This document shows positions 1 through 35,242 of a stretch of 35,242 nucleotides of DNA, one piece after another. The number at the start of each line of letters is the position of its first letter. Positions within the stretch are counted from its first letter, which is position 1. Both the position numbers and the translations under genes were made by a program. The notes beneath the pieces are model-generated. The model saw only the letters and a list, made by a program, of their open reading frames with translations, did not search any database and was not told where the DNA came from. This DNA comes from Balneolaceae bacterium. Lineage in GTDB: Bacteria > Bacteroidota > Rhodothermia > Balneolales > Balneolaceae. The DNA is taken from the NCBI GenBank assembly GCA_007131725.1, contig SLPZ01000062.1, positions 1 to 35,242 of the forward strand. Direction: 5' to 3'.

Positions 1-2022
1 TATGTAACCATCATCTCTTAAAACGGGAAATGTATAATTATGATCATCCAGCCATTCACGAAGTTTCTCTATATCAAAATCATTATTTATAGTTAAAATC
101 AATACATCATCATCTTCTTGATACTTCTCATGTAGTTCCTGGATATCCGGCATTTCAGCAACACATGGGCCACACCATGTCCCCCAGAAATTAATGGCTG
201 TTATTTTATCTTCAATCAAAACGGAATTGAATATTTCTCCGTCCATATTTTTCAGTTCAAAAGATGTAACATCTTCGGGATTTTCAATTTTTTCAGCTAA
301 TATCCTCTCTTTCCGAGTAGTCCGGTCTTCATCCATAACCCTATTCAGGTAATAATCGTACCCTTCAAGAGAGCCTCTCTTTTTTTTATACAGCTCACGA
401 AGTGCTTCAAAATTGGGATTTTCTCCCATACCTGAGGCGCCAACTCCCATAATGTAAAAAGCTTCGGCATTTTCATGTTGCTGCAGTTTTTCATATAATT
501 TCCCCAGCCTGTAAAGATTTTTTCTGTTTAATGGATAGAGATTGTGTGATTTTGCCAAATGCTCTTCCGATTTTTCAAGGTTACCGGCATGAAACCAAAT
601 CCAGCCAAGGGCATCATGAACCAGAGTGTAAGACATATCAAGAGCCTCTTTATAATCATTATCATTTTCGAAAGCGCCCCATTCTTTTCGACGTTCAACC
701 GATTCCTGCATTTGTTCAAATCCCTGATTTGCAATTTCAAGAGCACGGTCAATTTCACCTCCTTTTTCTGCATAAATAGCAGGTGCATCTGCGAATACTA
801 TATGTGGATTCATAGTATTGTATTCTACCATGCCTTCCAGTAACACAGAAAGTGTATCGGTATTAACTGTTTTGCTGTCTTTGTATGAATAGAATAGAGA
901 AAGATAAATTTCTCCTTTCAAAGCAGGATTATGATAGTTCTGACGGTTCAAATATCGCCAGAGCATTTCTCTGTATTCATCAATAATTTCTTCTTTGCCC
1001 TGTTCTATTTCTTTTGAATATTTTTCCCTGTAATCCCTGTGTTGTTGCACTAACACCCACTCAGCTTCCCTCGAATTAGGAAATTTTTCTACAATCTTTT
1101 CTGAATATTCATCCCTTTTGTCAATAAGATTCATAAAGTAATAATTCGTAGAAATTCTATTCAACAGGTTTGCTGTTACAGGACGTTGTTCTTTCAGAGA
1201 CTGAATATCCTGCTCAATTAAGTCTATTTTCTCTTCCCTTGATAATTCATCACTCTGCCTTACAGCATACCAATAATTGTTATGCACTTCCGGAGATGTT
1301 GAAAATGATGCAGCTTTTTGTAAATAATGAAGAGCCTTCTCATTATTCTGTTCATTGTAATGATATAATCCGGGGTAAAAATGTGCACTCAAATTATCGG
1401 GCTGAATCTTTCTGATCTCAGCAAAATAATTTAGCATGTCCTTCCTGGTAATATCCTCCCGTTCATCATTGTGCGAGTATAACAAATATCCTTTCATTTC
1501 CATCAATCTGATCGGGTTTTGAGAAGCGCTTAAATATCGATCGATTTTCTCAAATGCCTCTTCGGTTTTATCTAAACCATTAAGAACGTTAATGTGAAGT
1601 AATTGCAGTTCTGTATGATTTGGCGCCAAAATTAATCCTTGCTCCACCACCTTTAGAGACTTCTCCAGATTATTATCCCATCGGAGCGATTTAGCAAAAG
1701 CATATTTTGCCCATTCATTTTCAGGATTATTTTCATCGAGAATCGCGGCGGCTTCAACAGCTTCATCCGTTCTTTCAGAACGAGCCAAACTTGCAATATA
1801 CCAGGCATGCAGTTCAACAGATTCAGGAAATTTTTTTATCAGGTGGTCTCCCTCAATGGCACCATATTCATAATCACGCTCCAGATATATTTTTTTTACC
1901 CATTCAATTGCATCATCTGATGAGGCAAACTCATTTCTGTTTTCCAGGGTTTGTGCTAATCCAATATTTTCAATTATTAAAAGGATTATTATCGATAGAA
2001 AAGCTATTATTATTTTCTTCAT
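1..2022 (-). CDS. Exported TPR-TlpA thioredoxin-like protein (C-terminus beyond window)
   Basis: Read on the minus strand from an ATG at 2022, this frame stays open to the window edge, giving 674 residues without a stop. The first 24 residues form a signal peptide (MKKIIIAFLSIIILLII, ending near LAQT). Residues about 25-545 are helical and rich in TPR-like pairs. After about residue 555 comes an AhpC/TlpA-type domain with the redox motif WGTWCGPC at residues 613-620 (bases 163-186). The TlpA fold needs roughly 50-70 more residues, so only the end is missing. An AGGAG Shine-Dalgarno lies 7 bases before the ATG, which fixes the start. Known of the family: periplasmic thiol-disulfide exchange. 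The long TPR part suggests partner binding. The substrate is unknown. No neighbouring gene in the window shares its transcription unit. Confidence 0.85.
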   Translation of the reverse strand, partial: MKKIIIAFLSIIILLIIENIGLAQTLENRNEFASSDDAIEWVKKIYLERDYEYGAIEGDHLIKKFPESVELHAWYIASLARSERTDEAVEAAAILDENNPENEWAKYAFAKSLRWDNNLEKSLKVVEQGLILAPNHTELQLLHINVLNGLDKTEEAFEKIDRYLSASQNPIRLMEMKGYLLYSHNDEREDITRKDMLNYFAEIRKIQPDNLSAHFYPGLYHYNEQNNEKALHYLQKAASFSTSPEVHNNYWYAVRQSDELSREEKIDLIEQDIQSLKEQRPVTANLLNRISTNYYFMNLIDKRDEYSEKIVEKFPNSREAEWVLVQQHRDYREKYSKEIEQGKEEIIDEYREMLWRYLNRQNYHNPALKGEIYLSLFYSYKDSKTVNTDTLSVLLEGMVEYNTMNPHIVFADAPAIYAEKGGEIDRALEIANQGFEQMQESVERRKEWGAFENDNDYKEALDMSYTLVHDALGWIWFHAGNLEKSEEHLAKSHNLYPLNRKNLYRLGKLYEKLQQHENAEAFYIMGVGASGMGENPNFEALRELYKKKRGSLEGYDYYLNRVMDEDRTTRKERILAEKIENPEDVTSFELKNMDGEIFNSVLIEDKITAINFWGTWCGPCVAEMPDIQELHEKYQEDDDVLILTINNDFDIEKLREWLDDHNYTFPVLRDDGYI

Positions 2023-2367
2023 ACAAATCTCCTGAATTAGTTTATAATTTTTAACAATTTATTATACGCATGTTAATAAGGCAAATAACATTACACTTTT
2101 GCCTTACTTGTCACTCTTTTGAAACCTTTACGTGTTAATAGTTTAATGAAAAGAAATGATGCCTTCTCACTCAAAATCAACCCACCCCCCAGTAGTCATA
2201 AAAATTTTGTCTATGTAAATGTCGTCATGAAAGCAGATTATAAATTCACAATTAAAAACAGAACCTTCTGCTTACTTAATCTCATTAAACTATTTCAGCG
2301 GGATGAGTGTTGTTTTGATATAATTTTTTAATTGAAAGAAAGGTCAATTAACCAATCGGAGAATTTT
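2023..2367. promoter_or_regulatory. Divergent intergenic region with 9-bp inverted repeat and -10-like boxes
   Basis: This gap separates the leftward TlpA gene from a rightward small gene. It holds a perfect 9-bp inverted repeat, TAAGGCAAA (2077-2085) and TTTGCCTTA (2098-2106), with a 12-base spacer. On the minus strand a TATAAT lies at 2066-2061, so the repeat covers the expected -35 region of the tlpA promoter. On the plus strand a TATAAT occurs at 2319-2324, about 44 bases before the small gene's ATG, without a clear -35. Operator function is inference. No credible gene is seen here. Confidence 0.35.
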
Positions 2368-2607
2368 ATGAGTGCAAAACCGGAAAGGATTAAACTAAAA
2401 CTGGGACTTTCGGAAAAAACTACCAATTACTATAAATCCCTATTGAAGTGGGAAGGCGAGGGGGGTGCAACTTCATCTGATGTCGATCTCTCACAAATCG
2501 ATTTGCCAATTTCTAAAGGAGATGAGTTTAAAGTACTCAGCGGGGCTATTGCCATCGATGATGATGAAATTGTTTATATCGCAGACATTCAGAAAATATC
2601 TGATTAG
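2368..2607 (+). CDS. Small hypothetical protein (79 aa)
   Basis: I do not recognise this family. The ATG at 2368 is chosen over an upstream in-frame TTG at 2332 because a GGAG lies at the correct distance before it. The 79-residue product starts MSAKPERIKLKLGLSEKTTN. It has a basic, lysine-rich first third and an acidic second half with DDDE near residue 66 and no Cys. There is no signal peptide or membrane segment, so it should be cytosolic. It stands alone: divergent from the TlpA gene and separated from the nfnAB pair by 353 bp of repeat-like sequence. Coding is supported by the start site and compact, ordinary composition rather than by homology. Confidence 0.6.
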   Translation: MSAKPERIKLKLGLSEKTTNYYKSLLKWEGEGGATSSDVDLSQIDLPISKGDEFKVLSGAIAIDDDEIVYIADIQKISD

Positions 2608-2960
2608 TGCTTTTGATTTAAACAACCTGAGTTGTGAGCCAGAAATTGCTGTTTGAAGAGACTATGTATTTCATCAGGAAATAAGCCCTTTGAAAGAAGT
2701 TGACAAAAGGCAGTTGACAAATTTGTCTTGTGTGTTAATGCATGAAAACGCAAATCTGTCAGGTACCAAAGGCACAAGAACTAAAGGCACAAGCGGATAC
2801 ATTCGACTCCGCTCAGTACAGGCGCTTGCGCCAGTTCCAGAGTTGAAGATCCAGAAATTGCCATTCGAAAGGATTAAACGCATCACGCGACTCTGACAGG
2901 AGCTCTCTACCGTTCGCACTCTGTCAGGTCGCTGATCACATCGATATTCAGCTTATCCTG
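2608..2960. repeat. Non-coding gap with repeat-derived sequence and a terminator-like hairpin
   Basis: I see no gene here. An 11-base direct repeat, AAAGGCACAAG, occurs at 2768-2778 and 2783-2793. At 2887-2932 GCGA..CTGACAG pairs with CTGTCAG.TCGC, forming a hairpin downstream of the minus-strand nfnB-like gene. It could terminate that transcript, although it lacks a clear U-tract. CTGACAG/CTGTCAG arms recur around the hairpin at 30326-30362, so it may belong to a dispersed palindromic family. Confidence 0.4.
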
Positions 2961-4442
2961 TTAATCACTTGAAACTTTAGCCCGTTTCTCAGTCAAATAT
3001 TCATCTATTGAACGGGATGCAAGTTTTCCGTCGGAAACGGCTTCAATCACCGTTGCACCGCCTCTTGAAATATCGCCTCCGGCAAAAATTCCCTCCCGGC
3101 TTGTGGCACCCACTTCATCCACAATGATGGTTCCCCATTTGGTTGTTTTCAACCCCGGCGTGGTTTGTTGTATGATGGGATTCGGACTCTGGCCAATGGC
3201 TATCACTACCGTATCCGTCTCCACTGTGAAGTACTCACCCTCGATAGGTACAGGCCTGCGGCGTCCCTGATCATCCGGCTCCCCCAACTCCATTTTCTGT
3301 AATTTTATGGCTCTCACCCACCCATTATCATCACCAAAAATTTCTACTGGATTTGTGAGCAGGTGGAAGTGGATTCCCTCTTCTTCTGCGTGATGGATCT
3401 CTTCAATCCTGGCTGGCATCTCCTCTCGTGAGCGCCGGTAGAACAGATCCACCCTTTCGGGGCCCAGTCTTTTCGAGGTTCGTGCGGCATCCATTGCCAC
3501 ATCGCCGCCGCCCACCACCGAAACGCGCTGACCGATTTTTAGCGGAGTATCGTATTCCGGATATTTATACGCTTTCATGAGGTTCACGCGGGTCAGCAGT
3601 TCGCTGGCTGAATAGACTCCGCTCAGGTTTTCGCCCGGAATATTCATGAACCTGGGCGAGCCTGCCCCGGTGCCGATATAGACCGCTTCAAAATTCATCT
3701 CATCAAACAGTTCGTCGATAGTGAGGGTGCGGCCAATTACAACATTGGTTTTAATTTCCACACCAAGTGCTTTTACTCGGTCAACCTCGGCATCCACGAT
3801 ATGTTTAGGCAGGCGGAATTCAGGAATTCCATACTTCAGTACACCTCCGGCTTCGTGAAGTGCCTCAAATATGGTCACTTCATAACCGCGAATGGCAAGA
3901 TCTGCCGCTGCTGTCAAGCCACCCGGCCCGGCTCCCACCACGGCCACTTTCTGGCCTTTTTTCTCTTTGATTTCGGGCGGTGTAAAATTCCCGTTTTTCA
4001 GCTCATAATCCGCAACAAATCGTTCCAGCTTTCCAATGGCAAGCGGTTCGTTACGTTTACCGACAAGACACGCCTGTTCGCACAAACTTTCCTGAGGACA
4101 AACACGGCCGCAAATGGCTGGCAGATAGTTCGATTCCCGGATCTTTTTTATGGCAGAATCATAATCTTTTTGATAAATCAGCCGGATAAATCCCCGGATA
4201 TCAATATTCACCGGGCACTCTTTCATGCATACCGGGTCTTTACACTCCAGGCAGCGCAATGCTTCTTCTGCTGCAAGTTCTATGTTAAACCCATCGGATA
4301 CCTCCTCGAAATTACAAACCCTGTAATCCGGTTCTTTTTCTATGGGCTGCTGGCGGGCAATCTTCATCCGCTCCGGCGGCTTCAGGTGGATCACCCGATC
4401 ATCGGCCTTGCCATTTTTTCTTGCTCTTCTTTTTTCAGACAT
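2961..4442 (-). CDS. nfnB: NfnB/GltD-like NADPH-dependent glutamate synthase-type flavoprotein
   Basis: The 493-residue protein has the glutamate synthase small-subunit layout. An N-terminal domain holds two Cys clusters for [4Fe-4S] centres (C64, C67, C72, C76 and C111, C115, C121, C125). An FAD-binding Rossmann motif VVGAGPGGL lies at 168-176, then an NAD(P)H domain with VSVVGGGDVAMDA, and a C-terminal FAD motif ending GIFAGGDI. It overlaps the upstream nfnA-like gene by 8 bases, implying translational coupling. Known of the pair: NfnAB or SudAB complexes move electrons between NAD(H), NADP(H) and ferredoxin, and automated annotation often calls the large subunit gltA. The GltB amidotransferase subunit is not in the window, so a glutamate synthase role is less likely. 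Which reaction it performs here cannot be decided from sequence. Confidence 0.85.
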   Translation of the reverse strand: MSEKRRARKNGKADDRVIHLKPPERMKIARQQPIEKEPDYRVCNFEEVSDGFNIELAAEEALRCLECKDPVCMKECPVNIDIRGFIRLIYQKDYDSAIKKIRESNYLPAICGRVCPQESLCEQACLVGKRNEPLAIGKLERFVADYELKNGNFTPPEIKEKKGQKVAVVGAGPGGLTAAADLAIRGYEVTIFEALHEAGGVLKYGIPEFRLPKHIVDAEVDRVKALGVEIKTNVVIGRTLTIDELFDEMNFEAVYIGTGAGSPRFMNIPGENLSGVYSASELLTRVNLMKAYKYPEYDTPLKIGQRVSVVGGGDVAMDAARTSKRLGPERVDLFYRRSREEMPARIEEIHHAEEEGIHFHLLTNPVEIFGDDNGWVRAIKLQKMELGEPDDQGRRRPVPIEGEYFTVETDTVVIAIGQSPNPIIQQTTPGLKTTKWGTIIVDEVGATSREGIFAGGDISRGGATVIEAVSDGKLASRSIDEYLTEKRAKVSSD

Positions 4443-5283
4443 ATGCGCCTCTTGCTTTGCAGAATTCCCTGTATGAATCCATTGCTTTTCTCTCCTGGTC
4501 GAAATAGGTTTTGTTTCTCAGGATGAGCTCATCAAAATTCACTTTGTGGGCATCAAATTCGGGGCCGTCAACACAGGTAAATTTCAATTCATCGTCCACA
4601 ATCACCCTGCATGCCCCGCACATACCGGTGCCGTCCATCATGATCGGGTTGAGGCTTGCCAAAGTATGCACATTTGATTTTCGGGTCAGCTCAGCCACCG
4701 CTTTCATCATCGGCAGCGGACCGGTTGTATAAACACTCTGGATGGATTCATTTTCTTCAATTACCAGTCTCAGCGCATCGGTAACGAAACCTTTCAACCC
4801 ATAAGATCCGTCATCTGTGGTGATGTATAATTCATCCGTGCATTGCCTCATTTCGTCTTCAAGAATAATCATCTCTCTGTTTTTGGAGCCGATGATACCT
4901 ATCACACGATTTCCCGCTTCTTTCAGTGCCTTCGCCATCGGGTAGATGACTGCCGTGCCCACGCCTCCGCCTACACAAACCACCGTTCCCACATTATCAA
5001 CGGGAGTGGGCTCACCCAGCGGGCCAACCACATCGGTAAAACTGTCGCCAGCAACCATGTTGTTGATGATATGAGTGGTTTTACCGATAGCCTGGACAAT
5101 CAGAGTAATGGTGCCACGCTGCTCGTCAGATTCAACAATCGTCAAAGGTATGCGCTCTCCCTTTTCTGAAGGCATGACAATTACGAAGTTTCCCGGTTTT
5201 CTTTTTTTGGCTATTAATGGAGCCTCAACCTCAAGTCGGCTGATACCCGGGGCAATTTTGGTGACTGAAATTACTGAATACAT
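4435..5283 (-). CDS. nfnA: NfnA/SudB-like FAD/NAD-binding protein (sulfide/dihydroorotate dehydrogenase-like)
   Basis: The 282-residue protein belongs to the ferredoxin-NADP reductase superfamily, PyrK/DHODB branch. An FAD-binding beta-barrel contains RIPLT at residues 44-48. The NAD-binding domain has CVGGGVGTA at 103-111. A C-terminal [2Fe-2S] motif is visible as D217, C222, C225 and C237, the Asp being a plausible fourth ligand as in the Nfn small subunit. It is the first gene of a two-gene minus-strand operon, and its stop overlaps the start of the nfnB-like gene. No Shine-Dalgarno is visible before the ATG. Alternatives are a sulfide dehydrogenase or a ferredoxin:NADP oxidoreductase subunit. 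The family call is firm, the physiological role is not. Confidence 0.85.
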   Translation of the reverse strand: MYSVISVTKIAPGISRLEVEAPLIAKKRKPGNFVIVMPSEKGERIPLTIVESDEQRGTITLIVQAIGKTTHIINNMVAGDSFTDVVGPLGEPTPVDNVGTVVCVGGGVGTAVIYPMAKALKEAGNRVIGIIGSKNREMIILEDEMRQCTDELYITTDDGSYGLKGFVTDALRLVIEENESIQSVYTTGPLPMMKAVAELTRKSNVHTLASLNPIMMDGTGMCGACRVIVDDELKFTCVDGPEFDAHKVNFDELILRNKTYFDQERKAMDSYREFCKARGAYV

Positions 5284-5286
5284 GTT

Positions 5287-5306
5287 TTTAGATATATTTG
5301 TCTAAA
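5287..5306. promoter_or_regulatory. Inverted repeat directly upstream of nfnA-like gene
   Basis: TTTAGA (5287-5292) and TCTAAA (5301-5306) form a perfect 6-bp inverted repeat with an 8-base AT-rich spacer, ending 4 bases from the ATG of the leftward nfnA-like gene. It could be an operator or a 5' UTR hairpin. The rest of the gap up to the repeat at 5475 is AT-rich and shows no gene. Confidence 0.25.
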
Positions 5307-5474
5307 ATATAAATAATTTTTTTGAAGGTTTCAGGTTTTATAGCCTCAGTACAACAAAAAACGAGAAATCGCTTTCATAAATAACTCAATATGAAGTTGT
5401 TCGGGTATTTTCTATTATGCATTTTGGGTTTTAGTTCTGCATTTTAGTACATCAAACCTTCTGTCGGGTAAATA

Positions 5475-5598
5475 AGACTTCCGAAGTCTGCATAAATACT
5501 TAAAAAAGTATTGACAAATAAAATCATCCAATGTTCCATTAAAACCAATAAGACTTCGGAAGTCTTTACCAACCTGCCATTCAATAATTGATACAACA
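5475..5598 (+). repeat. REPIN/MITE-like dispersed repeat, copy 1
   Basis: Two 15-base near-palindromes face each other: AGACTTCCGAAGTCT at 5475-5489 and its exact reverse complement AGACTTCGGAAGTCT at 5551-5565. Between them is an AT-rich core containing ATAAAATCATCCAATG and ATTAAAACC. After the right palindrome comes CAACCT and a tail (5579-5598) that ends near ATACAACA. The same plan and orientation recur at 29931-30084 and 31308-31468. This copy lies 40 bases before the FtsX-like permease start. The left outer end is poorly conserved here. Confidence 0.8.
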
Positions 5599-5637
5599 AC
5601 ATCAAACCAAACGGCTGCCCCGAAAATTTTTACGAAC

Positions 5638-6855
5638 ATGTATCTGAAACTGGCATGGAGAAATATATGGAGAAACAGGCGGCGCACTCTGATTACTGTC
5701 AGCTCCATTCTGTTTGCAGTAGTTTTGTCTCTGTTCCTGGAGTCGATGAGCCGGGGTTCGTACAATCATATGATCGACATAACCGCGCAGTTTCACACCG
5801 GTTATATGCAGATACAGGATACATTATTTCGTGACGAGCCTTCTCTTGACAACTCGTTCTATAAAGATGAAGCTTTTGAAAATGAGATCTTATCCGCTCA
5901 TCCCTCCATCGAATTCATCGCTCCGCGCATAGAAACGTTTATGCTTGCCGCCGGTGATGTGCAGGCCCGGGGCGCACTTGTGATGGGAATTGACCTGGAA
6001 ATGGAACAGAGGTTGAACAGGCTGCAAGACCGCCTGGCGAACGGCCGTTTTTTTGAACCGGGTGAAGAAACCGTTGTTTTGGGATCAGGGCTTGCAAACC
6101 GGCTGAATGTTGCTGTTGGTGATACCCTGGTACTGCTTGGACAGGGGCGCTTTGGAATGAGTGCATCTGGGTTGTTTGAAGTATCCGGGCTGATGGAACA
6201 TCCTCTACGGGATATGGACAATCAGATCGTCTATTTATCACTTTCAACGGCACAAGCCCTGCTATCGGCAGAAGATTATGTGACGGGAATTCTTGTCACG
6301 CCCGATGAGATACACAACACGGATCCGGCAGCCGAATCTATACGGGGCCTTCTCGATAAGGGGCTTACCATTCTCACCTGGCCGGAACTTATGCCCGAAC
6401 TGATTCAGGGTATCGAGTTCGACAAAATCCAGATGTACCTGATGATGGGTATCCTCTATGTTGTGATCGGTTTTGGCCTGTTCGGAACCATTCTGACCAT
6501 GACTCTTGAACGGCTTAAAGAGTTCGGCCTGCTGCTTTCTGTGGGTATGCACCGGTGGCAGCTCAATGGTGTGATTTTTATGGAAACGCTGATTATTTGC
6601 CTGCTCGGTGTAATATCCGGTTCAATCGTGGGTTTTCCCGTTCTGCTCTATTTTTACCACAATCCCATTCAGCTTGGAGAAGATATAGCAGATATTATGC
6701 TCGATATGGGATTTGAGCCGATCATGCCGTTTCTTCTGCACCCGGATTTGTTCGTGTTGCAGGCTTCCATCATTTTTGGGCTGGCGTTTATCATTTCGCT
6801 TTACCCGGTTGTGAAAGTTAGCACCCTCAACATACTTGATGCATCGAAGAAATAA
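5638..6855 (+). CDS. FtsX/MacB-type ABC transporter permease (LolC/E-like)
   Basis: The 405-residue inner-membrane protein starts with the typical MYLKLAWRNIWRNRRRT segment followed by a first membrane helix (about 16-38). A long extracytoplasmic MacB-type domain follows (about 40-260), then three C-terminal helices (about 268-292, 312-337 and 372-396), the last ending in PVVKVSTLNILDAS. This is the FtsX fold of lipoprotein or export-type ABC systems. Its TAA overlaps the ATG of the next permease (TAATG), so the two are translationally coupled and probably form a heterodimer. The cognate ATPase is not adjacent on either side within the window. The substrate is unknown: lipoprotein release or efflux are both possible. 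Confidence 0.88.
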   Translation: MYLKLAWRNIWRNRRRTLITVSSILFAVVLSLFLESMSRGSYNHMIDITAQFHTGYMQIQDTLFRDEPSLDNSFYKDEAFENEILSAHPSIEFIAPRIETFMLAAGDVQARGALVMGIDLEMEQRLNRLQDRLANGRFFEPGEETVVLGSGLANRLNVAVGDTLVLLGQGRFGMSASGLFEVSGLMEHPLRDMDNQIVYLSLSTAQALLSAEDYVTGILVTPDEIHNTDPAAESIRGLLDKGLTILTWPELMPELIQGIEFDKIQMYLMMGILYVVIGFGLFGTILTMTLERLKEFGLLLSVGMHRWQLNGVIFMETLIICLLGVISGSIVGFPVLLYFYHNPIQLGEDIADIMLDMGFEPIMPFLLHPDLFVLQASIIFGLAFIISLYPVVKVSTLNILDASKK

Positions 6856-8069
6856 TGTTTTTACAAATCATCAAAATAGCGTGGCGAAATTTGTGGAGAA
6901 ATCCTGGGCGCAGCGGTGTGCTGCTTGCCGCAATCATCGCCGGAGTTTGGGCAGGGGTTACCGTTTCGGCCGTCTCAAACGGATTTATTGATCAGCGGTT
7001 TGAACGGTTGGTGAACGAAGTTTCCCACATACAGATGCATCATCCCGAATACCGGGCCGATCGCGAAACCTCCATGTTTATCCGACAGGCCGATCATATC
7101 AAACAGTTCCTCGAAATTAACGGCAGCGTTGAAACATTCAGTGCCCGTGCGCTTGCCGATGGCATCATACAATCGCCCGTTTCAAGTTCAGGGGTTATGG
7201 TTCGCGGCATTGACCCGGCCCGTGAAGATTCTGTTACAGGCATCCGGAACCTGCTGTCTGATGGCGAGTATCTTGATTCTGATGTGAGAAATCCGCTGTT
7301 GATCGGGCAAAAACTGGCTGAGAAACTCCATGCTGATGTTGGCACGCGGCTGGTCATCACTTTTCAAAACAGTGAGAACGAACTTACATCCGCGGCATTC
7401 AATGTGGCCGGGATTTACAGCACTCCCTCACCGCTGGCAGAACGACTGGTTTACACCCGTTTGGAAAACCTTCAGCCGCATCTTCACGAAACTCCCATAT
7501 ATCACGAAATTGCCATTTTGATAAAAAACGGGTTTTCTATCGAAGAGTTTGCCGAAACGCTGAATCAGACTTTCGCCGATACCGAGGCACTCACCTGGCA
7601 TGAACTTTCACCCGAATTGCGCCTCTATGCAGATATTGGAAACCAGGCCACCTATTACATCATGATTGTGATTTTGCTGGCTCTTGCATTCGGAATTCTG
7701 AACACCATGCTGATGGCCATTTTTGAACGAACCAGAGAGCTTGGCATGCTGATGGCCGTGGGCATGAATCGGATCAAAGTTTTCCTGATGATCTGTGTTG
7801 AATCTTTTTTAATAACCATGACCGGTGCTGTTTTAGGAATGGCTCTTTCGGCTTTGTTGATCCGGTATCTCTATTTAACAGGGCTGGATATGTCGGCATT
7901 CAGCGAGGGGCTTGCCGAATTTGGATACGATGCCGTGATTAACCCCTATCTGCCCGCAGAGTCATTTCTGGGCATCACATTACTTGTGGCAGTAACCGCA
8001 ATTCTTGCATCTGTGTACCCGGCTTATAAAGCCATTCGCCTGCAGCCGGCCGAAGCGGTGCGGGAGTGA
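6855..8069 (+). CDS. FtsX/MacB-type ABC transporter permease, partner subunit
   Basis: The 404-residue protein has the same architecture as its upstream partner. It begins with IIKIAWRNLWRNPGRSG, has one membrane helix (about 16-38), a periplasmic domain to about 265, then three helices (about 268-292, 314-340 and 372-394) with the family hallmark ILNTMLMAIFERTRELGMLM after the second helix. The C-terminus reads SVYPAYKAIRLQPAEAVRE, as is common for MacB/LolC/E permeases. Start and stop fit the TAATG junction, so it is the second gene of a two-gene unit. No ATP-binding subunit follows; the next 433 bp are repeat-like. Paralogy with the first permease suggests a heterodimeric channel. Confidence 0.88.
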   Translation: MFLQIIKIAWRNLWRNPGRSGVLLAAIIAGVWAGVTVSAVSNGFIDQRFERLVNEVSHIQMHHPEYRADRETSMFIRQADHIKQFLEINGSVETFSARALADGIIQSPVSSSGVMVRGIDPAREDSVTGIRNLLSDGEYLDSDVRNPLLIGQKLAEKLHADVGTRLVITFQNSENELTSAAFNVAGIYSTPSPLAERLVYTRLENLQPHLHETPIYHEIAILIKNGFSIEEFAETLNQTFADTEALTWHELSPELRLYADIGNQATYYIMIVILLALAFGILNTMLMAIFERTRELGMLMAVGMNRIKVFLMICVESFLITMTGAVLGMALSALLIRYLYLTGLDMSAFSEGLAEFGYDAVINPYLPAESFLGITLLVAVTAILASVYPAYKAIRLQPAEAVRE

Positions 8070-8150
8070 GCATCAAAGTTCTTACTTGACGTGAGTTCGT
8101 TATAAATCGTTGAATTTTGTGCATAAAGGTGTTGTAGTGCAAAAAAGCGC

Positions 8151-8299
8151 GTCATCCTGCACCTGATGCGGGATCTCCACACTTTGCATAAAGATGTCCT
8201 GGAACAACGTTCGGAGATTCCTGATCAAGTCAGAAATGACGGTTTTGGGTTGGAGATGCCAGCCTGTCCCTTTCGTGAGATCGGGGTCCGGCATGACGG
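8151..8299 (+). repeat. GTCATGCCGGAC-type dispersed repeat, copy 1 (reverse sense)
   Basis: The stretch opens with GTCATCCTGCACCTGATGCG and closes with GATCGGGGTCCGGCATGACG. Read on the minus strand it begins CCGTCATGCCGGACCCCGATC. Related copies lie at 9713-9795 (same sense) and 25782-25857 (opposite sense). Translations contain the low-value string EIPDQVRNDG, a familiar artefact of such repeats. The remainder of the 433-bp gap (8070-8502) shows no gene. Confidence 0.7.
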
Positions 8300-8502
8300 A
8301 ATTGATTATATTTTTGCAACTTTATGCCCTTTGTGGATAGTCTCAGATTCATTTTTTCAAATTCTTATACCATACTCACGTTTTTTAACGAACTCCGATG
8401 ATTACTCCTCCAAAAAATTCTCAATAATTAACAGAACTTACATCTTAGTTTTCGATATTGTAATGAATAACTTCTTGAAATTATCATAATTGGGAGATTT
8501 TT

Positions 8503-9435
8503 ATGAAAAAGAATATGAACCGAAGAGATTTTCTGAGAAACAGTTTCACACTTCTTGCCGGTGCAGGATTCATCGCTTCAAGCAGTTTTTGCGATCAAAC
8601 AACAGCACTGCTGGAAGATCCTGATGTCAAATCAATGCCAATGCGCCCGCTTGGCAAAACCGGCCTTGATGTCAGCCTCTTCAGTCTTGGCGGCCTGGCC
8701 ACTGTTAACCAGGAGGGCAAACAGGACGATGCCCTTGCCATTATCAACCGATCAATAGATATGGGTGTGAATTTCATTGATACGGCCAGCCGTTATGGAG
8801 ACGGCGTGAGTGAAACCCATATCGGGATGGTGATGAAAGAGAGAAGAAACGAAGTTATACTTGCCACAAAAAGCCACGATTTTACTTACGACGGCACCAT
8901 GAGGCTGTTTGAACAGAGCCTTGAACGGCTTCAAACCGATTACATAGACGTTTACCAGCACCATTATGTGAATACTCCCGAACATCTGGGGCAGATAAAA
9001 GAAGAAAAAAGCGCACGGCATGCATTTGAAAGGCTGAAGGAAGAAGGCGCAATAGGGCACATCGGCATCACCGGGCATTCCAGCAGGGTTCTGGCCGATG
9101 CTATTGAAGATTATCCCTACGAAACCGCCCTGATTACCCTGAATCCTGCCGGTTCATCTATGGATGAACCTCAGCATCTCGAGAGATTTTTCCGGGTTGC
9201 CAAAGAGCGGGATGTAGGCGTTATTGCCATGAAAGTATTTGGAGGAGGCGGGCTGATGCAGCAGGGATTCACTCCAAAACAGCTTCTATCATACGTGTAC
9301 AGCTATCCGATTGCCACAGCCATTGTCGGCATTTCCGAACTCCCCCACTTAGAACAAAATGTGGAAATCACCAATAATTTTGAACCCTTGAGTGAGGAAG
9401 AAATGTCTGCAATGCGAACCAGGGCTCAGACATGA
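8503..9435 (+). CDS. Tat-exported aldo/keto reductase family protein
   Basis: The 310-residue protein begins MKKNMNRRDFLRN. The twin arginines in NRRDFL followed by a short hydrophobic stretch ending near residue 28 form a Tat signal. From residue 47 it has the aldo/keto reductase barrel, starting MRPLGKTGLDVSLFSLGG. The catalytic tetrad is visible: D93 and Y98 in FIDTASRYGDG, K123 in LATKSHD, and H154 in DVYQHH. A C-terminal NADP-type segment appears at VIAMKVFGGGG and AIVGISELPHLEQN. GGGAG lies 7 bases before the ATG. Known of the family: NAD(P)H-dependent carbonyl reduction. Export in the folded state with cofactor is implied by the Tat signal. The substrate is unknown. It appears monocistronic. 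Confidence 0.88.
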   Translation: MKKNMNRRDFLRNSFTLLAGAGFIASSSFCDQTTALLEDPDVKSMPMRPLGKTGLDVSLFSLGGLATVNQEGKQDDALAIINRSIDMGVNFIDTASRYGDGVSETHIGMVMKERRNEVILATKSHDFTYDGTMRLFEQSLERLQTDYIDVYQHHYVNTPEHLGQIKEEKSARHAFERLKEEGAIGHIGITGHSSRVLADAIEDYPYETALITLNPAGSSMDEPQHLERFFRVAKERDVGVIAMKVFGGGGLMQQGFTPKQLLSYVYSYPIATAIVGISELPHLEQNVEITNNFEPLSEEEMSAMRTRAQT

Positions 9436-9543
9436 TTTAGCCAGCCTTTGCCGGATGTTTTAATTTTTAGGTTTTTTCAAATTTGTACTACCACATCTCC
9501 GTTTGAGTCGTTAATTTTAAATGCATCTATTTGCAAACATAAT

Positions 9544-9617
9544 CGGGGCGTGGCGCAGTCCGGCAGCGCGCATCGTTCGGGACGATGAGGTCGCTGGTTC
9601 AAATCCAGTCGCCCCGA
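9544..9617 (+). tRNA. tRNA-Pro (anticodon CGG)
   Basis: The acceptor stem CGGGGCG (9544-9550) pairs with CGCCCCG (9610-9616). The D-stem is GCGC/GCGC. The anticodon stem CATCG/CGATG encloses TTCGGGA, giving anticodon CGG followed by G37. The T-arm GCTGG-TTCAAAT-CCAGT has one G-U pair. The discriminator is A and CCA is not encoded. All arms have standard lengths. Confidence 0.95.
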
Positions 9618-9712
9618 CTTTATACAAAGACTTATTCTTTTCTTCTTTGGATAATTTTCTCCACTACACTCATCATTCCAGGCGTTGATATTCCGAAGCG
9701 GCAGTGCAGGCA

Positions 9713-9795
9713 GGCCTGATACGGGACCTCCTCTCTTTGATAATAGCAGGAGATACCAGCCTGTCCCTTCGGGAGATCGGTGTCCGGCATGACGG
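9713..9795 (+). repeat. GTCATGCCGGAC-type dispersed repeat, copy 2 (reverse sense)
   Basis: The sequence contains GGCCTGATACGGGACCTCCT and ends GAGATCGGTGTCCGGCATGA. It matches the copy at 25782-25857 on the opposite strand and the one at 8151-8299 in the same sense. A further shared tail, GGA(G/T)AGCCTCTCC, follows at about 9832 and again at about 25864. The rest of the 381-bp gap after tRNA-Pro has no gene. Confidence 0.7.
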
Positions 9796-9943
9796 TATCG
9801 TAGTAATTTTATCTTGTTGAGCGCCTTTTTTGGAGAGCCTCTCCCCCAATAGTAGGGATCCCTTTGAGAAAATCTTGTCTATCCAACTTTCATCAAATCT
9901 TAAAAGTTAAAAATTAATTTGATGCAATGTATTGTGAGATATT

Positions 9944-9970
9944 GCCGATTTTACCAGAAGAAGAATCGGC
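9944..9970 (+). promoter_or_regulatory. 5' UTR hairpin before the GH2 gene
   Basis: GCCGATT (9944-9950) pairs with AATCGGC (9964-9970) around a 13-base loop. It ends 28 bases before the GH2 start codon and is followed by an A-rich run and a GGAG ribosome-binding site. It could protect or control the leader RNA. No T-run follows, so termination on the plus strand is unlikely. Confidence 0.35.
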
Positions 9971-9998
9971 TTAAAAAAAATAAATTAACTGGAGATAT

Positions 9999-12656
9999 AT
10001 GAAATCAATCTACACCACTTTTATCCTATTCGTAGCTGTATTTCTCATTCTTGCGTCATGCCGGCCTGTGGAAGTTACTGAACTCCCTGATGCCCCATTT
10101 GCCAAAGAACTGCAGGAGAACTGGAGGCTTTTTTCTTCGAATGAACTGAACAATGAATTCGGAGACCTCATATCAACCGCAGAATTCGACACAGAATTCG
10201 GCTATCCGGTAAAACTGCCTGCTACCGTTATGCATGGTTTAATGCAAAATGGTTATTTCCCCGACATTTTTGAACCATTTGTCCTCGAAGCTGTCGACAC
10301 TACTCAATTTAAAGTACCCTGGTGGTATCGAACTGAATTTGAAGCGGAAAACCTTACCGATGACGACTATTTCCAGCTTACGTTTGACGGTATCAATTTT
10401 AAAGCCAACATCTGGCTGAATGGCGAGCAGATTGCCAGCGAAGATTCCGTACAGGGATCGTTTGGTGTGTGGAATTTTGATGTTACTGACCATATCACTG
10501 AAGGCCGGAATATTCTTGCAGTGGAGATTATTCCACCGGTTTTTGGACAGGATATCAGCCTCGGTTTTGTTGACTGGAACCCAACACCGCCTGACCGCAG
10601 CATGGGGATTTGGCGCGATGTGTGGGTCAGCCGCACCGGCCCCGTCTCGATGAGACATCACAATGTGGTCTCAAAAGTGAACAAAGAAACCCTTGATGAA
10701 GCCGAGCTAACAATCTCAACAGAGCTCACCAATCATTCTAATGAACCGCAACAGGCAACCGTCAACGCTTCGTTTGATGGGATAAACCTGTCACAAAATG
10801 TAGAACTCGAACCCCGCGAAGTTCGCGAAATCTTTTTCCGCCCGGATCAGTTTGAAGAGCTCAACATCAGCAACCCGAAACTGTGGTGGCCCAATAAACT
10901 GGGAGAGCCGCATTTGTATGATCTTGATCTTGAAATAACCACCGGAAGCCCTCTCAGTGATGCGGCAAGCATTCGGTTTGGCATCCGCGAAATTGATGAA
11001 TTCTGGACAGAAGATATGTTTCGGGGTTTTAAAGTTAATGGCAAGAAAGTGATGATCAGAAGCGCCGGATGGGTGGATGATATTTTCCTGGCCGATCCCG
11101 ACCAGAAAGTGATTGACCAGATGAATTATGCAAAACACGTGAACCTGAATTCCATCCGGCTGGAAAGTTTCTGGGGGCGAAACCGCACCCTGATGGACAT
11201 GGCCGATGAAAACGGGCTTCTGCTGATGATCGGCTGGACTGCCCATTGGGAATGGGAATCTTACACCGGCATACCGCATGATGAATATGTAACCATTCGC
11301 GGTGAGGAAGAAAAAACCCTTCATGCCAATAATTACCGAGACCAGGTGATGTGGCACAGGCACCATCCCAGCGTGGCTATTTGGACATATGGAAGTGATA
11401 AACTGCCACGCCCCAGCCTTGAAATTAAGCTGAATGAACGCATGGCACATGCCGACACCACTCGGCCAATCCTGAATTACTGCGGCGGCGGTATTTTAAT
11501 GGAAGATGTAGAAGCGGTAGTGAGTGAAATCAGCGGCCCATCAGGCATGAAAATGGAAGGTCCGTACGACTGGGTGCCGCCCGTTTATTGGTACATCGAC
11601 GATCAGTACGGAGGTGCTTTCGGCTTTAATACCGAAACCGGCCCGGGCCCGCAGATTCCACCTATATCGAGCATTAAACGCATGATTCCAGAAGATCATC
11701 TCTGGCCGATTGATGACGTATGGCTCTATTTCAGCGGACGAAACCAGTTCGAAAACCTGGACCGGTTCCTTGATGCTTTTTATGCACGTTACGGAGAATC
11801 AGACAACCTGGAAGATTTTCTCTTCAAAAATCAAATGGCCAATTACGAAGCTCTCCGCCCGATGTTCGAGGCTTTTTCCGTGAACAAGTACGAAAGCACA
11901 GGGCTGGTACAATGGATGTACAACACCGCCTGGCCCGCTTTTTACTGGCAGTTGTTTGATTATTACCTTATGCCAACCGGTGCCTTTTACGCAACACAAA
12001 AAGCCGCCGCACCGCTTTCGGCTATCTACAATTACGGTGATAACCACATTTATGTAAACAACGATTTCTTCGAATCGCAGGAAGGCCTCACTCTTCAAAC
12101 CACGGTATTAGATTTGAATTCAAATATTTTATTTGAAGATGATTTGGTTTTTGATATCGGTGCAAACAGTGCCGAACTGGTTTTGGAGTTGCCCGAAAAC
12201 CTGAACCTGACAGACACTTGGTTTTTAGATTTGTACCTTGCAGATGCCAGCGGAAATAAAATTCACAACAATTTCTACTGGCTGTCGGTGAAAGAGGATG
12301 TGCCCGATTTTGAAAATACCACCTGGTATTACACCCCAAATAAAGAGCACGCCGATTTCACGGCAATTTATGACATGCCGAAAACCGACATCAATTTTTC
12401 TTATGAAGTGGAAAGAGATGGTGATGATTTTGTAATTACTGCAACCCTTGACAACCCAACAGAATTGCTGGCCTTTTTCATTGAACTGCATGTAATGAAC
12501 AGTGCAACCGGCGAGCCGGTACTTCCGGTTTTCTGGGATGATAATTATGTGTCGCTTCTGCCGGGTAAAGAGCGGGTTTTAAAAGCCACCGTTCCCGCAC
12601 GTGATGTACAGGAATCACAAATCACTGTAGAAATGCAGGGGTGGAACCTTAATTAG
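9999..12656 (+). CDS. GH2 glycoside hydrolase, exo-beta-D-glucosaminidase-like lipoprotein
   Basis: The 885-residue protein has a lipoprotein signal (ILASC, with lipidated C21). The glycoside hydrolase family 2 order follows: sugar-binding domain (about 35-215), immunoglobulin-like sandwich (about 218-330), TIM barrel (about 335-620) and C-terminal beta domains. The acid/base position reads IWTYGSDKLP, with D467 instead of the usual Asn-Glu pair. The nucleophile is E546 in GFNTETGPG. An Asp acid/base in a GSD motif is what I recall for exo-beta-D-glucosaminidases of the CsxA type (chitosan oligomer hydrolysis), so this is favoured over beta-galactosidase or beta-mannosidase. GGAG lies before the ATG. 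There are no SusC/SusD genes nearby. Family certain, substrate moderately so. Confidence 0.88.
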   Translation: MKSIYTTFILFVAVFLILASCRPVEVTELPDAPFAKELQENWRLFSSNELNNEFGDLISTAEFDTEFGYPVKLPATVMHGLMQNGYFPDIFEPFVLEAVDTTQFKVPWWYRTEFEAENLTDDDYFQLTFDGINFKANIWLNGEQIASEDSVQGSFGVWNFDVTDHITEGRNILAVEIIPPVFGQDISLGFVDWNPTPPDRSMGIWRDVWVSRTGPVSMRHHNVVSKVNKETLDEAELTISTELTNHSNEPQQATVNASFDGINLSQNVELEPREVREIFFRPDQFEELNISNPKLWWPNKLGEPHLYDLDLEITTGSPLSDAASIRFGIREIDEFWTEDMFRGFKVNGKKVMIRSAGWVDDIFLADPDQKVIDQMNYAKHVNLNSIRLESFWGRNRTLMDMADENGLLLMIGWTAHWEWESYTGIPHDEYVTIRGEEEKTLHANNYRDQVMWHRHHPSVAIWTYGSDKLPRPSLEIKLNERMAHADTTRPILNYCGGGILMEDVEAVVSEISGPSGMKMEGPYDWVPPVYWYIDDQYGGAFGFNTETGPGPQIPPISSIKRMIPEDHLWPIDDVWLYFSGRNQFENLDRFLDAFYARYGESDNLEDFLFKNQMANYEALRPMFEAFSVNKYESTGLVQWMYNTAWPAFYWQLFDYYLMPTGAFYATQKAAAPLSAIYNYGDNHIYVNNDFFESQEGLTLQTTVLDLNSNILFEDDLVFDIGANSAELVLELPENLNLTDTWFLDLYLADASGNKIHNNFYWLSVKEDVPDFENTTWYYTPNKEHADFTAIYDMPKTDINFSYEVERDGDDFVITATLDNPTELLAFFIELHVMNSATGEPVLPVFWDDNYVSLLPGKERVLKATVPARDVQESQITVEMQGWNLN

Positions 12657-12675
12657 GTATTATTTGTGAAAAATA

Positions 12676-12711
12676 TATCCCCATGAGGGATAACCGCATT
12701 AGAAATAATGC
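12676..12711 (+). terminator. Paired hairpins after the GH2 gene
   Basis: TATCCC/GGGATA (12676-12681, 12687-12692) and GCATTA-GAAA-TAATGC (12696-12711) form two consecutive hairpins 20 bases after the GH2 stop, the second with a GAAA tetraloop. There is no U-tract, so 3' end protection is as likely as termination. Confidence 0.3.
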
Positions 12712-12732
12712 AGCAAAAATTACTTGAAAATA

Positions 12733-12776
12733 GCCACAGAACACGGAGGAACACTGAAAATTCGTGTTTCTGTGGC
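12733..12776. repeat. GCCACAGA-type inverted repeat
   Basis: GCCACAGAACACG (12733-12745) pairs with CGTGTTTCTGTGGC (12763-12776) with a single bulged base and a 17-base loop. Such sequences are common intergenic repeats. It may act as a bidirectional terminator or simply be a non-autonomous element. Confidence 0.5.
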
Positions 12777-12818
12777 AATTTCAAGCCCATTCATTATACT
12801 GAAGGTTGATTAGAGAAG

Positions 12819-13190
12819 CGTACAACGGGCAGTTTACTCTACGGAGTTTAAAACGTAGTTGAGCCTGCTCGTTACTCATTAACCACGCAAAAGCAATAAG
12901 TTTTCAGTTGTCCAGTAACCGAAAACTTCATTCCTCATCTACTAAACCACCCACTCAAAATCTTTCCCGGCCGGACAAGCTGTCCGGCATACGTACAACG
13001 GGCAGTTTACTCTACGGAGTATTATACGTAGTAGAGCCTGCTCGTTACTCACTAACCACGAAAAAGCAATAAGTTTTCAGTTGTCCAGTAACCGAAAACT
13101 TCATTCCTCATCTACTAAACTACCCACGCAAAATCTTTCCCGGCCGGACAAGCTGTCCGGCATACGTACAACGGGCAGCTTGCCCGTTAC
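12819..13190 (+). repeat. Tandem 173-bp repeat (2 full units plus partial third)
   Basis: Each unit starts CGTACAACGGGCAG and ends CGGCCGGACAAGCTGTCCGG plus CATA. Starts are at 12819, 12992 and 13165, an exact 173-base period. Units 1 and 2 are nearly identical. The third is truncated after its first hairpin, AACGGGCAGCTTGCCCGTT (13170-13188). In units 1 and 2 that hairpin is interrupted by extra self-complementary sequence (12824-12873 in unit 1). A second hairpin, CCGGACAAGCTGTCCGG, sits at 12971-12987 and 13144-13160. No ORF covers the array. It dominates the 655-bp gap between the GH2 and DUF4920 genes. Confidence 0.85.
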
Positions 13191-13286
13191 TCAGAAACTA
13201 AATCTCACCCAAATCTTACTATGGCTTTTGCATGCTACTATTCCCACCTCACAATCAATTTAAAAACCACTCATCAGCTTTCCCGG

Positions 13287-13303
13287 CCGGAGAAGCTCTC
13301 CGG
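13287..13303. terminator. Hairpin downstream of DUF4920 gene
   Basis: CCGGAGAAGCTCTCCGG is a 7-bp stem with a 3-base loop, 8 bases past the stop of the leftward DUF4920 gene. It is a variant of the CCGGACAAGCTGTCCGG hairpin of the adjacent tandem repeat. It could end the transcript but has no T-tract. Confidence 0.35.
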
Positions 13304-13311
13304 CGTACATG

Positions 13312-13767
13312 TTAATTGTAAATCTTGATGGCCGTTGATAAAATTTCGACGAATGGCTCGCCGGTTTCTTCATCCTCTTTTTGGACAAAATCGCCCCGGA
13401 CAACTGTTTTTTTGCCGTTCGAGTCTGTTGGGATAAAAAACCCATAATCCAGAAACCTGACTCTTACCTGGCTTTCCCCATCATCAAGATAAAAGTTACA
13501 GCCGCGGGTTTGGCAAACCTCGGTCAGTACACCTTCAAAAAAAAGATCGTACATTTCTCTGTTTTCAAAATAAACAGATTCAGCTTTTTTTAACTCAGTA
13601 ACGCCGGTTACTTCACCCATTTCGCCGCCATAAACTTTGTAATGATCAGTTACAACCACAGGCTCTGACAGGGCAATCACTTCATCCTGATCCTGGGCTA
13701 ATACGGAGCCGGTTCCAGCCATAAACAGTACAACAAAAATTAAAGACGTGATTATTATTTCTCTCAT
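13312..13767 (-). CDS. DUF4920 domain-containing exported protein
   Basis: The ATG at 13767 gives 151 residues. A TTG two codons upstream is a weaker start. The first 24 residues (MREIIITSLIFVVLFMAG, ending near VLAQ) are a signal peptide, so the product is periplasmic. The body has the DUF4920 pattern: a KVYGGEMGEVTGV strand, then GVLTEVCQTRGCNFYL with the conserved Cys pair, then VRVRFLDYGFFIPTDSNGK and a final VVRGDF strand, consistent with an OB-like barrel. The function of DUF4920 is unknown. The paired Cys could bind metal or form a disulfide. No strong Shine-Dalgarno is visible. It is flanked by repeats and appears monocistronic. Confidence 0.8.
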   Translation of the reverse strand: MREIIITSLIFVVLFMAGTGSVLAQDQDEVIALSEPVVVTDHYKVYGGEMGEVTGVTELKKAESVYFENREMYDLFFEGVLTEVCQTRGCNFYLDDGESQVRVRFLDYGFFIPTDSNGKKTVVRGDFVQKEDEETGEPFVEILSTAIKIYN

Positions 13768-13875
13768 ATTCAACAGATTGTTAAGGTTACAGTTTTATAT
13801 TTATTAAAGATTAAAATGTACACAAAATTTTGAAATATGGGAATTTATTTGTTTCGTGGAGTTCCCCCAATTTTC

Positions 13876-13975
13876 AAATCATTACCCTCACAAGTCTCTT
13901 TTTTCTTTTATAGCGTCTCCAACAACCGGCGGATCAAGACAAAAGTATGAAGAGACTTGATGAGAGTAATGATTT
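13876..13975. ncRNA. Long imperfect hairpin, candidate structured RNA upstream of ileS
   Basis: The arm at 13876-13900 and the arm at 13950-13975 are reverse complements over about 25 bases with one mismatch and one inserted base. The core is AAGTCTCTT against AAGAGACTT, extending through TCATTAC against GTAATGA. The 49-base loop contains further pairing possibilities: CTTTT with AAAAG, and GTCT with AGAC around CCAACAACCGGCGG. It lies in the 387-bp gap between the divergent DUF4920 and ileS genes, 180 bases before ileS. I see no T-box consensus, and no gene in the gap. It could be a small RNA, a leader element or a mobile palindromic repeat. Confidence 0.4.
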
Positions 13976-14085
13976 AAATAAAGGAATAAATCTTAAACAG
14001 AAATTAAACCTGATTTTAAGCCTGAATGCTTCTATCTTTTTGCCCCTTGGAAAACGGATGGTAAAATCATAATTACGTAATGTAT

Positions 14086-14113
14086 TTTGATTGAGAACCT
14101 TTTCGTATATTTA
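14086..14113 (+). promoter_or_regulatory. Bacteroidota-type promoter candidate for ileS operon
   Basis: TTTG at 14086-14089 and TATATTTA at 14106-14113 resemble the Bacteroidota -33 (TTTG) and -7 (TAnnTTTG) elements, with a spacing slightly shorter than ideal and one mismatch. The ATG of ileS is 42 bases downstream. Confidence 0.35.
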
Positions 14114-14154
14114 ATGCTTATATAAATTTTCAGAAATGAACCACAGCGTCAGCT

Positions 14155-17100
14155 ATGGCTAAAAAATTCAAAGAAGTAAAACAACTCGCCTATCCCAAGG
14201 CAGAAGTTGAAATTTTAAATTGGTGGAAAGAAAACAAGGTTTTTAAAAAAAGCCTTGAATCAAGGAATGACGGAATACCTTTCACATTTTTTGAAGGGCC
14301 GCCAACAGCCAATGGAAAACCGGGCATTCACCATGTAATGTCCCGAACCGTTAAAGACCTTTTTTGCCGCTACAAAACACTGAAAGGCTTTAGGGTTGAA
14401 CGAAAAGGCGGTTGGGATACTCACGGGCTGCCCGTGGAAATCGAAGTGGAAAAGGAACTTGGCCTTGAGGGAAGGGAACAGGTAGAAGAGTACGGCCTCG
14501 AAAAATACAATGCCAAATGCCGCGAAAGTGTCCTGAAGTATAAGTATCTCTGGGATGAGCTGACCAGCCGTATGGGTTATTGGGTTGACCTGGATGATCC
14601 ATACATCACTTTTGAGAATGATTATATCGAATCGGTCTGGTGGGCATTCAAGCAACTTTACGATAAAAAGCTGGTTTACAAAGGGTATAAAATCCAGTGG
14701 TACTCTCCCGGCAGCGGTACGGTGCTGTCATCACACGAAGTAAGCCTGGGATATGAAGAAACACAAGATCCTTCTATTTATGTAAAATTCCCCCTTGATG
14801 CAGACGATAACGTCTTCTTCCTGGCATGGACAACCACACCCTGGACCATTATTTCGAACATGGCACTGGCGGTTCACCCCGATCTGGACTACGTAAAAAT
14901 CAAAGTTTCTGAGGGTGATAAAACCGAATTTTACATTCTGGCCAAAAAGTGCATTGATGATGCCATCAACCACGATTACGAAATTGTAGACAATTACAAA
15001 GGCAGCGACTTAATTGACTGGGTGTACAAACCCATTTTCGATTACGCTCAAAAAGAATTCAAAAAAGACAAGGCGTGGCGTGTTGTGGGCGCCGACTATG
15101 TTACCACGGATGAAGGCACCGGAATTGTGCATACCGCTCCTGCTTTTGGTGCAGATGACTACGAAACCTGCATGAAAGAAGAGATCCCCTTGTTTAACCC
15201 CATTGACCGCGAAGGCCGGTTCACAAAAAAGGTGAAAGATTTTGCCGGTATGTGGTTTAAGGATGCCGACAAAGAAATTGTGAAGGCCATCAAGGATAAA
15301 AATCGGATGTACCATCATGAAACTTATCTTCACAACTATCCTTTCGACTGGCGCAAAGGCACACCGCTGATGTCTTACCCGGTTGAGTCGTGGTTTATCC
15401 GGACCACGGATGTGAAAGACATGATGGTAAAACTGAATAATGAAATAAACTGGAAACCGGAAAGTACCGGAACTGGACGGTTCGGAACCTGGCTCGAAAA
15501 CAACGTAGACTGGGCTGTGTCACGCCAGCGCTTTTGGGGCACACCCATGCCGGTTTGGGTAAGTGATAAAAATCCGGATTATATCGAGTGCATTGGAAGT
15601 ATTGAAGAGCTTAAAAAGAAAGCCGGTATTGATGACGATGCAGAACTCGACCTTCACCGGCCTCACATAGATGAATTTACCTGGGAATGCCCTGAAGGCG
15701 GCACCATGAGAAGAATTCCCGACCTGCTTGATGTTTGGTTTGATTCCGGCGCCATGCCCTGGGCACAGTGGCACTATCCGTTTAAAAACAAAAAGAAATT
15801 CAAAACCAATTTCCCGGCTGATTTTATTGCTGAAGGCGTAGATCAAACCCGCGGATGGTTTTATACACTGCATGCACTTGCCACCATGCTGTTTGATAAG
15901 CCTGCTTATAAAAATGTGGTTTCAAACGGGCTTGTACTTGATGCCGGCGGCGAAAAGATGAGCAAATCGAAAGGCAATACGGTAGATCCCACCGAAGTGA
16001 TCCAAAAGTTTGGAGCAGACACGGTTCGCTGGTACATGATGAGCAACTCATCACCCTGGGAAAACCTGAAATTCAGTGAGCATGGATTGAATGAAATTCA
16101 GCGAAAGTTCTTTAACACTATCGTAAACACATACTCCTTTTTTGCCCTGTATGCCAATATTGACGGCTTTACCTACTCCGGATCCCCCTTGCCGAATAGT
16201 GAGCGCACAGAAATGGATCGCTGGATTATTTCAAGGCTGAATTCAACCATCAAACAGGTTGATGAATTGTTGGAAGATTACGAACCTACCAAAGCTGCCC
16301 GCGAAATTGAGCAGTTTGTGGATGAACTGAGCAACTGGTACATACGCAGAAGCCGGCGCAGATTCTGGAAAGAAGGAAAAAGCCTGGATAAAACAGCGGC
16401 CTATCAAACGCTGTTCGACTGCCTTTTGAGCCTTGCCAAACTTATGTCTCCCATTGCTCCTTTTATCAGTGAATGGCTCTATCAGAATCTCACGGATGTT
16501 GCCAAACAGGAAGAAGAGTCGGTGCACATTTCTTTTTATCCAACGGTTGAAGAAACAGCAATTGATAAAACACTTGAACGGCGAATGGACGTTGCCCGAG
16601 TCATCAGTTCTATTGTACTCAGAATAAGAAATCAGATTGATGTGAATGTGAGACAGCCTCTTGCCAAAATAATTCTTCCTATCGATAAAGAAGAACGAAC
16701 CGTGGTAGATGCTGTTAAAGACATTATCCTTGACGAAGTAAACGTTAAAGAGATAGAGTATGTGGATGATGACTCCGGAATCGTTAATAAAACAGCTAAA
16801 CCGAACTTTCCACTGCTTGGCAAACGTCTTGGCAAGCAAATGAAAGAAGTTGCTGCAAAAATTCGTGAGCTTTCTACCGAAGACATTACTAACTTTGAAG
16901 AGAAGGGCGTTATTGAGTTTGAGCTAAACAGCGGTGAAACCGTTAGAATTTCTTCAAACGAACTTGAAATACAGCGCACCGGATTAAAAGGATGGTCAGT
17001 TGAAACAGAAAAAGGAATAACCGTAGCAGTTGATACGGAGTTAACACCTGAACTGCTTAAAGAAGGACTTTCCAGGGAATTTGTAAATCGCATTCAGAAT

Positions 17101-17325
17101 ATGCGAAAAGAAGCTGATTTTGAGGTTACGGACCGAATCGTAATTGGTTTTTCCGGTTCCGAAAACTTAAAAGAGGCTGTTGCAGAATCTCTTGAATCCA
17201 TCAAAACAGAAACACTGGCAGAGGAAATCGACTCCAGCTTACTGGATGTATCGGATTTTGTAAAAACCTGGGAAATAGAAGGCAAGGAAACAGAAATTTC
17301 GATACGCCGAACACTTAACAATTAA
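14155..17325 (+). CDS. ileS: Isoleucyl-tRNA synthetase, type 2, with swapped GIHH signature
   Basis: The 1056-residue cytosolic enzyme charges tRNA-Ile. The class I Rossmann fold begins TFFEGPPTANGKPGIHHV. Where HIGH is expected, residues 57-60 read GIHH. The CP1 editing insertion follows, with TTTPWTIISNMALAVHPD near residue 230. KMSKS is at 601-605 (GGEKMSKSKGN). After it come the helical anticodon-binding domain (WYIRRSRRRFWK) and the extended C-terminal domain typical of the eukaryote-like type 2 enzymes. The length fits that class. The gene leads an operon with a dksA-like gene (11 bases on) and lspA. I recall that type 2 enzymes with GxHH instead of HxGH have been linked to very high mupirocin resistance. 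That phenotype is inferred here. Confidence 0.96.
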   Translation: MAKKFKEVKQLAYPKAEVEILNWWKENKVFKKSLESRNDGIPFTFFEGPPTANGKPGIHHVMSRTVKDLFCRYKTLKGFRVERKGGWDTHGLPVEIEVEKELGLEGREQVEEYGLEKYNAKCRESVLKYKYLWDELTSRMGYWVDLDDPYITFENDYIESVWWAFKQLYDKKLVYKGYKIQWYSPGSGTVLSSHEVSLGYEETQDPSIYVKFPLDADDNVFFLAWTTTPWTIISNMALAVHPDLDYVKIKVSEGDKTEFYILAKKCIDDAINHDYEIVDNYKGSDLIDWVYKPIFDYAQKEFKKDKAWRVVGADYVTTDEGTGIVHTAPAFGADDYETCMKEEIPLFNPIDREGRFTKKVKDFAGMWFKDADKEIVKAIKDKNRMYHHETYLHNYPFDWRKGTPLMSYPVESWFIRTTDVKDMMVKLNNEINWKPESTGTGRFGTWLENNVDWAVSRQRFWGTPMPVWVSDKNPDYIECIGSIEELKKKAGIDDDAELDLHRPHIDEFTWECPEGGTMRRIPDLLDVWFDSGAMPWAQWHYPFKNKKKFKTNFPADFIAEGVDQTRGWFYTLHALATMLFDKPAYKNVVSNGLVLDAGGEKMSKSKGNTVDPTEVIQKFGADTVRWYMMSNSSPWENLKFSEHGLNEIQRKFFNTIVNTYSFFALYANIDGFTYSGSPLPNSERTEMDRWIISRLNSTIKQVDELLEDYEPTKAAREIEQFVDELSNWYIRRSRRRFWKEGKSLDKTAAYQTLFDCLLSLAKLMSPIAPFISEWLYQNLTDVAKQEEESVHISFYPTVEETAIDKTLERRMDVARVISSIVLRIRNQIDVNVRQPLAKIILPIDKEERTVVDAVKDIILDEVNVKEIEYVDDDSGIVNKTAKPNFPLLGKRLGKQMKEVAAKIRELSTEDITNFEEKGVIEFELNSGETVRISSNELEIQRTGLKGWSVETEKGITVAVDTELTPELLKEGLSREFVNRIQNMRKEADFEVTDRIVIGFSGSENLKEAVAESLESIKTETLAEEIDSSLLDVSDFVKTWEIEGKETEISIRRTLNN

Positions 17326-17336
17326 TCATTAAGATT

Positions 17337-17741
17337 ATGGCATCATCAAAAGAAACCCAAAATGAAGAACGAATAACCCCATACAGCGATGAGGAGCTCG
17401 AATATTTCAAGCAGATTATCTTGAAAAAAAGAGAAGAATCAGAAAATGAGTTAACAACTCTTCAGAACCTGCTGCGTGAAAGTATGGAAAATGCATCCGA
17501 CGAATCTGCCTACTCGTTCCATATGGCTGATGCCGGTACCGATGCCCAGGAGCGTGAAAAAACCTACATGCTCTTTAACAGAACCAAGAAGTTTATCCGT
17601 TATCTGGACCAGGCCCTGCAGCGCATCGATAATAAAACCTATGGTGTATGCAAGGTAACCGGAAAAAAAATTGCCAAAGGCAGGCTCGAGGCTGTTCCCC
17701 ATACACAGCTAAGCATTGAAGCAAAGTTAAAACGCGGATAG
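17337..17741 (+). CDS. TraR/DksA family protein with degenerate zinc finger
   Basis: The 134-residue protein has the DksA plan: an N-terminal helix (EELEYFKQIILKKREES), a coiled-coil with an acidic tip (ADAGTDAQERE near residues 62-72), a second helix, and a C-terminal finger region YGVCKVTGKKIAKGRLEAVP. Canonical DksA has four zinc-binding Cys; only one remains here. As I recall, this is common in Bacteroidota homologues. Known of the family: binds the RNA polymerase secondary channel and modulates initiation. The gene lies 11 bases after ileS and 9 before lspA in the same operon. The tip residues suggest polymerase binding is retained, which is inference. Confidence 0.85.
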   Translation: MASSKETQNEERITPYSDEELEYFKQIILKKREESENELTTLQNLLRESMENASDESAYSFHMADAGTDAQEREKTYMLFNRTKKFIRYLDQALQRIDNKTYGVCKVTGKKIAKGRLEAVPHTQLSIEAKLKRG

Positions 17742-17750
17742 TTTTTCATT

Positions 17751-18392
17751 TTGTCGACTAAAACAAAAAAACTGACTATACTTTTTTTACCTGCACTTGT
17801 AGTTTTAGTGTTGGACCAGATAACTAAATACCTGGTTAGAACCAATCCCGAATTGCACAGGCTGGATATTATTGACGGCTGGCTTGCCTTTAATTTTACC
17901 AAAAACCCGGGAATGGCCCTGGGAATGGACTGGCTCTCTACCCCGGCCATCAGTATTGTTGCCATAATTGCTACTATCGGGATACTTACTTACATCCTTT
18001 TTACTTTAAAGAGAGCAAATTATGCCTATCTGGTCTGTATGGGCCTTATTATCGGAGGGGCACTCGGAAATATTACCGACCGAATTTTTATGGCCATTGC
18101 CGGTGGCTATGGAGGTGTGCTTGATGGCCATGTTGTCGATTTTATTCACTTCAACCTCACCATAGGCGACTGGGCTGTTTTTCCCTACATATTTAATGTG
18201 GCCGATATTGCTATCAGCACTTCCATCATAGTTTTGCTGGTCTTTCATAAGAAAATAATGCCGGTTGAAAAAGAGACTGAACCCGTTAACCAAATAGAGT
18301 TCTCCGAAGTTGATGAGATATCTGATCAGCACGAAACGGCTATTGTTGCTGATAACGAAGATGAGTATTCTGATGACAGCCGGTCACTCTAA
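17751..18392 (+). CDS. lspA: Lipoprotein signal peptidase (signal peptidase II)
   Basis: The 213-residue integral membrane aspartyl protease cleaves prolipoproteins at the lipobox. Four hydrophobic segments are visible (about 9-27, 65-87, 92-112 and 145-168). Conserved patterns are LDQITKYLV, NPGMALGM, GGALGNITDR, VVDFI (catalytic D130) and FNVADIAIS (catalytic D152). An acidic C-terminal tail from about residue 175 makes it longer than the usual 160-170. The start is a TTG, since no suitable ATG or GTG is found before the first helix. Its 3' end overlaps the convergent ribBA gene by 9 bases. Its substrates include lipoproteins such as the GH2 enzyme encoded upstream. Confidence 0.93.
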   Translation: MSTKTKKLTILFLPALVVLVLDQITKYLVRTNPELHRLDIIDGWLAFNFTKNPGMALGMDWLSTPAISIVAIIATIGILTYILFTLKRANYAYLVCMGLIIGGALGNITDRIFMAIAGGYGGVLDGHVVDFIHFNLTIGDWAVFPYIFNVADIAISTSIIVLLVFHKKIMPVEKETEPVNQIEFSEVDEISDQHETAIVADNEDEYSDDSRSL

Positions 18393-19607
18393 CATCAGCT
18401 TTTTTAAAAAACCTTCTCTTTGCTGAGGAGTATCCAGTTTTTCTTTAGGGTGTTTTGTATCGATGTGATCTATCGGAATAGGAACCTCTCCCACCATTTC
18501 CAGGCCGAAGCTGTTAAGACCTACGCGTTTCACCGGATTATTCGTCAACAGCTTTAATCTTCGGATACCCAATGCGTGGAGTATTTGAGCGCCCACACCG
18601 TAGTCTCTTGAATCCATTTTAGCGCCAAGCCGTTTACGAATTTCATCTTTTGTAAGGCCCTCGTCCTGCAATTTAATGGCGGTGATTTGATCCATTATGT
18701 GGTATTCACGGCTCATCTGGTCCATATAAACTACCACTCCAGATCCATTTTTTTCCACCAGGCGTAAGCTTTGCTGAAGCAAGCCGGTTTTATCACTTCG
18801 TTTGCTTGCGAAAATATCGGCAAGCGGATTGGCTGAATGTACACGCACCAATACAGGCTCATCCTTATTCCAGTTTCCTTTTGCAAAGGCAAGGTGATGC
18901 TCTCCGGTATGTTTCTCCTCAAAAACATGCAGTTTAAAATCACCGAAAATGGTGGGCATATCTACGCTCATAATGTTTTTTACGAGCGATTCATGCTTCA
19001 TCCTGTAAGCAATCAAATCTTTGATTGTTACAAGTTTCATGTCAAATTTTTTGGCAAGTTTTACCAGTTCCGGCAAGCGGGCCATATCGCCGTCATCATG
19101 CATAATTTCGCAGATGATTCCCGCTGGTTTACATCCGGCCAGCCGCGCAAAATCAATTGCTGCTTCGGTATGGCCTGCCCTTCGCAACACACCGCCGTTT
19201 ACTGCGGTTAGGGGGAACACATGTCCCGGCCTTCGGAAATCAGATGGTTTTGCATCCGGGTCAATTAATTTTTTAATGGTATTTGCCCGGTCGGGTGCAG
19301 AAATACCCGTACTGGTCATTTTTTTGTGATCTACAGAAATAGTGAAAGCCGCTTCATCGGGGTCTGCACCTTCTCTAACCATATAATCGAGCTCCAGCTC
19401 TTTGGCCCTTTCTGTTGTTATAGGCACGCAAACCAGTCCCCGCCCATGTGTTACCATTGTATTAATGGCCTCAGGAGTAACCTTATCAGCCGCCATCAAA
19501 AAATCGCCTTCATTCTCCCGGTCTTCATCATCAACCACGATAATCATTTTTCCCTTACGGATATCCTCGATGGCTTCGGGAATGGTATTGAAGGTGAAGT
19601 TGGGCAT
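18384..19607 (-). CDS. ribBA: RibBA: DHBP synthase with GTP cyclohydrolase II-like domain lacking zinc ligands
   Basis: The 407-residue protein has an N-terminal 3,4-dihydroxy-2-butanone-4-phosphate synthase domain (about 1-205). Its catalytic signature is [12 protein letters not shown] at 24-35, with the later RRAGHTEA. The C-terminal half has the GTP cyclohydrolase II fold: RVHS at 255-258, [10 protein letters not shown] and [12 protein letters not shown]. The three Cys that bind zinc in active cyclohydrolase II (C-x10-C-x-C) are replaced by N260, S271 and K273. The first domain is therefore probably active and the second may not hydrolyse GTP, or works without zinc. No FMN riboswitch is visible upstream. 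The 3' end overlaps convergent lspA. Confidence 0.92.
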
Positions 19608-19667
19608 TGGATTTATAACTGAACGTTGGTGTTTAAATGGAAATTGGTATTACAATTGAAAAGTTGG

Positions 19668-19751
19668 CAGTAGGCAATTGACAGTTGACAACTCTTTCTC
19701 CTGCATTATGAATAACCAAATACATTTAAAGAAGTTGTCAACTGCCTACTG
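19668..19751. repeat. CAGTAGGCA inverted repeat between yajC and ribBA
   Basis: The arm at 19668-19696 and the arm at 19728-19751 are reverse complements (CAGTAGGCA and GTTGACAACT cores), the left arm carrying an extra 8-base insertion that partly duplicates TTGACA. It follows the stop of minus-strand yajC and precedes minus-strand ribBA. It looks like a common intergenic repeat and could act as a terminator. Confidence 0.55.
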
Positions 19752-19781
19752 TCGTCTGTAAATTCAAAATGGTCAACAACA

Positions 19782-20099
19782 CTATTTCTTCCCCGGATTC
19801 ACATCAGTAATCGAACTCTTCTGAAAGCGTGCTTTTACACCGCTGTCTATTTCAAGTAAAACAGTTTCGTCATCAATGGTGTTCACGGTTCCTATTAAAC
19901 CGCCGCCGGTTACAACTTTGTCGCCTTTTTTCATTTCACCGACTTTTCTCTGAATTTCTTTTTGGCGTTTGCTTTGCGGGCGAATAATGAAAAAGTAGAA
20001 AACAAAAAAGATCGCACCTAAAAAGAAGAGATTGATGAGCGCACCATCTCCTCCGCCATCAGGTGAACCCATCATAAAGTAGAAGTTTAAGAATGTCAT
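19782..20099 (-). CDS. yajC: Preprotein translocase accessory subunit YajC
   Basis: The 105-residue protein is a small single-pass inner-membrane subunit of the SecDF-YajC complex. A Gly-rich N-terminus (MGSPDGGGDGA) is followed by a membrane helix (about 22-40, INLFFLGAIFFVFYFFIIRP). Then come the family hallmark RPQSKRQKEIQRKVGEMKKG and the cytoplasmic domain DKVVTGGGLIGTVNTIDDETV. Met9 or Met10 are alternative starts. No Shine-Dalgarno is visible. It is separated from ribBA by an inverted repeat and from the DsrE-like gene by 120 bp, so it may have its own promoter: GAAAGATA at 20137-20144 reads TATCTTTC on the minus strand. Confidence 0.93.
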   Translation of the reverse strand: MTFLNFYFMMGSPDGGGDGALINLFFLGAIFFVFYFFIIRPQSKRQKEIQRKVGEMKKGDKVVTGGGLIGTVNTIDDETVLLEIDSGVKARFQKSSITDVNPGKK

Positions 20100-20219
20100 T
20101 TAAAAATATGTTTATTGATTAGTTGGTTCAGCATAGAAAGATAGCGTATTCTCAATCGGAGAGCAATAATTGCCAATCAATGATGACACTTCATTATTAC
20201 GCAGTACAGCAAATAAACT

Positions 20220-20651
20220 TTAGAAAGTGAAGTATCTTACTCCTTCTCTCTTCATATACTGTGCAACTTCCGGAGGGCTTGCAACCCTAACACCCTCTAT
20301 CAAATCTGATTCTTCCACATCTCGATTTGGAAGATAGATTCCACATACTTCAACTTGCACACCCTGATTCAGTAAATTCTGCATAAATTGTTTTGGCGAC
20401 CGGCCTGCGGGTTCAAATTCAACGGATTCTTTATCTGCAACAGCGAGGTCTCCGGCATGGCTGCAAAGTAAAATTCTCACCGGTACATCCTGGTTGAATG
20501 ACTGAGTGGCCAGAACCATTGCCATCATTTGAGTTTCTGCATCATCCGATGTAATCACTACAAAAAGTTCATCGGCTGAACCAGTAGCAGACAGTGGCAA
20601 GTTAATTAAGAGTAATAGAGCAAGTGTTGAAGTTATTCTACCTATTTTCAT
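20220..20651 (-). CDS. Periplasmic DsrE/DsrF-like sulfur-carrier family protein
   Basis: The start is the ATG at 20651 (MKIGRITS), 10 bases after the gntR stop, giving 143 residues. An upstream Met would overlap gntR. Residues 1-26 form a signal peptide (TLALLLLINLPLSATG). The body has a DsrE-like Rossmannoid pattern: DELFVVITSDDAETQMMAMVLATQ, then PVRILLCSHAGDLAV (C63), and GVQVEVCGIYLPNR (C103), ending EVAQYMKREGVRYFTF. Known of the family: persulfide or polysulfide binding and sulfur relay through a conserved Cys. C103 sits at the usual active Cys position. Co-transcription with the GntR regulator and the sulfide-oxidising genes opposite points to periplasmic sulfur handling, which is inference. 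Confidence 0.7.
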   Translation of the reverse strand: MKIGRITSTLALLLLINLPLSATGSADELFVVITSDDAETQMMAMVLATQSFNQDVPVRILLCSHAGDLAVADKESVEFEPAGRSPKQFMQNLLNQGVQVEVCGIYLPNRDVEESDLIEGVRVASPPEVAQYMKREGVRYFTF

Positions 20652-20661
20652 GATATTATTA

Positions 20662-21447
20662 TTAGTTTGATTTAAAAATGGGTACAAATTCTTTTAATGG
20701 CATTTCAGAGCTGCCTTTGTGTTCTGCAGTTCGCTCAAGAGTCATTTCATAAATAACCTTGTCATTTCTGTAATACCTTTTCTGATAATAGATCGGTTTT
20801 TCTCCAATCGTATATGATATTCTGTCTATCAAAAAAAGAGGAGTATTTTCAGACACGTTCAGTTCTTTTGCCAGTTTTTTATCCGCTGCTTCGGCCGACA
20901 TTCTGTAGCATCCCTTTACAACCGGTATTTCGTATTTGTTTTCGAGAATATCAAAAATTGTGGTTTCTGAAAGATCATTTTCGTTTAAAAGCTGGCCATA
21001 TAAAATAGGAAGCCAGGTGCTGTCAAACGCAACCGGTTCACCGTTGCCGTAACGCACCCTGTCTATCTGAACTACTTTCGTGCCTTCTTCAATCATCAGC
21101 CGGTTTGCCAGCCATGCAGGCGCATCTACCGATGTGAACAACTTAACTTCCGATGAAGCATCCAGGCCGGCCTTAGCCATATCCTCATTAAAATCCGTCA
21201 GGCGGATCAGGTTATGCGATGTTCTCTCATCGCTGACAAAAGAACCCAGCCCCTGGCATCGATAAATGATGGCATCACTTTCCAGAGATTGCAAAGCCCG
21301 GCGAATGGTCACCCGGCTGACATCAAATTTTTTTGCAAGCTCATTTTCTGAGGGGAGTTTCTCTTCCGGCTTATAATTTCCTTCTTCTATCTGCTTACGC
21401 AGCCAATCCGATATTTGTGTATGTCTTGGTATTCCTTCTTTTAGCAT
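20662..21447 (-). CDS. GntR family regulator, HutC type with UTRA domain
   Basis: Starting at the ATG at 21447 (MLKEGIPRHTQISDWL) gives 261 residues. The longer frame adds 19 unlikely residues and would cover the operator region. The winged helix (about 5-73) shows KLPSENELAKKFDVSRVTIRRALQ and GLGSF, typical of GntR. The UTRA effector domain spans about 85-250, with VVQIDRVRYGNGEPVAFDSTWLP and PLFLIDRISYTIGEKPIYYQ. Only two Cys occur, C64 in the wing and C180 in the UTRA domain. It is divergent from sqr and followed by the DsrE-like gene. The neighbouring palindromes at 21505-21522 and 22910-22927 fit the HutC-type GT-N-AC pattern. The effector is unknown; a sulfur species is plausible from context. 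Confidence 0.9.
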   Translation of the reverse strand: MLKEGIPRHTQISDWLRKQIEEGNYKPEEKLPSENELAKKFDVSRVTIRRALQSLESDAIIYRCQGLGSFVSDERTSHNLIRLTDFNEDMAKAGLDASSEVKLFTSVDAPAWLANRLMIEEGTKVVQIDRVRYGNGEPVAFDSTWLPILYGQLLNENDLSETTIFDILENKYEIPVVKGCYRMSAEAADKKLAKELNVSENTPLFLIDRISYTIGEKPIYYQKRYYRNDKVIYEMTLERTAEHKGSSEMPLKEFVPIFKSN

Positions 21448-21466
21448 GATATTGATATTTAATTTT

Positions 21467-21487
21467 GTTGCACACAAGGTATGCAAC
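21467..21487. promoter_or_regulatory. Inverted repeat GTTGCA-N9-TGCAAC upstream of gntR
   Basis: GTTGCA (21467-21472) and TGCAAC (21482-21487) form a perfect 6-bp inverted repeat 20 bases from the gntR start, where the leftward promoter should be. It differs from the sqr/yeeE palindrome. It may be an autoregulatory site or a leader hairpin. Confidence 0.35.
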
Positions 21488-21504
21488 TTTTTTCTAAACA
21501 TCAA

Positions 21505-21536
21505 TACTTGTTACTACATGTATTTTATGTTATCTT
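21505..21536 (+). promoter_or_regulatory. sqr promoter with HutC-type operator
   Basis: The palindrome TACTTGT-TACT-ACATGTA (21505-21522, one mismatch from perfect) contains a -35-like TTGTTA (21508-21513). After 17 bases comes a -10-like TATCTT (21531-21536). TATCTTTC at 21531-21538 is also close to the Bacteroidota TAnnTTTG box. The sqr ATG is 15 bases further on. The same palindrome recurs before the yeeE-like gene. Confidence 0.6.
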
Positions 21537-21551
21537 TCTGAAAAACAAAAC

Positions 21552-22820
21552 ATGCAACAAATGGAAAAATTACACACAAAACTTGGCAAAGATGTTGATT
21601 CAAAAAAGATTAATCCGTTTACGGCTCACCATAAATTCCTGATTGTTGGAGGCGGAACGGCGGGTATCACAGTTGCAGCGCAGTTAATAAAAAAACTGAA
21701 AAAAACTGATGTTGCCATCATTGAGCCTTCCGAAGTTCATTATTATCAGCCGATGTGGACGTTTAATGGTGCCGGAGTATTGAACAAAGAAAAGTCTCAA
21801 CGGCTGATGAAAAATGTGATGCCGAAAAATGCTGTTTGGATCAAAGACCGGGTCACCGAATTTGAGCCTGAAAGAAATGTAGTGGTTACTGCAAGCGGTG
21901 ATTTTTACTCTTACGAATATTTGATTGTTGCTCCGGGTATTCAAATAGACTGGGATGCAATTCCCGGGCTTGCTGAGAATATTGGCTCTAAAGGAATTTG
22001 CAGCATTTATTGCTACCGCCATATTGATTATGTAAATGAATGTATCCAAAATATGAATGGTGGAACTGCACTGTTTACTCAGCCAAATACCAAATTTAAA
22101 TGTGGCGGCGCCCCTCAGAAAATTATGTATCTCTCTTCCGATATCTGGAAAAAAAAGGGAATTTTGGACAAGATTGATGTTCAATTTACATCAGCAGGTT
22201 CTGTAATATTTGGTGTAAAAGAAGTGGCAGAAGCTCTGGGGCCTGTTGTAGACCGCTATAATGTTGATGTGAAACTTCTGCATAATTTGAAGGCAATAAA
22301 AGCCGATGAAAAAATTGCTGTTTATGAAATTCTAAAAGATGGGAAGCCGGTGGATGAGGTTGAAATTAAGTACGACATGCTGCACGTAACACCTCCGCAG
22401 AGTTCACCTGATTTCATTAAACATAGTCCGCTGTCGGATGCAGAGGGCTGGGTTGATGTGGATAAGCACACACTTCAGCACAATAAATACCAGAATATAT
22501 TTTCCCTGGGCGATGCCGGCAGCACGCCGAACGCCAAAACGGGAGCATCCGTCAGAAAACAGTCAAAAGTAGTTACGGGCAATATTATCTCACTGCTGAA
22601 AACAGGCAAGCTCGATTCGAGCCTATCATACGACGGTTACGGATCATGCCCGCTTATTACAGGTTTCGGGAAACTGATACTTGCTGAATTCGATTATGAT
22701 AAAAAGATCACACCCTCTCTTCCTATTAATCAGATGAAGGAGAGAGCGTCAATGTATTACATGAAAAAAGACTTGCTTCCGCTGATGTATTGGCACGGAA
22801 TGCTTAAAGGAAGAGCTTAA
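21552..22820 (+). CDS. sqr: Sulfide:quinone oxidoreductase, type II (mitochondrial-like)
   Basis: The 422-residue flavoprotein oxidises sulfide to a persulfide and passes electrons to quinone. The FAD dinucleotide-binding motif FLIVGGGTAGITVAAQL is at 29-45. The type II block IEPSEVHYYQPMWTFNGAG follows, as in human SQOR. Redox Cys are C184 in FKCGGAPQKIMYLS and C366 in GSCPLITGFGKLILAEFDY. NIFSLGDAGSTPNAKTGAS marks the second FAD motif. The C-terminal amphipathic region ERASMYYMKKDLLPLMYWHG probably binds the membrane. Met4 is an alternative start. It is divergent from gntR, with a palindromic operator between, and precedes YeeE/YedE and persulfide dioxygenase genes, which fits sulfide detoxification or use. 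Confidence 0.92.
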   Translation: MQQMEKLHTKLGKDVDSKKINPFTAHHKFLIVGGGTAGITVAAQLIKKLKKTDVAIIEPSEVHYYQPMWTFNGAGVLNKEKSQRLMKNVMPKNAVWIKDRVTEFEPERNVVVTASGDFYSYEYLIVAPGIQIDWDAIPGLAENIGSKGICSIYCYRHIDYVNECIQNMNGGTALFTQPNTKFKCGGAPQKIMYLSSDIWKKKGILDKIDVQFTSAGSVIFGVKEVAEALGPVVDRYNVDVKLLHNLKAIKADEKIAVYEILKDGKPVDEVEIKYDMLHVTPPQSSPDFIKHSPLSDAEGWVDVDKHTLQHNKYQNIFSLGDAGSTPNAKTGASVRKQSKVVTGNIISLLKTGKLDSSLSYDGYGSCPLITGFGKLILAEFDYDKKITPSLPINQMKERASMYYMKKDLLPLMYWHGMLKGRA

Positions 22821-22909
22821 ACTGATGATCTATTCATTTAAAATAACACCAGACGGTGGTTCTATCCGACTGATATTTATAAAAATATTCCAATAAAAAA
22901 ATTTTAGTA

Positions 22910-22946
22910 TACTTGTATTGACAAGTAGTTACATTTTGCTTAAATT
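22910..22946 (+). promoter_or_regulatory. yeeE operon promoter with HutC-type operator
   Basis: The perfect palindrome TACTTGT-ATTG-ACAAGTA (22910-22927) overlaps a consensus -35 TTGACA (22918-22923). TAAATT (22941-22946) follows after exactly 17 bases. The ATG of the first YeeE-like gene is at 22983. It matches the palindrome at the sqr promoter in 13 of 14 arm bases, so repression by one protein is likely. Confidence 0.65.
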
Positions 22947-22982
22947 AGAATCAGAAACAGTTAACAAAAATACAAAACAAAC

Positions 22983-23546
22983 ATGTTAGACCTTTTATAT
23001 CAACCCTGGCCCTGGTATGTGGCCGGCCCTATTATTGGACTTATCGTACCGCTATTGCTGATAATGGGCGGTAAAATGTTTGGCGTTTCTGCAAACCTGC
23101 GCCACATTTGTGCCTCCTGCAATTTCGCAAACGTTGAATTTTTTAACTATGACTGGAAGACAGCCGGTAAATGGAATCTGACTTTTGTAGTCGGATCGAT
23201 TATCGGCGGATTTCTTGCTGGTTCGGTTTTTGCCAACCCGGAGCCGATTCAGCTTGCAAGCTCTACCATTGCTGAGCTTCAGGCTCTCGGCATCCAGGAT
23301 TTTAACGGCCTCGTCCCTGACGACCTGTTCACATGGAGTGCACTGGGAACCGGTACAGGATTAATCGTACTTGTAATTGGCGGTTTTCTTGTCGGATTCG
23401 GAGCACGTTATGCCGGCGGCTGTACATCCGGCCATGCAATCTCCGGACTCTCTGATTTACAGCTTGCATCACTCATTGCCGTAATCGGCTTCTTTATCGG
23501 AGGCTTAATTATGACCTGGTTCATCTATCCAATCATTTTATCATAA
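22983..23546 (+). CDS. YeeE/YedE family membrane protein, first half-transporter
   Basis: The 187-residue membrane protein has helices at about 12-34, 66-86, 122-142 and 162-184. Conserved Cys are C43 and C46 (HICASCNF) and C147 in the family signature ARYAGGCTSGHAISG. YeeE/YedE proteins include the thiosulfate importer TsuA, where conserved Cys line the path. Here the family is split into two adjacent genes, and the product of the next gene supplies the other half (GACPGP motif). It starts the operon behind the TTGACA promoter and palindrome. The likely role is uptake or release of thiosulfate or another reduced sulfur species, inferred from family and context. Confidence 0.9.
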   Translation: MLDLLYQPWPWYVAGPIIGLIVPLLLIMGGKMFGVSANLRHICASCNFANVEFFNYDWKTAGKWNLTFVVGSIIGGFLAGSVFANPEPIQLASSTIAELQALGIQDFNGLVPDDLFTWSALGTGTGLIVLVIGGFLVGFGARYAGGCTSGHAISGLSDLQLASLIAVIGFFIGGLIMTWFIYPIILS

Positions 23547-23565
23547 CAAAACAGAACAACAGAAC

Positions 23566-23991
23566 ATGAAATTTTCAGAATATCTTAAATACTTACTTAT
23601 CGGAACGTTCTTCGGATTTGTTCTGGTAAAATCAGAAGTGGTATCCTGGTTCAGAATCCAGGAGATGTTTCGCTTTGATGCTTTTCACATGTACGGAATC
23701 ATCGGAATGGCCATTATTGTAGGCCTTATTTCCGTGCAGATCATCAAAAAAAGAAACGTAAAAGACACACAGGGAAATCCCATAACCATTCCGCCAAAAG
23801 ATGCATCACAGGTTACAAGATACGTTGTGGGCGGCAGCATTTTTGGCCTCGGATGGGCACTTCTGGGAGCATGCCCCGGCCCGATGTTTGCACTTTTGGG
23901 AAGCGGATTAACCATCATGCTGATTCCCATAGCAGCCGCTCTTGTGGGAACGTACACCTATGGCATCTTAAGAGACAGGTTGCCGCATTAA
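23566..23991 (+). CDS. YeeE/YedE family (DUF6691-like) membrane protein, second half-transporter
   Basis: The 141-residue protein has helices at about 9-27, 40-61, 86-103 and 112-132. The signature GWALLGACPGPMFALLGSG carries C103, equivalent to the second Cys motif of full-length YeeE/YedE. It begins 19 bases after the first half-gene, so the two are co-transcribed and probably assemble as one transporter. An inverted-repeat element separates it from the persulfide dioxygenase fusion downstream. The sulfur substrate is inferred from neighbours. The ORF is intact and of normal size for this split arrangement. Confidence 0.88.
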   Translation: MKFSEYLKYLLIGTFFGFVLVKSEVVSWFRIQEMFRFDAFHMYGIIGMAIIVGLISVQIIKKRNVKDTQGNPITIPPKDASQVTRYVVGGSIFGLGWALLGACPGPMFALLGSGLTIMLIPIAAALVGTYTYGILRDRLPH

Positions 23992-24011
23992 TTTAATGAA
24001 TAGAAAAAAAA

Positions 24012-24153
24012 GTCCCCTCTTTAGAGGGGATTTAGGGGTGTGTTCGTGTGGCAAATGAGCCTGGTCTTAAGGCAAATTTAGATCAAAGCTCAAACAGACA
24101 CACCCCTGGTGATTCGCTAAACGCTTTATCACCTGTCCCCTCTCAAGAGGGGA
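24012..24153. repeat. 142-bp element with terminal inverted repeats inside the sulfur operon
   Basis: The left end GTCCCCTCTTTAGAGGGGA (24012-24030) is itself palindromic and is mirrored by GTCCCCTCTCAAGAGGGGA at 24135-24153. Internal GGGGTGTGT (24034-24042) pairs with ACACACCCC (24098-24106). It lies between the second YeeE-like gene and the persulfide dioxygenase gene. The frame of the latter is open through part of the element from a GTG at 24048, which is a false N-terminal extension. The element resembles a small non-autonomous insertion and could form a strong hairpin in the mRNA. Confidence 0.75.
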
Positions 24154-24203
24154 ATAAGCCAAGAATATCAAAAACAAAAAACAAACCTAAAACAGATAAC
24201 ACC

Positions 24204-25616
24204 ATGTATTTTAAACAATTCTTTGACGACAAATTAGCACAATACGCATATTTAATCGGCTGCCAGGCTAATGGCACTGCCGTAGTAATAGACCCAATGC
24301 GGGACATTGAACAGTACATCGACGCAGCAGCAAAAGAAAATTTAACGATTGTTGCAGCAGCCGACACTCACATCCACGCTGACTACATCTCCGGCCTCCG
24401 TGAGTTTGCAGAAAAAGGAGTGAAAGTTTACGCCTCTGATGAAGGGGATAAAGACTGGAAATATGAGTGGCTGATCGACAGCGATTACGACTATGAGCTG
24501 ATGACAGACGGCGATGAATTCAAAATCGGCAACATAACGGTAAAAGCCTGGCACACACCCGGCCACACACCCGAACACCTCACATTTTTAGTAACCGATG
24601 GTGCTGCAGCCAATGAACCAATGGGAATGGCAACCGGCGACTTTGTATTTGTAGGTGACGTGGGCCGCCCGGATCTGCTGGAATCTGCCGCCGGACAGGA
24701 AAATGTAATGGAACCCTCTGCGAGAACCCTTTTCAAAACCGTTGAAGCCTTCAAAAAAATGCCGGAATACATGCAGATTTGGCCCGGACACGGCGCCGGA
24801 AGTGCCTGTGGAAAAGCATTGGGTGCCATACCGAAAACAACCGTTGGGTACGAGCTCAAATATAATAATTCATTGAAATCGGCTTCTTCAGAAGATAATT
24901 TTGTGAAGTTTATTCTGGAGGGCCAGCCCGAACCGCCTCTCTATTTCGCCAGGATGAAGAGAGACAACAAAATAGGGCCTGCAATAATCGGCGGGCTGCC
25001 AAAAGCCAACAGAATGACCGTTAATGAAATTGGCAAAGCAGCTAAGAAGGAAGGCGCCGTAATTCTGGATACACGCGAAAGAAACGAGTATGCAGCAGGC
25101 CATATCCCTGGCTCACTGCTCTCTCCGCTCAACAAGCAGTTCAATACCGTGGCAGGGTCGTACATCACCGAAGATGAAGAGATCTACATGGTAGTAGAAG
25201 AGCACAGGGTTCAGGAAGCTATCCGCGACCTTTACAGAATCGGCCTCGACAACGTTGCCGGTTACGTAACTCCCAAAGACCTGCAGATGTACAAAGATCA
25301 GGGCGGTGAGATCGACACTCTCGAAACAACCGACTTCAGCGTAGCAGATAATCTGAAAGAGAACGAAGCCATTCTTGATGTAAGAAAAGCTTCCGAATTC
25401 AGCGAATTTCACATCAAAGGAGCACTGAATTACGCTCATACAAGATTGCTGCCTAACAAAGAAGAACTTCCAAGAGACAAGAAGTTCTACGTTCATTGTC
25501 AATCCGGAGGCCGTTCTGCTGTAGCTGCAGCACTCCTGAAAAGAGACGGCTTTGATGTAGCCCTGATAGAAGATGAAATCGAAAATTATAAAAGCAAGAA
25601 AGCACAGACAGTTTAA
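24204..25616 (+). CDS. CstB-like persulfide dioxygenase with two rhodanese domains
   Basis: Starting at MYFKQFFDDKLAQYAYLIG (ATG 24204) gives 470 residues. The metallo-beta-lactamase domain (about 1-240) has DTHIHADYISG, WHTPGHTPEHLTFLV, GDVGRPDL and WPGHGAGSACG, the ETHE1 persulfide dioxygenase pattern with a single iron site. A first rhodanese domain (about 275-365) has VVEEHR where the active Cys should be, so it is a pseudo-rhodanese. The second (about 370-465) has YVHCQSGGRS with catalytic C432. This order equals staphylococcal CstB, which turns persulfides into thiosulfate. It is third in the operon after the YeeE/YedE pair, consistent with handling the product of SQR. The repeat upstream makes longer starts unreliable. 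Confidence 0.92.
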   Translation: MYFKQFFDDKLAQYAYLIGCQANGTAVVIDPMRDIEQYIDAAAKENLTIVAAADTHIHADYISGLREFAEKGVKVYASDEGDKDWKYEWLIDSDYDYELMTDGDEFKIGNITVKAWHTPGHTPEHLTFLVTDGAAANEPMGMATGDFVFVGDVGRPDLLESAAGQENVMEPSARTLFKTVEAFKKMPEYMQIWPGHGAGSACGKALGAIPKTTVGYELKYNNSLKSASSEDNFVKFILEGQPEPPLYFARMKRDNKIGPAIIGGLPKANRMTVNEIGKAAKKEGAVILDTRERNEYAAGHIPGSLLSPLNKQFNTVAGSYITEDEEIYMVVEEHRVQEAIRDLYRIGLDNVAGYVTPKDLQMYKDQGGEIDTLETTDFSVADNLKENEAILDVRKASEFSEFHIKGALNYAHTRLLPNKEELPRDKKFYVHCQSGGRSAVAAALLKRDGFDVALIEDEIENYKSKKAQTV

Positions 25617-25634
25617 GTAAATGTACCCATCAGC

Positions 25635-25658
25635 GCCGGCAGTTTGATAGCTGCCGGC
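25635..25658 (+). terminator. GC-rich hairpin after the CstB-like gene
   Basis: GCCGGCAG (25635-25642) pairs perfectly with CTGCCGGC (25651-25658) around an 8-base loop, 19 bases after the stop, followed by AGCTTTATCTTCT. It is probably a terminator or partial attenuator, so the SulP gene 317 bp downstream may be transcribed separately or at reduced level. Confidence 0.55.
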
Positions 25659-25781
25659 AGCTTTATCTTCTCATAAGAAATTGAGAGCTTCTTCTTAAAA
25701 CGTACTTATTAAGCAGAAAAGAACCTTCAGGTGTGAGGCTTTCCAAAAAAGGCACTCAACAAATTAAAATAACTACGATAC

Positions 25782-25857
25782 CGTCATGCCGGACACCGAT
25801 CCGGCATCTCCTACTTTTTTTAGAGAGGAGATCCCGTATCGGGTACAGGATGACGCC
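25782..25857. repeat. GTCATGCCGGAC-type dispersed repeat, copy 3 (forward sense)
   Basis: It begins CCGTCATGCCGGACACCGAT and ends GTATCGGGTACAGGATGACG. AGAGAGGAGATCCCGTATC in the middle matches the reverse complement of the copy at 9713-9795. A shared GGATAGCCTCTCC tail follows. Most of the 317-bp gap before sulP consists of this repeat and the hairpin at 25635. Confidence 0.7.
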
Positions 25858-25933
25858 TTATTTGGATAGCCTCTCCTTTTCACTCACTAAACACATACAT
25901 CGTAACTGTTCAGCAATCATAGCTGGATAAAAA

Positions 25934-27649
25934 ATGAAAGGTTTACAGCATTATATCAATCAATATTTTCCCCTTTTCAATTCGTTGAAAAATTACGATA
26001 AAACCATTTTCAGGGGAGATCTGATTGCCGGTGTAACTGTGGGAATTATGCTCATTCCGCAGGGAATGGCCTATGCGTTAATTGCCGGGCTGCCTCCCGA
26101 ATACGGGCTGTATGCTGCATTAGTGCCCCTCATCATTTATGCCTTTATGGGAACTTCGCGCCATCTTGCCGTGGGGCCTGTGGCTCTGGTTGCGCTGCTT
26201 GTGGCATCGGCTGTTTCTCCGCTTGCAGAAAGTCCTGAAGAATATATTGCTCTCAGTATTCTGCTTGCATTGATGGTTGGTGTAATCCAGCTTATTTTCG
26301 GATTATTGAAAATGGGTTTTCTTGTAAATCTGCTTTCACACCCGGTACTTTCAGGATTTGTCTCTGCAGCGGCTATTGTCATTGGCTTCAGCCAGCTTCA
26401 CCACCTTCTTGGTGTTGATTCAGTTACGGGAGCGCTGCATGAGGTATTGTATGGAATCGCCATGCAGGCTGGCCAAATCCACCTCTGGACTCTGGCAGTT
26501 GGATTGGCAGGCATCGCGCTGATCATCTTCGTTAAGAAAAAAGTACCGGCCATTCCCGGACCTGTTCTGGCAGTGGCTGCAGGCATTCTTTTGATCTTTT
26601 TTTCCGGCCTTGACCGCGCCGGTGTTTCAATAGTAGGTGAGCTTTCTGCCGGAATTCCTTCTTTCAAAATGCCCGTATTAAGTTGGGGAACTCTTACAAC
26701 TCTCTTCCCGATGGCACTGGCCATTGCGCTGGTTGCCTTCATGGAAGCTATTGCAGTAGCCAAAGCCATTCAGCAAAAAACAAAAACGTACCAGGTTGAT
26801 CCCAACCAAGAGCTGGTTGCCCTTGGTACAGCCAACATCGGGGGCTCCTTTTTCCAGGCTTTCCCGATAACCGGCAGTTTTTCACGTACGGCTGTAAACT
26901 TCAGTACCGGAGGCAGCACCGGTTTATCATCAATTTTTAGTGCAATCACCGTTGCACTCACACTACTGCTTTTAACCCCGGTTTTTTATTATTTGCCCAC
27001 AGCAATTCTGGCAGCCATAATTATGGTTGCTGTTTATGGGCTGATTGAGTTTGATGAAATCAAACGGCTATGGAAACTGGGCCATTACGACAGGTACATG
27101 CTGCTTGCCACATTTGCCGGAACACTATTTTTGGGTATCAAAGAAGGAATTTTTCTTGGAGTGACGTTGTCGGTCATCATGCTGCTGTATCGTTCGGCGA
27201 GGCCCAACAATGTTGTTCTGGGGCGCATACCGGGCACAAATAACTATCGTAATATCAAACGATATGAAACAGAAAAACAGCCCGAATTCCTCATTTTCCG
27301 GTTTGATGCACCGCTGCATTTTGCCAATGCCGAGTACTTCAAAAATCAGGTAAACGTCCTTATTCACACCAATCCGGAAGCTTCCTGCTTAATTCTTGAT
27401 TTAAACGGAGTAAATGAAATTGATTCTACCGGTTTGGACCAGTTGATTGATGTAATTGAAACCTTGCAGGGAGAAGGGATAGATGTTCAGCTTGCCGAAG
27501 TTAAAGCGCCGGTAAGAGATATGATAAAAAGCGGAACTGATAAAGATAAACAGTGGGATTTTTATATGACCATCGAAGACGCTGTCATTGCTGCAACAGA
27601 TCAAAAAGAAGTGAAGGGTGAAGATTACAAAATTCATACCGACAATTGA
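25934..27649 (+). CDS. SulP family anion permease with STAS domain
   Basis: The 571-residue inner-membrane protein opens with the SulP hallmark DLIAGVTVGIMLIPQGMAYALIAGLPPEYGLYA within residues 28-62 and has about a dozen hydrophobic segments up to about 430. A C-terminal STAS domain (about 450-560) has LNGVNEIDSTGLDQL, with S498 at the usual anti-sigma-antagonist Ser position. SulP proteins carry sulfate, bicarbonate or other anions, often with Na+. Its place between the persulfide dioxygenase and an SLC13 permease argues for sulfate or sulfite, as inference. Length is normal for the family. An upstream hairpin and repeat may separate it from the yeeE operon, while the SLC13 gene follows by 41 bases. 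Confidence 0.92.
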   Translation: MKGLQHYINQYFPLFNSLKNYDKTIFRGDLIAGVTVGIMLIPQGMAYALIAGLPPEYGLYAALVPLIIYAFMGTSRHLAVGPVALVALLVASAVSPLAESPEEYIALSILLALMVGVIQLIFGLLKMGFLVNLLSHPVLSGFVSAAAIVIGFSQLHHLLGVDSVTGALHEVLYGIAMQAGQIHLWTLAVGLAGIALIIFVKKKVPAIPGPVLAVAAGILLIFFSGLDRAGVSIVGELSAGIPSFKMPVLSWGTLTTLFPMALAIALVAFMEAIAVAKAIQQKTKTYQVDPNQELVALGTANIGGSFFQAFPITGSFSRTAVNFSTGGSTGLSSIFSAITVALTLLLLTPVFYYLPTAILAAIIMVAVYGLIEFDEIKRLWKLGHYDRYMLLATFAGTLFLGIKEGIFLGVTLSVIMLLYRSARPNNVVLGRIPGTNNYRNIKRYETEKQPEFLIFRFDAPLHFANAEYFKNQVNVLIHTNPEASCLILDLNGVNEIDSTGLDQLIDVIETLQGEGIDVQLAEVKAPVRDMIKSGTDKDKQWDFYMTIEDAVIAATDQKEVKGEDYKIHTDN

Positions 27650-27690
27650 TCACACGAAATTAACATTAAAAAAAAGTCAATCTTACACTA

Positions 27691-29484
27691 ATGGATCCAC
27701 AAATACTGATCGTGCTGGTAATAATGGGATTTACCATCTTCATGCTGGTTACGGAAATTGTGCGGATCGATGTGACCGCCATTTTAACCATGCTGGCCCT
27801 GAGCTGGACCGGCATCCTTACCAGCAGTGAGGCTCTGTCCGGATTTTCAAGTAATGCCGTTGTAGCAATGATCGCAGTGATGATTCTGGGTGAAGGTGTT
27901 GCCAGGACCGGGATGATGTCTCGCTTTTCGAAATGGCTTTTGAAACGGATTGGCACCAATAAAAACAGCGTTTTGGGTTCCTTAACACTTTCTGTTGGTA
28001 CGCTTTCCGGGGTGATTCAGAACATCGGGGCAGCCGCACTTTTTTTGCCGAGCATAATCGACATTGCACGGCGGATCAAAGTTTCAGCATCCGTGCTGAT
28101 TATGCCGATCGGGTTTGCAGCCATTATCGGTGGAACGCTGACCATGGTTGGATCCGGGCACCTCATCCTAACAAACGATCTGCTTGAGAGTGCCAATCTT
28201 GAACCATACGGACTGTTTGCCGTAACCCCGGTGGGTGTGGCGCTATTAGTAGCTGCAATGCTTTTTTTCCTCTTTTTCGGTAAAATATTTTTACCGCAGG
28301 GAGAAAAAGGCGGCAAACTTGAAAAAACCGAACAGGAGAAAGTAATTGATGCCTTCAACCTGAAAAAAGACATCCGCTTTTTCCGCATTCCGAAAGGAAG
28401 TCCGCTGGCCGGTAAAAGCATTGAGGAGTCTGGCATATGGACAACTTACGACATCAACATACTGGCGCTTTCGCACGACAAGCACGTAGATTATGCACCG
28501 TGGCGCGAAACTACGTTCGATGATAGCCAGATTATGGCCCTCTATGGTGAAAAAGAGAAAATCAACCGGTACGTTGATGATTATCAGCTTGAGCCTGCCG
28601 AATTTCATCCGATGTTTGAAGGGCTTGAAGATCCGGAAGAATCCGGTTTTGTGGAAGTGATAGTACCGCCAAGGTCAGAACTTGTAGGGCAGAGTATCCG
28701 CCAATTTTCCATGCGTAAACGCTATGCCGTGGAGCCAGTCATGCTTTTCAGTAAAGGTCAGCGGGTTGAGGGTGATTTTTCAGATCACGAAATTGAACCG
28801 GGTGATACATTCATCATTTACGGGCCGTGGGATCACATCAAAAATCTGGAAAGTACAGATCCCTTTGTTGTTGCCACACCTTTTTCGTTTGAATCAAAAG
28901 ACCCGTCCAAAACCTGGCAGGCTGCGGGAAGTTTCCTGCTTGCTATAGTTCTGGCAATGAGCGGTTTTTCCATTTCAATTTCATTCCTCACCGGTGCTAT
29001 TGTCATGGTTCTGTCTAAAGTGATGACCATTCAGGAGGCTTACAAAGCTATTGAATGGAAAGTGGTATTCTTACTGGTTGGACTCATTCCTCTCGGCGTG
29101 GCCATGCAAAACAGCGGAACGGCAGAGTTTCTGGCAGAAAATGTGATGAATGTGGTTGAGGACGGGCATATATTATTGCTGCTCTTTACCGTTGGAATTT
29201 TGTCCACAGTGTTTTCGCTGGTTATGTCGAATGTGGGAGCTGTTGTGGTTCTGGCACCGCTTGTGGTAAGCATTGGTGCGATTGCAGGAGTTGACCCAAG
29301 GCCGCTGGTTCTGCTGGCAGCCGTTAATGCAGGGAACTCTTTTGTGCTGCCCACTCACCAGGTTAACGCCCTGATGATGACCGCCGGCGGATATAAAACC
29401 CGCGACTATTTTAAAGCGGGCGGCGGTATGACGATCGTATTTTTAGTAGTATCTGTTCTGTTTTTCTACTATGCATTCTTTTGA
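27691..29484 (+). CDS. SLC13/DASS family permease with two TrkA-C (RCK_C) domains
   Basis: The 597-residue protein has a membrane half-repeat at about 1-200 (IRIDVTAILTMLALSWTGIL and GVIQNIGAAALFLPSI). Two cytosolic TrkA-C domains follow, at about 227-300 (RFFRIPKGSPLAGKSIEESG) and 318-395 (VEVIVPPRSELVGQSI). The second membrane half (about 405-597) ends with NSFVLPTHQVNALMMTAGGY. This SLC13-TrkA_C arrangement is widespread in putative Na+/sulfate symporters. It lies 41 bases after sulP and 41 bases before a rhodanese gene, all intact and in one direction, so it is likely co-transcribed. The substrate is probably a divalent sulfur oxyanion, inferred from context. Direction of transport is unknown. 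Confidence 0.9.
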   Translation: MDPQILIVLVIMGFTIFMLVTEIVRIDVTAILTMLALSWTGILTSSEALSGFSSNAVVAMIAVMILGEGVARTGMMSRFSKWLLKRIGTNKNSVLGSLTLSVGTLSGVIQNIGAAALFLPSIIDIARRIKVSASVLIMPIGFAAIIGGTLTMVGSGHLILTNDLLESANLEPYGLFAVTPVGVALLVAAMLFFLFFGKIFLPQGEKGGKLEKTEQEKVIDAFNLKKDIRFFRIPKGSPLAGKSIEESGIWTTYDINILALSHDKHVDYAPWRETTFDDSQIMALYGEKEKINRYVDDYQLEPAEFHPMFEGLEDPEESGFVEVIVPPRSELVGQSIRQFSMRKRYAVEPVMLFSKGQRVEGDFSDHEIEPGDTFIIYGPWDHIKNLESTDPFVVATPFSFESKDPSKTWQAAGSFLLAIVLAMSGFSISISFLTGAIVMVLSKVMTIQEAYKAIEWKVVFLLVGLIPLGVAMQNSGTAEFLAENVMNVVEDGHILLLLFTVGILSTVFSLVMSNVGAVVVLAPLVVSIGAIAGVDPRPLVLLAAVNAGNSFVLPTHQVNALMMTAGGYKTRDYFKAGGGMTIVFLVVSVLFFYYAFF

Positions 29485-29525
29485 AATTATTTTTAAATAA
29501 TCACAAAAAACATTCTTAGCAATCA

Positions 29526-29930
29526 ATGTTTAATCATTTTAACCAAATTACATTCGTAACATTAACTCTCTTAATTTCTTCATTAATCATGTTCAGTTTA
29601 TTTTCAAAATCTACAGAAGTAGACATCAATTCAGACGATTTTAAAAAAATGCTCGATAAAGACCGGGGCGTAATTATCGATGTCCGGACAAAAAATGAGT
29701 ATGACCAGGGACACCTGAAACTTACAGATGCTCAATACGATTTTTTGAATGGAGATTTTCAGAAGCAGATCGACTCTTTAGATAAAGATCAAACCTACTA
29801 TCTCTATTGCCGGTCTGGCAACAGAAGCGGACAGGCTGCCCGTTTGATGCAAAAAGAAGGTTTTAAAAACGTCTATAACATCGGTGGATTTGAAGATCTT
29901 GCCGGTGCAGGTTTTGAAACCAATAAATAG
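29526..29930 (+). CDS. Membrane-anchored rhodanese-like sulfurtransferase
   Basis: The 134-residue protein has an N-terminal hydrophobic segment (about 9-27, FVTLTLLISSLIMFSLF) that acts as signal anchor, so the rhodanese domain probably faces the periplasm. The single rhodanese domain shows GVIIDVRTKNEYDQGHL and the active loop YYLYCRSGNRSGQAA with C95. It carries sulfane sulfur between donors and acceptors such as thiosulfate or cyanide. It ends the sulfur gene run; its stop codon directly abuts the repeat element at 29931. The start is the first ATG. No Shine-Dalgarno is seen. Partner candidates are the periplasmic DsrE-like protein and the persulfide dioxygenase fusion, as inference. Confidence 0.9.
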   Translation: MFNHFNQITFVTLTLLISSLIMFSLFSKSTEVDINSDDFKKMLDKDRGVIIDVRTKNEYDQGHLKLTDAQYDFLNGDFQKQIDSLDKDQTYYLYCRSGNRSGQAARLMQKEGFKNVYNIGGFEDLAGAGFETNK

Positions 29931-30084
29931 TGTTGTTTCAACAATAGAATAACGGGCATATGAGACTTCCGAAGTCTACATCAACACTGCAAAACTTTGA
30001 AAGATAAAATCCGCCAATGTTTTATTAAAACCTGAAAGACTTCGGAAGTCTTTCTCAACCTAAAAATCTACAATTGACATAACA
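29931..30084 (+). repeat. REPIN/MITE-like dispersed repeat, copy 2
   Basis: AGACTTCCGAAGTCT at 29963-29977 and its reverse complement at 30037-30051 flank a core with GATAAAATCCGCCAATG and TTATTAAAACCTG. The outer ends are imperfect inverted repeats: a TGTTG..ACAATAGAAT left end (29931-29950) against AATCTACAATTGACATAACA on the right (30065-30084). It starts right after the rhodanese stop and ends 11 bases before the small gene at 30096. The palindromes could double as terminators. Confidence 0.8.
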
Positions 30085-30095
30085 ATAGATGCCGT

Positions 30096-30275
30096 ATGAA
30101 CTTTGATATCCCGAAATCCGAACTGGATCAAATCGAAAAAGCCATTGCCAGTGATGAGAGTGTTGTGGGTATTGATGCCAAAAAAACTCACATCATTATC
30201 ATTCACATGCTGAATGAAATCCAGGCAAAACTCGACAGGCTTGAAAAGCGGGTAGAACTGCTTGAGAGAGGTTAA
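30096..30275 (+). CDS. Small coiled-coil protein (59 aa), unknown function
   Basis: The ATG at 30096 opens a 59-residue frame ending TAA at 30273. The protein begins MNFDIPKSELDQIEKAIAS and contains a short DESVVGIDAKKTHIIIIHML core. It ends in a heptad-like helix (IQAKLDRLEKRVELLERG) that should form a coiled coil. I do not know its function; the sequence looks like a genuine small conserved protein rather than noise, with balanced charge and no low-complexity run. It lies just downstream of a palindromic repeat and upstream of another hairpin, alone in its orientation. There is no signal peptide and no Cys, so a cytosolic oligomer or adaptor is plausible. Confidence 0.65.
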   Translation: MNFDIPKSELDQIEKAIASDESVVGIDAKKTHIIIIHMLNEIQAKLDRLEKRVELLERG

Positions 30276-30325
30276 TTCCAAAACTTTTATTGGAAGTAAG
30301 TGTTTAGCGGCTCGAATGTAACAAC

Positions 30326-30362
30326 CTGACAGAGTCCCCGACAGCTGTCGGGGTCCTGTCAG
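30326..30362. terminator. Strong nested palindrome after the 59-aa gene
   Basis: CCCCGACAGCTGTCGGGG (30336-30353) is a perfect palindrome enclosed by CTGACAG (30326-30332) and CTGTCAG (30356-30362). It lies 50 bases after the small gene and about 90 bases past the end of the leftward methyltransferase gene, so it may end both transcripts. Similar CTGACAG/CTGTCAG arms occur at 2893-2927. Confidence 0.5.
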
Positions 30363-30455
30363 AGTTGTGATCCATAGGTAAAAGTCCCTACGAAATATTG
30401 CTCCTTCGGGAATCCTTTGGCGCGGTTTCCCAGAAAATAGATCATAGATATGGTA

Positions 30456-31052
30456 TCAGGGCTTTGAGACAATCGCCCGGATGACCATACCCCGCCCCTG
30501 ATGAAACTCTCCCTCATCAAGTGGAATTTCTACTTCCTGCAAGTAATCAATATCCATCTCACTAAGCACATTGTTGATTTGTGAAACCGTATAGAGCCGA
30601 TCCAGGGTTTTAGGCCCTCCTGTTCTCCGGCCAAATTGTTTTTCAGAAAAGCATTCAAAAATCATTACACCTCCGGACTTCATGCTGTTCTGGATTTTCT
30701 CCATTGCTTTTTTAAGATCTTCAGAGTTCAAATGCAGATAAATAAATCCAACAGCATCAAAATTCTCCTCAGGGAGTTCAGCATTTTGAAGTGAATCCAC
30801 AAGATAATTTATCTCTACCTGATGCCTGAATGCCAGCCGGTTGGCTTTAACCTTTGCCTTCACACTGAAATCCACGGCAGTAACCTCCCATCCCTTTTTT
30901 GCAGCATATACGGCATTCCTGCCTTCACCCTCGCCGGGCAGCAGCAGTTTGCCGGGCCTCAGTTTATCAATCTGATGCCTGAAAAATTCATTCGGTTCAA
31001 TACCGTAAGCGTACTCTTTTGAGGTGTATCGCTGATTCCAAAAATCTTTCAT
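30456..31052 (-). CDS. Class I SAM-dependent methyltransferase
   Basis: The 198-residue cytosolic protein begins MKDFWNQRYTSKEYAYGIEPNEFF, typical of TehB/thiopurine-like methyltransferases. Motif I is LLLPGEGEGRN at 36-46, the acidic residue at the end of beta-2 is D61 in VTAVDFS, and motif IV reads FDAVGFIYLHL. The C-terminal half has GGVMIFECFSEKQFG and ends RGMVIRAIVSKP. A GGAGG Shine-Dalgarno lies 7 bases before the ATG, stronger than at most genes here. The substrate is unknown. Relatives methylate tellurite, thiols or small metabolites. It is monocistronic, between two copies of the REPIN-like repeat. Confidence 0.88.
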   Translation of the reverse strand: MKDFWNQRYTSKEYAYGIEPNEFFRHQIDKLRPGKLLLPGEGEGRNAVYAAKKGWEVTAVDFSVKAKVKANRLAFRHQVEINYLVDSLQNAELPEENFDAVGFIYLHLNSEDLKKAMEKIQNSMKSGGVMIFECFSEKQFGRRTGGPKTLDRLYTVSQINNVLSEMDIDYLQEVEIPLDEGEFHQGRGMVIRAIVSKP

Positions 31053-31307
31053 AATACGTCCTCCCTACTTTAGGGTGAAAAGATAAATAATGCCTTAATC
31101 TCAAAAAATTGTAACTGTAATAATGCTGAATTCATGATTTACAAATGCGGCAATAATAACCTAACTGCATACTACTTAATTTATAATATTAAAATACAAA
31201 AGATTGTCTATTAGACCAGAAAAACCGGGTTTAATTCACTTTCAGCCTTTATTCAATCAAAACAAGTGATTAAAATTCAAACACATAATCCGACAAAAAA
31301 AACTATT

Positions 31308-31468
31308 GCCGTGCCAAACAATAGATTGTCGGGAATATATCTGAGACTTCCGAAGTCTACATCAACACTTACAAAAAGGCTTGAATGATAAAATTAGACA
31401 ATGTTTTATTTAAACCTGTAAGACTTCGGAAGTCTTTCACAACCTAATAATCTATAATTGACACAACA
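31308..31468 (+). repeat. REPIN/MITE-like dispersed repeat, copy 3
   Basis: AGACTTCCGAAGTCT at 31344-31358 and its reverse complement at 31421-31435 flank a core with GATAAAATTAGACAATG and TTATTTAAACCTG. The outer ends GTGCCAAACAATAGATT (31311-31327) and AATCTATAATTGACACAACA (31449-31468) are imperfect inverted repeats. It abuts the fadJ stop codon. It is the best preserved copy. The rest of the 416-bp gap (31053-31307) is AT-rich with no gene. Confidence 0.8.
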
Positions 31469-33595
31469 CTATGAATAAAACCGTTCATTGTTATCGGCTT
31501 TTTCTATTAATAAATCTGCAGGATTAAATCGTATACCGTGATCAGATTCAAGTGAATCAAGCAGATCAACAGTAACTTCGAGGCCTTCCCGGTCAATGTA
31601 TCGAAACGGCCCGCCTAAAAACGGCGGGAAACCCAACCCCAAAATGGCGCCGAGGTCTCCGTCTTTCGGGCTCTGTAGAATTTCTTCTTGCAGGCACAGA
31701 ACGGCTTCATTCACCATAATCATCAGCATCCGCTGATGGATTTCTTTGTCTTTAAAAGATTTTCTGTTTGGCCCGCCAAAAAACGAGTAAATTTCCTTAT
31801 TGATTCCCTTTTTCTTTTTTGAGCCTTCCTCGTATTTATAAAATCCTTTTCGGTTTTTCCTACCCTTGTAGCCCGCTTCCAGCAGAACAGAAGCTTTATT
31901 ACTGGTTTTGGCTCCCCGCTGTTTGAACAATTTATTCAATACCCCGGCAACATGGGCGCCCACATCAATTCCTACCTCATCGAAAAGGGCAATCGGTCCA
32001 ACGGGGAAACCGGCCTGCTTCATCACCCTTTCAATCTGCTCGATTGCCGCTCCCTCTTCAAGAAGCAGCAGTGCTTCATTCATAAAGGTGGAAATAATTC
32101 GGGTGGTGTAAAATCCCGGGCCATCATTCACAACAATAACGGTTTTTCCCTGCTGAACCCCCACATCATAAGCAGTGGCAATAGCCCGCACAGAAGTTTT
32201 CTTGGTTTTGATAATCTCCAGCAGCGGCATTTTCTGAACCGGCGAAAAGTAATGCATCCCGATAATATTCTCCGGGCGTTTCGCCTTCGCCGCAATTTCG
32301 GAAATGGGCAGAGATGATGTATTTGAAGCAATGATGGCCTCCTCTCCGGTGCAGGTTTCAATCTCATCCACAATGTTTCGTTTCAGTTCGAGGTTTTCGA
32401 AAACGGCTTCTATCACCAGGTCAATCTTCTCAAACCCGTCGTAATTGTCTGTGGCATGAATCAGGCTCAGTTTGCTGTCCCGTTCAAAATCTGTCAAAAT
32501 TCTTTTCTGAACCTTTTTATTCAGATTTTTCTCAATTTCTGATGCACCTTTCAGGGCCGATTCAATATCCTGGTCTTTCAGCCACACATGATAGCCCTGT
32601 TCAATGCTGACTTCCGTTATACCTGCTCCCATCAAACCGGCGCCCAAAACGGCAATGTTTTTTACGTCTGATTTTTTCTTTTCCCAGGGATTTTTCTTTG
32701 CATCTGTCATGCCAAAAAAGAGCGCAACCAAAGCTCTCGACTCAGGTGTCACAGCCAGTTCTCCAAAAGCTCTCGATTCATAGTCAAGGCCTTTTTCTTT
32801 GCCCTTTTTGTAGCCGAATTCCACACAATCAATGATCCTGGGCGGCGCCGGATAATTACCTTTCGTCTCATTTTTTGATCGTTTGCGGGCCTGGGAAAAA
32901 ATAATACTCCTGCCGATAGGATTGCTTTCAAGAATTTTTTCTGCAAACGAGCGCTTGTCCGGCTGTTTGGTTTTCTTCTCTTTAAGCTTCTTAACAGCTT
33001 TAATTCCGGCCGTTTCCAGTGCACTCGGATGCACCATCTCGTTGGCAAAACCGGTTTTGCCGGCCTGGTAGCTGTACATATTTTTGCCTGTAAGCATATA
33101 AGTCAGCGCTTTCTGGATGCCGATCAGCCTCGGCAGCCTTTGGGTGCCTCCCATTCCGGGAAGCAACCCCAGCTTCACTTCAGGCAGTGCTATTTTTGTT
33201 GATTTATGATTGGATACAATCCGGTAATGGCAAGCCAGGGCAAGTTCGGTGCCTCCGCCCATACACGAACCGTTTATAGCTGCCACAATTGGCTTTCGGC
33301 TCTGTTCAACCCTGTTCAATATTTTCTGCCCGGTACGGCTCAATTCTTCCAGTTCTTCAGATGTCTCCCTGGTTTTAAACATGTTGATATCGGCGCCGGC
33401 AATAAAGTTCTCCTCTTTGCCGCTTATCAGAACCGCCCCATCAATACTCTTATCAGACTCAATCTTATCAAGTATTTCAGAAAATTCATCGATCAGCGGT
33501 TCATTTAATTTATTCACTTTTTCGCCCGGAGTATCCAGCCATACCATTGCCACCTGATCTTCAATTTTCAAACGGATAATTTTCGTCTTAGCCAT
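31469..33595 (-). CDS. fadJ: FadJ-type fatty acid oxidation complex alpha subunit
   Basis: The 708-residue multifunctional enzyme carries out the hydration and dehydrogenation steps of beta-oxidation. The N-terminal enoyl-CoA hydratase domain (about 1-190) has the oxyanion segment FIAGADI and both catalytic Glu, E117 in CMGGGTELAL and E139 in LPEVKLGLLPGMGGTQRL. The 3-hydroxyacyl-CoA dehydrogenase part starts about 312, with GAGLMG at 318-323, catalytic H448 in IIGMHYFSPVQKMPLLE, and NDGPGFYTTRI. A C-terminal dehydrogenase domain ends in GFPPFLGGPFRYID. Length is as expected. It lies 33 bases downstream of fadI on the minus strand, the usual thiolase plus alpha-subunit operon. Confidence 0.93.
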   Translation of the reverse strand: MAKTKIIRLKIEDQVAMVWLDTPGEKVNKLNEPLIDEFSEILDKIESDKSIDGAVLISGKEENFIAGADINMFKTRETSEELEELSRTGQKILNRVEQSRKPIVAAINGSCMGGGTELALACHYRIVSNHKSTKIALPEVKLGLLPGMGGTQRLPRLIGIQKALTYMLTGKNMYSYQAGKTGFANEMVHPSALETAGIKAVKKLKEKKTKQPDKRSFAEKILESNPIGRSIIFSQARKRSKNETKGNYPAPPRIIDCVEFGYKKGKEKGLDYESRAFGELAVTPESRALVALFFGMTDAKKNPWEKKKSDVKNIAVLGAGLMGAGITEVSIEQGYHVWLKDQDIESALKGASEIEKNLNKKVQKRILTDFERDSKLSLIHATDNYDGFEKIDLVIEAVFENLELKRNIVDEIETCTGEEAIIASNTSSLPISEIAAKAKRPENIIGMHYFSPVQKMPLLEIIKTKKTSVRAIATAYDVGVQQGKTVIVVNDGPGFYTTRIISTFMNEALLLLEEGAAIEQIERVMKQAGFPVGPIALFDEVGIDVGAHVAGVLNKLFKQRGAKTSNKASVLLEAGYKGRKNRKGFYKYEEGSKKKKGINKEIYSFFGGPNRKSFKDKEIHQRMLMIMVNEAVLCLQEEILQSPKDGDLGAILGLGFPPFLGGPFRYIDREGLEVTVDLLDSLESDHGIRFNPADLLIEKADNNERFYS

Positions 33596-33628
33596 TTTTC
33601 TACAAATTTTTTATGATTTCCGCTGTAT

Positions 33629-34936
33629 TTATAATTCCTGATAACGTTCAATTATCATTGCATGACCCTGTCCGCCGGCGGCACAGGCAGCTATCAATGC
33701 ATAACGGCCATTTTCCCGGATTAACCGGTTTGCGGCCGTAGTAACCAGCCGCATTCCTGTTGCGGCAAACGGGTGGCCGACAGACAGCGATCCGCCCCAC
33801 CTGTTGAGTTTCTCATCCGGTATTTTACCAATTTTTTCTGTACGCTGTAACCTATTTTTTGCAAAATCGCTGCTGTCCAAAGCTTTCAAAACCGTGAGCA
33901 TTTGCCCGGCAAACGCCTCATGAAATTCAAACACATCAATATCACTCAATTCCAGGTTCATCAAATCCAATACTTTGGGAACCGCAAATGCCGGCCCAAG
34001 CAGCAGCTCATCTCCCGGCTGCCGGGCTACATAAACATAATTTTTGATAACGGCTTTGGGTTGATAGCCGAGCTCCAGCGCACGGTTTTTTTCCATTACC
34101 AGTCCCGCCGATGCGCCATCCGTCAAAAAGGAGGCATTCCCCGCAGTTACCGTTCCGTGCGGTCTGATGAATGCCGGTGATAATGAAGAGAGTTTTTCCA
34201 GAGTACTGTCTCCCCTGATTCCATTGTCAGATTTAATTACCGAGCTGCCTTTATTGATCGGAACCGGATAAATCTCATTTTCCAAAAATCCCTGTTCTGT
34301 TGCTTCGTGTGCCCGTTGGTGAGAACGCAGGGCATAAGCGTCCTGCTCCTCTCTCTCAATGTTATACTTTGCAGCCATTTTATCACAGCTCTGTCCCATT
34401 GTTTCCCCGGTAGAAAATTCGGAAATCGACGGTACTTCCGGCAGCAAATGAGACGGCCTCAGCCCTTTAAAAAATTTAAGCCAGTCGGTTGGCTTCCTGT
34501 ATTTTTGGATTTCCAGCAATTTTTGCCTGAACGGTTTCCTGAAACGGATGGGAATATCGCTCATTGCGTCCACTCCGCCGGCAATAGCACAATCAATCGT
34601 ACCGTTTGCGATTGCATCCGCTGCCATCGTTAATGCCACATTTGATGAGATACATGCCATCGATACCGTGGTGGCGGGCACAGTTCCGGGCAAACCGCCT
34701 GCCAGGGTAACCTCCCTTGCAATGTTGCTGGTATTGATATCCTGGATCACATTCCCAAAATAGACGTGGCCAACATGCCTTCCGTCAAGTTTTGTGGAGT
34801 TCACCAGCCCGGAAATAGCAACGCGCCCCAAATCAAATGCAGAAAACGATTTAAATTCCGTTTGAGACCTTAAAAATGGTGTTCTGCCTCCATCAATAAA
34901 AACCACTTCTTTTTTTGAACCTGATTTTATCATCAT
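33629..34936 (-). CDS. fadI: FadI-type acetyl-CoA C-acyltransferase (3-ketoacyl-CoA thiolase)
   Basis: The 435-residue thiolase cleaves 3-ketoacyl-CoA with CoA. The nucleophilic Cys is C95 in VSMACISSNVALTMAADAI. H388 lies in GHPFAATG and the second active Cys is C418 in ACAAGGQGHAM. EFHEAFAGQ, another thiolase motif, lies near residue 340. The length exceeds that of biosynthetic thiolases (about 390) and fits the FadI branch. AGAGG lies 4 bases before the first ATG and 7 before a second in-frame ATG at 34933, so the true start may be one codon later. It is the first gene of the fadI-fadJ operon. Confidence 0.93.
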   Translation of the reverse strand: MMIKSGSKKEVVFIDGGRTPFLRSQTEFKSFSAFDLGRVAISGLVNSTKLDGRHVGHVYFGNVIQDINTSNIAREVTLAGGLPGTVPATTVSMACISSNVALTMAADAIANGTIDCAIAGGVDAMSDIPIRFRKPFRQKLLEIQKYRKPTDWLKFFKGLRPSHLLPEVPSISEFSTGETMGQSCDKMAAKYNIEREEQDAYALRSHQRAHEATEQGFLENEIYPVPINKGSSVIKSDNGIRGDSTLEKLSSLSPAFIRPHGTVTAGNASFLTDGASAGLVMEKNRALELGYQPKAVIKNYVYVARQPGDELLLGPAFAVPKVLDLMNLELSDIDVFEFHEAFAGQMLTVLKALDSSDFAKNRLQRTEKIGKIPDEKLNRWGGSLSVGHPFAATGMRLVTTAANRLIRENGRYALIAACAAGGQGHAMIIERYQEL

Positions 34937-34968
34937 AAAACCTCTTTAAATGAGCATATTGGCACAAC

Positions 34969-34981
34969 TTAACAGCGTTAA
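34969..34981. promoter_or_regulatory. Short palindrome upstream of fadI
   Basis: TTAAC-AGC-GTTAA lies 33 bases before the fadI start, in the expected leader or promoter region. It could be a repressor site for the beta-oxidation operon. Only 5 bp per arm, so chance is possible. Confidence 0.2.
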
Positions 34982-35046
34982 CTTATATGTAATAAATAAA
35001 AAAATTTTGTTTAGTAAAAACTGTTTTATCGGATTGATATAGTTCT

Positions 35047-35054
35047 TATATTTG
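35047..35054 (+). promoter_or_regulatory. Bacteroidota -7 box before the tRNA cluster
   Basis: TATATTTG fits the TAnnTTTG consensus exactly and lies 21 bases before the tRNA-like sequence, a suitable distance for tRNA transcription. A clear -33 TTTG is not seen. Confidence 0.35.
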
Positions 35055-35075
35055 ACATTCTTTACAAATAGATCG

Positions 35076-35151
35076 GATTAGCTCATTTGGTTCAGAACAT
35101 CCCGATGCAGTACAATCGGGAGGGCCGGGATTTCGAATCCTGGTTGAAATC
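35076..35151 (+). pseudogene. Degenerate tRNA
   Basis: The D-arm TAGCTCATTTGGTTCAGAAC closely matches that of the tRNA-Val just downstream. The rest is aberrant. Only four acceptor pairs remain (GATT/AATC), the D-stem has a mismatch, CCCGAT/ATCGGG leaves an 8-base loop GCAGTACA without a proper anticodon, and the T-arm (CCGGGATTTCGAATCCTGG) has an extra base. It appears to be a decayed duplicate, perhaps of a Val tRNA. Confidence 0.6.
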
Positions 35152-35165
35152 ATGAAATTATTTTC

Positions 35166-35240
35166 GGGCGCTTAGCTCAGTTGGTTCAGAGCACCTCGTT
35201 TACACCGAGGGGGTCGGGGGTTCGAATCCCTCAGCGCCCA
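35166..35240 (+). tRNA. tRNA-Val (anticodon UAC)
   Basis: The acceptor stem GGGCGCT (35166-35172) pairs with AGCGCCC (35233-35239). The D-stem is GCTC/GAGC. The anticodon stem CCTCG/CGAGG encloses TTTACAC, giving anticodon UAC. The T-arm is GGGGG-TTCGAAT-CCCTC with one G-U pair. The discriminator is A and no CCA is encoded. More tRNAs may follow beyond the window. Confidence 0.95.
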
Positions 35241-35242
35241 CA

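Follow-up and report, generated by a model that had tools for sequence, protein, structure and literature searches.

Which signal does a bacterium without CstR read to control its sulfide and persulfide genes? The question is raised by a 35,242-nucleotide stretch of DNA from a Balneolaceae bacterium (contig SLPZ01000062.1, positions 1 to 35,242; hereafter the window), in which a gntR gene is oriented divergently from sqr, yeeE, and persulfide dioxygenase-type genes (Table 1); no CsoR/CstR-family protein (PF02583) was found in the 28 genomes of its genus. Excerpts of one article name CstR, SqrR/BigR, FisR, and CsoR as the known regulators of bacterial sulfide oxidation (PMC8148161). Comparison of the sequences makes it probable that the gntR product is a HutC-subfamily repressor of a sulfide/persulfide regulon, acting via TACWTGT-N4-ACAWGTA and released by a sulfur metabolite. 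If this is true, the UTRA repressor would add a type of sensor that differs from those of the known families for sulfide oxidation.

Table 1. Genes, predicted operators, and promoters of the locus, with positions in the window.
Feature	Position	Strand	Description
dsrE	20220..20651	-	DsrE-like protein; Pfam PF02635, 31.7 bits
gntR	20662..21447	-	261-aa GntR/UTRA (HutC-subfamily) regulator; ATG at 21447
gntR promoter	21474..21504	-	TTG (complement of 21502-21504), N20, TACCTTGT (complement of 21474-21481); abuts operator 1; read from sequence
operator 1	21505..21522		TACTTGT-TACT-ACATGTA; common to divergent sqr and gntR promoters; predicted
sqr promoter	21508..21538	+	TTG 21508-21510, N20, TATCTTTC 21531-21538; TTG inside operator 1; read from sequence
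sqr	21552..22820	+	sulfide:quinone oxidoreductase-like flavoprotein; nearest NCBIfam NF049943, 222 bits, under cut-off 525
operator 2	22910..22927		TACTTGT-ATTG-ACAAGTA; over yeeE promoter; predicted
yeeE promoter	22918..22948	+	TTG 22918-22920 in operator 2 spacer, N20, TAAATTAG 22941-22948; read from sequence
yeeE1	22983..23546	+	YeeE/YedE sulfur-transport half protein; PF04143
yeeE2	23566..23991	+	second YeeE/YedE half (DUF6691); PF20398, PF04143
persulfide dioxygenase-rhodanese type protein (pdo)	24204..25616	+	metallo-beta-lactamase and two rhodanese stretches; PF00753, PF00581; name inferred from architecture
SulP-family sulfate permease	25934..27649	+	TIGR00815 over cut-off
CitMHS/DASS-type anion transporter with TrkA_C domains	27691..29484	+	PF03600, PF02080
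single-domain rhodanese	29526..29930	+	PF00581

A preliminary description of this DNA had called the gntR product a HutC-type GntR protein, and its assignment to the HutC (UTRA) subfamily held, as both the N-terminal GntR winged helix-turn-helix domain (PF00392, 70.8 bits, cut-off 27) and the C-terminal UTRA domain (PF07702, 116.8 bits, cut-off 23.8) were over their Pfam cut-offs. Among the NCBIfam matches listed, for 25 of 30 families, none was over its cut-off: the protein scored 134.6 bits against TIGR02018 (HutC; cut-off 220), and the best of the named UTRA equivalogs (LSA1692, PhnF, TreR, Rv0792c, and others) was NF041547, with 147 against a cut-off of 275. The best Foldseek match of an AlphaFold model of the protein, built with no ligand (pLDDT 86.5, pTM 0.64), was YvoA (E 8e-20, 31% identity, TM 0.55, rmsd 18.8); the high rmsd suggests that the two domains are probably set differently in the model, which also matches DasR. 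YvoA (NagR of Bacillus subtilis), the best match in sequence as well as in structure, has the same two domains and controls amino-sugar genes, whereas sulfur genes are at issue here. Arg130 and Arg132 of the gntR product are invariant in a 33-row alignment (33 of the 86 loci described below) and align with Arg133 and Arg135 of YvoA, which have a role in effector binding. Structures of YvoA are in the PDB (2wv0, 4u0v, and 4wwc), and a structure title records its crystallization with glucosamine-6-phosphate.

The two palindromes previously noticed in front of sqr and yeeE were both found where they had been placed. When up to two mismatches were allowed, the window gave four strand-matches, all derived from operators 1 and 2, compared with 0.50 expected, and this number was reached in 0 of 100 shuffled windows. 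The strict palindrome, TACWTGTNNNNACAWGTA, is present at three places in the genome from which the window comes, and its reversed control at none; the third exact copy lies 24-41 bp 5' of the ATG of a DUF302 protein (contig C329, 2193-2210). Both palindromes are thus confirmed as genuine, well beyond what chance would give. A genome-wide scan with two mismatches returned 22 and 20 matches for the palindrome versus 58 and 65 for the reversed control; because the palindrome matches were the fewer, only near-exact sites are meaningful, and this loose scan was discarded as noise. We also set aside as chance a site with one mismatch near a glycosyltransferase-like open reading frame (contig C304), which does not recur among the strict sites of the genus.

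The -35 and -10 boxes had been described as 17 bases apart, and this spacing is correct (TTGTTA-N17-TATCTT at 21508 and TTGACA-N17-TAAATT at 22918). In this group of bacteria the same boxes are better taken as TTG-N20-TAnnTTT(G), since it is these positions that are conspicuous in orthologous promoters; the form TTG-N20-TAnnTTTG agrees with the kind of promoter used by Bacteroidota-like bacteria. A third, leftward promoter, that of gntR itself, adjoins operator 1. In 16 orthologous sqr-gntR intergenic regions, the palindrome arms carry 1.93 bits per column, compared with 1.01 in the spacer, 0.97 in the left flank, and 0.51 in the right flank, and next to the palindrome it is promoter letters that stand out: TTG and TAnnTT columns (TTG-N20-TAnnTT) toward sqr and, toward gntR, invariant CAA and TA columns that mirror TTG-N20-TA. 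In yeeE orthologs the TTG lies in the operator spacer (ATTGACAAGTA), and a TATnTT(T) box stands out 14 bp 3' of the operator (n = 20). Since the -33 TTG of both the sqr and the yeeE promoter falls within the palindrome, and that of gntR lies directly next to it, the layout makes occlusion by a bound repressor likely. Such a predicted palindromic operator, overlapping its target promoters, is as expected for a member of the HutC (UTRA) subfamily.

Strict copies of the palindrome were found at 32 places in the 28 genomes of the genus, compared with 5 for the reversed control. Sixteen are in promoter regions that separate gntR from its divergent neighbor, on the side nearer gntR, 5 precede yeeE1, 10 precede DUF302 genes, and 1 precedes a gene for a peroxiredoxin with a 1-Cys C-terminal domain (in genome G042). 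The motif is therefore infrequent at unrelated loci in the genus, as 31 of the 32 places are before gntR, sqr, yeeE1, or DUF302. Across the 128 genomes of the order, a gntR match at E 1e-30 was obtained in 86 and the pattern WACWTGTNNNNACAAGTW in 75. The two co-occur: the pattern is present in 69 of the 86 genomes with gntR versus 6 of the 42 lacking it (Fisher p = 8e-13), and the reversed control in 17 of 86 versus 10 of 42 (p = 0.65).

The motif is also conserved in orthologous promoters. The best site within 420 bp upstream of gntR matches at least 12 of 14 positions in 73 of 86 loci, 11 in 12 loci, and 8 in 1, and scores that high arose in block shuffles in 0.17% (12 or more) and 3.7% (11 or more) of cases. 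In the sole failure (locus L017), yeeE1 is cut at its 5' end and lies 23 bp from gntR, and the region has been deleted or misassembled. This count derives from 91 gntR matches, some genomes contributing two loci; 90 loci were examined (L006-L095; a partial match in G084 was left out), and four of these were excluded, a paralog of 31% identity (L089) and three loci with truncated gntR (L093-L095). Matches elsewhere in the genomes that fall in or over coding frames (for example L126, L127, and L129-L131) were dismissed as chance, and no relative was found among viral contigs.

Among 149 labeled gntR loci inside and outside the order (ten having been left out beforehand as truncated, paralogous, or repeated), the nearest divergent genes are sqr in 15, yeeE-pdo in 52, a DUF302-TolC-MFP operon in 18, a PRK08275 cluster in 44, and others in 16; in the remaining 4, yeeE-pdo is convergent with gntR. 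In a gntR tree built from 10 of the 44 PRK08275 rows and all 105 other labeled rows, adjacency of sqr to gntR was gained or lost at least seven times (starred branches). Where sqr has been inserted between gntR and yeeE, the sqr-yeeE gap has a site of at least 12 in all 14 loci that cover it (a fifteenth, L027, is not covered that far), and the site on the gntR side is kept in all such loci examined. In other genera, gntR faces the DUF302-TolC-MFP efflux operon, for which the label RND rests on its MFP adaptor (TIGR01730, over cut-off).

Genomes lacking gntR provide natural controls. We scanned 220 bp upstream of 43 yeeE1 genes (identity >55%, with the match beginning at the start and 120 bp or more of preceding sequence) and found a site of at least 12 in 35, a count in which L043 is a miss because its site lies farther than 220 bp; among yeeE1 genes adjoining gntR, 33 of 41 have a site of at least 12, and 7 more have one of 11. 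yeeE1 is present in 95 of the 128 genomes, 22 of which lack gntR, and in 20 of these (leaving out G080 and G073, the latter with a site and a gntR fragment, L144), none of the yeeE1 promoters has a site above 10 of 14, one of them with just 47 bp upstream. Of 13 yeeE1 genes away from gntR, 2 have a strong site, 3 a degenerate one (11; TACTTGTATTGACAGG-like), and 8 none. In family f5, yeeE has an alternative palindrome. Promoters of DUF302 genes orthologous to the one on C329 have the site in 12 of 16 genomes with gntR versus 2 of 13 without it (p = 0.0025; 30 rows, with G045 uncounted as it has 14 bp upstream, and a 31st match, in G125, without a locus). The four misses among genomes with gntR all belong to genus g22, where none of the DUF302 genes found has a site; together with the siteless distant yeeE1 genes, they indicate a regulon that is smaller or has moved in some genera.

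The regulon had been described as sqr plus yeeE. Both do carry sites, but the regulon is wider, taking in DUF302, elsewhere among the genera the DUF302-TolC-MFP operon, and probably the gntR-dsrE unit itself. The dsrE start is 10 bp past the gntR stop, dsrE adjoins gntR in many of 30 loci examined, and the two genes are probably co-transcribed.

Outside the order, gntR stands tail to tail with the yeeE-pdo operon in four loci. In three of these, all from Gemmatimonadota, yeeE1 has sites of 11, 11, and 12 of 14 at -34 to -50, scores reached by 0, 1, and 0 of 500 shuffles, and the gntR promoter has no site; in the fourth, L175, no site was found (9 of 14; 79 of 500 shuffles as high). Proteobacterial relatives (L180-L225; 34-38% identity) form a separate clade with support of 100/100 and have a TGT-N4-ACA palindrome upstream of gntR in 32 of 46 loci versus 1% in shuffles. 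In 44 of the 46, gntR is beside a PRK08275 flavoprotein cluster, with ferredoxin and HEAT-repeat genes in the loci inspected. The sites upstream of the GntR proteins at these clusters (L181-L225) are of the CTTGT-N4-ACAAG type, like those studied here, and the operon is another one. As similar sites lie before these PRK08275 operons, the operator core does not specify sulfide; shared with other phyla, it is old and HutC-like, and the regulon is the particular feature here. No sulfur gene was seen in the stretch examined around eleven Rhodothermota/Bacteroidota relatives.

The signal can be approached through the protein and through its targets. The gntR product has the two cysteines attributed to it, Cys64, which the model places on the strand that precedes the wing in the DNA-binding domain, and Cys180, in the UTRA domain. 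The suggestion that they react with persulfide fared poorly in an alignment of 87 proteins (among them L089, the paralog of 31% identity, and the wrongly cut L085, a blank row), as neither is conserved: Cys64 is kept in 60 rows (Lys in 21) and Cys180 in 44, and 26 rows have neither. In the 33-row alignment, L085 likewise has neither. The conserved reactive cysteines of cysteine-based sulfide sensors were thus not found in this family. With no conserved cysteine position, an effector bound in a pocket appears likelier than a thiol switch, and the invariant Arg130 and Arg132 add the expectation that this effector is an anion. H2S itself need not be the signal, since sqr was found (E 1e-90) in only 26 of the 128 genomes, and because the commonest target is yeeE-pdo, not sqr, the effector is probably downstream of H2S; persulfide, thiosulfate, or sulfite would fit.

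Based on these observations, we propose that gntR encodes a HutC-subfamily (GntR/UTRA) protein that works as a dimer and as a repressor, rather than an activator, with each protomer reading one of the two TACWTGT halves in TACWTGT-N4-ACAWGTA. On binding to operators 1 and 2 (21505-21522 and 22910-22927), the repressor would cover the -33 TTG in front of sqr and that in front of yeeE-persulfide dioxygenase, at operator 1 also the edge of the gntR promoter, and would thereby, judging from the layout, keep RNA polymerase off; at the third site it would repress the DUF302 gene. An anionic sulfur metabolite of the pathway (a low-molecular-weight persulfide, thiosulfate, or sulfite) would bind non-covalently in the UTRA pocket and release the repressor, so that exposure to sulfide would induce oxidation and export. 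In its broadest form, which we put forward tentatively, the proposal is that the sulfide/persulfide oxidation regulon in much of Balneolales and some Gemmatimonadota, together with DUF302 genes and the DUF302-linked efflux operon, is under a cysteine-independent sensor that detects a sulfane-sulfur or sulfur-oxyanion metabolite in its UTRA pocket.

The nearest competitors keep the repressor and change its signal. A repressor whose signal is a sulfonate or other organosulfur nutrient, or a different small acid, with the sulfide genes handling the sulfite or sulfide released by its breakdown, would agree with the catabolic metabolites that UTRA domains usually bind; the Proteobacterial sister clade at the PRK08275 cluster points the same way, as in L206 and L222 the PRK08275/ferredoxin/HEAT cluster is followed by genes that, judged by eye, resemble a nitrate/sulfonate-type ABC transporter. 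We consider this reading unlikely, however, as the strict operator in the genus precedes gntR/sqr, yeeE-pdo, DUF302, and one peroxiredoxin gene, and no organosulfur catabolic gene. Sensing by persulfidation of Cys64 and Cys180 through the same repressor and operator, as in CstR or SqrR, is less probable again. Known sulfide sensors do use cysteines, both residues are present in this protein, and no correctly cut ortholog lacks cysteine altogether (the only rows that do are the paralog L089 and the mis-cut L085); a drifting thiol is conceivable, as other cysteines occur in the Lys64 clade (in columns with 24 and 21 of 87). Against it stand the 26 of 87 proteins with neither residue and 12 with a single cysteine at differing places (L033 at Cys64, L068 at Cys180, L038 and L049 at column 38).

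That the palindrome belongs to another regulator, with gntR a mere neighbor, is improbable. Such a reading could draw on two of the six genomes that have the pattern and no gntR match, G047 and G071, where the site precedes DUF302 though gntR was not found, but these assemblies are fragmented (92 and 78% complete, in 470 and 380 contigs). The others are G073 (71% complete), with its site before yeeE1 beside the gntR fragment L144, and three that share one sequence (the one examined, G001, has the site where a coding frame begins, at L128). The co-occurrence of pattern and gntR, the site upstream of gntR in 73 of 86 loci (85 including weaker ones) whatever the divergent gene, and the same core in relatives from other phyla all argue for gntR. 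It is more improbable still that the protein is HutC itself in an incidental operon context: the core TGT-N4-ACA is common to both, but we rejected this identity on the TIGR02018 score under cut-off and because hutH, the hut gene examined, is on contig C151 of the own genome, which has no site within two mismatches; moreover, the four inner bases of the core are TACT and ATTG at the window sites rather than A-N2-T.

The proposed sulfide/persulfide repressor can be set beside the regulators that it resembles. SqrR/BigR also has sqr and dioxygenase genes as targets and differs in belonging to the ArsR family, which is unrelated to GntR, and in sensing through two cysteines. A figure legend states that SqrR/BigR represses these genes until sulfide is present (PMC8148161), and an excerpt on cyanobacteria places ArsR genes adjacent to sqr (PMC5061849). 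PMC5823870, searched for the operator of BigR, gave no hit. The same kind of regulon as the one here is under CstR in Staphylococcus, where, in an excerpt of PMC8148161, sqr, persulfide dioxygenase, and sulfurtransferase genes are under one repressor; CstR is CsoR-like, however, a family absent from the 28 genus genomes, whereas the gntR product is GntR/UTRA. HutC, whose excerpted description gives a consensus of TGTA-N2-TACA and repression by overlap with promoters (PMC12977541), shares the subfamily, the operator core, and the promoter overlap, but has another regulon and an inner A-N2-T that the window sites do not keep, and the gntR product scores under its equivalog cut-off.

In the open-access literature searched, which leaves subscription journals mostly outside its scope, no match was obtained for UTRA with persulfide; nor did open-access literature yield a match for yeeE, gntR, and sulfide together or for RND efflux with DUF302. 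The match for the HutC family with sulfur concerns, in the excerpts, HutC itself, and in those on persulfide dioxygenase, gntR is named as a sulfide-affected sugar or gluconate gene. Within that literature, a UTRA repressor for a sulfide/persulfide regulon would be without precedent. A simple gel-shift assay would suffice to test the proposal directly, with the 18-mer, the protein, and, as controls, promoters of relatives lacking gntR. In its broadest form, if true, the proposal would tie an efflux pump and DUF302, a domain without an assigned function, to reactive-sulfur handling. The operator predicts that DUF302 proteins and the DUF302-TolC-MFP operon are in one regulon with persulfide dioxygenase. 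Excerpts of two articles also place DUF302 near sqr or sox genes (PMC5061849 and PMC5037610).

In nine family f5 yeeE1 promoters from genomes without gntR (L269-L273 and L276-L279), a different AT-rich palindrome, near CTTGACATATAGTTATTTATATATGTATATTAT, was seen by eye at about -83. The presence of this palindrome in the promoter sequences suggests that another regulator has taken over the same yeeE operon in this family. In G108 (L303), a gene that appears by eye to be ArsR-like lies after the dioxygenase gene, and the AT-rich f5 palindrome is absent from this genome's own promoter.

The operator site of L132, the palindrome of L143 and a repeat element are listed below. The pairing of the operator with a peroxiredoxin gene was found in one genome of the genus only (G042), where this gene is a possible extra regulon member. 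The GntR/UTRA protein of L143 is 27% identical to the window's GntR, and the gene after the one encoding it resembles deoC by eye.

Positions of the operator, the L143 palindrome and the repeat element
Feature	Locus	Position	Context
Operator	L132	G042:C2:510603-510620	before peroxiredoxin gene
Perfect TACTTGTACGTACAAGTA	L143	G073:C39:1575-1592	upstream of different GntR/UTRA gene
REP-like repeat	window	24012-24153	between yeeE2 and dioxygenase gene

The repeat element consists of an inverted AGGGGTGTG/CACACCCCT stretch flanked by two GTCCCCTCTnnAGAGGGGA palindromes. It is a member of a REP-like family dispersed genome-wide, with 51 + 55 strand-matches when 1 mismatch was allowed (most places enter twice, once per strand) and 0 for the reversed control; copies are often paired, with ∼120-210 bp between members.

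Among the Rhodothermota/Bacteroidota relatives of the regulator (L164, L167-L170, and L178), no yeeE or pdo was present within the sequence stretch examined per locus; several have a moeA-like neighbor followed by a glucose-6-phosphate isomerase-like gene (by eye). The proteobacterial GntR/UTRA sister clade (L181-L225) has CTTGT-N4-ACAAG sites upstream of a PRK08275 flavoprotein operon that includes ferredoxin and HEAT-repeat genes, and in L206, L222, and L185 ABC-transporter-like genes (by eye) follow this operon.
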